From positions 64,685 through 122,234 of the forward strand of contig NZ_CADEFI010000002.1 of NCBI RefSeq assembly GCF_902826555.1: DNA of 57,550 bases, given 5' to 3'. Under the pieces are notes generated by a model. That model was not told where the DNA came from and searched no databases. It worked only from the letters and a program-made list of their open reading frames with translations. The stretch is from an uncultured Hyphomicrobium sp. Lineage in GTDB: Bacteria > Pseudomonadota > Alphaproteobacteria > Rhizobiales > Hyphomicrobiaceae. Shown in pieces: positions 1 through 57,550 of this stretch. The translations under genes and the position numbers were made by a program. The first letter of the stretch is position 1; each line of letters starts with the position of its first letter.

Positions 1-9
1 GCGGCCCAG

Positions 10-60
10 AGTGCTTCCGGAAAAGTGGGAACCGGTTTTCCGATAAGAAGCACGATCAAA
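10..60. repeat. Intergenic palindromic repeat, family 1 (copy 1)
   Basis: Nested inverted repeat downstream of ftfL. The outer arms are GTGCTTC (11-17) and GAAGCAC (47-53). The inner arms are CGGAAAA (18-24) and TTTTCCG (36-42). The core (AAGTGGGAACCGGTTTT) matches a type of intergenic palindrome that I recall as common in Hyphomicrobiales genomes; that part is memory, not a search. A fuller relative lies at 9573-9645 and a half-copy at 54037-54052. It may form the 3' hairpin of the ftfL transcript. Confidence 0.65.
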
Positions 61-106
61 CAGAGGCCTAGAGACGTTCGGCGATTCCATGAAAGCCGAA
101 ACGGCT

Positions 107-1783
107 CTAGAACAGGCCCTCGATCTGCCCTGCCGCATTGAGACGGATGGAATCTGCCGCCGGAACCTTGGGCAGGCCGGGCATGGTCATGATCTCGCCC
201 GTGATGGCGACCACGAACCCTGCGCCCGCCGAGAGACGCAGTTCGCGAACCGGCACGATGTGGCCGGTCGGTGCGCCGCGCTTGGTCGGATCGGTCGAGA
301 ACGAGTACTGGGTCTTCGCCATGCAGACGGGCAGGTTGCCGAACCCCATGGCCTCCAGCTCCTTGAACTTCGTCTCCACCGATGAATCGCAGGAGATGTC
401 GGCCGCCCGGTAGATCTCGGTCGCGATCGTCTTCACTTTGTCACGCAGCGGCATCTCGTCGGGATAGAGCGGCTTGAACGCGGCCTTGCCCGAGTTCGCA
501 ACCTCGACCACGTGCTGGGCGAGCGCTTCCGTGCCCTTGCCGCCATCGGCCCAGTGCGTGCACATGAAGGCGCGCGTGCCCATGCTCTCGGCAGCGCGCA
601 TGACCTCCTGGATCTCCGCATCCGTGTCGGTGATGAAGCGATTGACCGCCACCACCGCCGGCACGCCGAACTTGTTCACGTTCTCGATGTGGCGCTTGAG
701 GTTCTCGCAGCCCTTGGCGACGGCAGCCACGTTCTCGCCCTTGAGGTCCTCCTTGGCGACGCCGCCGTGCATCTTGAGCGCACGCACGGTGGCGACGATG
801 ACCGCCGCTGCCGGCTGGAGGCCCGCCTTGCGGCACTTGATGTCGAAGAACTTCTCGGCCCCGAGATCGGCGCCGAAGCCCGCTTCCGTGACCACGAAAT
901 CGGCGACTTTGAGCGCGCTCTTGGTGGCCAGAACCGAGTTGCAGCCGTGTGCGATGTTGGCGAACGGGCCGCCATGGATGAACACGGGGTTGTTCTCGAG
1001 CGTCTGCACCATGTTGGGCATCAGCGCGTCCTTGAGCAGCACCGTCATGGCGCCGTCGCCCTTCACGTCGCGCGCCCGCACCGGCTTCTTGTCGCGCGTG
1101 TAGCCGATGATGATGTTGCCGAGCCGCGTCTCGAGATCCTTGAGGTCTGAGGAGAGGCAGAGGATCGCCATCACCTCGGATGCGACCGTGATGTCGAATC
1201 CGTCCTCGCGCGGGAAACCGTTCGAGACGCCGCCGAGCGAATTGACGATCGAGCGCAGCGCCCGGTCGTTCATGTCGAGCACGCGCCGCCACTCGATGCG
1301 CCGAATGTCGAGACCGGCCCCGTTGCCCCAATAGATATGATTGTCGATCAGCGCCGAGAGCAGGTTGTGCGCGCTGGTGATGGCATGGAAGTCGCCGGTG
1401 AAGTGGAGGTTGATATCCTCCATGGGAACCACCTGGGCGTACCCGCCGCCGGCTGCACCGCCCTTGACGCCGAAGCAGGGTCCGAGAGAGGGCTCGCGCA
1501 GCGCGCACATGGCCTTCTTGCCGATGCGGTTGAGCCCGTCCGTGAGGCCGACCGTGGTCGTCGTCTTGCCTTCGCCGGCGGGTGTCGGACTGATGGCCGT
1601 GACCAGGATCAGCTTGCCGTCGGGCCGGGTTCCGAGGGCATTGATGAAGTCGAACGAGATCTTCGCCTTGGTCGTCCCGTAGGGAATGATCGCGTCTGCC
1701 GGAATCCCGAGCTTGGCCGCCACCTCGGTGATCGGCTTCATCTTGGCTTCGCGCGCGATCTCGATATCTGATTTAACCGTCAC
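107..1783 (-). CDS. ftfL: Formate--tetrahydrofolate ligase
   Basis: 558 aa, full length for the family (also called Fhs). It joins formate to tetrahydrofolate with ATP, giving 10-formyl-THF in the cytoplasm, and is the entry point of formate carbon into the serine cycle. The P-loop-like segment [14 protein letters not shown] lies near residues 66-80, followed by the family stretch [20 protein letters not shown]. The start is GTG at 1783 behind a clear GGAGGG ribosome site. The gene is monocistronic and divergent from prmB. The serine-cycle operon (sgaA to ppc) is about 5 kb away, which fits a methylotrophic role, although the enzyme also occurs in non-methylotrophs. Confidence 0.97.
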
Positions 1784-2084
1784 GGGCTTCCCTCCGAATG
1801 GACGTTTCTATGGCTGGTCCCTTGTCCCGCGGGTCCAGACTGGCGCGATATTGGCGTCTTGCGTGCCTATCGCCAAGCGGGTCACAAAAAAATAGACATG
1901 ATGACGCGAGGCCCTTTCGCACGTGCGTAATTTTGAATGAGGGTGAATCGGCCCCCGGGTCCCATTTCGGAGATTGCCGGGGCAACGTGATCTCCGTGGT
2001 GGCAAGAGCCGGATGCTTCGGCTAGGGACACGGGGGGCGGGGGCGCGCGCAAGTGCGCAGAAGGCCTACCGACGTCGGAGAACC
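1784..2084. promoter_or_regulatory. Divergent ftfL/prmB intergenic region with a 10-bp palindrome
   Basis: A 301-bp non-coding gap between divergent starts. It must carry the ftfL promoter (minus strand) and the prmB promoter. A perfect palindrome CGCACGTGCG sits at 1918-1927, in the middle of the gap, with an A-rich stretch (CACAAAAAAATAG) just to its left. No other conserved element was recognised. Confidence 0.45.
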
Positions 2085-3014
2085 ATGAGCAGCACGCCGA
2101 GCCATCCCGAGATTGACGACCTTGTGACGGTCCGCGACTGGCTGCGCTATGCCACGAGCCGCTTTTCCGCCGCCGGCCTCGTATTCGGTCACGGCACCGA
2201 AACGCCCCTCGACGAAGCGGCATTTCTCATCCTTTCGGCCCTGCATCTCCCCATCGACCAGCTCGAACCATGGCTGGATGCGCGTCTGACGCGCGAGGAG
2301 CGCGGGCAGATCGCCGGCCTTGTTGAGCAGCGCATTTCCACCCGCAAGCCCGCGCCCTACCTCGTCAACGCGGCTTGGATCAAGGGGCACAGGTTCTATG
2401 TCGACGAGCGCGTGATCGTGCCGCGCTCCTACATCGGCGAGCTTCTGGAGGAAGGGCTGCCGGCCGTGGTGGCGGATCCGGACGCAATCGAAAATGCCCT
2501 CGATCTGTGCACCGGCTCGGGCTGCCTCGCCATCCTCGCTGCGCTCGCCTTTCCGAATGCCGCCGTCGACGCGGCCGATATCTCGCCCGATGCCCTCGAG
2601 GTCGCACGGCGCAACGTTGCCGCCTATGGCCTCGAAGGCCGCGTCGCACTCTCGCAATCCGACCTGTTCTCTGCGCTCGGTGGCCGCACCTACGACCTGA
2701 TCCTCTCGAACCCGCCCTACGTCACCGCGTCGGCCGTGGCGGCATTCCCACCGGAATACAGCGCCGAGCCCCAGCTCGCCCACCTCGGCGGCGAGGACGG
2801 CATGGACCTCGTCCGCCGGATCCTCGAGGCGGCCGCCGTTCATCTCAATCCTGAGGGGATGCTGGTCGTTGAAGTCGGCACCGGCAGGGATACGCTTGAA
2901 ACCGAATACCCCGACTTGCCGTTTCTATGGCTCGATACGGAGCAAAGCGAAGGCGAGGTGTTCGCACTTCCCGCCGCTGCCCTCCGCACGTTGAGGAGCC
3001 GCACGAGGCGCTGA
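2085..3014 (+). CDS. prmB: 50S ribosomal protein L3 N5-glutamine methyltransferase
   Basis: 309 aa from the ATG at 2085, which has GGAG (2077-2080) upstream. The open frame continues further 5', but without a ribosome site. PrmB methylates a glutamine of ribosomal protein L3 using SAM. The N-terminal helical domain (about 1-100) is followed by a Rossmann methyltransferase domain with motif I DLCTGSGCLAI (140-150) and the glutamine-methyltransferase signature NPPY (209-212). The segment GHRFYVDERVIVPRS (101-115) is characteristic of the PrmB/PrmC group. The absence of prfA nearby and the L3-type N-terminal region favour PrmB over PrmC. Confidence 0.9.
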   Translation: MSSTPSHPEIDDLVTVRDWLRYATSRFSAAGLVFGHGTETPLDEAAFLILSALHLPIDQLEPWLDARLTREERGQIAGLVEQRISTRKPAPYLVNAAWIKGHRFYVDERVIVPRSYIGELLEEGLPAVVADPDAIENALDLCTGSGCLAILAALAFPNAAVDAADISPDALEVARRNVAAYGLEGRVALSQSDLFSALGGRTYDLILSNPPYVTASAVAAFPPEYSAEPQLAHLGGEDGMDLVRRILEAAAVHLNPEGMLVVEVGTGRDTLETEYPDLPFLWLDTEQSEGEVFALPAAALRTLRSRTRR

Positions 3015-3029
3015 CGGCAAGAGGCAGGT

Positions 3030-3230
3030 ATGACGCGCGACGACCCGATCGACGATGCCAAGAGGCATCAAGAGCTGATGTTGAGGATCGCCCGCCGGCC
3101 CGGGTTCTGCTGCTGCTGCATTTGCGTCCCAAGCGAGGATCGCCGTCGCGCCCGGCGCGTATTCCGTCTCACCCGCAAGGTTGTTCGCGCTTGGGACAAG
3201 GAGCGGGAAGAGCTAGAATCGAAGTCTTGA
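3030..3230 (+). CDS. Small Cys-rich hypothetical protein
   Basis: 66 aa, 15 bp after prmB, with AGAGGCAGG just upstream of the ATG, so it is probably cotranscribed with prmB. Residues 26-33 read FCCCCICV, four consecutive Cys plus a fifth, followed by a basic helical tail (RRRARRVFRLTRKVVRAWDKEREELE). No signal peptide or membrane segment is evident. The Cys cluster could bind metal or be lipidated or redox-active; nothing in the sequence decides. No family recognised. It could also be a non-coding spacer that happens to be open. Confidence 0.5.
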   Translation: MTRDDPIDDAKRHQELMLRIARRPGFCCCCICVPSEDRRRARRVFRLTRKVVRAWDKEREELESKS

Positions 3231-3260
3231 CGCAGACCGTCCATGAGCAGGGAACCGACG

Positions 3261-4280
3261 ATGCGCGCTGTGCTGATAGCTTTGGTCGGCCTTTCGCTCG
3301 CGGCGGCACCTGCGTGCGCGGAACAGGCGCCGACTGCCGCTGCCCCCATCGTCATCAAGTTCAGCCACGTCGCCGCGCCACAGGCCCATAAGAGCCGCGC
3401 GGCCGAGCATTTCAAAACGCTCGCCGAGCAGTACACCAACGGCCGCGTTAGGGTCGAGCTGTACCCCAACTCGCAGCTTTACAAGGACAAGGAGGAGCTG
3501 GAGGCACTTCAACTCGGCGCCGTCCAGATGCTCGCCCCGTCGGTCTCGAAGTTCGGTCCGCTCGGTATCAAGGCTTTCGAAGTCTTCGACCTGCCCTACA
3601 TCTTTGCCGGCTACGACGAGCTGGCCAAAGTCACGGAAGGCGAGATCGGTCGCGATCTGCTAGACCGCCTGAAGTCAAAGGGGCTCATCGGCCTCGCCTA
3701 TTGGAACAACGGCTTCAAGATCCTCTCGGCCAACAGCCCGCTATACGGGCCGGATGACGTGCTGGGCCTCAAGATGCGCATTCAATCCTCCAAGGTCCTG
3801 GAGGCTCAGATGTGGTCGATTGGCGGTATGCCGCAGGTCATGGCTTTCTCCGAGGCCTATCAGGCGCTTTCGTCGGGTGTGGTGGACGGCACGGAGAACA
3901 CGCCCGCCAACATGTACACCCAGAAAATGTACGAGGTGCAGAAGCACGCCACGATGACCTACCACGGCTATCTCGGCTATGCCGTGATCTCGAACGCGAA
4001 GTTTTGGAGCGGCTTGCCGTCCGACATCCGTGCCAGCCTCGAGCGCGCGATTGCCGAGACGACGCCTGTCGCCAACCGCTTCGCGCGCGAGGAGAATGAG
4101 GAGGCGCTGGAGGAGATGCGCAAGGCCGGCACCACCGTATTCCACGAGCCGACGCCCGACGAACGGGCCGCCTGGATGGCGGCCATGCTGCCCGTGCACG
4201 ACGAGATGGCGAGCCGCGTCGGTCGCGACCTCATCGACCGTATCTACGCCGCCACCGGCCACAAGTCGCCGACGCAATAA
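3261..4280 (+). CDS. dctP: TRAP transporter substrate-binding protein DctP
   Basis: 339 aa from the ATG at 3261, chosen over 3243 because AGGGA precedes it by about 8 bases. The N-terminus MRAVLIALVGLSLAAAPACA is a Sec signal peptide, so the protein is periplasmic. The body starts with the family motif IKFSHVAAPQ and keeps the RIQSSKV segment, whose Arg normally contacts the substrate carboxylate, and the YQALSSGVVDGTEN signature. It captures an organic acid, typically a C4-dicarboxylate, for the DctQM permease encoded directly downstream. The exact ligand cannot be read from sequence; the position beside serine-cycle genes suggests malate, succinate or a related acid. Confidence 0.92.
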   Translation: MRAVLIALVGLSLAAAPACAEQAPTAAAPIVIKFSHVAAPQAHKSRAAEHFKTLAEQYTNGRVRVELYPNSQLYKDKEELEALQLGAVQMLAPSVSKFGPLGIKAFEVFDLPYIFAGYDELAKVTEGEIGRDLLDRLKSKGLIGLAYWNNGFKILSANSPLYGPDDVLGLKMRIQSSKVLEAQMWSIGGMPQVMAFSEAYQALSSGVVDGTENTPANMYTQKMYEVQKHATMTYHGYLGYAVISNAKFWSGLPSDIRASLERAIAETTPVANRFAREENEEALEEMRKAGTTVFHEPTPDERAAWMAAMLPVHDEMASRVGRDLIDRIYAATGHKSPTQ

Positions 4281-4373
4281 AGGCTTGCAGTCCGGCGTGA
4301 CGGCGCTCCGTTCCCGTGCGATAGCAGGACAACAAAAAAGCCGGCCTCCGCCCGCGGCCATTGAGGGAAACGC

Positions 4374-5012
4374 ATGCAGGAAAGGTCGAAGGCGGCGCGC
4401 CTGCTCGATCATATCGAGGAGATCGTCATCGCGACGTTGATCGGCGCCGCGACCCTGCTCATATTCGTCGCCGTGGCGCAGCGCTACGGCCTTTCCGGGG
4501 TCGCTTCGGTGTACCGCTGGTCCCGCGTCGAGGACATTCCCTGGCTCACCAGTCTGTCGAAAAGCCTCTTCTTCACCATCGCCTACGTGCGGCTCACATG
4601 GGCACAGGAATTGTGCATCTTCATGATCGTCTGGATGGCCAAGTTCGGCGCCGCGTACGGCGTGCGCACCGGCATCCATGTCGGGGTCGACATCCTGGTC
4701 GAGCGCTTGACCGGCACCGCAAAGAGCGCGCTGATCATCGCGGGGCTTTTGGCGGGCGCACTGTTCACGGCTTTTGTCGGCACGCTGGGCGCCCATCTCG
4801 TTTGGCACATCGCCGGCACCGGACAGACCTCGGCGGTGCTTGAGCTGCCCATGTGGATCGTCTATCTGGCGGTGCCGCTCGGCTCGTATCTCATGTGCTA
4901 CCGCTTCCTTGAGGTGGCATGGACCTTCTGGAGGACCGGCGAGCGGCCCCATCACGATCCAGGCAAGGTCGAAGGCGTCGACGCGCCGCCTCCGGCGGAG
5001 GGCGCGAGATGA
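4374..5012 (+). CDS. dctQ: TRAP transporter small permease DctQ
   Basis: 212 aa inner-membrane protein with about four hydrophobic segments, the DctQ pattern. GAGGGA lies just before the ATG. It pairs with DctM to form the ion-coupled uptake channel that receives substrate from DctP. It follows dctP after 93 bp, and its TGA overlaps the dctM ATG (ATGA), so the two are translationally coupled. The loop after the first membrane segment (about residues 40-65, YRWSRVEDIPW) is longer than in minimal DctQ proteins. Confidence 0.9.
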   Translation: MQERSKAARLLDHIEEIVIATLIGAATLLIFVAVAQRYGLSGVASVYRWSRVEDIPWLTSLSKSLFFTIAYVRLTWAQELCIFMIVWMAKFGAAYGVRTGIHVGVDILVERLTGTAKSALIIAGLLAGALFTAFVGTLGAHLVWHIAGTGQTSAVLELPMWIVYLAVPLGSYLMCYRFLEVAWTFWRTGERPHHDPGKVEGVDAPPPAEGAR

Positions 5013-6334
5013 CCGCAGCCTTCATTTTCCTTTTGCTGGTCGCGCTGCTGCTGGTCGGAATGCCGGTGTCGATTGCGCTTGGCCTGACGGTGCTCACGGT
5101 CCTGTTCGTGTTGACCGACGTGCCGCTCGATGCAGTTGCCTTGAAGCTCTTCACCGGGATCGAGAGCTTCGAGCTCATGTGCGTGCCGTTCTTCATCCTC
5201 GCCGGCAACTTCCTGACACACGGTGGTGTCGCCAAGCGCATGATCCGCTTCGCCACCGCCATGGCTGGGCACTGGCCTGGCGGCCTGGGCCTCGCCGCGG
5301 TCGTCGCCTGCGCCATCTTCGCGGCAGTCTCCGGCTCGTCTCCGGCGACCGTCGTCGCCATCGGATCCATCATGATCCCGGCCATGGTCGCACGCGGCTA
5401 CCCGAAGGATTTTGCGGCCGGCGTCATCGCCTCGGGCGGCGTGCTCGGCATCCTCATTCCGCCGTCGATCGTCATGGTGCTCTACAGCGTCGCCACAGCA
5501 GGCATGACGGTTCAAGGCCCGGACGGAAAGCGCATACACGCAGCCTCGGTCGACGATCTATTCATGGCAGGCGTGATCCCGGGGCTTGTGCTGGCGACGC
5601 TCCTGGGCTTGACCACGATCTGGCTCGCACGCAGTCGCGGCTATCCGAAAAGCGAGCGCCAGCCTTGGAGCGAGCGCCTCGCCGCGTTCCTGGACTGCTT
5701 CTGGGGCCTGGCCCTCGTCGTCATCGTCATGGGCGGCATCTATGGCGGCGTATTCACGCCGACCGAGGCCGCCGCCGTCAGTGCCGTCTACGCCTTTGTC
5801 GTCGCGGTCTACATCTACAAGGATCTCGCGCTCAAGGATGTGCCGCGCGTCCTGCTTGCCTCCGCCAGCATGAGCGCCATGCTGCTCTACATCATTACCA
5901 ACGCCATATTGTTTACGTTCCTGCTCACGCACGAGCAGATCCCGCAGGCCATGGCTGACTGGCTGATCCATCAGGGCTTCGGTCCGATCACGTTCCTGCT
6001 CATCGTCAACGTGATCCTGCTCGTCGCCGGCTGCGTGATGGAGCCGGCGTCCGTGACGCTCATCCTGGCGCCCATACTGTTCCCGGTGGCCGCCAAGCTC
6101 GGCATAGATCCGGTCCACTTCGGCATCATATTGGTGGTCAACATGGAGATCGGCATGCTGACGCCTCCGGTCGGTCTGAACCTCTATGTCGCGAGCGGCG
6201 TCTCGCGCCTCGGCCTCACGACGCTTTCCGTCGCCGTCTTGCCGTGGCTCGTGACCATGTTGGCGTTCCTGATGCTCGTGACCTTTTGGCCCAGCCTGTC
6301 GCTTGGCCTGCCGCGCTGGCTCGGCATGTTGTGA
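5009..6334 (+). CDS. dctM: TRAP transporter large permease DctM
   Basis: 441 aa from the ATG at 5009, which shares ATGA with the dctQ stop. It is a very hydrophobic protein with about a dozen membrane segments, the IT-superfamily permease of TRAP systems. Family features include an ASGGVLGILIPPSIVMVLY-type loop near the middle and a MLTPPVGLNLYVASGV segment near the C-terminus, the repeated Na+/substrate-binding hairpins of DctM. It completes dctPQM. A GC-rich stem-loop follows the stop. Confidence 0.94.
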   Translation: MTAAFIFLLLVALLLVGMPVSIALGLTVLTVLFVLTDVPLDAVALKLFTGIESFELMCVPFFILAGNFLTHGGVAKRMIRFATAMAGHWPGGLGLAAVVACAIFAAVSGSSPATVVAIGSIMIPAMVARGYPKDFAAGVIASGGVLGILIPPSIVMVLYSVATAGMTVQGPDGKRIHAASVDDLFMAGVIPGLVLATLLGLTTIWLARSRGYPKSERQPWSERLAAFLDCFWGLALVVIVMGGIYGGVFTPTEAAAVSAVYAFVVAVYIYKDLALKDVPRVLLASASMSAMLLYIITNAILFTFLLTHEQIPQAMADWLIHQGFGPITFLLIVNVILLVAGCVMEPASVTLILAPILFPVAAKLGIDPVHFGIILVVNMEIGMLTPPVGLNLYVASGVSRLGLTTLSVAVLPWLVTMLAFLMLVTFWPSLSLGLPRWLGML

Positions 6335-6343
6335 AAGAAAATT

Positions 6344-6370
6344 CCCTCCCCCCGCTGAGCGGGGAGAGGG
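6344..6370 (+). terminator. GC-rich stem-loop after dctM
   Basis: CCCCGCT (6350-6356) and AGCGGGG (6358-6364) form a perfect 7-bp pair around one base, extended by CCCTC/GAGGG flanks. It begins about 10 bases after the dctM stop. There is no U-run, so it may be a 3' stabilising hairpin or a widespread intergenic repeat rather than an intrinsic terminator. Confidence 0.5.
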
Positions 6371-6427
6371 TTAGGGCGAGGGGCAGGCGCTTGTGCCGCG
6401 CCTTGGACCCCTCCCTGCAGGATTCCA

Positions 6428-6550
6428 TCCTACGACCGCTTCGATCCCCGGACGCTCCGACTGTCGCGCCGTCTGTCAGGCGTGACGCAAATCGGCAGCG
6501 CAGCAAAAAAGTCCGAAGCGGGAAGTAACCGTCCCATCAAAGCCCAGAGC
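6428..6550. repeat. Palindromic repeat family 2, diverged long copy
   Basis: The left arm carries ACCGCTTCGA (6434-6443) and the right arm GTCCGAAGCG (6511-6520) followed by a GTAACCGTCCCA tail. The inner part (GCTCCGACTGTCGCGCC) aligns with the better copy at 43630-43733. It lies in the dctM/ppc convergent gap. It is diverged but recognisable by arm order and tail. Confidence 0.6.
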
Positions 6551-6583
6551 GCGGCGACGATCAACCGAAACCGCTCGCGGGCC

Positions 6584-9436
6584 TCAGCCGAATGCCCCCC
6601 AATGATGCGAAATGCCGGTGCCGATTTCGCGCACGAGCTCGTAGGCCTGCTCCATCGGTTCCAGGATCTCGGTCTCGATACGGCCGTAGTCGTCGATGCC
6701 CTTCGGCAGATACGTGGCCTGCTCGACGAACTGCCCGTCGTCGCGGGGATCGTCCACACGCCGCGGGAACGCCTGGCGCATCACCTGGAGCACTTCTGGA
6801 ATTTCGAGGCTCAACGCTTTGCGTACGATCTCGGCGTGCGTCACCTCGTTGGTCGGCGTAAAGCGCGGCAGCTGCGCCGTGAGGATGAAAAGGCGCATGA
6901 TCAGCGCGGCTCGGATCGCCTGCAGAAGGTCGAGCTCCAGCCGGTGATCGTCCGGGATCTTGCCGCCTTCGAGCCCGATTTCTTCCAGGATGCCGTGCAG
7001 CTCGATGGCGTCGAGCCGGAGGTAGTGCGCGAGTCCGGTGATCTTCCCCGCCCGGTCATCGTCCAAGAGTTGCTCGGCCAGGAATTTGAAGGCGCTGTCG
7101 AGGTGCTGCTCCCGCGCCCAGGAGGCGCGCTGGGCCCAGAAACCCGCATCGAAGATCACGGCGTTGGCGCCAACCGCATTGAGGCTCGAAAGCTGCTTGG
7201 CGCGCGCGATCATCTCGATCAGCGGCCGGAGACGCTGCGATTGCTTGGCCATCTCGACGAACCTCTCGCGCTCGCTGCCGACGGCTGCCCCGAGCCCCGC
7301 CACAACGTTCGCCACATAGCCGAACTGCTGCAGAATGGCGTTGTTCGGGATCGCACGCATGCGCGCCGGGTCACCACGGTCGGAATGATGGTCGCCCTGC
7401 CGCTTCACCGGACGCGAGCCGGTCTTGAACAGGAGGTTGGCGCCGAATGCGCCGAGCAGCGCCCGATAGCCGGGGTGAGCGAACAGCTCCTGCTGGTAGT
7501 CGCGCAGCCGGAGCTGGAAGTCGAGCGCCAGGTTGGTGTCGGTATAGAACGGGTCTTCGCCCTCGCCGGGATCCTTTCCGCTCATGATGATCGTCGCCAG
7601 CGCGCGCTGCGCGAACTCACGGTTGGCGAAGAAGAGATATCCGTCGCCGCCCTGGAAGCTGGTCTCGTGCTTGACGGGCAGGTTGTGCTGGAAGAAGCGC
7701 CAGCGCGACTCGCCGGGGAACACGTAGCGCAGCCGGCGCCGCAGCGGTCCCGGGTGCGCGCCGCGGCCCATGCTCTCGCCGTGCGTGGAGAAGATCAGCG
7801 TTTCGACGTTCTTGAGCTTGGCCTTGCGGACGACTTCCGCGAGTCCGTGATGCAGACGTTCGTGCGCGAGGCCGGCCGCGATCTGCCCGATGAAGCGTCC
7901 GGCGTCCGAATAACCGGTCTGTACGGCCAGCCGGCCGCGCTTCGTCACATAGTCGCGGTAAGCCTTCTCCGCCAGCAGCCGTTCGACAAGACGCGGCCCG
8001 GTCTCGAGCGCCGCCGGCGTCTCGAACAGAGGCGACACGTCGACGATCTCCGAGACCCCGAACAACTTGGCAAAGTAGACAGCGATCAGGATTGTGGCCG
8101 GGCTCTCGCACTCGGCGATGAGGTAGCGGATCGGCGTGTCGCGGTCGATGTGCTTGGCGATCTGCGCCGCGAGCGCGAACTGGCGGATGGCGGTCGCATT
8201 CTCGAGGTCGAGCGTCTCGAAGTTGACGGTTTCAGGTTTGACGCTGTGGATCATGTCCACGATGCGCGCCAGCGCCTGCCGTTCCGTGAGATCGCGCGTC
8301 CACCTTTCGTGCACGAAGGCTCGGAAGGCGTTGTTGATCTGCACGGCGTTGACACGGACGTGAATGTGGCTCATGCCGAGCCCGGTCGCGCGCAAAAGCC
8401 CGGCCAGCGACGCCACGGCGATTTTTGCCTTCGTGGTCGGCGCGGCACCGCCGACCTGCTCCAGGAGCGCGAGGATCGGCTCGGCGCTGACCAGGTTGTG
8501 CCCGTCGCCCTGAGTAATGATGTTGGCCGCCTGCGCCAGCGTGAATCCGTCCTTGCCGACGCTCTCCAGTGCTTTCACGTGCGCTTCCGCGGCGGCGATC
8601 GCGAGATCGAGCTTGCCGGTGAGCTGACGCGAAAGCTTGAGCATCTCCGCGCCGTCGCCAAGTACGGGCTTGAGTGCGAGGAAACGTTCCCGGATGTCCG
8701 CCAGTGCCGCCATCTTCTCTTTGAGGCGCACGACGAACGAGAACGTCCATTTGATGTCGGTGCGCCCGTCGAGGTCGTATCCGACCCACGATGCGAAAGT
8801 GGCAAGCTGTGGATCGGCCTTGAACGCGCGATCGCCGAACGTCGAGTGCGCAGCGGCGAAGAAATCGGTGAGCACATCCGCGTAGGCGTCGCGCAGGTTG
8901 CGGATCGCGCTCTGCACACGGCGGTGCTCGTAGTCGAGCGTGAGGCTCGGATCGGGCCGGTGCGGAAGCTCGATCGTCTGTCCCTTGGCCGTTCCCGAAA
9001 CGGCGATCTCGGCCATCCGGTTCGAGAGCGCTTCGGAAAGCCCGAATGTAGGATGGGCTGTGAAGACGATGCCGTTGCGTGCCCGCGCGAACCGCGCCTT
9101 GAACGCATCGAAATCGTTGGGATCGATTCCCGCGATCTCCCGGGCGATGAACTCGGAGAACTCCTTCCGCGTCGCTTTCTCGCTCTCGACGCCGATCTGC
9201 TCCTTGAGCACCAGCGCGCGATGCACGCAGGCGCTGTCCATCAGGCGCGTCGCCAGCGATTTGAGATCGCTGAAGGTGATCTCTCCCGCTTCGAGACGCC
9301 GCGACAGGTCGAACGCCACGTTGACGATCGGATTGAGCGCCGGCTGGTCAGGAATTTGTGCGCGAAGGGCTTTGAGTTCGGCGCGGAGCGCCTTCTCGTC
9401 GAGCTTCGTGCTGCCAGGGGACAGCATCTTGTTCAT
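6584..9436 (-). CDS. ppc: Phosphoenolpyruvate carboxylase
   Basis: 950 aa from the ATG at 9436, chosen for the GAGGAGACAAAG ribosome site directly upstream; an in-frame ATG 13 codons earlier has none. It carboxylates PEP to oxaloacetate, the CO2-fixing step of the serine cycle. VFTAHPTFGLSE holds the catalytic His. A GYSDAGRFIGQIAAG loop replaces the usual GYSDSxKDxG, and GSRPVKRQ matches the conserved Arg/Lys loop. The C-terminus (SHHWGAFG) differs from the standard QNTG end, so this is the divergent methylotroph type and its regulation may differ from E. coli Ppc. It is the last gene of the sgaA-mclA-mtkA-mtkB-ppc run. Confidence 0.95.
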   Translation of the reverse strand: MNKMLSPGSTKLDEKALRAELKALRAQIPDQPALNPIVNVAFDLSRRLEAGEITFSDLKSLATRLMDSACVHRALVLKEQIGVESEKATRKEFSEFIAREIAGIDPNDFDAFKARFARARNGIVFTAHPTFGLSEALSNRMAEIAVSGTAKGQTIELPHRPDPSLTLDYEHRRVQSAIRNLRDAYADVLTDFFAAAHSTFGDRAFKADPQLATFASWVGYDLDGRTDIKWTFSFVVRLKEKMAALADIRERFLALKPVLGDGAEMLKLSRQLTGKLDLAIAAAEAHVKALESVGKDGFTLAQAANIITQGDGHNLVSAEPILALLEQVGGAAPTTKAKIAVASLAGLLRATGLGMSHIHVRVNAVQINNAFRAFVHERWTRDLTERQALARIVDMIHSVKPETVNFETLDLENATAIRQFALAAQIAKHIDRDTPIRYLIAECESPATILIAVYFAKLFGVSEIVDVSPLFETPAALETGPRLVERLLAEKAYRDYVTKRGRLAVQTGYSDAGRFIGQIAAGLAHERLHHGLAEVVRKAKLKNVETLIFSTHGESMGRGAHPGPLRRRLRYVFPGESRWRFFQHNLPVKHETSFQGGDGYLFFANREFAQRALATIIMSGKDPGEGEDPFYTDTNLALDFQLRLRDYQQELFAHPGYRALLGAFGANLLFKTGSRPVKRQGDHHSDRGDPARMRAIPNNAILQQFGYVANVVAGLGAAVGSERERFVEMAKQSQRLRPLIEMIARAKQLSSLNAVGANAVIFDAGFWAQRASWAREQHLDSAFKFLAEQLLDDDRAGKITGLAHYLRLDAIELHGILEEIGLEGGKIPDDHRLELDLLQAIRAALIMRLFILTAQLPRFTPTNEVTHAEIVRKALSLEIPEVLQVMRQAFPRRVDDPRDDGQFVEQATYLPKGIDDYGRIETEILEPMEQAYELVREIGTGISHHWGAFG

Positions 9437-9453
9437 CTTTGTCTCCTCAACCA

Positions 9454-9468
9454 CCCCGAAATTCGGGG
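9454..9468 (-). promoter_or_regulatory. Quasi-palindrome in the ppc leader
   Basis: CCCCGAA (9454-9460) and TTCGGGG (9462-9468) are perfect complements around one base, 17 bases upstream of the ppc start and next to its ribosome site. In RNA this would be a 5-bp stem with a 5-nt loop abutting the Shine-Dalgarno sequence. As DNA it could be an operator. Role inferred only. Confidence 0.4.
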
Positions 9469-9500
9469 CTCGCACAATGAGTCCCAGGCAGAAAGAGGGG

Positions 9501-9524
9501 CCCGGCGGCCGTGAGACCGCCGGG
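9501..9524 (-). terminator. Intercistronic hairpin between mtkB and ppc
   Basis: CCCGGCGG (9501-9508) and CCGCCGGG (9517-9524) form a perfect 8-bp stem with an 8-nt loop. Read leftward, the transcript continues CCCCTCTTTCT, a pyrimidine-rich tract. It may act as an attenuator or partial terminator that lowers ppc expression relative to mtkAB, or as an mRNA-stability hairpin. Confidence 0.5.
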
Positions 9525-9572
9525 TCGTCGGGTCGGACCTGCCATCGGGTGCAGGGCCAAGCCCGGACCTAG

Positions 9573-9645
9573 AGTGCTTCCTGGAATTCAGCTCTCCGGA
9601 GCCGTTGCGGGCCACGCAAGACACGGATCCGGAGAGGGAAGCACG
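9573..9645. repeat. Intergenic palindromic repeat, family 1 (copy 2)
   Basis: The outer arms GTGCTTCC (9574-9581) and GGAAGCAC (9637-9644) enclose the inner arms CTCTCCGGA (9592-9600) and TCCGGAGAG (9628-9636). All pairs are perfect. It lies in the 222-bp mtkB-ppc spacer. The outer arms match those of the copy at the left edge of the window, while the inside is different. Confidence 0.6.
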
Positions 9646-9658
9646 TCAAGCGAAGGAG

Positions 9659-10555
<897 letters not shown>

Positions 10556-10567
10556 TTGTTTTCCTCC

Positions 10568-11737
10568 TTACGCGGCTTTCTTGGCGGCCGAAACGGCCTT
10601 GTTTGCTGCGTCTGCCAGCGTCTCCGCGCTGATCATGGTGAGGCCGCTCTGATCGATGATCTTGCGGCCCTCTTCGACGTTGGTGCCGGCTAGGCGCACG
10701 ACGATCGGAATCTGAATGTCGAGCTCCTTGATGGCGTCGACGACGCCCTTCGCCACCCAGTCGCACCGGTTGATGCCGGCGAACACGTTGACGAGGATCG
10801 CCTTCACGTTCTTGTCGCGCAGCACTGCCTTGAACGACTTCGTCACGCGCTCGGGGCTCGCGCCGCCGCCGATGTCGAGGAAGTTCGCCGGCTCGCCGCC
10901 CGCGAGCTTGATCATGTCGAGCGTTGCCATTGCCAGGCCCGCGCCGTTCACGATGCAGCCGATGTCTCCGTCGAGTCCGACATAGGAAAGACCGCGATCG
11001 TTGGCGTAGGTCTCGCGCGGATCCTCCTGGCTCTTGTCGCGCAGCTCGGCGATTTGCGGACGGCGGAACAGCGCGTTCTCGTCGAAGCTCATCTTGGCGT
11101 CGAGCGCGACGACGGTCTTCTGCTTGGTGATGACCAGCGGGTTGATCTCGAGCATGGAGGCATCGAGATCGCGGAAAGCGCGATAGCAGCCGAGGATGAC
11201 GCGCTCGAGCTTGCCGATGATCTCGGGATCGGCGCCGAGCCCGAAAGCCACCTCGCGGGCCTGGAACGCCTGCATGCCCACCGCGGGATCGACCTGCACT
11301 TTGATGATGGTGTCGGGCTGGCTGTGCGAGATCTCTTCGATGTCCATGCCGCCCGCTGCCGACGAGACGACGACGATACGCTCGGCTGCGCGGTCCATCA
11401 CGAAGGAGAGGTAGATCTCCTTGTCGATGTCGGTCGCTTCCTCGATGTAGAGGCGCGACACGAGCTTGCCCGCGGGGCCGGTCTGGATGGTGACCAGCTT
11501 CTTGCCGAGCAGGCCTTCGGATGCGGCCTCGACTTCGCTCTCCTGGCTGCAGACCTTGATGCCGCCGGCTTTGCCGCGGGCACCCGAGTGGACCTGCGCC
11601 TTGACCACCCAGCGTGCGCCGCCGAGCTCATGCGCCCGGTAAACGGCCTGCTCCGGGCTGTAGGCGAGCCCGCCGCGCGGGACAGGCACGCCGAACTTCG
11701 CGAGAAGCTCCTTCGCCTGGTACTCGTGAATGTCCAT
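10568..11737 (-). CDS. mtkA: Malate--CoA ligase (malate thiokinase) beta subunit
   Basis: 389 aa ATP-grasp protein related to SucC, starting [20 protein letters not shown]. The ATP-grasp fold covers about 1-240 and the CoA-ligase domain follows, with the conserved [18 protein letters not shown] and [10 protein letters not shown] motifs. It activates malate to malyl-CoA with MtkB. The start has AGGAGG-like bases upstream (GGTCC/AAGGAGG in the leader). It sits between mclA (42 bp upstream) and mtkB. Succinate activation as a side reaction cannot be excluded from sequence. Confidence 0.93.
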
Positions 11738-11779
11738 TTTGGACCTCCTTGGGGGGGAACTGTTTCCTGTCGCTTCTTC

Positions 11780-12736
11780 TTATTTCGCGCGTGCGGCTTC
11801 GCCGGCCTTGATCGACGCGGCGGTGGCCAGGATGTGGTTGGCCATCTTTTCCGAAGCGGCGTCGATCATCTTGCCGTCGAGCGACGCGGCGCCCTTGCCC
11901 TGCGCGGCGGCTTCCTTGAGAGCAACCAGGATGCGCTCGGCCTTGGTGACCTCGGCCGCCGTCGGCGAGTAGATCTCGTTGGCGAGCTCGATCTGCGAAG
12001 GATGGATCGCCCACTTGCCTTCCATGCCGAGCGCGGCGCCGCGACGGCAGGCGGCCTTGTAGCCGTCCGGATCGTCGATGCCGCCGAACGGGCCGTCGAT
12101 GGGACGCAGGCCGAACGCACGGCAGGCGACCGTCATGCGCGACAGCGGGAAGTGCCACTGGTCGCCCGGATAGTCGGGGTTGAGGCCGCCGATGACGACG
12201 GTGCGCGCCTTGTTGAAGGCCGAGTAGTCGGCGACGCCGAAGTGCATCGACTCGAGTCGGCTGTTGGCGGAGGCGATGGCTTCCACGTTCGCCATGCCGA
12301 GCGGCGTCTCGATCAGCGCTTCCATGCCGATCTTGTGCGGAAGACCCTTCGCGACCTCAATCTGGCTGACGATCGTCTCGACAGTGTAGACGTCGGCAGG
12401 CACGCCCACCTTCGGCACCAGGATGGTATCGAGCTTCGAGCCCGCCTGCTCCACGATGTCGACCACGTCGCGATACATGTAATGCGTGTCGAGGCCGTTG
12501 ATGCGCACCGACACGCTCTTGCCGGCGCCCTTCCAGTCGAGGTCGTTTAGCGCCTGGATGATGTTCTTGCGGGCCTGCTCCTTGTCCGGCGGAGCAACGG
12601 CATCCTCGCAATCGAGGAACACATAGTCGGCGGCGCTCTTGTGGGCGCGGTCGATCATCGTCGGATTGGAGCCGGGGACGGCCAGGTACGAGCGCTGCAG
12701 GCGCTGCTTGCGGATCGGATAAAGGGTGTAGCTCAT
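11780..12736 (-). CDS. mclA: L-malyl-CoA/beta-methylmalyl-CoA lyase
   Basis: 318 aa CitE-like TIM barrel. It splits malyl-CoA to acetyl-CoA and glyoxylate, closing the serine cycle. Visible motifs are RSYLAVPGSNPTMI (CoA contact), DCEDAVAP (metal/acid site), VRING with the catalytic Arg, ETPLGMANVEAIA with the metal-binding Glu, HFGVADYSA and GKWAIHPSQI. In the well-known Methylorubrum extorquens layout mclA follows ppc; here it sits between sgaA and mtkA. Confidence 0.95.
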   Translation of the reverse strand: MSYTLYPIRKQRLQRSYLAVPGSNPTMIDRAHKSAADYVFLDCEDAVAPPDKEQARKNIIQALNDLDWKGAGKSVSVRINGLDTHYMYRDVVDIVEQAGSKLDTILVPKVGVPADVYTVETIVSQIEVAKGLPHKIGMEALIETPLGMANVEAIASANSRLESMHFGVADYSAFNKARTVVIGGLNPDYPGDQWHFPLSRMTVACRAFGLRPIDGPFGGIDDPDGYKAACRRGAALGMEGKWAIHPSQIELANEIYSPTAAEVTKAERILVALKEAAAQGKGAASLDGKMIDAASEKMANHILATAASIKAGEAARAK

Positions 12737-12818
12737 CGGGGTTTCCTTGATGGCGTTTCTTGAGACACTTCGGGCTTTGTCCGTAACCGGCCGGCCGCGG
12801 GCACCCGAGTGAGTTGTT

Positions 12819-12828
12819 GAGAATTGAA
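12819..12828. promoter_or_regulatory. Half-site of the sgaA-upstream repeat, ahead of mclA
   Basis: GAGAATTGAA here is identical to 14239-14248, the left arm (with two extra bases) of the perfect inverted repeat upstream of sgaA. The flanking GTTGTTGA and GTTGATGTGA also resemble each other. It lies about 85 bp before the mclA start. A shared regulator is an inference. Confidence 0.35.
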
Positions 12829-12830
12829 TA

Positions 12831-12857
12831 GGGCGGCGCCTCTGAGAGACGCCGCCC
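12831..12857 (-). terminator. Hairpin between sgaA and mclA
   Basis: GGGCGGCG (12831-12838) pairs with CGCCGCCC (12850-12857), and CTCT (12840-12843) with AGAG (12845-12848), giving a long near-perfect stem. Leftward it is followed by TATTCAATTCT. It lies directly after the sgaA stop, so it may terminate part of the sgaA transcript or protect its 3' end, with mclA served by read-through or its own promoter. Confidence 0.55.
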
Positions 12858-12863
12858 CGCGAA

Positions 12864-14069
12864 CTATGCGGCTTTGGAAAGCGCGGGCTTTGTCGCCGTC
12901 TTGCTGAAGTACTCAGCCGCGGCGCCGGTGCCCGAGCCGAACTTGATCGGCACGCCGCAATCCTTGAGCGCCATTTCGACGTTGAACAGCACGCCGCCGA
13001 TCATGCCCTCGTCGAGGGCGCCGAGGTGACCGATGCGGAACACCTTGCCGGCGACCTTGTTGAGGCCGGTTCCGAGCGAGGTGTTGTAGCGGTAGTACGC
13101 GGTCTTCAGAACGTTGTTGGCATCGATGCCCTCGGGCACGACGATGGCGGACACCGTGTCGGAATGCCACTTTGGCTCCTTCGCGCAGAGCTTGAGGCCC
13201 CAGGCATCGACCGCGGCGCGCACGCCGGAGGCAAGGCGCGTGTGGCGCGCGATGACGTTGTCGAGGCCTTCGGCGAAGATGAGGTCGATGGATGCGCGCA
13301 GGCCACGGATGAGCTGCGTGGCCGGAGTATACGGGAAGTAGCCAAGATCGTTGGTCTTGATCATGTCTTCCCAGGAGAAGAAGCAACGGTTCATGCGGCC
13401 GTTGAGGCTCTTGTTGGCGTCGAGCGCCTTCTGCGACACGGCCAGGATGCCAAGGCCGGTTGGCAGCATGAAGCCCTTCTGCGAGCCGGAGACGCAAGCG
13501 TCAACGCCCCACTCGCCCATGCGCATGTCGAGCGAGCCGACCGACGAGACGCCGTCGACGAACAGCAGTGCAGGGTGCTTGGCGGCGTCGAGTGCCTTGC
13601 GCACGCCGGCGATGTCGGAGGACACGCCCGTTGCCGTCTCGTTGTGCGTGGCGAAGACGGCCTTGATCTCGTGGTTCTTGTCCTTGGCCAGGATGTCGGC
13701 GTACTTCTCGAGCGGAACGCCCGTGCCCCACTCTTCGTCACAAAGCTCGACCTTGAGACCGAGACGCTCGGCCATATCGACCCAGAGCAGCGAGAACTGG
13801 CCGAAGCGGCTCATCAGAACCTTGTCGCCGACGGCGAGCGTGTTGGTGATCGCCGATTCCCAGGCGCCGGTGCCCGACGACGGAAAGATGAAAACGCGGC
13901 CGTCCTTCTGCTTGAAGACCTTCTTGAGGTCCTCGAAGATCGGGAGCGTGAATTTGGGGAACTCGGGGCTGCGCATGTCCTCCATGGGGAGGTTCATTGC
14001 CATGCGAACGGCGTCCGGAATATTGGTCGGGCCAGGGATGAACAGGTGCGGCTTCACCATCGTAGTCAT
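12864..14069 (-). CDS. sgaA: Serine--glyoxylate aminotransferase
   Basis: 401 aa PLP enzyme from the ATG at 14069, which has GGAGGAGA upstream; the open frame extends 14 codons further without a ribosome site. It transfers the amino group of serine to glyoxylate, giving hydroxypyruvate and glycine, a defining serine-cycle step. Fold-type I features are SSGTGAWE (64-71), THNETATG (141-148), VDGVSSVGS (171-179) and the Schiff-base lysine in SGSQKGF (Lys198). It is first in the sgaA-mclA-mtkA-mtkB-ppc run and has a long, dyad-rich upstream region. Confidence 0.95.
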   Translation of the reverse strand: MTTMVKPHLFIPGPTNIPDAVRMAMNLPMEDMRSPEFPKFTLPIFEDLKKVFKQKDGRVFIFPSSGTGAWESAITNTLAVGDKVLMSRFGQFSLLWVDMAERLGLKVELCDEEWGTGVPLEKYADILAKDKNHEIKAVFATHNETATGVSSDIAGVRKALDAAKHPALLFVDGVSSVGSLDMRMGEWGVDACVSGSQKGFMLPTGLGILAVSQKALDANKSLNGRMNRCFFSWEDMIKTNDLGYFPYTPATQLIRGLRASIDLIFAEGLDNVIARHTRLASGVRAAVDAWGLKLCAKEPKWHSDTVSAIVVPEGIDANNVLKTAYYRYNTSLGTGLNKVAGKVFRIGHLGALDEGMIGGVLFNVEMALKDCGVPIKFGSGTGAAAEYFSKTATKPALSKAA

Positions 14070-14240
14070 CTGCGTCTCCTCCAGTGTGGCGTTTCGAGTT
14101 TCTTGCACCAACCTTAGCGTCTAGTGCGCCAAGCGTCAGCTCAACAGCCGCGGCGTCCGGCAAAAAGGCAGAGCCTCGTGCGTGGAGCCGCGCGTTTGCC
14201 GACTGTTGTGATCGCCCTCGGACAGGATCGGTTGATGTGA

Positions 14241-14266
14241 GAATTGAACGCCTTTCGGTTCAATTC
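14241..14266. promoter_or_regulatory. Perfect inverted repeat upstream of sgaA (candidate operator)
   Basis: GAATTGAAC (14241-14249) and GTTCAATTC (14258-14266) are perfect 9-bp arms around 8 bases, 172 bp before the sgaA start. AT-rich arms in a GC-rich gap, with arm centres about 17 bp apart, fit a dimeric regulator such as a LysR- or LuxR-type protein. Which protein binds is unknown. Part of one arm recurs ahead of mclA. Confidence 0.55.
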
Positions 14267-14341
14267 GTAACATCTTCCTAACCGTGCGCAATACCCGGTT
14301 GGGCGACGGCACAAATCTCTTGGGTAGGCTTATGGGCGGTG

Positions 14342-14399
14342 TTTGCCGACCTGGGAATTGCCCAGTTGGGTAGTTTCTGCCTACCCACCCTGCGGCAAA
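14342..14399 (-). ncRNA. Three-way-junction-like structured element upstream of sgaA
   Basis: Three perfectly paired helices nest in 58 bases. The closing stem is TTTGCCG (14342-14348) with CGGCAAA (14393-14399). Inside are hairpin CTGGG (14351-14355)/CCCAG (14361-14365) and hairpin TGGGTAG (14367-14373)/CTACCCA (14381-14387). A further TGGGTAG copy lies at 14321-14327. It could be a structured 5' leader of sgaA, a 3' end of the upstream regulator mRNA, or a cluster of protein sites in DNA. No known RNA family was recognised. Confidence 0.4.
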
Positions 14400-14452
14400 T
14401 TCGGGACGGCTGACGCACAGCAGCGCAGATCACTGGCCCCTTCAAAACCTGC

Positions 14453-14484
14453 AGCATGATCGCGATGCGATCGGAATGGCCATG
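14453..14484. repeat. Nested palindrome at the 3' end of the response-regulator gene
   Basis: GATCGC and GCGATC flank GAT just inside AGCATG/CATGCT outer arms. The AGCATGATC...CATGCT frame resembles a common Hyphomicrobiales intergenic palindrome. It directly follows the stop of the minus-strand regulator and may act as its 3' hairpin. Confidence 0.4.
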
Positions 14485-14486
14485 CT

Positions 14487-15119
14487 CTAGCGCATTTCGC
14501 GCTGAGCCTGCTGCGTCATGAACAGTGCCACCGCCATGGCGCGATTGTTGACGTTGAGCTTATCGTAGAGGTTCTTCAAGTGGTATTTCACTGTGTTTCT
14601 TGAAATACCGATGCGCGCTGCAATTTGCAGGTTCGACCATCCGTCCGCAAGAGCCGCGAGCAATTCCCGCTCGCGCACCGTGAGCACGTCCAGCGGATCC
14701 TTGCTTGCCGCATCCATGTCTACGTAGGGAAACGAGACGCGTCCGTGCGACACCGACGAGATCGTCTCGAGCAAGACCTCCGGCTCGTCGCTTTTCGACA
14801 TGAAGCCCCAGGCACCCGCCTTGATCGTGCGCCGCAGCACATCCATGCCCGGCTCGCCCGTATAGACGATCGTGCGCACGTCGGAGCGCCTCTCCTTGAG
14901 GCCCGCCAGGACATCGCCGCCGGTCATGTCCGGCAACGACCAGCCGATGATCGCGATCTCGACCTTATGCGCCTCGATGAGCTCGAGGAAGGCAGATCCT
15001 GTAGACACGGCCGCCGTCACGGTGAATCGGCCGTCGCGCGCGATGATGTCGACAAGGCCCGTCCGGACGACGGGGTTCTTGTCGGCGATTGCAACGGTGC
15101 GGCGGATCTCTTTCGGCAT
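14487..15119 (-). CDS. LuxR/NarL-type response regulator with atypical receiver
   Basis: 210 aa. The receiver domain (about 5-125) is followed by a LuxR helix-turn-helix (about 145-205; LTVRERELLAALADG, NTVKYHLKNLYDKL). The site that normally holds the phosphorylated Asp is Gly59 (IAIIGWSLPDMTGG), and the acidic pair is reduced to D13-K14, while Thr87 and Lys109 remain. It therefore probably does not use normal Asp phosphorylation. It is upstream of and collinear with the sgaA operon, separated by the 417-bp dyad-rich gap, so regulation of C1 genes is a reasonable guess but unproven. Confidence 0.85.
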   Translation of the reverse strand: MPKEIRRTVAIADKNPVVRTGLVDIIARDGRFTVTAAVSTGSAFLELIEAHKVEIAIIGWSLPDMTGGDVLAGLKERRSDVRTIVYTGEPGMDVLRRTIKAGAWGFMSKSDEPEVLLETISSVSHGRVSFPYVDMDAASKDPLDVLTVRERELLAALADGWSNLQIAARIGISRNTVKYHLKNLYDKLNVNNRAMAVALFMTQQAQREMR

Positions 15120-15265
15120 ATATCGAAAAAACTCGAAGGTTCGGGAGCAGGACGCGCCTTCGCGTCCGCCGGCCCAGCCTGGATGTTTACTTTATCCGCC
15201 CGGAGGCTGGTCGAGCCAGCACCATCGCAAGGCATGGCGAACGAGCCCTGGAGGTCTCGTGCCGG

Positions 15266-16228
15266 TCAGCGGTCGCGGAAATGCGACGTCGCACGCACAA
15301 GCTCGTGGATGATGCCGGGCTCCGTCATGGCATGCCCTGCATCGGGGACGATACGCAACTCGGCAGATGGCCACACCTTCTTGAGGTCCCAGGCATTGCG
15401 GACCGGTGTCACGACATCGTAGCGCCCGTGCACGATCACGCCGGGAATGCCGGCCAGCCGGTGAGCTTGCTTCAGCAACGCACCGTCCTCCGTAAAAAAG
15501 CCCGCGTTGACGAAATAGTGGCATTCGATGCGGGCGAACGCGAGCGCATAGGCCGGGTTGGCAAAAGAGCGCACCCGCACGGGGTCCTCGATCAACGAGA
15601 GCGTGGTTCCCTCCCACACGCTCCAGGCTTCCGCCGCCGGAATATGAACTCGGGGATCGGGGTCGGTGAGGCGCCGGTAGTACGCGCCGATCATGTCGCC
15701 TCGCTCCTCCGGCGGGATGACACGCTCGAATGCCTCCCAGGCCTCCGGAAAGAGCGCGCTGCACCCGTCCTGGTAGAACCAGAGGAGCTCGCTCTTGCGC
15801 AGCAGAAAAATGCCTCTGAGCACCAGCGCGCTCACGCGATCGGGATGCGTCACGGCGTAGGCCAGTGCCAGCGTCGATCCCCACGAGCCACCGAAGAGTT
15901 GCCAGCGCGGAAGTTCGAGATGGCAGCGCAGGTGCTCAATATCGTCGACCAGATGCCAGGTCGTGTTGTTCTCGATCGATGCATTGGGCATCGAGCGCCC
16001 GCACCCGCGCTGGTCAAGCAGAATGATCCGGTAATGCCGCGGATCGTGAAAACGGCGCATGGCGGGATTGCATCCTCCGCCCGGTCCGCCGTGCACGATC
16101 AGCGCCGGTTCCCCGTCCGGATTTCCGCATTCGGCGAAATACAGCGAATGCCCGTCGCCCGTGGCGACGAAGCCCTCGTTGAAAAGCTCGCGCGGAGGAT
16201 AGGGAGTGAGGCGGTCTCGGGACGACAT
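15266..16228 (-). CDS. pip: Proline iminopeptidase
   Basis: 320 aa alpha/beta-hydrolase, S33 family. It removes N-terminal proline from peptides. The oxyanion segment is HGGPGGG (46-52), the nucleophile Ser115 in GGSWGS, and the remaining triad lies in HGRYDVVTP and DAGHAMTEP near the C-terminus. The DQRGCGRS signature (72-79) is diagnostic. Length is normal. No signal peptide, so cytoplasmic. It lies 81 bp downstream of the symporter gene in the same direction. Confidence 0.93.
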   Translation of the reverse strand: MSSRDRLTPYPPRELFNEGFVATGDGHSLYFAECGNPDGEPALIVHGGPGGGCNPAMRRFHDPRHYRIILLDQRGCGRSMPNASIENNTTWHLVDDIEHLRCHLELPRWQLFGGSWGSTLALAYAVTHPDRVSALVLRGIFLLRKSELLWFYQDGCSALFPEAWEAFERVIPPEERGDMIGAYYRRLTDPDPRVHIPAAEAWSVWEGTTLSLIEDPVRVRSFANPAYALAFARIECHYFVNAGFFTEDGALLKQAHRLAGIPGVIVHGRYDVVTPVRNAWDLKKVWPSAELRIVPDAGHAMTEPGIIHELVRATSHFRDR

Positions 16229-16309
16229 CGGCCTTCCAGTACGCTTCCGGTCTTGGCGCGCTGCCCGCGCTGCTGTTTAGCCTGTGAACTCTTGAATTCG
16301 ATCGAGAGC

Positions 16310-18133
16310 CTAGACCTTCTTGCGGCGCAGATGGCGCATTTCACGATCGTAGAGAATTTCGCCGCCTGGCACGCGAATGTCGCGCACGAGCTCGAGCAGG
16401 TTGCGCGGGGGAGCAGGCGTCGCGAGCGCGACCGCGATTGTGGCAACGGCACCGGCCGGCAGTCCGATGGCGGCCGCGAGCGCCCCGTCTGTCCCGGTAA
16501 GCCCTGCTTCGCCGGCGATGATTGCAAGCACCGTGACGCAGAACCCCGTCAAAAGCCCGGCCACCGCTCCGAAAGCATTGAGCCGCTTCCACCAGATGGA
16601 AAGCAGCATGACTGGAAACGCGGCCGCGCCCGTGAGCGCAATCGCCCATAGCATGAGATCGAGCGGATCGGTTGGCGCCAGGAGGGCGATCAACCCAGCG
16701 AACGCAGCCGCCGTTCCGAGCGCGATCCGCGACACGATGAGACGCGGGACCGGCTTCGCCGGCAGCCAGGAGAGCCCGTACATGATGTCTTCGGCGAGGA
16801 TGTTGCCGAGAGCCAGCGCCACGGCACCCGCTGTCGCCAGCGCGGCGGCGACGATGCCGCCGGCAGCCAGATAGACGAGTGCGGCCGGCATCTCGGCCAC
16901 GATCGGCAGGCTGAGGAGCACGTCGTCCCGGCTCACGCTGAAGCTTGCCAGCGTCGGCCGGCCGTCCCCGCTTACGGAAATGATGCCGTGCGTCTGTAGC
17001 GTCTCGAACCATGCCGGAAAGCGCACCGGTCCGGCGGCGGTCACGATGTCCGTCAGGTAGTCGCGCATGAAAACGGCGACCGAGGCGACCGTGAGCATGG
17101 CGATGCCGAACAGCAGCGTCGCCCAGCCGAGCGACTTGCGCGCCTCGTACACGCCCGGCGTCCCCGCGACACGGGGCAGGAGCCATGGCGCACTCGCAAG
17201 CCCAGCCACCATGGAGAGCGTCGCGATAACGAACGCGAGCGGCCCCACGCTGCCGAAGGCGTCGGAATAACGCTTGGCAATGAGCGAAAGACCTTCGCCC
17301 GGTATGTCGAACGCGAGCGCCGGCGGAAGGATGATCGGCAATCCCTGTGCCGCCTCCGCCCGCCCGATCGCGCGCAGCACGGGACCCGCGGAAATCTGCG
17401 GCAGAGGCAGATTGGTGACGATGACGCCCACGATCGCCACCGGCACCAGGAGCGCGATCAGAGCGGCGATGCTCTGCGCCGCCGAGGACCACGCGAGCGA
17501 ACGCATCCCGCCGGCCGTAAGCGTGACCACGACTACGGCCACCAGCAGCATCACCGCCATCGATTGCGAGATGGGGATGAACCACGTCGCCGCGTGCGCG
17601 CCGATCCTGAGCTCCGCCGCGATGACGAGCAGCATGGGAACCGCCAGCACCGCGCCGGCCACCAGCCTCAGCGCCCGGCTGTCGAAACGCTTGCCGAGGT
17701 AGCTCGGCACCGTGAAAGCCCCGAATTTCCGGAAGAACGGCGCCAGCAGCACCGCCATGACCACGAAGCCCGCCAAGCCACCGATCACGAGACACAGCGC
17801 ATCGAACCCGATCAGGAAGAACACGCCCGTGAGCGTGACGAGGCCGGTTGCCCCGAGCGCGGTCTGCGCGAGCACCAGGCCGGTGTAGAAGGCTGGAACC
17901 CGCCGGCCGGCGGCGAAATAATCGATCGGCTCGCTCGTGTAGGCGGCGAGGCCGATGGCGGCATAGAGCACGATCGGCCCGAGGAACATCGTGAGCCGGA
18001 GCGCGGAATCGCCGACACCGAGCCCCTCGAGGATGAGGGTGATCAGCGCCAGCGCGACGAACGCGCTCATGAAGATGCCGAAATAGGTCCCGAGGCGCGG
18101 ATTGACGTAGCCGGTCCGATGCGAGAACGACAT
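16310..18133 (-). CDS. Sodium:solute symporter, large subunit (VC_2705/ActP-like subfamily)
   Basis: 607 aa with about 13 hydrophobic segments of the SSS family. It starts with MSFSHRTGYVNPRLG and has the family stretches TSEPIDYFAAGRRVPAFYTGL and VPSYLGKRFDSRALR. Proteins of this subfamily occur with a DUF4212 small subunit, which is exactly what is encoded 50 bp upstream. The substrate is probably a small carboxylate such as acetate, but this is family inference. The C-terminal tail ends in a basic HLRRKKV. Confidence 0.88.
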   Translation of the reverse strand: MSFSHRTGYVNPRLGTYFGIFMSAFVALALITLILEGLGVGDSALRLTMFLGPIVLYAAIGLAAYTSEPIDYFAAGRRVPAFYTGLVLAQTALGATGLVTLTGVFFLIGFDALCLVIGGLAGFVVMAVLLAPFFRKFGAFTVPSYLGKRFDSRALRLVAGAVLAVPMLLVIAAELRIGAHAATWFIPISQSMAVMLLVAVVVVTLTAGGMRSLAWSSAAQSIAALIALLVPVAIVGVIVTNLPLPQISAGPVLRAIGRAEAAQGLPIILPPALAFDIPGEGLSLIAKRYSDAFGSVGPLAFVIATLSMVAGLASAPWLLPRVAGTPGVYEARKSLGWATLLFGIAMLTVASVAVFMRDYLTDIVTAAGPVRFPAWFETLQTHGIISVSGDGRPTLASFSVSRDDVLLSLPIVAEMPAALVYLAAGGIVAAALATAGAVALALGNILAEDIMYGLSWLPAKPVPRLIVSRIALGTAAAFAGLIALLAPTDPLDLMLWAIALTGAAAFPVMLLSIWWKRLNAFGAVAGLLTGFCVTVLAIIAGEAGLTGTDGALAAAIGLPAGAVATIAVALATPAPPRNLLELVRDIRVPGGEILYDREMRHLRRKKV

Positions 18134-18183
18134 GGCTTTAGGACTCCGTCCGGTCGCGAGCGGGGGCTCGGCGCCTGCGCCGC

Positions 18184-18444
18184 TCAGGCGTCCTCATGCG
18201 CGCCGTGCCAGTGATCGATGGCGTCCTGCCGGTTGACGAAGCTTGCCACCGTGATCACCGCGATCAGCACCAGTCCATGCAGCGACAGGAAGTAGCCGAG
18301 CGGGAACCCCATAAACTTGCTCGAATTCAGGCGGTCGGCATAGAGGGGCAGCACGAGGATGACCGCGAGGAACGGCACCAGGCTGGCCAGCATCTGCCAC
18401 TTGGTGTGCCGCCAGTAGGGTTTTCGCTCGCGACGTTCGATCAT
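18184..18444 (-). CDS. DUF4212 symporter small subunit
   Basis: 86 aa, with two membrane helices (about 20-36 and 49-68) and the family pattern YWRHTKWQM...FPLGYFLSLHGLVLIAV. DUF4212 proteins are partners of SSS transporters, and the large subunit follows after 50 bp on the same strand. It likely aids assembly or coupling in the inner membrane. Confidence 0.9.
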   Translation of the reverse strand: MIERRERKPYWRHTKWQMLASLVPFLAVILVLPLYADRLNSSKFMGFPLGYFLSLHGLVLIAVITVASFVNRQDAIDHWHGAHEDA

Positions 18445-18613
18445 GACGGTTTTCCATCCATCCTCTGTCCCGACCGTGACGTGCGCGGGACTTGTGGTTC
18501 CAATGAGGCGATTTTCCGCCCCAGCCGAGAATTGCCGGTTTGCTCAGGCTACCCTAGCATCGGCCCCGCGGCTCGGAGCGAGTCGAAATCGATTGTCTGA
18601 AGGAAGCTTGCGA

Positions 18614-19003
18614 ATGTCGATACTGTCCGAATTCAAGGAATTTGCAATGCGGGGCAACGTGGTTGACCTCGCTGTTGGCGTGATCATCGGTGCGGCCTTC
18701 GCCCCCATTGTCTCGACCCTGGTCGAGAACATCGTCATGCCGCCGATCGGCTATCTCCTGGCCGGTATCGATTTCAGCAGCCTCGCCATCACCCTGCCGA
18801 CGCCCACCGGCGATGGCGTTCTGATCAAGTACGGCCTCTTCCTCAATGCGGTCCTCAAGTTCGTGGTCACCGCGGCAGCTATTTTCCTGCTCATCCGCGC
18901 CATCAACAAGTTCAAGAAGCCGGTCGCTGCCGCCGAAGCTCCGCCACCCTCGCCGTCCGAGGTCTACCTGCGTGAGATCCGCGACGCGCTGGTGAGGAAA
19001 TAG
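18614..19003 (+). CDS. mscL: Large-conductance mechanosensitive channel MscL
   Basis: 129 aa from the ATG at 18614 with AAGGAAG upstream. The ORF is open further 5' but MSILSEFKEFAMRGNVVDLAVGVIIGAAF is the standard MscL start. TM1 (about 15-42) and TM2 (about 75-98) flank the periplasmic loop, and a charged helix ends the protein. It opens under membrane tension to release solutes on osmotic downshift. The gene is divergent from the symporter pair. Confidence 0.96.
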   Translation: MSILSEFKEFAMRGNVVDLAVGVIIGAAFAPIVSTLVENIVMPPIGYLLAGIDFSSLAITLPTPTGDGVLIKYGLFLNAVLKFVVTAAAIFLLIRAINKFKKPVAAAEAPPPSPSEVYLREIRDALVRK

Positions 19004-19006
19004 CGA

Positions 19007-19025
19007 TCCGGCCCGAGCGGCCGGA
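19007..19025. terminator. Bidirectional stem-loop between mscL and the convergent binding-protein gene
   Basis: TCCGGCC (19007-19013) and GGCCGGA (19019-19025) are perfect arms around CGAGC, in the 31-bp gap between convergent stops. No U-run is present, so function as a terminator is inferred from position. Confidence 0.55.
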
Positions 19026-19034
19026 CTCCTGACG

Positions 19035-20102
19035 TCAACCGACAAGCGGCGAGCGCTCCGGAAGTGGCGCTCCCGAGAGCATGCTGCGGAACGCCATGTA
19101 GCTCTGGTCGATGCGCGCCGCGATGGCATCGCGCCCCGCCACATGCGCAATCGTGGCCTCTGCCACGCGGCCGAGTGCGTCCGTGATATCGGCGGGCCAC
19201 GGCGCCAGCTTGACGCGCATGTAGGTCGCAAGCACTTGGCGGGTGACGCCGGCATGCGCGCGCGCTTCGGCGAGCGAAAGCTGGTATTCCTCGGCTGCCG
19301 CGGCGGCGAAGATGGCCTTGTCGGCCTCCGAGAAGCGCTCCCAGACCGGCTGGCGGATATGGAGCGAAAGGGCAGTGCCATGGCCGTTGAGGCCGGTCCC
19401 CGTGCCGTAGCGCGCAGCGTGCGGCAGGCCGGCGGCAAAGCAGGTGAGGAGCCCGCCGGCTTCGGCCGCAAAAACGGATCCGCTGGCGAGTGCGGTAGCT
19501 GCCTCGTGCGGCGCTAGCGTGTCGTGCACCTCGGCCCCGAGCGCGCGCGCCACGTCGGCGCCGAGCCCCGGCGCAGAAATGCGCTGGCCGGCAAGGTCGT
19601 TGAGGCGCGCAATCGGCTCGCGCGACCACAGGGGCGGCGTGTCACCCGAGTGTCCGGCAAGGAGCGGCTTCCAGCCGTGACGGCCGGCCAGATCGTCCCA
19701 GAGCATCTGCCCGCCGCCGACGGAGATCCAGTGCGCGAAATCCCGGGGCTCGAGGCCGCCCGAGCCCGGCAACCCGGCGAAGTAGGCGAAGGCCGGGTGC
19801 AGGGGCGCGAAATCGTGCGCCGAGCCGTGGACGAGATCTGCCTCGCTCGCTAGGCCGCTGCCTTGCGCTACCACCTCGATCCGGTACCGTCCCCCCGTCA
19901 TCGCCTCGATGCGGCGAGCGAGCCGGCGGACGCCGTCCGCCGGTCCCTGTGGCGTATCGGCCCACGGCATGGAGAGCTTGAGCGGGATGCCCTGTCCGTC
20001 AGCAACGGCGGCGGGAAAAGGGCCTTCGGCGTGCGCAGCTGCCGACGATGTGGCTGCAACTGCAGCGCCGCCGCTGGTAATCAGGAACTCACGACGATCC
20101 AT
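19035..20102 (-). CDS. TRAP-like periplasmic substrate-binding protein (orphan)
   Basis: 355 aa. The N-terminus MDRREFLITSGGAAVAATSSAAAHA has a twin-arginine-like RREFL followed by a hydrophobic stretch, so export by Tat is likely. The body matches DctP-type TRAP binding proteins (KLSMPWADTPQGPADGVRRLARRIEAMTGGRYRIEV; IARLNDLAGQRIS; ALASGSVFAAE). No dctQ or dctM is adjacent, so it is either an orphan receptor, a sensor, or served by a permease elsewhere. Its sequence is far from the DctP at 3261. The ligand is unknown. Confidence 0.8.
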   Translation of the reverse strand: MDRREFLITSGGAAVAATSSAAAHAEGPFPAAVADGQGIPLKLSMPWADTPQGPADGVRRLARRIEAMTGGRYRIEVVAQGSGLASEADLVHGSAHDFAPLHPAFAYFAGLPGSGGLEPRDFAHWISVGGGQMLWDDLAGRHGWKPLLAGHSGDTPPLWSREPIARLNDLAGQRISAPGLGADVARALGAEVHDTLAPHEAATALASGSVFAAEAGGLLTCFAAGLPHAARYGTGTGLNGHGTALSLHIRQPVWERFSEADKAIFAAAAAEEYQLSLAEARAHAGVTRQVLATYMRVKLAPWPADITDALGRVAEATIAHVAGRDAIAARIDQSYMAFRSMLSGAPLPERSPLVG

Positions 20103-20288
20103 CGGCCGGTCTCCCCCTGCTGTCCGAGGCCCGCATCAAAGCCCAATGCAACGCCGAAAACAACGGGGTCGGATGGGTCCGGGGCGGCTCCTTGTTCCTC
20201 TATCGAGCATTAGATGCAGATTAACCACGTCTTATCCAATGGCCTCTACGGTTGTTGATCGATTTAGGAGATTTGGCGTCCGGTCCAC

Positions 20289-21173
20289 ATGAAAAACGGC
20301 GGACTTCGTAAGAGCAACGCGAACTCTTTGATGCAGGAATACTCGACGTTGGTTGGGGATGCCGTCCTGCGTCAGCGCACCCGTATGGCCGAACGCCAGG
20401 CGCGCCTGGAGGCCGAGCTCGCCAACAGGGTCAAGTCCGAGTTCATCGCCAATATGAGCCATGAGCTGCGCACGCCGCTCAACACGGTCCTCGGGTTCTC
20501 GAAGCTTCTCAAAGAGCATGGAGTCCGTCAGCTCACCGGCGATCAGATCGTGCAATACGGCGACCTCATCAATCACGCCGCGGAGCATTTGCTCGCAGTC
20601 ATCAACGACATCCTGGACATCTCGAAGATGCAGAGCGGCACCTATGCCCTCGATGCCTTCGAGGTTGATATCGGCGATGTGCTCCGTGACTGCGTCGAGG
20701 CCGAGAAGCCCCAGGCAGCCGAAGCAGGCGTCGCGCTGTCGCTGCGCGTGGCGTTCTCGCTGCCGCCGGTGCGCGGCGACGATACGAAGCTCAATCAAGT
20801 CTTCCACAATCTCATCCACAACGCCGTCAAGTTCACGGAACGTGGCGGCTCTGTCGTGGTCGAGGTCCTGGCACAGGGCAACGGCGGCGCGATGATCTCC
20901 GTACGCGACACTGGCATCGGCATGAGCGCAGATGAGGTCCGCATTGCGCTCGAGCCGTTCGGCCAGGTCGATCGCGCGCGCACGCGTTGGCGGGAAGGCG
21001 CCGGCCTCGGCCTGACCATCGCCGATGCGCTGGTAAAGCTGCACGGCGGCGAGCTTATGATCACGAGCGTCAAGGGGAAAGGTACCGACGTCACCGTAAC
21101 GTTTCCCCCCGCACACCAGGTCTCCCCGATCGAGGCACGGGACGCGGTCTTCGGCAATGGCGCCACCCTCTAG
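20289..21173 (+). CDS. Soluble histidine kinase without a recognised sensor domain
   Basis: 294 aa. The N-terminal coiled region (1-50) leads into the dimerisation/phospho-acceptor helix with His58 in NMSHELRTPLNTVLGFSKLL. The ATPase domain follows with an N box (HNLIHNAVKF), G1 (DTGIGM) and G2 (GAGLGLTIADAL). No membrane segment or PAS domain is visible, so input must come from a partner. The H box resembles the PleC/DivJ/PdhS group. No response regulator is adjacent. The HerA-like ATPase gene starts 14 bp downstream and is probably cotranscribed. Confidence 0.88.
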   Translation: MKNGGLRKSNANSLMQEYSTLVGDAVLRQRTRMAERQARLEAELANRVKSEFIANMSHELRTPLNTVLGFSKLLKEHGVRQLTGDQIVQYGDLINHAAEHLLAVINDILDISKMQSGTYALDAFEVDIGDVLRDCVEAEKPQAAEAGVALSLRVAFSLPPVRGDDTKLNQVFHNLIHNAVKFTERGGSVVVEVLAQGNGGAMISVRDTGIGMSADEVRIALEPFGQVDRARTRWREGAGLGLTIADALVKLHGGELMITSVKGKGTDVTVTFPPAHQVSPIEARDAVFGNGATL

Positions 21174-21187
21174 AATGGATTGATAAG

Positions 21188-23269
21188 ATGCACTCCGGCG
21201 CGGTCACCAAAGAGCCTCAGTACCACGTGCTGCCACGTTCGATTGGCCGCATCGCATCCGTGACGGGCTCGAAAGCCATTCTGCTCCTCGACGTCACTCA
21301 CGAGAACGATCCGAGGAACCGCGCGGATCGGCCGGAGATGGGGACCCTGCTTGCGATCGACACCGGCAACGCCACGGTGCTGGCGACTGTCTCTGCGCTC
21401 TCCGTTCCGCTGCCCGCTCACGGCAACGAGCAGGAGATTCGCATTGCCGAGCTTGGTCTCGTCGGCGAATTGATCAAGGACGCGGAAGGAAAGCCTAGCG
21501 GTTTCCACCGCGGCACGACGACCTACCCGACACTCGGCGATCGCGTGCGTTTCGCCACCAAATACGAGCTTCAACTCACCTATACGGGCAACGAAAAAGA
21601 CACGGTTCGCATCGGCTCGATCCGTCAGGATTCGTCGATCCCTGCCATGGTCCGCGTCGATGAGCTGCTGGGCAAGCATTTCGCCATTCTCGGCACCACC
21701 GGCACCGGCAAGTCCTGCACGACCGCGCTGATCTTCCGCGCCATCCTGGAGCGCAATCCCAACGCGCACATCGTTCTGCTCGATCCGCACAACGAATACG
21801 CCACCGCCTTCGGCGATCGTGCGGAGGTGATCTCGCCGCGAACGCTGCAGCTCCCGTTGTGGCTTCTGAACTTCGAGGAGGCGGTCGAGGTCCTCGTTGG
21901 AGACAGTGAGCGCAAGGGCGAGATCGAGATTCTCCAGGACCTGATCCCGCTCGCGAAGGCGCGCTACAGCATCGGGCGCGCGCAGGATCAGCAGAAGATC
22001 CGCAAGCCGGGTCTCGAAGGCTCGAAGTTTACGGTCGATACGCCCGTCCCCTATCGTATTTCCGATCTCACCAACCTGATCGACGAGCGCATGGGCAAGC
22101 TCGAGAACCGCAAGGATCTCGCCCCCTATCGCCAGCTCAAAACCCGCATCGAAACCTTCGTCCAGGATGGGCGCTACGCGTTTATGTTCGGCTCGGTCAC
22201 CGTCTACGACGGCATGAGCCAGGTGCTGTCGCGCATCTTCCGCGTCCCCGTCAACGGCAAGCCGATCACCATTCTCGAGCTGACGGGCCTGCCGCCCGAG
22301 GTCGTCAACGTCGTCGTTTCCGTGCTCTGCCGCATGGCCTTCGATTTTGCCCTGTGGGGCGAGGGCAAGATCCCGGTCACCGTCGTCTGCGAAGAGGCGC
22401 ACCGCTACGTACCGTTGAACCCGCAGATGGGCTTCGAGCCTTGCAAGCGGGCCATCGCCAAGATTGCCAAGGAAGGCCGCAAGTACGGCGCCTCGCTGTG
22501 CATCGTGACGCAGCGCCCGGCCGAGATCGATCCCACCATCCTGTCCCAGTGCAACACCGTGTTCGCGCTGCGCATGTCCAACGACCGCGACCAGGCCATC
22601 GTCGCCTCCGCCGTCTCCGACACCGGCACAGGGCTGATCGAGTTCCTGCCGGCGCTGGGAGCCCGCGAGGCCATCGCATTCGGCGATGGCGTTCCGATCC
22701 CGGTTCGCATCAAGTTCGACGAGGTGCCGGCCCACGCGCTGCCGCGTTCGACGACCGCGCAGTTCTCGCAGAAATGGCAGGAATCGGTCGGTGACGAGAG
22801 CTTCCTCGATGCCGTGATCGAACGGTGGCGCGCCGCCGGCGTATGCGGCCAGCTCGATGCCTCGGCCCAGGCCCAGCTCTTTGCCGAGGCCGTGTCGTTG
22901 CCGACGGGGCTGTCCCGCCGGTCCACCGATGCTCAGGTCGCCGAACGCGTCGCAGCCTCGGCTCCGCCGCGCGAGGCCGAGAGACAGCCCTTCGATCGCG
23001 CCGCGCTCGAGCGCGAGGTGAGTGAGTTTACCAGCCGCCGTATGCCTGCAGTTCAACAGACCGTTGTAGAGCAGCAGCCCACGCCGGCTCCATCGCGCGC
23101 GGACCAGCCCTTCATGCGCCGCGCGTCCGACATCCAGCGCTCGCCCACCACGGCGCCGGCCGCGCCTCCCGCGGCGTCCGCCACGCCCGAGCCTTCGGAG
23201 CCGGCCGCCAGCAACGCGCGCCTCGCCCTGCGCGATCGCCTTCTGCGCCGCGGCGACATCCCGCGCTGA
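21188..23269 (+). CDS. HerA-like (DUF87) hexameric ATPase/helicase
   Basis: 693 aa from the ATG at 21188. The N-terminal beta-rich region (about 10-150) fits a HAS barrel. The ATPase core has Walker A GTTGTGKS (Lys175), LLDPHNEY (197-204), Walker B VTVVCEEAH (397-405) and a sensor region VTQRPAEIDPTILSQCNT. The tail from about 580 is Pro/Ala-rich and probably disordered. HerA proteins form DNA-translocating hexamers, classically with NurA; no NurA, SIR2 or DUF4297 gene is nearby. It follows the histidine kinase and is convergent with the membrane protein at 23289-25076. Confidence 0.85.
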   Translation: MHSGAVTKEPQYHVLPRSIGRIASVTGSKAILLLDVTHENDPRNRADRPEMGTLLAIDTGNATVLATVSALSVPLPAHGNEQEIRIAELGLVGELIKDAEGKPSGFHRGTTTYPTLGDRVRFATKYELQLTYTGNEKDTVRIGSIRQDSSIPAMVRVDELLGKHFAILGTTGTGKSCTTALIFRAILERNPNAHIVLLDPHNEYATAFGDRAEVISPRTLQLPLWLLNFEEAVEVLVGDSERKGEIEILQDLIPLAKARYSIGRAQDQQKIRKPGLEGSKFTVDTPVPYRISDLTNLIDERMGKLENRKDLAPYRQLKTRIETFVQDGRYAFMFGSVTVYDGMSQVLSRIFRVPVNGKPITILELTGLPPEVVNVVVSVLCRMAFDFALWGEGKIPVTVVCEEAHRYVPLNPQMGFEPCKRAIAKIAKEGRKYGASLCIVTQRPAEIDPTILSQCNTVFALRMSNDRDQAIVASAVSDTGTGLIEFLPALGAREAIAFGDGVPIPVRIKFDEVPAHALPRSTTAQFSQKWQESVGDESFLDAVIERWRAAGVCGQLDASAQAQLFAEAVSLPTGLSRRSTDAQVAERVAASAPPREAERQPFDRAALEREVSEFTSRRMPAVQQTVVEQQPTPAPSRADQPFMRRASDIQRSPTTAPAAPPAASATPEPSEPAASNARLALRDRLLRRGDIPR

Positions 23270-23288
23270 GCCGCCGGTTCGACTGCCG

Positions 23289-25076
23289 TCAGGCCTTTTC
23301 CTCCGCGGCAGGGGCAGGATGCGCGCCGTCATCGCCCCAATCGTTGAGCACGTCGAGGATCGGCGTTAGCCCCTCGACGTCGACCAGCCGGTAAACCTCG
23401 ACGTCGCGCCGCGCGCCGGCGCTCCAGCCGGCAATGGTGAGCGCCTTCTCCGCCTTGGAGAAGAGCCCGTGATTGCGCTGCGGCGTGGATTCGCGTGTTT
23501 CCTGGTCGCGCGCCTCCGCATCGGGGCCGGTCGTCTTCCCCACCTTGTCGAGCCACTTCTTGCGGATCTCGGTCAGGTCGGTATCGCTGGCCTGGTCCTC
23601 TTCGTCCTTGAGCTTCTGCAACTCGCTCTTTGTCAGCTTGAAGAATCCCGGCTTCGGCCATTCGACGAGGTCGAGATCGTCGAGGACGCCCGCGAGCTGG
23701 TTCATGGCCAGCGCCTTCTCGCCCTCCTTCTCGGAGTCGCAGCTGTAGAGATTGGGGATGACGAGGTACGAGTGCGTCTTGTGATAGATGAAGTGGCGGC
23801 GCACCCATTCGAGGTTTGCGTCGGGCGCGCGCGCGATGGCCGTCGCGATGGCCGCCTGGATCGCCCGCCGCTTGTCGCCGGCCATCTCGGGCCGCCGCGC
23901 GGGCGGATTGATGATTGCGAGCACGAGCAATCCGAAGTCGATGCCGATCGATGCGAGAAGCGCGATCAGATCGCGGCCGGTGATAGGGTCGCCCGCATCG
24001 GTGGTCGTCGCCGGATCCGAGCCGAGCGTGAAGATGAAGTGGCCCAGGCTGTAGCCGTAGGCGCCGATGTTCTTCCAGAGGTTCTTGACCGCGTTCGCGA
24101 CGCCCGCCGGACCCTCGCTGAAGGCCGCATCGCGTAGCTTCACTTCGGCCGGCTGGTCGGCCTGGCTCGCGGCCTGCGTGAGCCGCTGCGCCAGCGTCGG
24201 ATCGTAGCAGGAGAAGCCGGCCTGGCCCGGCGCCACCGAGACGGACTCGGCGAGCGCCCGCATCTCTGCGGCCGTCGATTTGCCGAGCTCGTTCGAACGC
24301 GCCGCGATGTTGCGCGCGGAGCCGCGGATCTGCGATGCCGTGGCCTCGAAATTGCGCTGCCGCTCTTCGACGCTCGTGCCGCCGAGCGATTGTGCGCTCT
24401 GGCGCAATTGCTCGACCTCGGCCTGCACCGGTTCGAGCCAGCTCCGCACCATGCCGTCGCGCAGCGTCGCGACGGAATCTCTCACGCCGCGGCGCGCATT
24501 GTAGAGCGGCCCGCGTCCGGCGCCCGAAGACGTGCCGCAACTCCCGCCGCTCGTCTCCTCGCGCGCCATTTGGCTTTCCGACCACGAGACGACATTGTCG
24601 AGCTGCGAGCGCACCGCATCGAGCCGCGCAGCCACCACCGCGCTGGCGTCGCGCGCGTCTTCCTGCAGTCCCGAAAGCCCGGTGCGTGTCGCCTCCGAGC
24701 CGGAGATCAGGCTCCACCAGAAGCCGTAGCCAAAGCCGATCGACCAGATGGCCAGGAACACGTAGAGTACGAACATGATGATGCGGTCGCCGAAGTCGCG
24801 CCCGGCGCCGAATGTCTCGCGCAGTGCCAGCCACATCAGGAAGGTGAGGGCCACCACGACGCCGATCACGAGCACGTCGTTGGGGATCGACATCGAGCCG
24901 GCGTCGGTCGGCGTATCCGAGACGCCGATGATGAAGTCCCGCATGCCGTGCCAGGTGGCGTAGCCGGACAGAAACAACAGCATCAGCGAGGCGACGCCGA
25001 TCATCATGTTGCGTCCGAGAATGTAGTCGAGCACCTTCCGCGGACGCTTAGACGCCTTCGTTGCGGCTTCGGCCAT
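23289..25076 (-). CDS. Four-TM sensor-like membrane protein of unknown function
   Basis: 595 aa, no family recognised. Predicted helices lie at about 24-42, 67-85, 99-122 and 369-389. The positive N-terminus (KRPRK) places it inside, so residues 125-368 would be periplasmic and about 390-595 cytoplasmic. The periplasmic part is helical and Ala/Gln/Arg-rich with only two Cys (180 in GGSCG, 290 in GFSCYD), possibly a disulfide. The cytoplasmic part is charged. This layout resembles a receptor. Its stop is 19 bp from the stop of the HerA gene (convergent). Confidence 0.75.
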   Translation of the reverse strand: MAEAATKASKRPRKVLDYILGRNMMIGVASLMLLFLSGYATWHGMRDFIIGVSDTPTDAGSMSIPNDVLVIGVVVALTFLMWLALRETFGAGRDFGDRIIMFVLYVFLAIWSIGFGYGFWWSLISGSEATRTGLSGLQEDARDASAVVAARLDAVRSQLDNVVSWSESQMAREETSGGSCGTSSGAGRGPLYNARRGVRDSVATLRDGMVRSWLEPVQAEVEQLRQSAQSLGGTSVEERQRNFEATASQIRGSARNIAARSNELGKSTAAEMRALAESVSVAPGQAGFSCYDPTLAQRLTQAASQADQPAEVKLRDAAFSEGPAGVANAVKNLWKNIGAYGYSLGHFIFTLGSDPATTTDAGDPITGRDLIALLASIGIDFGLLVLAIINPPARRPEMAGDKRRAIQAAIATAIARAPDANLEWVRRHFIYHKTHSYLVIPNLYSCDSEKEGEKALAMNQLAGVLDDLDLVEWPKPGFFKLTKSELQKLKDEEDQASDTDLTEIRKKWLDKVGKTTGPDAEARDQETRESTPQRNHGLFSKAEKALTIAGWSAGARRDVEVYRLVDVEGLTPILDVLNDWGDDGAHPAPAAEEKA

Positions 25077-25224
25077 GACGCAATACCCCCGTTAGGACGC
25101 CCCGTACGCTCTGAACGGGCGGAAATGTAGGGGAAAACGCCGGAGCTGTCGCGTCGGACCATCCGTTAGCCCGCAAAGCCGATGCGCGAGCGGTGCATCG
25201 GCGCAACGGGGGCCGATGCAATCG

Positions 25225-26190
25225 TCAGCGCTTGGGCTCTCCGGGGCGGATCTCGACCACGCGCGCCGAGCCGGTTGTCGCATTGCGCTTGTCCTCGGAC
25301 GGCGCGTCCGCCGCCCCCGTCGCGGGCGGTTCGGTCGGCGGCGCGCCCGGCTGCGAGGTAGCGGGCACCGCACCGGCGACAACGCTGGCATGCTGATGTT
25401 CGAGCTCGCGAAACCGCCGCCACGTCCAAGGCACGGCGGCGAGATAGGCGACGGAAGCAATGGCCAGCGTCGCATAGGGGTAGGTGAGGAGGCACGCGAC
25501 CGCCAGCATGGCGAGAATGAACAAGGGCAGCACCCACTCGCGTCCGATCCGCTCGCCAAGCAGCTTTCCGGAGTAGGTCGGCAGGATCGACACCATCATC
25601 AGTCCGATGAGCATCACGTAGACGAGCACCAGGTTGAGCAGAACCGGCGAGCTTCTAAGGTCGAGCCCGAGATGGCCGAGATAGATCGGCAGCAGCACCA
25701 GGATCGCGGCAGCGGGCGTCGGCACGCCCATGAAGAAATCCGATTGCCACTTCGGCCGCTCGTCGTCGATCAGCGTGTTGAACCGTGCCAGCCGCAGCGC
25801 CGAGGCCAGCGCGAACAGCATCACCGCGATCCACCCCAGGCTTTTGTGGTCGCCGAGACCCCAGGTGAAGATCATGATGGCGGGGGCGACGCCGAAGTTG
25901 ACGAAGTCGGCGAGGCTGTCGAGCTCCGCGCCGAACCGCGACGACGCCTTGAGAAGGCGCGCGATGCGGCCGTCGAGGCCATCGAGGAGGGCCGCGAACA
26001 CGATCGCCGCCAGCGCGAAATCGTAGCGCCCTTCGATCGACATGCGAATGGAGGTGAGCCCGGCACAGAGGCCGAGCAGCGTGAAGAAGTTCGGCACCAT
26101 CATGCGCACGGGGATGCGCGCGTGGCTGAACATGCGCCGTCTGCGCCGCCGCCGCGTTTCTTTTTCCAGTTGCGGTACGATCGGGTCCAT
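25225..26190 (-). CDS. pssA: CDP-diacylglycerol--serine O-phosphatidyltransferase
   Basis: 321 aa integral membrane enzyme. The CDP-alcohol phosphotransferase signature is complete: DGLDGRIARLLKASSRFGAE followed by LDSLAD. Several membrane segments follow. A basic N-terminus (RRRRRR) and an Ala/Pro-rich tail of about 60 residues extend the family core. It makes phosphatidylserine, which Psd, encoded 21 bp upstream on the same strand, decarboxylates to phosphatidylethanolamine. Confidence 0.95.
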   Translation of the reverse strand: MDPIVPQLEKETRRRRRRRMFSHARIPVRMMVPNFFTLLGLCAGLTSIRMSIEGRYDFALAAIVFAALLDGLDGRIARLLKASSRFGAELDSLADFVNFGVAPAIMIFTWGLGDHKSLGWIAVMLFALASALRLARFNTLIDDERPKWQSDFFMGVPTPAAAILVLLPIYLGHLGLDLRSSPVLLNLVLVYVMLIGLMMVSILPTYSGKLLGERIGREWVLPLFILAMLAVACLLTYPYATLAIASVAYLAAVPWTWRRFRELEHQHASVVAGAVPATSQPGAPPTEPPATGAADAPSEDKRNATTGSARVVEIRPGEPKR

Positions 26191-26211
26191 GGGAGCCCTC
26201 CGCTTAAAAAT

Positions 26212-26925
26212 TCAATGCCGGCGCGCCTCGCGCTCCGGCTCCGTCGACTTCAGGTCCGAAAGCACCGTCTCGCCGCCGATCGCCCGTTGCCCGACCGCGA
26301 CCAGGGGATAGGCGCCGACGGGCAAGTAGGTATCGACTCGCGAGCCGAACCGGATCAGCCCGAACCGCTCGCCGACCCCGAGGCTGTCGCCCTCCGCGGC
26401 CAGCGTCACGATCCGCCGCGCCACGAGCCCTGCGATCTGCACCACACCGACCTTCGTCCCAGCCGCGGTCTCGATGACGATGGTGCGCCGCTCGTTTTCC
26501 TCGGATGCCTTGTCGAGAGCGGCATTCAGAAACGCTCCTGGAATGTAGAGCGAGCGCACGATGCGCCCGGCAACCGGCGCGCGCTGGATGTGCACGTCGA
26601 AGACGGAAAGAAAGATCGAGATGCGAACGCGCTCCTCGTCGCCGAACTCAAGCTCCGCGGGCGGGCGCACCTTCTCGATCAACGAGACCTTGCCGTCCGC
26701 CGGCGCGACGACGAGGCCGTCACGCAGCGGCGTGATGCGGTCGGGATCGCGGAAGAAATAGATGATCCACGCCGTGATCAGCGCCGCGATCCAGCCGAGC
26801 GGAGACCAGATGAGAAACAGAAGCAGCGTTGCGATGAGCCCGATGCCGACGAATTTGTGCCCATCCCGGTGCACCGGCGCCAGACTGTCGGCAATGGTAT
26901 CGAGTAGTGAATGACGATCGGACAA
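26212..26925 (-). CDS. psd: Phosphatidylserine decarboxylase (short form)
   Basis: 237 aa of the short type. Two hydrophobic stretches near the N-terminus anchor it in the membrane. The self-cleavage site is the GS of RFGSRVD, where Ser becomes the pyruvoyl cofactor. FLSVFDVHIQRAP is the family-conserved segment. It forms an operon with pssA and makes phosphatidylethanolamine, which in methylotrophs can also be methylated to phosphatidylcholine. Confidence 0.95.
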   Translation of the reverse strand: MSDRHSLLDTIADSLAPVHRDGHKFVGIGLIATLLLFLIWSPLGWIAALITAWIIYFFRDPDRITPLRDGLVVAPADGKVSLIEKVRPPAELEFGDEERVRISIFLSVFDVHIQRAPVAGRIVRSLYIPGAFLNAALDKASEENERRTIVIETAAGTKVGVVQIAGLVARRIVTLAAEGDSLGVGERFGLIRFGSRVDTYLPVGAYPLVAVGQRAIGGETVLSDLKSTEPEREARRH

Positions 26926-26969
26926 TCCCGTACTCCCGTTCCGCTTTCAACTTCGCCGGGCGCCATCCC

Positions 26970-28445
26970 TTAGAAAGGGATGGCTACGAACCGCGTGTCG
27001 CCCTTCGAGTCCTCGACCAGGAGCAGCACGCTCTTGCCGCCGGCTTTCTTGACCTTCTCGACGGCCGCCTCGATGTCCTTGATGTCGCGCACCGGCTCCT
27101 GCTGGGCTTCGGTGATGATGTCGCCGGGCCGGATATTTTTCGATGCGGCCTGGCTCGAGGGGTCGATCTCCGTCACGATGACGCCGTTGATTTTGGCGTC
27201 GAAACCATAGCGCGTTCTAAGCTCGTCCGTAAGCGGCACCAGTGCAAGGCCGAGCACGCTGGTCGACGACGGCGGCGGCGTCTCCTTCTTTTCGAGGTCG
27301 ATGGGACCGGCCTCGTCGCCTTCGTCGGGAAGCGTTCCGACCGCAACCGTGAGGCTCTTTTTCTGCCCCTGGCGCAGCACTTCCACGGCGACCGACTTGC
27401 CGATCGGGGCCTGCGCGACGAGCTTCGGCAGCCCGCGCATGGTCGTCACGTCCTTGCCGTCGAACTTGAGGATGACGTCGCCCGCTTCAACGCCGGCTTT
27501 GGCAGCAGGCGAATCCGGTGTCACGCCGGCAACCAGCGCACCCGTGCTCTCGGGCACGCCGAGGCTCTCGGCGATGTCGTCGCTGATCGACTGGATCTTG
27601 ACGCCGAGCCATCCGCGCTTCACTTGCCCGAACTCTTTGAGCTGCGAGATGACGGCCGTGACGGTATCCGCCGGCACCGCGAACCCGATGCCGATCGAGC
27701 CGCCGGTCGGCGAAATGATGGCCGTGTTCACGCCCACCACCTGGCCTTCCATGTTGAACAGCGGCCCGCCCGAGTTGCCTTTGTTGATGGCGGCATCCGT
27801 CTGCAGGAAGTCGTCGTAGGGCCCCGCGTTGATGTCGCGTTGCTTGGCGGAGATGATGCCGACCGTTACCGAGCCGCCAAGGCCGAACGGATTGCCGATG
27901 GCCATCACCCAGTCGCCGACCTTGAGATCGGCCGACGATCCGAAGCCGACCGAGACCAGCGGCTTCTTGGGCGTCACCTTGAGCAGCGCCAGATCCGTCT
28001 TGGTATCCCGCCCGAGCACCTTGTCGACCTTGAGCTTCGTGCCGTCGTGGAAATTGACGATGATCTCGTCCGCGCCGTCGATGACGTGATTGTTGGTGAC
28101 GACGAGGCCTTCCGTTCCGTCGATCACGAAGCCCGAGCCGAGGGAGGAGACTTTCCGGTCCGACGGCGGCGCGCGCCCGCCCCGCTTGTTGAAGAAGTCC
28201 TCGAAGAAGTCCTCGAACGGCGAGCCCTTGGGGACCTGCGGCAGAGGCACGCCCTCAGGCCCCTTGGCGATCTGGCTGGTCGAGATGTTGACCACCGCGT
28301 CGATGAGCTTCTCGGCGACGGGCGCCACCGATTGCGGTCCGTGCTGCTGCGCCGTCGCTCGGTCCGTGTCGATGAACGCGGTCAGGGCAAGCGCTGCAAA
28401 GGCGAGAGCCGGGATACGGCCGCATTGCCCAAGGGTCGTGATCAT
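26970..28445 (-). CDS. degP: Periplasmic Do/DegP-type serine protease
   Basis: 491 aa from the ATG at 28445, chosen for AAGGAG six bases upstream; longer in-frame starts lack a ribosome site. A signal peptide (MITTLGQCGRIPALAFAALA) is followed by the trypsin-like domain with VVTNNHVI (His), DLALLKV (Asp) and GNSGGPL (Ser). Two PDZ domains occupy the rest, with GVTPDSPAAKAG in the first. It degrades or refolds damaged envelope proteins. It is last in the order hflK-hflC-DUF2065-degP, a layout common in alphaproteobacteria. Confidence 0.95.
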   Translation of the reverse strand: MITTLGQCGRIPALAFAALALTAFIDTDRATAQQHGPQSVAPVAEKLIDAVVNISTSQIAKGPEGVPLPQVPKGSPFEDFFEDFFNKRGGRAPPSDRKVSSLGSGFVIDGTEGLVVTNNHVIDGADEIIVNFHDGTKLKVDKVLGRDTKTDLALLKVTPKKPLVSVGFGSSADLKVGDWVMAIGNPFGLGGSVTVGIISAKQRDINAGPYDDFLQTDAAINKGNSGGPLFNMEGQVVGVNTAIISPTGGSIGIGFAVPADTVTAVISQLKEFGQVKRGWLGVKIQSISDDIAESLGVPESTGALVAGVTPDSPAAKAGVEAGDVILKFDGKDVTTMRGLPKLVAQAPIGKSVAVEVLRQGQKKSLTVAVGTLPDEGDEAGPIDLEKKETPPPSSTSVLGLALVPLTDELRTRYGFDAKINGVIVTEIDPSSQAASKNIRPGDIITEAQQEPVRDIKDIEAAVEKVKKAGGKSVLLLVEDSKGDTRFVAIPF

Positions 28446-28647
28446 CAGGAGCTCCTTCTTCACCATCGAATGCCGTCTGGGCGCTTCCGGGAAGGTGGGA
28501 AATCGGGCCATGGCGGAGCCATGAACACAACCCCGTTCGACGGGAAGCACGGCAGAACGATCCGAGCTTGGCCCAAAGTGTGAGATCGCCAGTAGGCTGT
28601 CAACGTGTCCCCATGGCCCGGGGGCGGCAGACCCGCCGCCGCGATGT

Positions 28648-28833
28648 TCATCCCCGGATCATCCAGACGAGGATAGCGCCGAAAGCCACCGCCACCCAAC
28701 CGGCTTTACGCAGGCTGTCCTCCGGTGTCGCGGCGGCCGTCGCCAGAAGATGGCGGCCAAGCGTCGGCGAAAGGGCCCAGATCAGCCCTTCGATGACGAG
28801 CACCAGTCCAAAGGCGACGATGAGATCGCTCAT
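28648..28833 (-). CDS. DUF2065 small membrane protein
   Basis: 61 aa, two hydrophobic helices (about 4-20 and 44-58), matching DUF2065 (LVIEGLIWALSP, RKAGWVAVAFGAILVWMIRG). Its ATG overlaps the hflC stop by one base (TAATG), so it is translationally coupled to hflC. DUF2065 proteins commonly sit beside hflKC; a role with the HflKC-FtsH complex is inferred. Confidence 0.9.
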   Translation of the reverse strand: MSDLIVAFGLVLVIEGLIWALSPTLGRHLLATAAATPEDSLRKAGWVAVAFGAILVWMIRG

Positions 28834-29714
28834 TACGGCTTCGGGTGAACGGCTCCCGATGGGTCGGAGAAATACTTGAAGAAGTCGCTGTCGGGCGAGA
28901 TCACCAGGCGGGTGTCGCCGGGTTTCAGACCCTGCTCGTACGCCTGCATCGAGCGGTAGAAGGCGAAGAAGTCCGGATCCCGTCCGAAGGCGTCGGCGAA
29001 GATCTTGTTGCGCTCGGCTTCACCCTGGCCCCGAAGCTCCTCGCCCTTGCGCGTGGCCTCGGCCTTGATGACCGTCACCTCGCGGTCGGCGGTCGCCTTG
29101 ATGCGGTTGGCTTCGCCCGTGCCCTGAGCGCGGAACTCGGCCGCCTCGCGCTGGCGCTCGGCCCGCATGCGATCGAACACGCTCTTCTGGTTCTGCTCCG
29201 GCAGATCCGCGCGCTTGATGCGCACGTCGACGACCTCGAGGCCGAAGTCGCGTCCTTCCTCGTTCACGTTGGCGAGGATCTGTTTCATGAGCGCCTCGCG
29301 TTTGTCACGCACGACATCCTGGAAGGTGGAAGAGCCGAGCGCACGCCGCAGCGCCGATTCGACGATCGGACCGAGGCGCGAGCGCACGACGCTCTCCGAG
29401 CGCAGCGTCTGATAGAACTTCAACGGATCGACGATCTTGTAGCGCGCGAAGGCGTCCACGATCAGACGTTTCTGGTCGGAGGCCGTGACCTCCTGCGTCT
29501 GCGTGTCGATGTCGAGAATGCGCTTGTCGAAGATATCCACCGTCTCGACCAGCGGCAGTTTCCAGTTGAGCCCCGGTTGCGTCACGACGCGCTTCGGCTT
29601 GCCGAACTCGAGCACGAGCGCCTGCTCGTTCTGGTGGACGATGAAAGCCGATGCGTAGACGCCCGCCGCTGCGGCGCCAAGCACGATGACGAGGAAGGCG
29701 AGGAATGCACGCAT
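28833..29714 (-). CDS. hflC: FtsH modulator HflC
   Basis: 293 aa SPFH/band-7 protein with an N-terminal membrane anchor (about 4-22) and the periplasmic band-7 domain (QALVLEFGKPKRVVTQPGLNWKLP). With HflK it forms a large cage around the FtsH protease and restricts its access to substrates. The start lies one base after the hflK stop and the stop overlaps DUF2065. Confidence 0.96.
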   Translation of the reverse strand: MRAFLAFLVIVLGAAAAGVYASAFIVHQNEQALVLEFGKPKRVVTQPGLNWKLPLVETVDIFDKRILDIDTQTQEVTASDQKRLIVDAFARYKIVDPLKFYQTLRSESVVRSRLGPIVESALRRALGSSTFQDVVRDKREALMKQILANVNEEGRDFGLEVVDVRIKRADLPEQNQKSVFDRMRAERQREAAEFRAQGTGEANRIKATADREVTVIKAEATRKGEELRGQGEAERNKIFADAFGRDPDFFAFYRSMQAYEQGLKPGDTRLVISPDSDFFKYFSDPSGAVHPKP

Positions 29715-29715
29715 A

Positions 29716-30843
29716 TCAGTTGCCTCCGTCGTTAGGTTGCTGACGACGCTGTTGCAGCTGATCCAGCGGCAGATAGGGCACGACGCCCTGGCCGCTCTTG
29801 CCGTCGATGATGATCTTGTCGGTGTCGCCCAGCACGCGCTCCATGGTCTCGAGGAAGATGCGCTTGCGCGTCACCTCGGGCGCCTTCTTGTACTCGTCGT
29901 AGACTTTGAGGAAGCGTACCGTCTGGCCCTGGGCTTCCGCCACGGTTCCCTGCTTGAAACCTTCGGCCGCCTGCAGGATGCGCTCGGCTTCGCCGCGTGC
30001 TTCCGGCACCACCTTGTTGGCATACGCGAAGGCTTCGTTCTGGAGGCGCTCCTTGTCGGCACGCGCCGCCTGCACGTCGCGGAAGGCGTCGATCACGTCG
30101 CCCGGCGGGTCGACCTTCTGCAGCGTCACCTGGTCGATCTGGATACCGGCCTGATAGGTGTCGAGCGTCTTCTGGATGAGGTCGAGGACGGCCGCCTCGG
30201 TCTTCTGTCTGGCTTCCGTCAGGATGGGCTGGATGTTCGACTGCCCGACCACCTCGCGCATGGCGCTTTCCGCCACTTCCTTGACCGTGTTGTCGGGGTT
30301 CTGGATGTTGAAGAGATACTGCGCCGCATCCTTGATGCGCCAATAGACGACGAAGTCGATGTCGACCGTATTCTCGTCGCCGGTCAGCATCAGGCTCTCT
30401 TCCTTGACGTCCTGCACGCCCGACCCGCCGAAGCCGCGCTCGTAGCTCGCCGAGCGCATGCCGATCTCGATGATGTTCTGTCGGGTGACCTTTGGCTTGA
30501 CGACTTCCTCGATCGGGTAGGGAAGACGGAAATGAAGTCCTGGCGGCTCCTGGCGCACGAATTCGCCGAACCGCATGACGACGCCGAGCTCGTCGGGGTC
30601 GACGCGGAAGAAGAAGGCATACCAGGCGACGACTGCAGCCGCCGCAGCGGCAGCGAGGAACGCCAGCGGTCCGGGAACGCCGCCGCCGTGCATCACTTGC
30701 TTCATGCGATCCTGGCTACGCTTCAGCATCTCCTCGAGATCAGGCTGCTGGTTTCCGGGTCCCTGGCCCCACGGGCCGCCGCCTCCGCCGCCTTTCCAGC
30801 CGCCGCCGTTTCCGCCGCCGCCGCTCTGATTGCTCCAAGGCAT
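29716..30843 (-). CDS. hflK: FtsH modulator HflK
   Basis: 375 aa. A Gly-rich cytoplasmic N-terminus (about 1-35) precedes a membrane helix (about 58-76) and the band-7 domain starting RVDPDELGVVMRFGEF. The Gly-rich leader distinguishes HflK from HflC. First gene of hflK-hflC-DUF2065, transcribed away from folA with a 211-bp gap that may hold a promoter. Confidence 0.96.
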   Translation of the reverse strand: MPWSNQSGGGGNGGGWKGGGGGGPWGQGPGNQQPDLEEMLKRSQDRMKQVMHGGGVPGPLAFLAAAAAAAVVAWYAFFFRVDPDELGVVMRFGEFVRQEPPGLHFRLPYPIEEVVKPKVTRQNIIEIGMRSASYERGFGGSGVQDVKEESLMLTGDENTVDIDFVVYWRIKDAAQYLFNIQNPDNTVKEVAESAMREVVGQSNIQPILTEARQKTEAAVLDLIQKTLDTYQAGIQIDQVTLQKVDPPGDVIDAFRDVQAARADKERLQNEAFAYANKVVPEARGEAERILQAAEGFKQGTVAEAQGQTVRFLKVYDEYKKAPEVTRKRIFLETMERVLGDTDKIIIDGKSGQGVVPYLPLDQLQQRRQQPNDGGN

Positions 30844-31054
30844 ATGTTGCTAGCCCTTATTGATGAGGATGATGGTCGGGAGCCGCTGAAGGGAATGGCC
30901 CGGGCGGGCGCCCCGGCTCGCGTAAGTCCCGGATGGCAATTGCGCTTTGCTTATAGGGGAGGACCCCGGACGACGCAAACGCGCTCGACGGAGATTGGTT
31001 TGCGGGAGCCGCGAGTCAAGGCGGCGGGACGCCAATTCGCCCTGCAACTATCAG

Positions 31055-31558
31055 CTACTTACGATCGAGCACCCTTAAGGTGGCCGTTACGTCATCCTTT
31101 TCCGACTTGGGCACAGGGTGGCTTTCGGTTTCGACCCAGTCCGAGAGATCGACATCCGGAAACAGGGTGTCGCCGTCCGGGCTGGCATGAACCGTCGTCC
31201 AATAGAGGCGCTCGGCATGCGGAAGAGCGAGTTTGTAAACCTCCGCTCCGCCCATCACGATCACCTCGTCGGCCCCGCGGGTCAGCGCCAGCGTGCGTGC
31301 CAACGTCAGCGCGTCGGCGAACGAGTTGACGACGCTCACCCCATCCGCCTCGAAAAACGGATCCGTCGTCAGTACGATGTTGTCGCGCCCGTCGAGCGGG
31401 CCCTTGAGCGACTGAAAGGTCTTGCGCCCCATGATGATCGGCTTGCCCATGGAGAGGCGGCGGAACGTCTTGAGGTCCGCGGAGAGCTTCCACGGCAGCC
31501 GCCCGCCGGCGCCGATGACGCCGTTCTCGGCCACCGCAACGATGAGTGAGATGCGCAT
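31055..31558 (-). CDS. folA: Dihydrofolate reductase
   Basis: 167 aa, full length. MRISLIVAVAENGVIGAGGRLPWKLSADL is the standard start with the conserved LPW; GRKTFQSL and VIMGGAEVY follow. It reduces dihydrofolate with NADPH, recycling the product of ThyA, whose gene ends 3 bp upstream. Tetrahydrofolate also feeds FtfL in one-carbon assimilation. Confidence 0.97.
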   Translation of the reverse strand: MRISLIVAVAENGVIGAGGRLPWKLSADLKTFRRLSMGKPIIMGRKTFQSLKGPLDGRDNIVLTTDPFFEADGVSVVNSFADALTLARTLALTRGADEVIVMGGAEVYKLALPHAERLYWTTVHASPDGDTLFPDVDLSDWVETESHPVPKSEKDDVTATLRVLDRK

Positions 31559-31561
31559 GCG

Positions 31562-32380
31562 CTAAACCGCCACCGGCGCCGCGATGTGCGGATGTGGATC
31601 GTATCCCTCGAGCGCGAAGTCCTCGTACCGGAAGGCGAAGAGCGACTGCACATCCGGATTGATGGCAAGCGTCGGCAGCGCCCGCGGCGTGCGCGAAAGC
31701 TGTAGGTCCGCCTGCTCGAGATGGTTCACGTAGAGATGCGCGTCGCCGAACGTGTGCACGAACTCACCCGGCTTGAGCCCCGTCACCTGCGCCATCATCA
31801 ACGTGAGGAGCGCGTAGCTCGCGATGTTGAACGGCACGCCGAGAAACACGTCCGCCGAGCGCTGGTAGAGCTGGCACGAGAGCCGCCCGTTCGCGACATA
31901 GAACTGGAACAGGCAGTGGCACGGCGCGAGCGCCATGTCGGGGATGTCGGCCGGATTCCACGCCGAGACGATGATGCGCCGGCTATCGGGATTGGTCTTG
32001 AGCGTCTCGACCGCTTCACTGATCTGGTCGATCGTGCGCCCGTGTCCCGTCGAAGACGGGCCCCTATCGGGCGCTGCCCAGCTCCGCCACTGCTTGCCGT
32101 AGACCGGTCCCAGGCTGCCGTCCGGCCGTGCCCACTCGTCCCAGATGCGCACGCCGTTGGCCTGGAGATAGCCGACGTTGGTGTCGCCCGCGAGAAACCA
32201 GATCAGCTCGTGGATGATCGACTTCACGTGCAGCTTCTTGGTCGTCACCAGCGGGAAGCCATCGGCGAGGTCGAAGCGCATCTGATGGCCGAACACGGAA
32301 AGCGTGCCCGTGCCGGTCCGGTCGCTTTTGTGGACGCCCTCGTTGCGGACGCGGCGGAGAAGATCGAGATATTGCTGCAT
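31562..32380 (-). CDS. thyA: Thymidylate synthase ThyA
   Basis: 272 aa from the ATG at 32380 ([15 protein letters not shown]); a longer open frame upstream has no homology. The nucleophile Cys is in [12 protein letters not shown], and [16 protein letters not shown] and [14 protein letters not shown] are conserved. It methylates dUMP with methylene-THF. A short insert ([14 protein letters not shown]) after RSWAAP is family-variable. Translationally close to folA. Confidence 0.97.
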
Positions 32381-32424
32381 GGGATGAAGATAGCGATTCT
32401 TTCCGGCGAACCAACTCGCCACCG

Positions 32425-33192
32425 TTAACTGGCGGGCGCAAACAGGGAAATCACCGTCAGCGAGAAGGCGTTGACGACGGCGTGCGCCACCACCACAGCG
32501 CGCATCGACCCCGTTCGCAGCATGATCCAGCTCATGCCGAGCCCCGCGAGGAAGACGCTCACCAGACCCGGCCACGAGTAGCCGACGTGCAGAAGCGTCC
32601 ACAATCCCGACGACACGAGTGCCGCCGGCCAGTAGCCGAGCCGGCTCTTGGCGAGAGCGGAAAGCAGAAAGCCGCGAAAGGTGATCTCCTCCCACAGCGG
32701 CGCCAGCACCACTGCCGCGATGATGACGGCCCACCAGGTCGGGGATTGTAGGCCGTCGAGGATCCACCGCCCATCCGTGAAAAGCTCGATGCCGGCCAGA
32801 TGATAGAGCAGAAGCTCGACCGGCCCGATGAGCGCGATCAGCAACACGCCGTACCCGGCAGCCTCGATCCAGCCTGTCTGCGGAGGGAGAAGCCTGAGCG
32901 TTTCACCGCGCGCGCCCTTCCAGCCTGCAGCCGCCCATATGATGGCCAGCGAAAGGAGCTGCCCTGCGATCATCTGCAGGACCACGAACGGAGACGAGAG
33001 AGAGGGGATCCTGTCCGTCTGGATCGCCCCGTCGGCGCCGACCAGACCGTTGTTCTCAGCCAGCAAGCCGAGGAGCCCGACGAGCATGGGTGCCACGCTG
33101 GCGACCAGGACCACCGCGACGGCAGGCCACGGTCTCCAAGGCGTTTCCGGGCGATAGGCCGCGCGGGGAAGCTCCTCGAGCGTGGCTGACAT
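32425..33192 (-). CDS. CPBP-family intramembrane metalloprotease
   Basis: 255 aa from the ATG at 33192 with GAGGAAT upstream. About seven hydrophobic segments. The CPBP (CAAX/Abi) motifs are all present: EEITFRG (168-174), a His in [13 protein letters not shown] (His202) and HAVVN (237-241). These are the glutamate/histidine metal site of the family. Substrate unknown. It lies 44 bp upstream of thyA and runs in the same direction. Confidence 0.85.
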
Positions 33193-33330
33193 GGCGTAAT
33201 TCCTCGAACGGTAATGGTTATCGGGCGTCCCGGGCAACGGCATCGATCGGTATCATCGATTGTCCCGGATTGCCCGCGGAAAGCCGGCGAGCCCAGGCAC
33301 TTTTAATTCAAATCCTCCCGGCATATATTT

Positions 33331-33704
33331 GGCCTGCCGGATTCGTCCGGCTATGGCGATAAACGCGACCGTAATAAGCCGTTCGGACCCGGGGGCAGTA
33401 CCCGGCGCCTCCACCACGAGCTCACGGGGCCCAGATTATGCGAGGCCTCCTGGGGCTCTGGCCACGGACCCTCTCCTCCGTGAGCTGGTGATGGGGGCGA
33501 ACTAGGATCGACGAGGGTGTAAAGGGTTTAGCTTTTGCCCGGCATGATACCACCGTCATCGGGTCATTCAGAATAGTTGCCAATGACAACTATGCTGAGG
33601 CTGCTCTCGCTGCGTAATGCGGCGCGAAAAGCCTAACTACTAAAGTCCTCGCTCCTAGCCGAGCAAGGCGCGGTTCGGGAGGCACCGGGCAACAGAAGCC
33701 TCCC
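33331..33704 (+). ncRNA. ssrA: Transfer-messenger RNA, circularly permuted two-piece form
   Basis: The acceptor piece comes first. Hairpin CCGGA (33337-33341)/TCCGG (33346-33350) lies near its 5' end. The T arm is CCGGG (33389-33393), loop GGCAGTA, CCCGG (33401-33405), then CGCCTCC, A and CCA ending at 33416. After a processed spacer, the coding piece begins GGGGGCG (33493), which pairs exactly with CGCCTCC. The tag frame starts at the GCC resume codon (33579) and ends TAA (33615-33617), reading ANDNYAEAALAA. A hairpin GGGAGGC/GCCTCCC (33677-33704) closes the region. Outer ends are approximate. TATATT at 33324-33329 is a plausible -10. Confidence 0.95.
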
Positions 33705-33758
33705 ACTCTTCATGCGTCGCTGGGGAGAGAGGCGCGATCGGGGACGAAGCGGCACGGC

Positions 33759-34466
33759 ATGACGGTTGAGTCGACGATCGACTACGAGGGACTTGCGCAA
33801 GAGGCGATGCGCGGAGTCGTACGCAAGGTGCTGGCCCGCACGGCAAAGTCGGGCCTGGCCGGCGATCACCATTTCTACATCTCCTTCGATACCGAGGCTC
33901 CGGGCGTCTCCCTTTCGCGGCGCTTGAAGGAGAAGTATCCGCAAGAGATGACCATCGTGCTCCAGCACCGGTTCTGGGACCTTGTCGTGAGCGAGGACCG
34001 TTTCGAGGTGAAGCTGACGTTCGATGGCATCCCCGAGCGGCTCGTGGTCCCGTTCGAGGCCATCAAGGTCTTTTTTGATCCCTCCGTCCGCTTCGGTCTT
34101 CAGTTCGAGGAGCCGGGCAGCGGTCCGGACACGCGCGCGCAGCCCGCGGGCCATACCTTTGAGAGCTTATCCGCTCGAGGCGCAGCGGCGCGTGGAACCC
34201 ACACCCGCAAGTCCTCACGCCGGAAGGCTCAGTCCTCCGGCGACAAGCCCGTGACAGCCGCAAGCGACGCGGCCCCGGCCGGTGCTGAACCTCAATCCGG
34301 AACGAACGACGAGGCGATATCCGCCGCGACCCCCCTCGTGGCCAATGCCGGAGCAAAACGCTCGGCGATGGCCGACGAGGAGGCGCCGAGTTCCAACGAC
34401 AAGGAGGCGCCCGCGAAATCAGGCGGCGCCGAGATCGTCAGTCTCGACAAGTTCCGCAAGAAGTAG
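33759..34466 (+). CDS. sspB: ClpXP adaptor SspB (alphaproteobacterial type)
   Basis: 235 aa. The folded domain (about 1-120; IDYEGLAQEAMRGVVRKVLA, HFYISFDTEAPGVSLSRRL, VVPFEAIKVFFDPSV) binds the ssrA tag. A long charged, disordered linker ends in EIVSLDKFRKK (225-235), the ClpX-binding tail. It hands ssrA-tagged proteins to ClpXP. It lies 54 bp after the tmRNA terminator-like hairpin, in the same direction, so tag source and tag reader are neighbours. Confidence 0.95.
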   Translation: MTVESTIDYEGLAQEAMRGVVRKVLARTAKSGLAGDHHFYISFDTEAPGVSLSRRLKEKYPQEMTIVLQHRFWDLVVSEDRFEVKLTFDGIPERLVVPFEAIKVFFDPSVRFGLQFEEPGSGPDTRAQPAGHTFESLSARGAAARGTHTRKSSRRKAQSSGDKPVTAASDAAPAGAEPQSGTNDEAISAATPLVANAGAKRSAMADEEAPSSNDKEAPAKSGGAEIVSLDKFRKK

Positions 34467-34497
34467 CGAGCCGCCGCCGCTGCTCGTTAGAGTCGCA

Positions 34498-34854
34498 TCA
34501 GCGCCGTCCTAGCGGATGCTCGAAGCGATCCTTGGTCCAGCGGCGGCTGTATTTCCGGTGCGGCCGATAATCGTCGTAATAGTAGCTTTGGCGATAGCGA
34601 TAGCGCGGATAGTCGTAATAGCCGTCGTCGTAATAGCCATAGCGCGGGTAGTACCCGTAGCTCGGCCCGATATAGATGCCGACGCCGCCCCATCTGCGAT
34701 GACGCACGTCCTGCACCTGGGTGGGTTGCCGGTCCGGCACCGCTGATTTCACCGTAGCGAGCGGCGCGGCGTTTGCCGGCGTCCCGGAGAGCGGAGCAGA
34801 AAGCGCGACGACCGCAGCGAGCAGCGAGGCGCTTAAAGATTTCGTAGTGCTCAT
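34498..34854 (-). CDS. Small secreted Tyr/Arg-rich protein
   Basis: 118 aa from the ATG at 34854 with AGGAG upstream. A signal peptide (about 1-29, ending PANAAP) is followed by a Tyr/Arg/Asp-rich stretch (YYPRYGYYDDGYYDYPRY) of low complexity. No family recognised, though similar Tyr-rich exported proteins are frequent in Hyphomicrobiales. It is divergent from the small secreted protein at 35116. Confidence 0.7.
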   Translation of the reverse strand: MSTTKSLSASLLAAVVALSAPLSGTPANAAPLATVKSAVPDRQPTQVQDVRHRRWGGVGIYIGPSYGYYPRYGYYDDGYYDYPRYRYRQSYYYDDYRPHRKYSRRWTKDRFEHPLGRR

Positions 34855-34952
34855 GATGGATCTCCTGCTTTCAAAGTATGTAGGTGCGGATCCCTGATAG
34901 TGAAGCGGCTTGCCCACGCTGAAGGTTCCGCCGCCGACCCGCGACGTACCTG

Positions 34953-34969
34953 CGAACGATGAACGTTCG
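34953..34969. promoter_or_regulatory. Inverted repeat between two divergent secreted-protein genes
   Basis: CGAACG (34953-34958) and CGTTCG (34964-34969) are perfect arms around five bases, with the 8-bp palindrome GAACGTTC inside (34961-34968). It lies about 100 bp from the minus-strand start and 147 bp from the plus-strand start, a good place for a shared operator. Confidence 0.4.
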
Positions 34970-35115
34970 TTCAGCTAGATGAACCGTAACTGACTGAAAT
35001 TTTTTACGTTTTCACGAACGGAAGTGCGCAGGCCCGTGCGTTCTTTCCTGTGCAAGCCCGAGACAGACGCTGCGCAGTCGCAGCGCCGGGCCCGAAACAG
35101 AGTGGAGACGAAAAG

Positions 35116-35424
35116 ATGAGCACCAAGATCAAGACCGCCCTTTTGACGGTTGCTGCCCTTGCGATGACGGCCGGCGTGTCGGTTGCTGCCCCGGCAAAGC
35201 ACTACAACCACAACGGCTACGGCAAGCCCGGCTACGGCAAGGTCGTGAAGAGGCACGGCGTGAGCCCGTTCGAGCGCGCGCAGATCGCACGCAGCGCCGC
35301 CGACCTCGCTGCACTGAAGCGCCGCGTGTGGCGTGATGGCAAGATCAGCTTCGCCGAGCGCATCCTGGTCAATCGCGCCGAGCGCCGCCATGCCATGCTG
35401 GTCGCCCGCAGCTACCGTTCGTAG
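35116..35424 (+). CDS. Small secreted basic protein
   Basis: 102 aa from the ATG at 35116, preceded by GGAGACG. The signal peptide (MSTKIKTALLTVAALAMTAGVSVAAP) is clear. The mature part is Lys/Arg/His-rich with a GYGKPGYGK repeat and a helical C-terminus (SPFERAQIARSAADLAALKRRV). No family recognised. It ends before a strong palindromic terminator shared with the convergent EAL gene. Confidence 0.75.
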   Translation: MSTKIKTALLTVAALAMTAGVSVAAPAKHYNHNGYGKPGYGKVVKRHGVSPFERAQIARSAADLAALKRRVWRDGKISFAERILVNRAERRHAMLVARSYRS

Positions 35425-35450
35425 GTAGGTAGCGATCAGGAGCGAGACGG

Positions 35451-35476
35451 AGGGCCGCGCATGCATGCGCGGCCCT
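35451..35476. terminator. Perfect 26-bp palindrome, likely bidirectional terminator
   Basis: The sequence from 35451 to 35476 is perfectly self-complementary (left half AGGGCCGCGCATG). It sits between the convergent stops at 35424 and 35494. GC-rich with only TTC to one side, it is likely a bidirectional transcription stop, but its symmetry would also suit a protein site. Confidence 0.65.
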
Positions 35477-35493
35477 TCACCGATGTTCTCAGC

Positions 35494-37104
35494 TTACGCT
35501 GCTGCCGCTTTTTTCTTCGCGCCCATCATAGCCGCGTCATGCTCGGCAAGGAATTCCGCAAGCGCGTCGATTGTGAGAGGCCGCGAGACGAGATAGCCCT
35601 GCACATAGGCGACCCGTTTCGTCGCGATAAGGAGATCGAGGCGTTCCTGCGTCTCGACGCCTTCGACCACGATCTCCCGCCCTGACGACCCGACCATGTC
35701 GAGCGCGTGCACCAGCATGCGCGCCATCAGGCTTTCGTTGGGCGCCATGGCAAACGAGCGGTCGAGCTTCACGCCGTGAATGGCAAGCGAAGCGACGCGG
35801 TGGATGCTCGAGTATCCGCTTCCGAAATCGTCGATGTAGGTACGGATGCCGTGCTGAGCCAGCGCCTCGATCTGCGTCTGCGCGGCATCGATCCCAAGCG
35901 CATCGCTTTCGACGATTTCGATCGCGATCTGAAAACGGTCGCGCTCCGCTTCGAATGCCTTGTAGACCTCGCGCAGTTTCGCGCTGTCGAGATCGCGCGG
36001 GAAGACGTTGAAGTTGAGCTGCAGCCGGATGTCCTTGGGAAGTCCGCGCGAGAGTTCCTCGAAGGCCCGTTCCGCCACCATTTTGGTGAAAGAGAGGGTC
36101 TGGTTTGCGCCGGCGACGATGTCGACGAACTTGTCGGGAGCAACGATGGAGCCGTCCACGTCGCGCCATCGCGCCAGCACCTCGCAGCCGGAGATTTCGC
36201 CGGTGCGCAAGTCGAGGATGGGCTGATAGGCACAGACCACCGACTGGCTGCTGAGATGGCGCCTGAACCGCTGCTCGAGCGACCAGTATCGCTCAAGCGC
36301 GCGATAGAGGACGGACGCAGGCCAGACGGCATAGAACGCGATGAGCCCCACGGCGAGCGCAAGCTCTGAGCGCCACCTCCGCGCCATCGCCGCGGCATCG
36401 CCCTTCACGGCGACGCAGTAGGCGTGATCCTTGCCGCAGGCGACATCGAACATGGTCGAAAGCGGATTGTCGTTGTCCTGGTGGCGCGATGCGGCGGCGA
36501 AAATGCCGGTCTCGCCGCCAAGGTGCCAGACACGTCCGTCTGCCGCGGAGAACACGAATTCCATGTCCACCCAGGACTGGCCCGCTTGCGACGAAGTTTG
36601 CGCGGGGACGACGATTGCAAAAGGGGCTTGATAAGCGACGCTTCCTGCGACGCCGACCAAACCGACGGAATCGAGTGTCCTGTTGATCCAGAAGGCTATG
36701 CCGTCGTCCTCAGACGTCACGACATCCGGTGGACCAAGAGACGCGCTGGCGGGGGAAGCGCTCATGCTGGTCGAGCACGTCACAACCCCGTCCGGAGCAT
36801 AGATGAACTCGTTCAAGCCATCCGGCATGAACGCGACGCGGCGCAACTCGCGAATGAACTGCTCGGAGCAGGGTTCCGCCTTCGCCGTCTGGCGCAGTTC
36901 GGCAAACGCGGCCGTCACGTTCCTATGCAGCGTATCGAAATGCGCGAGCTTGGCCTTCGCCTCGCCGCGCAAGGCGTCGTGCATCTGCACGTGCAGGAGA
37001 CCGGCTCCGACGGCCAGCAGCCCGATCGTGATCATGAGCCAGATCACGAACTCGACGACCCGCTGATGCCGCCCGGAGACAAAGGGATTAACAAAACCTG
37101 ACAT
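35494..37104 (-). CDS. EAL-domain c-di-GMP phosphodiesterase with CSS-type sensor
   Basis: 536 aa. TM helices at about 17-37 and 247-266 bound a periplasmic sensor with Cys79, Cys110 (in CSTS, the CSS motif), Cys223 and Cys230, a redox-responsive arrangement known from this family. The cytoplasmic EAL domain has CEVLARW (308-310 EVL), LNFNVFPRDL, EIVESDAL, DDFGSGYSS, KLDRSF and EGVET. Metal and catalytic positions look complete, so it should hydrolyse c-di-GMP. There is no GGDEF domain. It affects motility or attachment; Hyphomicrobium-like prosthecate life would fit. Confidence 0.92.
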   Translation of the reverse strand: MSGFVNPFVSGRHQRVVEFVIWLMITIGLLAVGAGLLHVQMHDALRGEAKAKLAHFDTLHRNVTAAFAELRQTAKAEPCSEQFIRELRRVAFMPDGLNEFIYAPDGVVTCSTSMSASPASASLGPPDVVTSEDDGIAFWINRTLDSVGLVGVAGSVAYQAPFAIVVPAQTSSQAGQSWVDMEFVFSAADGRVWHLGGETGIFAAASRHQDNDNPLSTMFDVACGKDHAYCVAVKGDAAAMARRWRSELALAVGLIAFYAVWPASVLYRALERYWSLEQRFRRHLSSQSVVCAYQPILDLRTGEISGCEVLARWRDVDGSIVAPDKFVDIVAGANQTLSFTKMVAERAFEELSRGLPKDIRLQLNFNVFPRDLDSAKLREVYKAFEAERDRFQIAIEIVESDALGIDAAQTQIEALAQHGIRTYIDDFGSGYSSIHRVASLAIHGVKLDRSFAMAPNESLMARMLVHALDMVGSSGREIVVEGVETQERLDLLIATKRVAYVQGYLVSRPLTIDALAEFLAEHDAAMMGAKKKAAAA

Positions 37105-37340
37105 GCTGGCTTACGCGGGGACGCGACCTGCTGTTTCGGATTTCTAGGTCGGGAAGTGTACGCACGATGCCGTAAACATTCGGAGAAAATCCGTATTCGT
37201 TCTTTTGTTTATCGTGCACCGGGGGGGATCTTCGAAGCGAGGTCCGAAAGTTGTGCAGGCACGGCGGAATCTGGCTCAGGGCAGCTTCCCATGCTATGGC
37301 CCACGGACCTCAGGCTTTCTAAGCACGGATCTCGCCGCCC

Positions 37341-38753
37341 ATGACAGAGAAGAAGACCCCCGCCAAGACCGCTGTCCGAATTGAAACCGATACCTTCGGA
37401 GAGATCGAGGTCCCCTCCGACAGGTACTGGGGCGCCCAAGCGCAGAGAAGCCTCGGCAACTTCAAGATCGGATGGGAGAAGCAGCCCGCTCCCGTGATCC
37501 GCGCCCTCGGCATCGTCAAACGTGCCGCCGCCGAGACCAACATGGAGCTGGGCAAGCTCGACCCGAAGATCGGCGAGGTGATCGTCAAGGCAGCCCAGGA
37601 GGTCATCGACGGCAAGCTCGACGATCACTTCCCGCTCGTCGTCTGGCAGACCGGCTCCGGCACCCAATCCAACATGAACGCCAACGAGGTCATCTCGAAC
37701 CGTTGCATCGAGATGCTGGGAGGTGTCGTCGGCTCGAAAAAGCCCGTGCACCCCAACGATCATGTGAACATGAGCCAGTCGTCGAACGATACGTTTCCGA
37801 CGGCCATGCACATCGCCTGCGCCGAGGAGGTCGTCCACCGGCTGATCCCCGCCCTGAAGACGCTTCACGGCGCTCTCGCCGAGAAGGCCCGGTCCTGGCG
37901 GGACATCATCAAGATCGGCCGCACGCACACGCAGGACGCGACGCCGCTGACGCTCGGCCAGGAATTCTCCGGCTACGCCCAGCAGGTCGAGAACGGCATC
38001 AAGCGCATTGAGCTGACGCTTCCTGCCCTCATGGAGCTGGCGCAGGGTGGAACGGCCGTCGGCACCGGCCTTGCGTCGCCCAAAGGCTTTGCCGAGAAGG
38101 TGGCCAAGCAGATCGCCGCAATCACCAAGCTGCCGTTCACGTCGGCCCCGAACAAGTTCGAGGCGCTCGCCGCCCACGACGCCATGGTGTTCACTCACGG
38201 CGCCATTTCCACGGTCGCCATGAGCTGCTTCAAGATCGCCAACGACATCCGCTTCCTGGGCTCGGGCCCGCGTGCAGGCCTCGGCGAGCTCGCACTCCCC
38301 GAGAACGAGCCCGGCTCATCCATCATGCCGGGCAAGGTGAACCCCACCCAGTGCGAGGCGCTGACGCAGGTCGCAGCGCACATCCACGGCAACAATGCCG
38401 CCATCGGCTTTGCCGGCAGCCAGGGCCACTTCGAGCTCAACGTGTTCAACCCGATGATGGCTTACAACTTCCTGCAGTCGGTGCGTCTCTTGGCGGATGC
38501 GGCGGTCTCATTCACCGAGAACTGCGTTGTCGGCATCGAGCCGCGTCTCGACAATATCGCCGAGGGCTTGGCGAACTCCCTCATGCTCGTGACCCCGCTC
38601 AAGGAAAAGTACGGCTATGACCGCGCGGCGAAAATCGCCAAGACGGCACATAAGAAGGGCACGACCCTGCGCGAGGAAGCCATCAAGGACGGCATTCCCG
38701 CCGAGGACTTCGACGCCATCGTGCGTCCGGAGAAGATGATCGGACCGGAGTAG
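37341..38753 (+). CDS. fumC: Class II fumarate hydratase
   Basis: 470 aa, normal length. The catalytic loop [10 protein letters not shown] lies near residue 325, with [14 protein letters not shown] and the active-site region [17 protein letters not shown] upstream. It interconverts fumarate and malate in the TCA cycle and supplies malate that MtkAB can activate. It leads a three-gene run with DUF4169 and an RHH protein. Confidence 0.97.
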
Positions 38754-38760
38754 CCACGCC

Positions 38761-38967
38761 ATGTCCGCGGAGATAGTCAACCTTCGCAAGGCCAGAAAGG
38801 CGCGCGACAAGCTCGCAAAGGAGAAGCGCGCCGACGAGAACCGCGCCAAATTCGGCCGCTCGAAGGCCGAGCGTGAGCGCAAGGAAGCGGAGAGCGCTAT
38901 CGCAAACCGTCGCCTCGATGCGCACCGTCGCGACGGGGCGGACGACGAGAGCGGGCCGCCGTCATGA
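38761..38967 (+). CDS. DUF4169 small charged protein
   Basis: 68 aa, 7 bp after fumC. Almost entirely charged helix (NLRKARKARDKLAKEKRADENRAKFGRSK begins in this style), which matches DUF4169. Such proteins are regularly found next to fumC and an RHH protein in alphaproteobacteria; function unknown. Its TGA overlaps the next ATG (ATGA). Confidence 0.88.
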   Translation: MSAEIVNLRKARKARDKLAKEKRADENRAKFGRSKAERERKEAESAIANRRLDAHRRDGADDESGPPS

Positions 38968-39224
38968 AGAGCGAGACGCCGCGCCCGGTCAAGCGCTCGT
39001 TCTCGATCCGTGGCCACCGCACCTCGATCTCGCTCGAGCAGCCGTTCTGGGAAGCACTCAAGGACGCGGCCGCCCGCGAGCGTATACCTCTCGCCGCTCT
39101 CATCGCCCGCATCGACGAGCAGCGCGGAGCGGCCGGCCTCTCCAGCGCCGTGCGGGTATGGATCCTCGATGATGTGCGCTCGGCCTCGGTTGCCGTCAGC
39201 TATGACGGCGGCAATCGCGACTGA
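38964..39224 (+). CDS. Ribbon-helix-helix domain protein
   Basis: 86 aa with an RHH fold: KRSFSIRGHRTSISLEQPFW forms the strand and start of helix 1, DAAARERIPLAALIARID helix 2. The family is usually a small DNA-binding regulator. Translationally coupled to DUF4169 (4-bp overlap). Target unknown; no toxin gene is near, so it is not an obvious antitoxin. Confidence 0.88.
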   Translation: MKSETPRPVKRSFSIRGHRTSISLEQPFWEALKDAAARERIPLAALIARIDEQRGAAGLSSAVRVWILDDVRSASVAVSYDGGNRD

Positions 39225-39250
39225 TCAGGTCCGCTCGGGAAGCGCGCGGC

Positions 39251-42200
39251 TCAGTAAGGAGTGCTCTGGAACGGACGCCAGACATCGTCGGCGGGCCGCT
39301 TACGGCGCTGAGAGGGGCGCTGCGAGGTCGGCGAAGGCGCGACGACAGGCGGAGCCTGAGCTTCGAGGTCCTTTTCGATCGGAACGCCCGCCGGTGCGTC
39401 CGCGACGCTCTGATCGTAGATGTCGGATGCGCCGTTCGTTCCGGGCGGCGGAGGTGCTGTGAGATCCTCGCGCTGCACGGCGTCCGGTTCTGCTTGCGGG
39501 ACCGCTCCCTGAGCCGCCGGCTGGTCCTCCTCGAGGGCTTTGCGACGCTCCGCTTCCAGACGTGCCCTCTCCTCGTCGTCGGACTTGCGCCGTGTTGCGT
39601 CCTCCCGGGCGCGCTCCTCGTCCAGTTTGCGCAACCGCTCGAGCTCTCCGACGTCCAGCTCCATCTTCCGCACCACGAGCTCACGTTCGAGCGCCGAAGC
39701 GGAAACCTGCGGCTCGAGCGCGGAAAATTGGCTGAGCTTGCCCGTGTACACGACCGTCACCGGCGGCAGCAGCGCACGTGTCGGACTGGCCGCCAGACCC
39801 TTGTCGAGCTTCGGCTCGATCTGCCACTCGCTGTCGATCTTCATCGATGCCAGCTCGACGGCGGTCGCGAACGTCGATCGCCCGTCGGTCATGTCGATCT
39901 GCACTTTTCCGAGTTTGAGCGCGCCGTCGCTGATCTCCACCGGCACCGAGATCTTGCCGAGCTTGACCTCTCCCTGCTTGAGAGCCGCCTTGACCGCGTC
40001 CGCCAGTTGATTGCCGCTGCTGGGGCCCTGTCCCGTCAGAGCCGCGCGCGCGACGGCAGAAACCGCGACTGGCGAGTTGCCGTTGAGGGTCGCATCGCCC
40101 ACCGTCAGGTCGCCCTTTCCGTCGAGCGCCGCGATCACCGCCGCGGGGCTGAGCGCACGGCTCGAAAACGTGACGTTGAATGCCGCCGCATCGCCGGGAG
40201 GTGGCGCGTCGCCGTCTCCGGTCGCCGCGGGTTTGCTTGCAACGTCGATCCTGAGGCCGCCGTTGAGGCCCACGCCCGCAGGCGCCTTGGTGATATCGAG
40301 CTGCGAGGTGAGACGCCCGCCCACGGCGTCGCCCTCGAAACGCGTCACCTTGATGCCTTGAGGGCTGAGTTCAGCGGCGAGCCGCGCATTGGTGACCGAA
40401 AGTCCCGGCTCCAGGCTGAGCACTGCGGCGCTGAGCGCAATTTTCCCATCCACGCGATCGAGAAACGCCAGGTCGAAGGCCTGCTCCGGCCAGATGACGG
40501 GAGCGGCCTCGGTCTCGGGCGCGGAACGCGCCGTCGCGGCCGCCTCGAGGCCGTCCGAGGCCGTTGCCGCTCCGAGCAGCGGCGCGAGCAGAGACGCAAA
40601 CGAGGCCTTGTTGGTCGCGAGCGTGGCATCGATGGTCCTGCGGCCGTCGTCGTGAGCGGTAACGGCGACCTTGCCCGAAAGCGTGCTCCCTCCGAGCGCG
40701 ACGGCCTCGCTCTCGAGGTTCACGACGCTGCCCTCGCGGCGCACGGCGATGGTTCCGCTGATCGGCATGCTCGCAGCGCCTTGTCCGACGCTGAGCCCGG
40801 CCATGGCCAAGGCGACACGGGTATCCGAGGCGGCAATCTTGAGCTCTCCGTCGAGGTTCGTCTCGCCGGGCTTGGCAAGGCGAACGTGGCCGCGGTAACC
40901 GAGCGAAAGTCCCTCTCCCGTCACGTCGGCAAAGGCGAGAAGTCCGTCCGCGGGAACGCCTGCGGCCTTGACGATGGCGCGTCCATTCTTTGGCTGCACC
41001 GCCGCGTTTGAAGCCTTGAGATCGGCGTCGAAGAGTGTCGCAACCAGTCCGGCGGCGTCCGGACTGTCGATAGTTGCCTTGAGGTCGAGCGGCGACGTGC
41101 GCCACTGGGCCCGCCCGCCGTCGAGGCGCAGAGAGGCGGACAGGCGTCCGCCACCTAGTGTCCCGTCCAAGATGAGTGTGTTCGAGTTTTGCGCTCCCCC
41201 ATCGAGCCGAAGTGTGCCTGCCAGCCTGAAGGGAGCGAGGCCTGCGACGCGGTCCAGGTCGCCCTTTGCTTTTTCTTCGGCGCCGAAAAGCGAAAGGAAG
41301 GCACGCGCGGCTTGGTCATTCGGCGCCGAGACCAGTCCCCGCACCGCGCCTTTGGGATGGGCAGGCACGTCAGTCGCCTCGCCCTCGGCTTCGACGTACA
41401 GTCCCTCCGGCGTCGCGAACCGGAGACGTGGGATCGAGAGACGCCCCTGCTCGAGGCGGATGTCGGCGTCCACATCCTTGAGAAGTCTGTCTCCGTCGAC
41501 CAGCTCCGCCACCTTGAGGTCGAGTTTGAGATCCCCGGCAGCAGGATCGAATCCTTGCACAGGCGGCGCAGCCGAAGCCGGTTGCGCGGTCTGTGTATCC
41601 GGCGGCGCATCGGTGCCGAACAGCAGCCGGCGCAGGTTCGCAAGGTCCACGAGCCCCGAGCCGAACTGCGCCACGTCGATGCGTTGTCCATCGATGGCCA
41701 CCACGAGCTGTCGGCGCTCGCCAAGCGAGAGTCTGAGGTCGCCTTCGAGCGGTGTGCCCGAAACGTCGACGGTTGCATCCGTCAGGGCAAGCGTCCCATC
41801 GCCGAGTGCGAACTTGCCGTCGAGCGAGAACGGACCGTCGCTTCGCGCGTGCCCGACGTTGGGAGCGCCGAGGCCCCAGGTGAGAAACCGCACCAGGCTT
41901 TTGCCGGAAACGAACAGCGTTCCATCGAGGTGCGGCACCTTGCCGGTTGGCGTCAGGATGCCGTCCAGCTCGAACTGCACGCCGCCCGGGAGATCGGCGC
42001 GCACTCCCTTGAGCTCGAGCGGGCCGCCCGAGCGCGAAGCCGCCATCCGCACGTTGCTGACCGGCTCGCCACCGAGCGTAAGCTGGTCGAATTCGAGCAG
42101 CGCGTTGGTATCCGCTTCGGCCGGAAGAGCGGAGGCCAGGACCTCGAAATAGCTCCGCGCCGCATCGAGCGGCATCTTGGAGCCTGCCGTACGCGACAGT

Positions 42201-43294
42201 TGATCGAGATCGAGCCAGCGTGAGGTGAGGTTGACGTCGAGCTGTGTCTTGTCGGCCCAGCCGAATTTGGCGGCGCCCGTGATCAGTTGCGGCGTCGCGC
42301 CGGCCTGGAGCGAGATGGCGATATCGTCGAGCGCCACGCCGAGCGCCGTCCCCTTGACCTTGGCTTTGAGCTCGAAGCCGTTGGCTCCGTTCGATGCGGC
42401 CGCGACAGGTCCCGGAGCCGGGGGAGCAACGGCGACCTGGCCGGCCGGTGCATCCGGTGCAGCATCGACCGGGGCCGGATTTGGCTCGGGCGCAAGCGTA
42501 ACCTCCGCGCCGTCGCCGGGGGAAGGCGTTGTCTCGGTGCCGGGGTTGAGCTTTGCCGTAAGGTCGCCTTCTAAGGTCGGCACGCCTTTGAGGTCGGTAA
42601 GTTTGGCGTCGAGGACGTACGAGTTGGCGCTGCCGGTGACATCGACCGCAGCCTTGAACCTGAGGTCGCCGTTGCCGTCCATCTTGGCCGTGGCGAGCCT
42701 GAAATGACGCGGCACGCCGTTCCAGCTCACATCGCCTTTGAACTTGTACGGCCCGTCCAGCGCCTCGGCATTGAGTTCGCCGTTGATGTCGTCGAAGCGT
42801 GCGAGCTCTCCCCGCGACGGCGTATTGACGATGACCGCGCCATCGTGAATGGCAACCGACTGCAGCGCGACGTCAGTCGGCGCGAACGGAAAAGCGCCTG
42901 GGGTGACGGCCAGCGAGCGCCAGTTTCCGCTGCCTTCCGCATTGGTCGTCAGGTTGACGACCGGCCGCCGAAGCTCGACCTTGTGCGCTTCCAGCACGCC
43001 CCTGAGCAGCGGCGGCACCGAAAGCCACATCGTGAAGCTCTCGACACGGATGATCGAGTTGCCGCCGTCATCGCCCACGTCGGCGATCCTCAGTCTTTCG
43101 AAGCTGACGAAAGGAGCCGGAAGGAGCCGCAGGTTGACGTCTCCGCCGACGCGGACCTCGCGACCCAGAATGCGGGATGCTTCCTCCTCGAAGATCCCGC
43201 GGTAGCTGTTCCAATCGACGAAACGAGGAACTGCGAAAAGAACCGCCAGGGCCGTGATCAAAATGCCGCCGATGTAGAGAAGGGCGTTGTTCAT
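39251..43294 (-). CDS. Large AsmA-family protein
   Basis: 1347 aa. One N-terminal membrane helix (about 5-22) is followed by the AsmA start (VPRFVDWNSYRGIFEEEASRILGREVRVGG) and a very long beta-rich periplasmic region, the pattern of AsmA/TamB-like lipid-transport or assembly proteins. The last 150 residues are low-complexity (ELERLRKLDEERAREDATRR, then Pro/Ala-rich). It probably bridges inner and outer membranes and moves phospholipids or helps outer-membrane biogenesis; this role is family inference. Confidence 0.88.
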   Translation of the reverse strand: MNNALLYIGGILITALAVLFAVPRFVDWNSYRGIFEEEASRILGREVRVGGDVNLRLLPAPFVSFERLRIADVGDDGGNSIIRVESFTMWLSVPPLLRGVLEAHKVELRRPVVNLTTNAEGSGNWRSLAVTPGAFPFAPTDVALQSVAIHDGAVIVNTPSRGELARFDDINGELNAEALDGPYKFKGDVSWNGVPRHFRLATAKMDGNGDLRFKAAVDVTGSANSYVLDAKLTDLKGVPTLEGDLTAKLNPGTETTPSPGDGAEVTLAPEPNPAPVDAAPDAPAGQVAVAPPAPGPVAAASNGANGFELKAKVKGTALGVALDDIAISLQAGATPQLITGAAKFGWADKTQLDVNLTSRWLDLDQLSRTAGSKMPLDAARSYFEVLASALPAEADTNALLEFDQLTLGGEPVSNVRMAASRSGGPLELKGVRADLPGGVQFELDGILTPTGKVPHLDGTLFVSGKSLVRFLTWGLGAPNVGHARSDGPFSLDGKFALGDGTLALTDATVDVSGTPLEGDLRLSLGERRQLVVAIDGQRIDVAQFGSGLVDLANLRRLLFGTDAPPDTQTAQPASAAPPVQGFDPAAGDLKLDLKVAELVDGDRLLKDVDADIRLEQGRLSIPRLRFATPEGLYVEAEGEATDVPAHPKGAVRGLVSAPNDQAARAFLSLFGAEEKAKGDLDRVAGLAPFRLAGTLRLDGGAQNSNTLILDGTLGGGRLSASLRLDGGRAQWRTSPLDLKATIDSPDAAGLVATLFDADLKASNAAVQPKNGRAIVKAAGVPADGLLAFADVTGEGLSLGYRGHVRLAKPGETNLDGELKIAASDTRVALAMAGLSVGQGAASMPISGTIAVRREGSVVNLESEAVALGGSTLSGKVAVTAHDDGRRTIDATLATNKASFASLLAPLLGAATASDGLEAAATARSAPETEAAPVIWPEQAFDLAFLDRVDGKIALSAAVLSLEPGLSVTNARLAAELSPQGIKVTRFEGDAVGGRLTSQLDITKAPAGVGLNGGLRIDVASKPAATGDGDAPPPGDAAAFNVTFSSRALSPAAVIAALDGKGDLTVGDATLNGNSPVAVSAVARAALTGQGPSSGNQLADAVKAALKQGEVKLGKISVPVEISDGALKLGKVQIDMTDGRSTFATAVELASMKIDSEWQIEPKLDKGLAASPTRALLPPVTVVYTGKLSQFSALEPQVSASALERELVVRKMELDVGELERLRKLDEERAREDATRRKSDDEERARLEAERRKALEEDQPAAQGAVPQAEPDAVQREDLTAPPPPGTNGASDIYDQSVADAPAGVPIEKDLEAQAPPVVAPSPTSQRPSQRRKRPADDVWRPFQSTPY

Positions 43295-43629
43295 TCGCGT
43301 GTTATCTGCTCAAAAAACGAGATCCGACTTGCAGCGAGCCGAAGGCCGGAAGACCTTGGTGCCGCACGGGGAACGCATCGGGATGGCCGCCCTTCTGTTC
43401 TACGCAGCCCCGTGCATCCGGGGTCGAGGCGGCTGATGGGAATTTCGGTCACCTCGAGAGGCAACATCCGGCGCGCGGGCGCCACCATAGCCCAACACGG
43501 ATGACAAGTGTGACCCCCAATTGGGGCATTTTCCTGGGGAGGATGATCTGCCCCACTGCCGGAACCTCTGGCGCGATCTATATTTTTGTCGTGGGAGCTG
43601 GTCTAGGCCGCCTGATTGATGGCGCAAGC
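43295..43629. other. Non-coding gap between asmA and uvrD (left part)
   Basis: This must hold the promoters of the divergent asmA and uvrD genes. A hairpin CCCCG/CGGGG (near 43409-43425) is the only dyad noted. No ORF with a ribosome site and no RNA gene was recognised. Confidence 0.5.
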
Positions 43630-43733
43630 CCATGATCGCTTCGGGTCCCGGTCGCCCCGATCGTCGCGCCGCCTATCCGTTGCGACGTGAATCGGCGGCG
43701 CGAGAACGGCCCGAAGCGTGAATCATCGGTCCC
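43630..43733. repeat. Palindromic repeat family 2, long copy
   Basis: Left end CCATGATCGCTTCGG (43630-43644), right end CCGAAGCGTGAATCATCGG (43711-43729) and tail TCCC. Inner arms TCGCGCCGCC (43664-43673) and GGCGGCGCGA (43694-43703) are perfect. It ends 27 bp before the uvrD start. The same ends recur in the 59-bp tandem units at 57381-57550 and, diverged, at 6428-6550. A mobile REP/MITE-like origin is inferred. Confidence 0.8.
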
Positions 43734-43760
43734 GACAAAGCCCGTGCTATAGAGCGAGTC

Positions 43761-46292
43761 ATGCCGCAAGACGATAAAGACACAGCCCGGCGTTCCCCGC
43801 CGCGCCAATCGGCCAGCCACGGCGAAGACGATCTTCCGCCGTTCGACCTGCCGCCGGCGCCGACGGGTACGAACGCAGCCGGGGTCGCCGCGCCCACACA
43901 GCGATCCATCTCCGAGCGCGCCCGCGCCGCGGGCCAGCCGCCTTACCTCGCGGGCCTCAATCCCGAGCAGCGCACGGCAGTCGAGGCCCTTGATGGCCCG
44001 GTGCTGGTTCTTGCCGGTGCCGGCACCGGCAAGACGCGCGTCTTGACCACCCGCATCGCCCACATCTTGGCCACTGGCCGCGCCTACGGCAGCCAGATCC
44101 TCGCCGTCACCTTCACCAACAAGGCCGCGCGCGAGATGAAGGAGCGCATCGGCACGCTCGTCGGCGGCGCCGTCGAGGCCATGCCGTGGCTCGGCACATT
44201 TCATTCCATCGGCGTCAAGATCCTGCGCCGTCATGCCGAACTCGTGGATTTGAAGTCGGGCTTCACCATCCTCGACACCGACGATCAGCTGCGCCTCCTG
44301 AAACAGGTCATCGAGGCTGAGGGGCTGGACAAGGACCGCTGGCCCGCCCGCCAGCTCGCCGGCCTCATCGACGATTGGAAGAACCGGGGTCTGACGCCGG
44401 CCAAGGTCCCGGCTGGCGAGGCATTCGCTTTCGCGGGCGGCAAGGGCGCGGCGCTGTATGCCGCCTATCAAAAGCGCCTCAAAGAGCTGAACGCCGCCGA
44501 CTTCGGCGATCTGCTGCTCGAAACGCTGCGGCTTTTCATGGAGCACCCCGACGTGCTCGCCGACTACCACCGCCGCTTCCGCTACATTCTGGTCGACGAG
44601 TATCAGGATACCAACGTCGCCCAGTATCTCTGGCTGCGCTTGCTCGCCCAGGGCTCGCCCAACGTCTGCTGCGTGGGCGACGACGACCAGTCCATCTACG
44701 GCTGGCGCGGCGCCGAGGTGGACAACATCCTGCGGTTCGAGATCGACTTTCCCGGCGCGCGGATCATCCGTCTCGAACGCAACTACCGCTCGACGGGACA
44801 CATCCTGTCGGCGGCATCGGGGCTGATCGCGCAGAACAAGGGCCGCCTCGGCAAGACCCTCTTCACCGACGGGGAGAGGGGCGACAGAGTCACCGTCATG
44901 GGCGTCTGGGACGACGAGGAGGAGGCGCGGGCCATCACGCGCGACATCGAGGAGTTCCGCAAGGACGGTCATCGCCTGAACCAGATCTCCATTCTGGTGC
45001 GCGCCTCCTTCCAGATGCGCGCCTTCGAAGACCGCTTTGTCACCACCGGCATCCCCTACCGCGTCATCGGCGGCCCGCGCTTCTACGAGCGCGCCGAGGT
45101 GAAGGATGCGCTCGCCTATCTCGAGGTGACGCACAACCCGGCGAACGACCTCAAGTTCGAGCGCATCGTCAATGTGCCGAAGCGCGGCTTGGGCGATACC
45201 AGCGTCGAGCGCGTCCACGCGCTCGCCCGCGCCCGCGGCGTGCCGCTTTTCCGCGCCGCTCGCGAGATCGTCGAGACCGAGGAGCTGGGCGGCAAGGCGC
45301 GAAAGTCGCTCTCGGATCTCGTCAATGCCTTCGAGCGTTGGCGCAGCTTGGTCGACTCCATGAAGCACACCGAGCTCGCCGAGCTGATCCTCGACGAGTC
45401 GGGCTACACCGCCCATTGGCAGGCCGACAAGAGCCCGCAAGCCCAATCCCGGCTCGAGAACTTGAAAGAGCTTGTGCGCTTCATGCACGAGTTCGAGACG
45501 CTCGAGAGCTTCCTCGAGCACGTCAGCCTCGTCATGGACACCGAGCAGGGTGACGACGGCGACCGGGTGAGCCTGATGACGCTTCACGCCGCCAAGGGTC
45601 TAGAGTTCGATACCGTATTCCTGCCCGGTTGGGAGGAAGGGCTGTTTCCGCATCAACGCTCGCTCGACGAAAGCGGGGAGGCCGGCCTCGAGGAGGAGCG
45701 CCGCCTTGCCTATGTCGGGATCACGCGCGCCCGTCGCCGCGCCAAGGTCAGCTTTGCGCAGAACCGCCGCACGCGAGGCCTCTACCAGTCGGCGATCCCC
45801 TCACGCTTCGTCGACGACCTGCCCGAGGGTGACGTGGAGGTCCTCGAGACGAAGAGCCCGTTCGGCGGTGCCTATCAGAATTTCGGCAATCCTTTCGAGG
45901 CCGGAGGTTTCGGCCGCAACCCTTATGGCAAGAGCCGCTTCGACGAGGCCGCCCCGCGTTTCGGCGCCAGCTACGACACGCCGGGCTGGCAGCGCGCCCA
46001 GTCCTATGAGAAAGCCAAATCGCAGGAGCAATCCAGAAGCAGCAATTGGTCGCGCGACGCCGACCGCCAGCGTCAAGCCGGCCTCAAGCCCATGCGCCCG
46101 CCCGTCGTCATCGAGGGCGAGCTGATCGCCTCCTCGTCGGCGAAGGGCGCTGGATACAGCGTCGGCAACCGCGTGCGCCATCAGAAGTTCGGCCCTGGCA
46201 CCGTGACCGAGGTCGACGGCAACAAGCTCACCATCGAGTTCGATCACGCCGGCAAGAAACGCGTCGTCGACAGCTTCGTCGCCAGAATCTGA
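43761..46292 (+). CDS. uvrD: UvrD/PcrA-family DNA helicase
   Basis: 843 aa. A disordered Pro-rich leader (1-60) precedes the superfamily 1 core: Walker A LAGAGTGKTR (Lys91), VTFTNKAAREMKERI, VDEYQDTN, VGDDDQSIYGWRGA, RLERNYRSTGHIL, and VSLMTLHAAKGLEFDTVF. The C-terminal region ends in a Tudor-like GNRVRHQKFGPGTVTEVDGNKLTIEFDHAG, typical of PcrA/UvrD. It unwinds DNA 3' to 5' in repair and may remove RecA. A family 2 repeat abuts its start. Confidence 0.95.
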   Translation: MPQDDKDTARRSPPRQSASHGEDDLPPFDLPPAPTGTNAAGVAAPTQRSISERARAAGQPPYLAGLNPEQRTAVEALDGPVLVLAGAGTGKTRVLTTRIAHILATGRAYGSQILAVTFTNKAAREMKERIGTLVGGAVEAMPWLGTFHSIGVKILRRHAELVDLKSGFTILDTDDQLRLLKQVIEAEGLDKDRWPARQLAGLIDDWKNRGLTPAKVPAGEAFAFAGGKGAALYAAYQKRLKELNAADFGDLLLETLRLFMEHPDVLADYHRRFRYILVDEYQDTNVAQYLWLRLLAQGSPNVCCVGDDDQSIYGWRGAEVDNILRFEIDFPGARIIRLERNYRSTGHILSAASGLIAQNKGRLGKTLFTDGERGDRVTVMGVWDDEEEARAITRDIEEFRKDGHRLNQISILVRASFQMRAFEDRFVTTGIPYRVIGGPRFYERAEVKDALAYLEVTHNPANDLKFERIVNVPKRGLGDTSVERVHALARARGVPLFRAAREIVETEELGGKARKSLSDLVNAFERWRSLVDSMKHTELAELILDESGYTAHWQADKSPQAQSRLENLKELVRFMHEFETLESFLEHVSLVMDTEQGDDGDRVSLMTLHAAKGLEFDTVFLPGWEEGLFPHQRSLDESGEAGLEEERRLAYVGITRARRRAKVSFAQNRRTRGLYQSAIPSRFVDDLPEGDVEVLETKSPFGGAYQNFGNPFEAGGFGRNPYGKSRFDEAAPRFGASYDTPGWQRAQSYEKAKSQEQSRSSNWSRDADRQRQAGLKPMRPPVVIEGELIASSSAKGAGYSVGNRVRHQKFGPGTVTEVDGNKLTIEFDHAGKKRVVDSFVARI

Positions 46293-46334
46293 ATGGGTGA
46301 AGCAGGCGAGAAGGCGCTCGGGGTGACGAGGGTG

Positions 46335-46550
46335 TCACCGCATCGACACCTTGGTCACGAAATGGCAGGCGCGGTATTTGCGCGTTTCGAGGGTGATGCG
46401 CGTGCCGGGCGGCACGGGTGGCTGTCCTCGCGTATCGAGGAACACAACAAGCCCGCTGTCGGTGACGACCTCCGCCGTGCTCGTCGCCCAGACGCGCACG
46501 ATGCCACTGAAAGTATTCAACCCAGGCTCGAACCGGTCGAGATCGTCCAT
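46335..46550 (-). CDS. Small hypothetical protein
   Basis: 71 aa from the ATG at 46548-46550 with GGAGACGACGG upstream. The sequence (TFSGIVRVWATSTAEVVTDSGLVVFLDTRG, then PPGTRITLETRKYRACHFVTKV) looks like a small beta-rich domain. No signal peptide. It lies 64 bp after pcm on the same strand and is convergent with uvrD. A GGTGAC/GTCACC hairpin (46322-46339) covers the gap at its stop. Not recognised as any named family. Confidence 0.6.
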   Translation of the reverse strand: MDDLDRFEPGLNTFSGIVRVWATSTAEVVTDSGLVVFLDTRGQPPVPPGTRITLETRKYRACHFVTKVSMR

Positions 46551-46614
46551 CCGTCGTCTCCTGCTCCACCCCTCGCAGGGCCGAATGCGAAGCCCTGTGA
46601 GCAAACCCCAAAAG

Positions 46615-47295
46615 TCACCGAGAGCCCCCCTGCCGTGTGAGAGGAACAAAGCACACGGGAATGATGTCCCTCAAGACGGTCGATTGATCGCTCTGCTTTT
46701 CGACAAGAATGAGTTGTTGCGCCTGGCCCCCGACGGGAACGACCAGGCGTCCTCCGGGCGCGAGCTGCTGGATGAGCGGATCGGGCACCTCGAGAGGAGC
46801 GGCTGCAACCAGGATGGCGTCGAACGGCGCCGCTTCGGGCCAACCGAGATATCCGTCGCCGATGCGGCTCCGGACGTTGCCGATCCCGAGCTCCGCGAAG
46901 GTCTCGGCGGCGCGCTCGGAGAGGGGCGCGCAAGTCTCGATCGTGAAGACGTCTTCGACAAGCTTGGCCAACACCGCCGTCTGATAGCCCGATCCCGTGC
47001 CCACCTCGAGAACCCGGTCCGTTGCTGCGAGGTTCAGGAGATCGGTCATGAGCGCGACGATGAACGGCTGCGAGATCGTCTGCCCGTAGCCGATGGGGAT
47101 CGGGCGGTTGCGATAGGCGTCCGCGAGATGCTGCGGTGGCACGAACAAGTGGCGCGGCACGTCGCGCAATACTGCCATGACGCGCGGCGAGAGCACCCGG
47201 CCGCCGATGTCCTGAGAGAGGTCGGCCGCCGACTGCTCGATCTCGCGCACCATGGCCTCGCGCAGGATTCTCATCTCGTCGTCGAATTCGGTCAT
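46615..47295 (-). CDS. pcm: Protein-L-isoaspartate O-methyltransferase
   Basis: 226 aa from the ATG at 47295 (MTEFDDEMRILREAM). Motif I is VLEVGTGSGYQTAVLA and the family-specific PIPIGYGQTISQPFIVALM lies before it. DAILVAAAPLEVPDPLIQQLAPGGRLVVPVG completes the fold. It methylates isoaspartyl residues in aged proteins, starting their repair. Divergent from bactofilin. Confidence 0.95.
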   Translation of the reverse strand: MTEFDDEMRILREAMVREIEQSAADLSQDIGGRVLSPRVMAVLRDVPRHLFVPPQHLADAYRNRPIPIGYGQTISQPFIVALMTDLLNLAATDRVLEVGTGSGYQTAVLAKLVEDVFTIETCAPLSERAAETFAELGIGNVRSRIGDGYLGWPEAAPFDAILVAAAPLEVPDPLIQQLAPGGRLVVPVGGQAQQLILVEKQSDQSTVLRDIIPVCFVPLTRQGGSR

Positions 47296-47477
47296 GACAA
47301 CCCCAACGCACGAGCTTCGAATTCGGAGCCCGCAAAATCCATCCGACAATGGTCGCATGCACGGAATTTCGTCACGCGTTGCCCTCCATCAGAGCAGAAA
47401 CTTTTGACATCGTTTCGACCAACTCCGGCCGCACACAAGGCGTGTGCGGATCACGAGTAGCGTCAGGGAGAGTGAGC

Positions 47478-48032
47478 ATGGTTTTTAGTCGTAAGCCCGA
47501 GCCGGTCCCGGTCGAGGCTCCCGCCCCGCAGTTGCGCCGCATGGATCGCGGAGCTGGGGTGGAGAAACAGCATCTGCACACCGTCGCGTCCGCCGGAATG
47601 GCCACGCAATCCGTGATCGGCAACGATCTGTCGATCGAGGGCGATGCGATTACCATTCGCTGCAAAGGTTCGTTGAAGGTGCTTGGCAATATCCAGGCCG
47701 ACCTGCACAGCCGCGAGCTCGAGGTTGGCAAGGAGGCCGTGATCAACGGAGCGGTTGCCGCCGAGACGATCGACGTGTTCGGCCGTGTCAATGGCGCCAT
47801 CATGGGCACCCATGTTGTTCTCCATGCCGGAGCCGAGGTCGAGGGCGATATTCACAGCCACCTGCTTTCGATCGAGCAGGGCGCCGCCTTCGACGGTCGC
47901 TCTCGCCGCGTCCGGGACCCATCCGAGATTGCCCCGCAGCTCGAGAAACCCGGCCTGCCTGATCCCGCCCGCCCGTCGAACGTCGGCGTGCCGCCGGCCG
48001 TGCCGACCTACAGCTACCCGTCCGCCGGGTAA
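47478..48032 (+). CDS. Bactofilin
   Basis: 184 aa from the ATG at 47478 with AGGGAGAG upstream. The central DUF583 beta-helix (about 45-145; GNDLSIEGDAITIRCKGSLK, GKEAVINGAVAAETIDVFGRV, GTHVVLHAGAEVEGDI) is flanked by disordered ends, the standard bactofilin layout. Bactofilins polymerise without nucleotide and position wall enzymes, for example at stalks in prosthecate bacteria. No peptidase partner is adjacent here. Confidence 0.92.
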   Translation: MVFSRKPEPVPVEAPAPQLRRMDRGAGVEKQHLHTVASAGMATQSVIGNDLSIEGDAITIRCKGSLKVLGNIQADLHSRELEVGKEAVINGAVAAETIDVFGRVNGAIMGTHVVLHAGAEVEGDIHSHLLSIEQGAAFDGRSRRVRDPSEIAPQLEKPGLPDPARPSNVGVPPAVPTYSYPSAG

Positions 48033-48135
48033 GCGGATCGGCGGGGTCACTAAGCCCCGCGGGTGTGCTACGAGACATCGGGGGGCGAGACCGATGGCGG
48101 TCCGTCCCCCGGATGGTTTCGAGCCTCGTGTAAGA

Positions 48136-49002
48136 ATGAACTATCGCCACATCTATCACGCCGGGAATTTCGCCGACGTCCTGAAGCACGCCGTGCTCGC
48201 GCTCGTGATCGAGCACCTGAAGCTCAAGGAGGCGCCGTTCCGCGTCATCGACACCCACGCCGGCACCGGACTGTATGACCTCGCGAGCGAGGAGGCCCAG
48301 AAGACGGGTGAGTGGTGGGACGGCATCGGCAGCATTCTCCCCGCAATGCGCCCTCCCGAGATCGAGTCCATTCTGGCGCCATATCTGAAGATCGTTTGCG
48401 ACGAGAACGATGGTGGCGAAAGGATCGTCCGCTACCCTGGAAGCCCCCTCGTCGCGCGCCGCCTCATGCGCCCGGGCGATCGCCTGATCGTCAACGAGGC
48501 GCATCCCGAGGACGCCGCCCGTCTTGCGCATCTGTTCGCCAAGGACCGGCAAACCAAGGTCCTGGCCCTCGACGGCTGGACGGCGCTCAAGGCGGTGCTA
48601 CCTCCCAAGGAGCGGCGCGGCCTCGTCCTGATCGATCCGCCGTTCGAGGAGCCCGGGGAGTTTCAGCGGCTGCTGGAAGGCTTGGTCACAGCCTATCGCC
48701 GCTTCGCGACCGGCACCGTGCTCCTCTGGTATCCCATCAAGGACGTCCGGGCTGCGACGGCGTTCTTGCGCGATGCAGCCGCGCTCGGCATCCCCAAGTT
48801 GCTCGCGGCCGAGCTTTTCGTCGAGACGCCGCGCGCCGATGCAGGACTGACGGCAACCGGTCTTCTGATCCTCAACCCGCCCTTCACCCTCGACACGAAG
48901 CTATCGATCTTGCTGCCCTATCTCGCATCGAAGCTTGCACGCGAGAAGAGCGCGACGAGCCGTCTCGAATGGCTCGCCGGAGAGCGCGTAACATCCTCGT
49001 GA
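48136..49002 (+). CDS. rlmJ: 23S rRNA (adenine2030-N6)-methyltransferase
   Basis: 288 aa from the ATG at 48136. The start MNYRHIYHAGNFADVLKHAVLALVI is the RlmJ hallmark, followed by DTHAGTGLYDL (motif I) and LIDPPFEEPGEF (motif IV, DPPF). It methylates A2030 of 23S rRNA. The frame is open much further 5', overlapping bactofilin in another frame, but only the ATG at 48136 gives family homology. Confidence 0.95.
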   Translation: MNYRHIYHAGNFADVLKHAVLALVIEHLKLKEAPFRVIDTHAGTGLYDLASEEAQKTGEWWDGIGSILPAMRPPEIESILAPYLKIVCDENDGGERIVRYPGSPLVARRLMRPGDRLIVNEAHPEDAARLAHLFAKDRQTKVLALDGWTALKAVLPPKERRGLVLIDPPFEEPGEFQRLLEGLVTAYRRFATGTVLLWYPIKDVRAATAFLRDAAALGIPKLLAAELFVETPRADAGLTATGLLILNPPFTLDTKLSILLPYLASKLAREKSATSRLEWLAGERVTSS

Positions 49003-49269
49003 AGCCCGGGTTTTCCGTGCCTCTCCGGCACGCGCGAGGGTTGCGCGCGACACCTCTTTTCGGAATACTTCCCGCGTTCTTGCGACTGAGCAAGCGCACG
49101 CAAGCGCCGGCGTGACCGGTCCGGTTCGAGTGGGATGTCCGTGCTGAGAGTCGTGGTCTCGAAAAATCCAAAGCGTCTCACGCGTCGAAGGTGATGGCGG
49201 CCCTCCAGCTGGAGCGTCGCCCGCTCTCCTGCTGAAGTCCCTGAGCGACGCGGGCCCTTGGAGAGTGAG

Positions 49270-49485
49270 ATGCGCCAAGTTGGAACAGTCAAGTTTTACA
49301 ACGACCAGAAGGGCTACGGGTTCATTACGCCCGACGACGGCGGCAAGGACGTTTTCGTGCATGTGACCGCCATCGAGCGGTCGGGTGTGGGGACACTGGC
49401 CGAAGGCACGCGCCTCTCCTTCGATACCGAGCCCGACAAGCGCGGAAAAGGACCGAAAGCCGTGAACTTACAGCAGGCCAATTGA
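49270..49485 (+). CDS. Cold-shock-domain protein
   Basis: 71 aa from the ATG at 49270 with GGAGAG upstream; an in-frame TTG four codons earlier is less likely. RNP1-like KGYGFITP and RNP2-like DVFVHVTAIE are present, so it is a single CSD protein binding single-stranded RNA or DNA. The C-terminus (RGKGPKAVNLQ) is standard. The 267-bp gap upstream may hold a long 5' leader, as is common for csp genes. Confidence 0.94.
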   Translation: MRQVGTVKFYNDQKGYGFITPDDGGKDVFVHVTAIERSGVGTLAEGTRLSFDTEPDKRGKGPKAVNLQQAN

Positions 49486-49641
49486 GGTCAGTTGTCGGCA
49501 GGCAACGAGATGTTGAAAATCGCATTTTGGCACCGCTTTCCTGTGAAAGACGGATGGGCAGGGCTTGTGAACTCGGGCAGAGTCCGGCCCGGTCGTGATA
49601 TGCATATGACCTACGGGTGGTTTGCTTAGGGAGATAGAGCG

Positions 49642-49968
49642 ATGCTCAAAGCTGTGCGTTTGACAACGGCGCTCGCGGCCGTCATGGGCCTGGTGGCCAT
49701 GTCGGCTTCGGCCGAGGCGAAGTCATGCGTCAAGAAGGGTGCGATCGGCGAGGCGGGCAGCCAGCAGGACGCGAAGCTGCAGGTCGACGAAGCTCTGCTT
49801 CAGGCCGTTGACTGGGGCGCCTGGGCGGCCTGGATGGGCTCGAACAACAAAGTCGGCGCAGCGGCGAATCTGCCCGGCTACACGTACGGCCCGCGCACCT
49901 ACAGCTGCAAGCAGAGTGGCAGCTGGGGCTGGACCTGCCGCGGTTCTGCCACGATTTGCAAGCTTTGA
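49642..49968 (+). CDS. Small secreted protein with four Cys
   Basis: 108 aa with AGGGAGA before the ATG. Signal peptide about 1-26 (ending SAEAKS). The mature part has four Cys (in KSCVKKG, YSCKQSG, WTCRGS, TICKL), probably two disulfides, and a Trp-rich middle (DWGAWAAWMGSNNK). No family recognised. A strong terminator follows directly, so it is monocistronic. Confidence 0.75.
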   Translation: MLKAVRLTTALAAVMGLVAMSASAEAKSCVKKGAIGEAGSQQDAKLQVDEALLQAVDWGAWAAWMGSNNKVGAAANLPGYTYGPRTYSCKQSGSWGWTCRGSATICKL

Positions 49969-49992
49969 TCGGCCCTGCCGAAAGGTGGAATT

Positions 49993-50033
49993 CCGACACC
50001 GCGCCTTTCAGAGGGCGCGGTGTCGGTTTTTTT
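49993..50033 (+). terminator. Intrinsic terminator
   Basis: A perfect 13-bp stem (49993-50005 with 50014-50026, CCGACACCGCGCC) followed by seven T (50027-50033). This is the clearest rho-independent terminator in the window and ends the small secreted-protein gene. Confidence 0.95.
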
Positions 50034-50213
50034 GGACAAGCGGTTCCGGCGGGCGATGGTAGCCGCCTGCCGACGAGTTCTTCCCGAGGGGTAAGTATTT
50101 TGCGCTGTTAGTAAACCTGCGCATAATCTTGCCAAGCAGTCTAGGCATGCTTGCCTGACACGGCTATAGCAGCAGGAAGCACAAACGATCCTCGGCCGTT
50201 ACGGAGAAACTTA

Positions 50214-51155
50214 ATGGGTTTCGTGTCCAGGTTTGCCCTTGCAACCGCGCTGACCGGCGCGCTCGCCTTTGCCCACCCTGCGATCGCGGGCTGCAAGCGC
50301 ATGGGCTTCACGGTCAACGACTATGGCAAGGAAGGCCCGACGAGGGATTCCATGGATCTGCTCGACAAGCACGTCGCCACCTGGGCGGCCGAGCAGGGCA
50401 TCGAGAAGTACTCGGTCGGCAAGAAGGACGTGAGCTGCGAACTCTTCTTGAACCTCATCGTCGTCGACGAGCACACGTGCACGGCATCGGCCACCGTCTG
50501 CTGGGGTCCCGACATCAACAAGGCCGGCAAGACGCAGGACGCGAAGGCGCCCGCCGAAAAGAAGAAAAAGGACTCTGTCGCCGGCAGCAGCACCGAGAAG
50601 TCCTCGACGAGCAAGCAAGCCGATACATCGTCGAGCCCGGCCAAAACCGAGGAGAAGGCGGCTGAGAAGCCGGCCGAAACCAAGCCGGAGCAGGCCGCCG
50701 ACGCAAAGCCGGCGGAGACGAAGACCGAGGAGCATAAGTCGGCTGACGCCAAGCCTGACACTCCAGCCACGCCGGCCGTCGAGACCGGTGCGATCCCCGT
50801 CCCGCCGAGCGCCGCCGCAGCCGCCGCAGCCGCATCTCCGGCCGCCACCGATGCCGCCGTGAAGGCCGACGACACCGGGGCTTCCAATGAGGCGAGCAAG
50901 GCTGCCGCCGCCGCAGCCGAATCTGCTGCCGCCGCAGCCGAGCGTGCCGCCGCAGCGGCCGAACGGGCGGCACAGGCCGCTGAGCGCGCTGCTGCAGCTA
51001 TGTCGGCCCAGCAGCAGGCCGCGCCCGCTGCATCGCCCGCGGCAACCCCGTCTGCGTCGACGGCATCCACGGCACCGGCGGCCACCGCGCCTCCGGCATC
51101 GGACACGTCATCCACCGCTTCGGTACCGGTCTCACCGGTCGCGCCGACTCCGTAA
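50214..51155 (+). CDS. Secreted protein with Cys-containing head and Ala/Lys-rich tail
   Basis: 313 aa from the ATG at 50214 (GGAGAAACTTA upstream). Signal peptide about 1-25. A folded head of about 100 residues has four Cys (GCKRMG, VSCELF, HTCTAS, TVCWG). The rest is low-complexity: Lys/Glu/Pro/Ala linkers, then Ala-rich heptad-like repeats (AERAAAAAERAAQAAERAA) and a Pro/Thr/Ala end. The tail may be a coiled coil or spacer reaching across the periplasm. No family recognised. The repeats are recombination-prone. Confidence 0.75.
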   Translation: MGFVSRFALATALTGALAFAHPAIAGCKRMGFTVNDYGKEGPTRDSMDLLDKHVATWAAEQGIEKYSVGKKDVSCELFLNLIVVDEHTCTASATVCWGPDINKAGKTQDAKAPAEKKKKDSVAGSSTEKSSTSKQADTSSSPAKTEEKAAEKPAETKPEQAADAKPAETKTEEHKSADAKPDTPATPAVETGAIPVPPSAAAAAAAASPAATDAAVKADDTGASNEASKAAAAAAESAAAAAERAAAAAERAAQAAERAAAAMSAQQQAAPAASPAATPSASTASTAPAATAPPASDTSSTASVPVSPVAPTP

Positions 51156-51228
51156 TCCGTGCGCTCGAGATAGTTTCAGCATCGGCCTCTCCCGAACGGG
51201 AGGGGCCGATTTGCTTTGCGACCAGCAA

Positions 51229-52026
51229 TCAGACCTTGGACAGTCGATCCAAACGCAGCCGGTGGCGTTCGTCGGTGATGAGCAGCACCGCACCGAGCCC
51301 CGCCGCCACCACTGCGATGCCCGTCGAGCCGGCGATCAGGAACATGATCATCACTTGATACTTGGCCGCCGACACGGGATCGATGCCGGCCAGGATCTGG
51401 CCCGTCATCATGCCCGGCAGTGCCACCACGCCGGTTGTCGCCATCGCCGAGAGGATCGGCATCAACCCCGTCGTCAGCGCGCGCCTCAGAATGCCGTCGA
51501 GCGCTTCGAAGCGGCTCGCCCCGAGCGCGAGCCGGGCCTCGATCGCCGCGCGTTCCCGCACCGCCGCGGACGTGATGGCATCGAGCACGAGGCTGGTCCC
51601 CGCCATGGCGTTGCCGAGCATCATGCCGAACAGCGGCAGCACGTAGCGCGGCGCATACCAGGGATCCGGCCCGATGACGATCGTCGTCGCGAATAGGGTT
51701 GCCACGAGCCCGGCGAAGAAGGGCGCGCCGGCGCCGAGTGCCATCGCAATTGGTCCGACCACCCGCCGCTCTTGCCGCGAGATCACCTCGAACGCGGCCG
51801 CGCCCGCCATGAACATTGCGAACAGCACCGTCCACAATGGGGAATTGAGCGCGAAGATGAAGCGCAGCGCCAGCGCCACCACGGCAAGCTGAAGGATCAT
51901 GCGCACGGCCGAGATGGCGAGCGATCGCTCGAGCCCGAGCCGGAACCAGAATGACACCACGCCGTTCGCGATCAGCAGCAGAGCCGCCAGCGCAAGGTCA
52001 GGGATTTCGAGAGGGACGTAGGTCAT
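51229..52026 (-). CDS. fetB: FetB-type ABC exporter permease
   Basis: 265 aa with about six to seven membrane helices, UPF0014 family (GPDPWYAPRYVLPLFGMMLGNAMAGTSL; LPGMMTGQILAGIDPVSAAKYQVMIMF). E. coli FetAB exports iron and protects from oxidative stress. Its start overlaps the end of fetA by 4 bp (52023-52026), so they form an operon. Confidence 0.9.
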   Translation of the reverse strand: MTYVPLEIPDLALAALLLIANGVVSFWFRLGLERSLAISAVRMILQLAVVALALRFIFALNSPLWTVLFAMFMAGAAAFEVISRQERRVVGPIAMALGAGAPFFAGLVATLFATTIVIGPDPWYAPRYVLPLFGMMLGNAMAGTSLVLDAITSAAVRERAAIEARLALGASRFEALDGILRRALTTGLMPILSAMATTGVVALPGMMTGQILAGIDPVSAAKYQVMIMFLIAGSTGIAVVAAGLGAVLLITDERHRLRLDRLSKV

Positions 52027-52652
52027 GGCGGCGGCGTCCGGTCAGGTTTTGACTTGGTGGTACGGTCCGACGGCGCGAGCTGGAGGCGCACATGCGCGAG
52101 ACGCCCGATCAGCCCCGCGTCGTGACTGGCGATCAGCACGCAATGTCCGGCGAGAAGCTGAAACCGGACCATCTCCTCGACGAGTGCCGATGCCGACTTG
52201 TCGAGCGCGGCGGTAGGCTCGTCGAGCAGCAACACCTTGGGGTCGTCGGCAAGCGCGCGCACGAGCGCGATGCGCTGCCGTTCGCCCGTCGAAAGCAGGC
52301 TGACCGGCCGGTCGAGGATGTCCTCGGCGAGACCGAGTGCGGAAATCAGCCGATCGATACGGGGCAGGGTGGCTTGAGAGATTGGGAGCGTGTCGCGCGG
52401 CGTATCGGTCCACCATCCGGGCTCCGCGGCCGCATAGCGCACCGCGCGTCGCCAGAGCTGCGGCGCCATCTCCCGCCGCTCCGTGCCGTCGAGAAAAACG
52501 TGCCCCTCAACCGGATCGAGATCGGCGATGGCGCGCAGGATGCGCGTCTTGCCGGAGCCCGACGGACCTTCGATCGCCAGGCATTCGCCGTTGGAGACGG
52601 CGAATGACAGCGGTGGCAGAGATCCCACCCTGAGATGCTCGACTCGCAGCAA
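52023..52652 (-). CDS. fetA: FetA-type ABC exporter ATP-binding protein
   Basis: 209 aa. Walker A GPSGSGKT (29-36), signature LSTGERQR, Walker B VLLLDEPTAALD. Short single-domain ATPase. Partner of FetB in putative iron or metal export. The ATP-binding gene is upstream and overlaps the permease gene. Confidence 0.9.
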   Translation of the reverse strand: MLRVEHLRVGSLPPLSFAVSNGECLAIEGPSGSGKTRILRAIADLDPVEGHVFLDGTERREMAPQLWRRAVRYAAAEPGWWTDTPRDTLPISQATLPRIDRLISALGLAEDILDRPVSLLSTGERQRIALVRALADDPKVLLLDEPTAALDKSASALVEEMVRFQLLAGHCVLIASHDAGLIGRLAHVRLQLAPSDRTTKSKPDRTPPP

Positions 52653-52762
52653 ATCCGGTCCCTATCTTCGAGCTGAGGATAGCGACGCTTACCAAGCGCG
52701 GAGACGGGAGGCCAGACGGCGTGCGGGGTTGTCCCCGCGGCTTGTCGGGGAATGCGCCGGAA

Positions 52763-53134
52763 TCAGGCGGTTAGCCCGGCGTTGCTCAGCGTGTCCAGGA
52801 ACGCGATGCGATCGAACGGCTTCATCATGTAGGTATCGGCGCCGGCGGAGAACGCGCGCGAGATGTCAGCCGGATCGTTCTCGGATGTGGCGTAGATCAC
52901 CAGCGGCTTGCGCGTATTTTCACCCGAAAAGCGCAGTGCGGTCAGGAACTCGACCGGTGTCGTTCCGGGGAGGCGCCAGTCGAGAAAGATGGCGTCGATG
53001 CGATTGTTGCGGCAGAGCGCGAGCGCGTCGTCGGCAGAGTCGGCCTCGAGAACCTCGAACGAGCTTTGCTCGAGGTAATGACGCGCGACTTTGCGGATGA
53101 TTTCGGACTGATCGGCGACAAGACACCGCTTCAT
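52763..53134 (-). CDS. Single-domain response regulator
   Basis: 123 aa from the ATG at 53134. Receiver only: acid at Asp8, phospho-acceptor Asp52 in AIFLDWRLPG, Thr in YATSEN, Lys in YMMKPFD. The normal double acid is D8-Q9. No output domain, so it acts by protein contact or as a phosphate carrier. The next gene upstream is chpT, so a role in the CckA-ChpT-CtrA/CpdR relay is plausible. It is not clearly CpdR by sequence. Confidence 0.88.
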   Translation of the reverse strand: MKRCLVADQSEIIRKVARHYLEQSSFEVLEADSADDALALCRNNRIDAIFLDWRLPGTTPVEFLTALRFSGENTRKPLVIYATSENDPADISRAFSAGADTYMMKPFDRIAFLDTLSNAGLTA

Positions 53135-53372
53135 GTCTTTTGCACTCCACGTGGGGCAATCGGAACAGTTCTGCGGCACGGCGAGTTGCGCGGCGAGCCG
53201 CCGACAGGCAACTGGTGTACGAAATGACAAGTCATTTGTGATCTAAAGGAGTTAACGACTGGTTGAGGCGAGTCCGCCGGGACGCCTCGAACGACCGGAA
53301 ATGCAGGGGATATACGCCGCGCGAACGTCCGCGCCGAAGGGGTCGAACCTTAACTGGCGTTCTTCGGTCGTC

Positions 53373-54020
53373 TCAAGCGAGCGCCGAAAGCAGTACGTCT
53401 GCACCATCCTTGACGATGGAGAGGTTCATCCCTGCGGCCTGGGCCAGGCGCCACGTATAGTAGGCTTGGATGGTCAGCGCATCGAGCGGAGGCACGCCTT
53501 CGCCGGAGATGAACTCGCCGAGATGCTGCGGGGCGCGAGCGCCCGCCCCACGGCAACGGATGACGAAGCTCGGCGCCTCCGTCGTCCCCTGCATGTGAAC
53601 CTCGATATCGCCGCCGCGCGGCAGCGCGGTCACCGCCACCGCGACGAGATTGAGCAGCAGTTTCACTTTGTCCTTGGACATGTATCCGCCGAGTCCCTGC
53701 CAGGAAAGCTTGTGCTTGCCTTGGCCGATGAACCCGCGGGAAATCTGCTCTGCGGTACCGAGGTCGATCAGCGCACCGGCGCTCCCCGCCGCACCGAATG
53801 CGAAGCGCGCGAACTGCAGACGCGCGGAAGCCTGCTCCGTAACGTTGCGGATGACGGAAAGCGCATAGGTCTTGGCTTCCAAGTCGTCATCATCGTTCAG
53901 AATTTCGAGGCCATTGTAGATGGCGCCCACCGGGCCGATCACGTCGTGGCAGATCTTGCTCGAGATCAGTGCAGCAAGCTCGAGGTCTGTCGGATGAACG
54001 CGCTGCGGTGCATCAGTCAT
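53373..54020 (-). CDS. chpT: Histidine phosphotransferase ChpT
   Basis: 215 aa. His25 in SSKICHDVIGPVGAIYNGLEIL is the phosphorylated residue. The C-terminal half is a degenerate HATPase-like fold (KLLLNLVAVAVTALPRGGDIEV) as in ChpT. GGGGG precedes the start. ChpT passes phosphate from CckA to CtrA and CpdR and so controls the alphaproteobacterial cell cycle. A family 1 repeat fragment lies directly upstream of the ribosome site. Confidence 0.93.
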   Translation of the reverse strand: MTDAPQRVHPTDLELAALISSKICHDVIGPVGAIYNGLEILNDDDDLEAKTYALSVIRNVTEQASARLQFARFAFGAAGSAGALIDLGTAEQISRGFIGQGKHKLSWQGLGGYMSKDKVKLLLNLVAVAVTALPRGGDIEVHMQGTTEAPSFVIRCRGAGARAPQHLGEFISGEGVPPLDALTIQAYYTWRLAQAAGMNLSIVKDGADVLLSALA

Positions 54021-54472
54021 GAAATTCGCCCCCTGGAGTGCTTTCGGAAAAGCGCCCTCTCCCGCGTGTGTCGTGACCTGTCACAAACACCCCTGAAGCT
54101 CTGATACACGCCACCTGCAGAACTGCAAAGCCCGCCGGCCCGGGATGCTGGAAAAGCCCCGATTTTCACGTGCGAATGAGTCTCGACGGCCACGCGCGGT
54201 GCTTGCGCTCGTGCGGGCGATGCAAAATCGAATCGATCTCGACCCTTCCGCATCCCTCCGCGTGCGTTGCGGCGAAGAAAGCGCAATCCGAAATTTGCGA
54301 GTCGTCTCTGCGTCTTGCACTTTTCTGCCGAATTGCGAGGCCGTTCGGGCCGCGGTCCAGCCACACTTTGGTAATACTTTGAAGCAAGGATCATTCAGGG
54401 TTCGGCTCGTCTCTGCGCGCTGCCGTCGCGCTCGTCCAACGCGGCTGCGTGCCCCAAGGATTTCGAAAACCC
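54021..54472. other. Non-coding gap between chpT and eipA
   Basis: A 452-bp gap between divergent genes. AGTGCTTTCGGAAAAG (54037-54052) matches the left-edge repeat (10-25) at 15 of 16 positions, so it is a half-copy of family 1. Several frames are open across the gap but none has a ribosome site plus a plausible protein. It must hold the chpT and eipA promoters. Confidence 0.5.
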
Positions 54473-55507
54473 ATGACCATGAATGTTCGTCCGCGCCGTT
54501 GGCCCGCGCTTGCCGGAACGGCGCTTTTGCTTGTCGGCGCCCAAGCCGTCGCACAGGAGAATGGGACGTGGAGTCCCGACAGCTACCGCAGTGGCGGCGA
54601 GCAGTCCTACTCCGGGCCGCGCCCCGAGCCATATCCCTCGAATGGCGATTCGTATGCGCCCAATCGCGGCTCATACGGCAGCAATGGGTCCTACGCATCG
54701 CGCAGCGCCGGAAACGGCAGCTCCTACGCTCCGGGCGGTGGTAATGGCGATACCGGGACCTATTCGCCGAGCCGGGGCGGCTATGCCGTCAATGGAGACG
54801 GCTACCCGCAAAACGGTGGCGGATACGGCGGCGGCAACGATGCCTATTCGCCCGCGCGCCAAGGCGGCTACTCCGCCGGCGAGTCCTACTCGCCGTCTCG
54901 CGGCGCCGACAGCTACAGCGATCCCGGTCAGCCCATCGACGGTGCAGGCCCCGGAGGCTATGGCGAACCCTATGCAGCCCCGCCGCAGGAGGGCTATCGC
55001 GAAGGCCCGCCGCCGCGCGAGGCCAGGACCTATGAGCAGAACGAGATCATCTCTGCCGGGCATGGGTTCTTCGGTGCCATAAGCCAGGGCCTCGGCCAGG
55101 CCGTCGAGTATGCGTTCAAGAGCCAGGGTCGCCCGAACGGCTACATTCTGGGCGAGGACGCGGGTGGCGCATTTGTGGTGGGCCTCCGCTACGGCGAGGG
55201 CATGCTCTACACGAAGGACGCGGGCGACCACAAAGTGTTCTGGCAAGGCCCGTCGTTTGGCTACGACGCCGGCGCCGAAGGCTCAAAAGCGATGGTGCTT
55301 GTCTACAATCTCCACGATCCCTCGGAAATCTATAATAGATTTGGCGGCGTTCAGGGAGCGGCCTATCTCGTCGGCGGATTGAGCGTGCAGTTCCAAACCT
55401 ATGGCAACGTGACGCTCGCGGTCATCCGCTCGGGTGTCGGCCTCCGTCTGGGTGCCAACGTGGGCTACCTGAAGTATACCCGCGCGCCGACATGGAATCC
55501 TTTATAA
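54473..55507 (+). CDS. eipA: EipA-family (DUF1134) envelope protein with Gly/Ser/Tyr-rich extension
   Basis: 344 aa from the ATG at 54473; an ATG two codons on is possible. Signal peptide about 1-28. Residues about 30-185 are low-complexity Gly/Ser/Tyr/Pro with SYAP, YSPSRG and NGGGYGG-type units. The DUF1134 domain (about 190-344; ISAGHGFFGAISQGLGQAVE, GYILGEDAGGAFVVGLRYGEG, KVFWQGPSFGYD) is complete. In Brucella EipA is a periplasmic beta-barrel needed for envelope integrity. The long repeat region ahead of the domain is unusual. Confidence 0.88.
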   Translation: MTMNVRPRRWPALAGTALLLVGAQAVAQENGTWSPDSYRSGGEQSYSGPRPEPYPSNGDSYAPNRGSYGSNGSYASRSAGNGSSYAPGGGNGDTGTYSPSRGGYAVNGDGYPQNGGGYGGGNDAYSPARQGGYSAGESYSPSRGADSYSDPGQPIDGAGPGGYGEPYAAPPQEGYREGPPPREARTYEQNEIISAGHGFFGAISQGLGQAVEYAFKSQGRPNGYILGEDAGGAFVVGLRYGEGMLYTKDAGDHKVFWQGPSFGYDAGAEGSKAMVLVYNLHDPSEIYNRFGGVQGAAYLVGGLSVQFQTYGNVTLAVIRSGVGLRLGANVGYLKYTRAPTWNPL

Positions 55508-55679
55508 GGGGGCGGCGAACGCGTTCCGGCGCGACACACTTGCGCCGGAGACCGGGGGCAGATTAAGTCGCCCTGTCGGGTGCGTTGGCTTGCACGTCCG
55601 CCTCCGCGGACCGTGACGAGGACTGCGGAGATAGAGACGAGCACGCGGAAATGAGAGGAGTGATCCGGGAGATGCGCCG

Positions 55680-57212
55680 GTGATCACCATCCAGTCGGCC
55701 ATGCTGGTCGCGCTCGGTTTTTTTACGGCAGGCCTCATCGGCTTTCTGCTGGCGCCTCTCTACGGGCGTCGCTCCGCGCGCATAGCGACCGATACGCTCC
55801 GCGCCACGATGCCCCTGTCCTCGGCGGAAATCGCAGCCGACAAGGATCGTCTGCGCGCCACGTATGCCCTCACCATTCACAAGCTCGAGCAGAAGGTGGA
55901 GAAGGCCGCGTACTCCGCTGCCCGCCAGCGTGTCGAGCTTAACCGCCGCGACGCTGGAATTAGCGAGCTCGAAGGCGAGGTAGAGCGCCTGCGCGCACGC
56001 CTCGAGGAGCACGAGAACGCCCGCCGCGTTCTGGAGCAGACGATTGCCGAGCGCATGCCGAAGGTGGAGTTCCGCCTCAACGAGGCGAAGAACATGCTCG
56101 TGCACCGCGACCGCGAGATCGGCAGTCTCACGCACGCCTCGCAGCGCCAGTCGCAGGCGCTCGAGGAGGCGACACAGATCAACGCTCAGCAGCGTGACGA
56201 AATTCACCGCCTGAATGCCACCTTGACGGCCCGCGCAGCCAGGAACCGCGAGACGCTCGCTGACCCCCGCTTCGACGGCGAAGTGGCGCTGCGGGCGGAA
56301 ATCGAGGCGTTGCGCTCCAAGACGCGCGATCAGTCGGCGCTCATCAGCCGCTTGCAGAGTGCGATGTCGGGGGCCGCCGCCAAATCCGATCCGGTTTCGG
56401 CCGCCGCTGCGGCAGACGAAGCTGCGCCCTCCGCGAGAGCGTCGAGCGAGCGTGCCGCGCAGCCCGCCGGATCCGGAATCGATCTCACCGCCGAGATCAA
56501 TCGCTTGCGCAAGGATCTGGTCGATGCCGAGAACGCCTTGCGCTCGGCGCGTGGCATGGCGGAGGCCAATCACGCCGGTCAAGCGGCGCTGGAGGCCGAG
56601 ATCCGTTCACTCAAGACGGCCAACGAGGATCGCGCCGCCGAGGTCGCGAAGCTCAAGGCCGCGCTCGCGACCTACGAGGCCGAGGACGCCGACGATCGCA
56701 CGCTGAAGGACAGCAAGGTGGCGATGCGCGCACGCGTCAGCGCTTTGCAGGCTCAGTCTGAGGAGCAGACCAGCACCATCCAGAGGCTGCGCGCCGAGAT
56801 CGCGGCAGCCAACGAGAAGCTTGCCCGTCAGGGTGCCCATTTCATGGACGAGATGCGTCGCCTGGGTGCGGGAACGGTGCAGACCGGCGGCACGCGAAAG
56901 GACAGCACGGGGCGTCCCAAGCAACCTCTCGTCGACCGCATCGCCGCCCCGCGCCCCACGCGTCCGGCACAACCGTTGGTCGGAGGCGCGCGGAGGGAGA
57001 CTGGAGATTCGGCGCGCGTAAACGGTTTCCTGCGGGCCCTTGATGGAGCCTCCACCGCGGCCGCGGCCCACGAACCTTCCAACGGTTCCGCAGAGAATGG
57101 AGCCGGCTCCTCGGCCGCGCCGGCAGCCAACGGCGACGCCGCTCCCAAGAAGAGCGACCGCCGCGCGAGCCTCATCGAAAGGATTACCCGGGCAGAAAAG
57201 CCCGTTGCTTGA
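55680..57212 (+). CDS. Membrane-anchored coiled-coil protein
   Basis: 510 aa from a GTG at 55680 with GGGAGATG upstream. One N-terminal TM helix (about 6-27) is followed by charged coiled coil (about 60-215 and 265-400; ELEGEVERLRARLEEHENA, LTAEINRLRKDLVDAENALR) and a disordered Ala/Pro-rich end with SLIERITRAEKPVA. No enzyme motif. Function unknown; the layout suggests a scaffold or envelope-cell-division factor. Confidence 0.8.
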   Translation: MITIQSAMLVALGFFTAGLIGFLLAPLYGRRSARIATDTLRATMPLSSAEIAADKDRLRATYALTIHKLEQKVEKAAYSAARQRVELNRRDAGISELEGEVERLRARLEEHENARRVLEQTIAERMPKVEFRLNEAKNMLVHRDREIGSLTHASQRQSQALEEATQINAQQRDEIHRLNATLTARAARNRETLADPRFDGEVALRAEIEALRSKTRDQSALISRLQSAMSGAAAKSDPVSAAAAADEAAPSARASSERAAQPAGSGIDLTAEINRLRKDLVDAENALRSARGMAEANHAGQAALEAEIRSLKTANEDRAAEVAKLKAALATYEAEDADDRTLKDSKVAMRARVSALQAQSEEQTSTIQRLRAEIAAANEKLARQGAHFMDEMRRLGAGTVQTGGTRKDSTGRPKQPLVDRIAAPRPTRPAQPLVGGARRETGDSARVNGFLRALDGASTAAAAHEPSNGSAENGAGSSAAPAANGDAAPKKSDRRASLIERITRAEKPVA

Positions 57213-57330
57213 GTTGCGGTTCTTGACAGCAGCGAGCGGCGCTTTCATTGTGCCGCCATCGGGGTGCGAGGGGCCAATCCACACCGGCAAACGAACGAAA
57301 TAAAGGCCCAAGTCTAGGGAGAAGATCGTC

Positions 57331-57356
57331 GGGGTGGAGCCGCAGGGCGCCACCCC
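57331..57356 (+). terminator. Stem-loop after the coiled-coil gene
   Basis: GGGGTGG (57331-57337) and CCACCCC (57350-57356) with a 12-nt loop, then GCATTTCGTTT. A plausible intrinsic terminator with an imperfect T-tract, 119 bp after the stop. Confidence 0.5.
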
Positions 57357-57380
57357 GCATTTCGTTTCACGCTCGCCAAG

Positions 57381-57550
57381 GACCATGATCGCTTCGGCCC
57401 CTATCAGGCCGAAGCGTGAATCATCGGTCCCACTAAAGAGACCATGATCGCTTCGGCCCCTATCAGGCCGAAGCGTGAATCATCGGTCCCACTGGAGAGA
57501 CCATGATCGCTTCGGCCCCGAGCGCTCCGATCGTCGCGCCTCCTATCGGG
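57381..57550. repeat. Tandem 59-bp palindromic repeat, family 2
   Basis: Units start at 57381, 57440 and 57499, spaced exactly 59 bp. Units 1 and 2 are identical apart from two bases near the end (CACTAAAG versus CACTGGAG). Each has arms CGCTTCGGCC and GGCCGAAGCG around a 7-nt loop, then TGAATCATCGGTCCCA. Unit 3 changes after the left arm into the long form seen at 43630-43733 (CGATCGTCGCGCC) and is cut by the window end. Confidence 0.9.

Follow-up and report, generated by a model that had tools for sequence, protein, structure and literature searches.

A probable activator-site array, rather than a leader RNA, at a folded element upstream of the sga serine-cycle operon in Hyphomicrobium

The element at 14342-14399 of the window, a 57,550-nt stretch of Hyphomicrobium DNA, is very probably the far end of an array of activator sites for the neighbouring pseudo-receiver regulator and not a leader RNA, as judged by sequence comparison. 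The array of DNA-binding sites would front the sga-mcl-mtkA-mtkB-ppc operon. To our knowledge, serine-cycle control has been worked out mainly in Methylobacterium (QscR). Methanol-using Hyphomicrobium and serine-cycle rhizobia would thereby gain a candidate regulator, a defined predicted operator, and a short target list. The features of the region are given in Table 1.

Table 1 Features of the sga region in the window
Feature	Position	Strand	Remarks
Pseudo-receiver NarL/LuxR-type regulator gene, probable ScyR-type	14487..15119	-	Upstream of sga, co-oriented
Element	14342-14399	.	Three perfect helices; one G-half, one dyad, non-conserved closing stem
Half-site GGGTAG, first of array	14381..14386	-	In 8/8 congeneric genomes
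16-bp dyad CTACCC-AACT-GGGCAA	14358..14373	-	6-4-6 layout also at other sga, eno, glyA, ftcD upstreams
Half-dyad CTACCC-AAGA-GATTTG	14312..14327	-	46 bp from previous dyad (CTACCC at -258 vs -304 from ATG)
Promoter-proximal dyad TCGCCC-AACC-GGGTAT	14291..14306	-	Abuts -35 box
Predicted distal sga promoter TTGCGC-N17-ACGAAT	14263..14291	-	Inferred start near 14256
Predicted proximal sga promoter CTGACG-N17-TAAGGT	14111..14139	-	Predicted start near 14104; similar boxes in 8/8 congeneric upstreams
sgaA, serine-glyoxylate aminotransferase, first operon gene	12864..14069	-	Name from initial annotation and gene order; no curated model above cutoff
Operon remainder	6584..12736	-	Domains; names by family and order
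mcl	11780-12736	-	Family and gene order
mtkA	10568-11737	-	Family and gene order
mtkB	9659-10555	-	Family and gene order
ppc	6584-9475	-	Family and gene order

On the strand read toward sga (14399-14342), a closing helix of 7 bp, TTTGCCG ... CGGCAAA, forms with no mismatch. Two inner helices are present on the same strand, TGGGTAG-N7-CTACCCA (7 bp) and CTGGG-N5-CCCAG (5 bp). The initial annotation had described these three perfect nested helices (a 7-bp closing stem with hairpins of 5 bp and 7 bp), and the description is exact. The fold energy is -25.3 kcal/mol for the sga-sense strand (z -2.95) and -24.2 kcal/mol for the opposite strand (z -2.74), with 1 of 200 shuffles as good in each case. 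When the 417-nt intergenic region was dinucleotide-shuffled 2000 times, 2 shuffles gave an equal or better nested three-helix set, which agrees with the earlier statement that such a set is rare by chance. The excess of helices over chance arises in part because the half-sites (GGGTAG and its complement) repeat. As annotated initially, the element lies between the regulator gene and sgaA and is read toward sgaA; both genes are on the minus strand, and the 417-nt gap ends at the sgaA ATG at 14069. Between positions 14050 and 14520, no terminator-like sites were found. An exact 10-nt direct repeat, GTTTGCCGAC, occurs at 14194-14203 and 14341-14350, with one copy within the non-conserved closing stem.

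The initial annotation proposed two readings, a metabolite-sensing leader and a clustered binding region. Under the former, the sga transcript would carry a riboswitch or attenuator as a structured leader, with a three-way junction that senses glyoxylate, glycine, or a folate. The three perfect helices with fold z-scores of about -2.7 to -2.95 speak for it, and the co-orientation of regulator gene and sgaA makes a read-through transcript possible. Fold conservation and covariation were measured on eight congeneric sga upstream regions, including that of the window. Across these genomes, both inner hairpins have near-invariant arms, with pairing kept in 94.6% of cells for helix 2 and 82.5% for helix 3, which also fits a leader RNA. 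Against it, the closing stem pairs in only 54.7% of cells, and the window alone among the eight has the full 7-bp stem. The covariation of the whole structure is no better than in the controls, as 132 of 500 shuffles reach its score and the slid structure exceeds it. Pairs with a double change number 3 vs 2.1 in shuffled alignments (167 of 500 shuffles reach this value), and sliding the partners by +1 gives 4. RNAalifold drops the closing stem from the same eight-sequence alignment, and 0 of 13 pairs show double changes. Hence, compensatory changes in homologous upstream regions, which had been named earlier as the test, do not rise above the shuffled level in these eight sequences.

Other evidence points in the same direction. 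Outside the genus, the hairpins are rearranged. An Rfam search of the element gave no family and two chance matches at E ≤ 5, the better one scoring 16.4 bits where the gathering score is 70; no RNA class had been recognised initially either. Both predicted promoters lie between the element and sgaA, so that an sga transcript would begin only past the element. In the Mesorhizobium group, the leader expected from the sga promoter register spans just 30-40 nt (by eye, among the best 80 of 301 matches), so that a leader RNA would hardly fit. Half-sites differ in number and order between loci, and similar half-sites are found at unlinked promoters. A leader RNA is thus very unlikely, and the hairpins are probably a by-product of facing half-sites. 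The part of the initial interpretation that stands is the binding cluster, given half-site arrays at sga, eno, mcl, in some genera glyA, and in individual genera or genomes folD and ftcD, and a regulator gene that accompanies sga; the metabolite-sensing RNA is not supported.

The predicted array was followed through the family. The search covered 99 family genomes, of which the 58 whose sga is at least 74% identical were taken. The unit would be the half-site GGGTAG, often paired as the 16-bp dyad CTACCC-N4-GGGTAG, with units roughly two helical turns apart or, in Mesorhizobium, as 13-bp direct repeats. Every Hyphomicrobiaceae locus with sufficient flanking sequence (52 of 52) has an exact GGGTAG or CTACCC no more than 360 nt from sga, in variable copy number and order. 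Two rows were dropped beforehand, namely, L001 as a duplicate of L002 and L057 as a 65% identical sga paralogue with neither regulator nor array in its 1500 nt. L027, L030, and L054 (210, 0, and 0 nt upstream) are outside the 52. The half-dyad CTACCC-AAGA-GATTTG is exact in seven of the eight genus genomes, with one base changed in G062.

The last dyad is predicted to abut the -35 box of the distal sga promoter. The corresponding pattern CC-N4-RRGTN-TTG, with a -35-like TTG, was found in 49 of 53 Hyphomicrobiaceae sga upstreams. The four misses are L007, L009, and L026, which have visible variants, and L027, which is counted within the 53 and has a short flank. At this predicted promoter, the TTG is in constant register, and a weak -10-like hexamer follows about 17 nt on. 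The proximal promoter-like pair CTG(A/G)CG-N17(19)-TAAnnT begins 67-72 nt before the ATG in all eight genus genomes, with a spacer of 17 in seven and 19 in one. Just 3' of the predicted distal promoter, a perfect 9-bp inverted repeat, GAATTGAAC-N8-GTTCAATTC, is seen at 14241-14266; its right arm GGCGTTCAATTC is common to several congeneric genomes. As to the first operon gene, sgaA scores 584.5 bits to the NCBIfam BhcA model (cutoff 650), and these two aminotransferases are easily confused.

The regulator encoded next to the array consists of Response_reg (PF00072, 61.4 bits) and GerE HTH (PF00196, 64.8 bits) domains, which fits the NarL/FixJ (LuxR-type) layout. The phospho-Asp position is occupied by Gly59 in the window protein, by Gly in each of the 56 Hyphomicrobiaceae copies, out of 57, that could be read there, and by Gly in 47 of 47 loci L377-L423 (among the best 80 of 301 matches). 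The acidic pair mostly reads AD(K/Q) or AER. The phospho-acceptor Asp together with the acidic pair of response regulators was not encountered in these copies. By its sequence, the regulator is, therefore, a pseudo-receiver with a receiver fold but without the catalytic Asp. The HTH recognition helix NTVKYHLKNLY is identical in all 57 Hyphomicrobiaceae copies and in all 47 loci L377-L423 (among the best 80 of 301 matches). Since the receiver lost its phospho-acceptor Asp, the regulator probably answers something other than a partner kinase. In a review, the way bacterial pseudo-receivers switch is called a mystery (PMC12632262), and the response regulators treated there likewise have a receiver fold lacking key phosphotransfer residues. 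The window case adds a predicted operator array and a metabolic regulon, and its receiver without phospho-acceptor makes the regulator a tractable case for how pseudo-receivers switch.

Wherever the flank suffices (52 of 52 loci), a NarL-type regulator gene is upstream of sga and co-oriented. The distance from match to match is 234-462 nt in 48 loci; three others have 656-697 nt, and the last has 2166 nt. The regulator was found in 56 of 58 sga genomes vs 0 of 34 without sga, and in 7 of the ten genomes of unclear sga status, which were counted apart; these co-occurrence counts are not phylogenetically independent, and 19 of the 39 regulator-less genomes were identified through absence among 63 matches. 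The two sga genomes without a regulator match are G016, where the contig ends, and G078.

QscR is of the LysR type and belongs to a protein family different from that of the window regulator. A true operator bound by such a QscR-like LysR activator or another different protein, with the neighbouring gene as a bystander, is an unlikely alternative to the pseudo-receiver as ligand. It draws on M. extorquens, whose serine cycle is activated by QscR according to a title cited in PMC9320726, and whose sga has distal and proximal promoters at 343-356 and 46 nt according to the same article. Activator control of the sga operon and a pair of distal and proximal sga promoters are shared with the prediction at the window. 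The co-occurrence of regulator and sga argues against another binder, as does the fact that both stay neighbours in Hyphomicrobiaceae and Mesorhizobium. The half-site also resembles NarL sites.

This resemblance extends to the protein, as the two-domain family is common to both and NarL (1a04) is the best solved relative of the window regulator (E 2.8e-27). The NarL operator layout is 7-2-7, instead of which the array has the spacing CTACCC-N4-GGGTAG. NarL/NarP sites are given as TACYYMT in PMC4886647. With that consensus, TACCC is common to both sites, and the half-site TACCC(A) agrees at 5-6 positions, whereas the dyad spacing differs. NarL and NarP are nitrate regulators, whereas the window regulator has no phospho-acceptor and has the serine cycle as its predicted target.

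Beyond the family, named genomes were scanned with the regulator alignment, and the best 80 of 301 matches were considered. Among these, the regulator occurs in Hyphomicrobium, Filomicrobium, Mesorhizobium, Aminobacter, Labrys, and others. It directly precedes sga in 28 of the 47 loci L377-L423 (26 Mesorhizobium, 1 Aminobacter, and 1 other bacterium, among the best 80 of 301 matches); the remaining 19 either stop short or are flanked by different genes. TACCC-N4-RGGTGT(T/G)G is present before sga in 28 of 28 of these Mesorhizobium-group loci. Each locus in this set from the best 80 of 301 matches has one to five copies of GGGTAR before sga (e.g., L382, L390, and L399), and neighbouring copies are 13 bp apart in 33 of 37 steps, mostly as direct repeats. 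The variation in copy number suggests repeat-number evolution of the operator.

The primary paper on scyR is reportedly that of Czarnecki et al. from 2017. A putative scyR, serine cycle regulator, is named for Paracoccus aminovorans and Aminobacter in a figure legend (PMC8235418). The window regulator is probably ScyR; we infer this identity because the P. aminovorans gene table does not print scyR. On the P. aminovorans plasmid, a response-regulator-type homologue, 39% identical to the window protein, is encoded at the expected place, between sga and the CoA ester lyase (mcl) gene. GGGTAG-N8-CCGCCC is found upstream of sga there. The P. aminovorans homologue (L424 8965-9609) keeps Asp at the phospho-acceptor position, whereas the Hyphomicrobiaceae and Mesorhizobium copies have Gly. 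In the portions available of the non-subscription literature on serine-cycle regulators of Hyphomicrobium, Mesorhizobium, and Paracoccus, we found no description of these sites and none of a ScyR operator or regulon.

A fixed rule, a dyad with ≤ 2 mismatches within 350 nt, was applied to the upstreams of eno, glyA, and folD. The eno dyad was found in 36 of 49 serine-cycle-sga genomes vs 1 of 32 without sga and 22 of 490 shuffles, a contrast for which Fisher p-values overstate independence because the control genomes differ in lineage from the sga genomes. For glyA, the respective numbers are 24/50, 0/20, and 22/500. At this threshold, serine-cycle genomes lack the dyad before eno in 13 of 49 cases and before glyA in 26 of 50. 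We dropped folD as a general target, as the dyad precedes it in 2 of 45 serine-cycle genomes (members of a single genus) vs 0 of 18 without sga and 10 of 450 shuffles. The eno sample comprised 90 of 95 genomes with a match (30 automatic loci and 60 chosen; fragments and weak paralogues were omitted, and upstreams < 300 nt were left out of the counts). For glyA, 87 of 91 were taken (three partial matches and, inadvertently, G070 were omitted), 7 of which could not be placed. The folD sample of 70 (two not placeable) had 30 automatic and 40 picked loci; the latter covered 20 of 28 sga genomes and 20 of roughly 33 controls and were not a random draw. In the genome of the window itself, an array with one mismatch is located 154 nt ahead of the eno start, and no dyad (≤ 2 mismatches) was seen upstream of glyA and folD. 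ORF 107-1783 on the minus strand of the window reads by eye as formate-tetrahydrofolate ligase (ftfL), which would feed the serine cycle; in the stretch searched upstream of it (1701-2250), there was no dyad at ≤ 2 mismatches.

The composite site could be placed in 22 of 58 eno upstreams and not in the other 36. In those 22, the mean match to a -10 box is best at offsets of 37-38 nt from the dyad start, with 2.59 and 2.73 of 6 positions against 0.3-2.1 elsewhere. This is the register observed at sga. In the same register, the -10 boxes are better at eno than at sga. If the boxes at sga and eno are promoters, transcription of these two unlinked genes starts downstream of the array.

What has been computed is the set of sites with their register, their occurrence at further serine-cycle genes, and their co-occurrence with the regulator; the events proposed from here on, i.e., binding, activation, signal, and transcription starts, are what we infer. 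The most likely ligand of the array would be the NarL/LuxR-type protein encoded next to it. Dimers of this regulator would occupy the array, and from the dyad next to the -35 box they would recruit RNA polymerase and switch on the sga operon and eno, as well as glyA in some genera. The regulator may respond to a metabolite, to a partner protein, or to its own abundance, rather than to a partner kinase. A broader proposal is speculative and, in our estimate, rather doubtful: a phosphorylation-independent pseudo-receiver activator might be the serine-cycle master switch across Hyphomicrobiales, polymerising on tandem dyad arrays of variable copy number (sga, eno, and glyA) and directly sensing a C1 or serine-cycle intermediate via its degenerate receiver.

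Palindromes are common in GC-rich intergenic DNA, and an incidental cluster of inverted repeats, or a mobile palindromic element without regulatory role, would also yield such helices. In exact-pattern searches of 103 family genomes, the dyad patterns alone were not enriched genome-wide vs a reversed-pattern control, as this explanation would have it; hence, our claim rests on the position-specific tests. Two observations make an incidental repeat extremely improbable. The 131-nt region containing the element is single-copy in its own genome (whole-element search), and conservation is position-specific at about 80 sga loci, with enrichment at eno and glyA. For the activator-site array, we also read 26 pattern loci by ORF, picked mostly from loci that had not yet been recognised as sga. 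Sixteen adjoin sga (2), eno (4), glyA (5), mcl (3), or folD (2), and ten are not beside serine-cycle genes. In the congener G021, the gene for ftcD (glutamate formimidoyltransferase) has three dyads in a row upstream (L103 1440-1560); this ftcD was not found in the other seven genus genomes at E 1e-40. In genus g25, three genomes also have CTACCC-N4-GGGTAG palindromes next to ilvC (L115, L116, and L121, near 1501).
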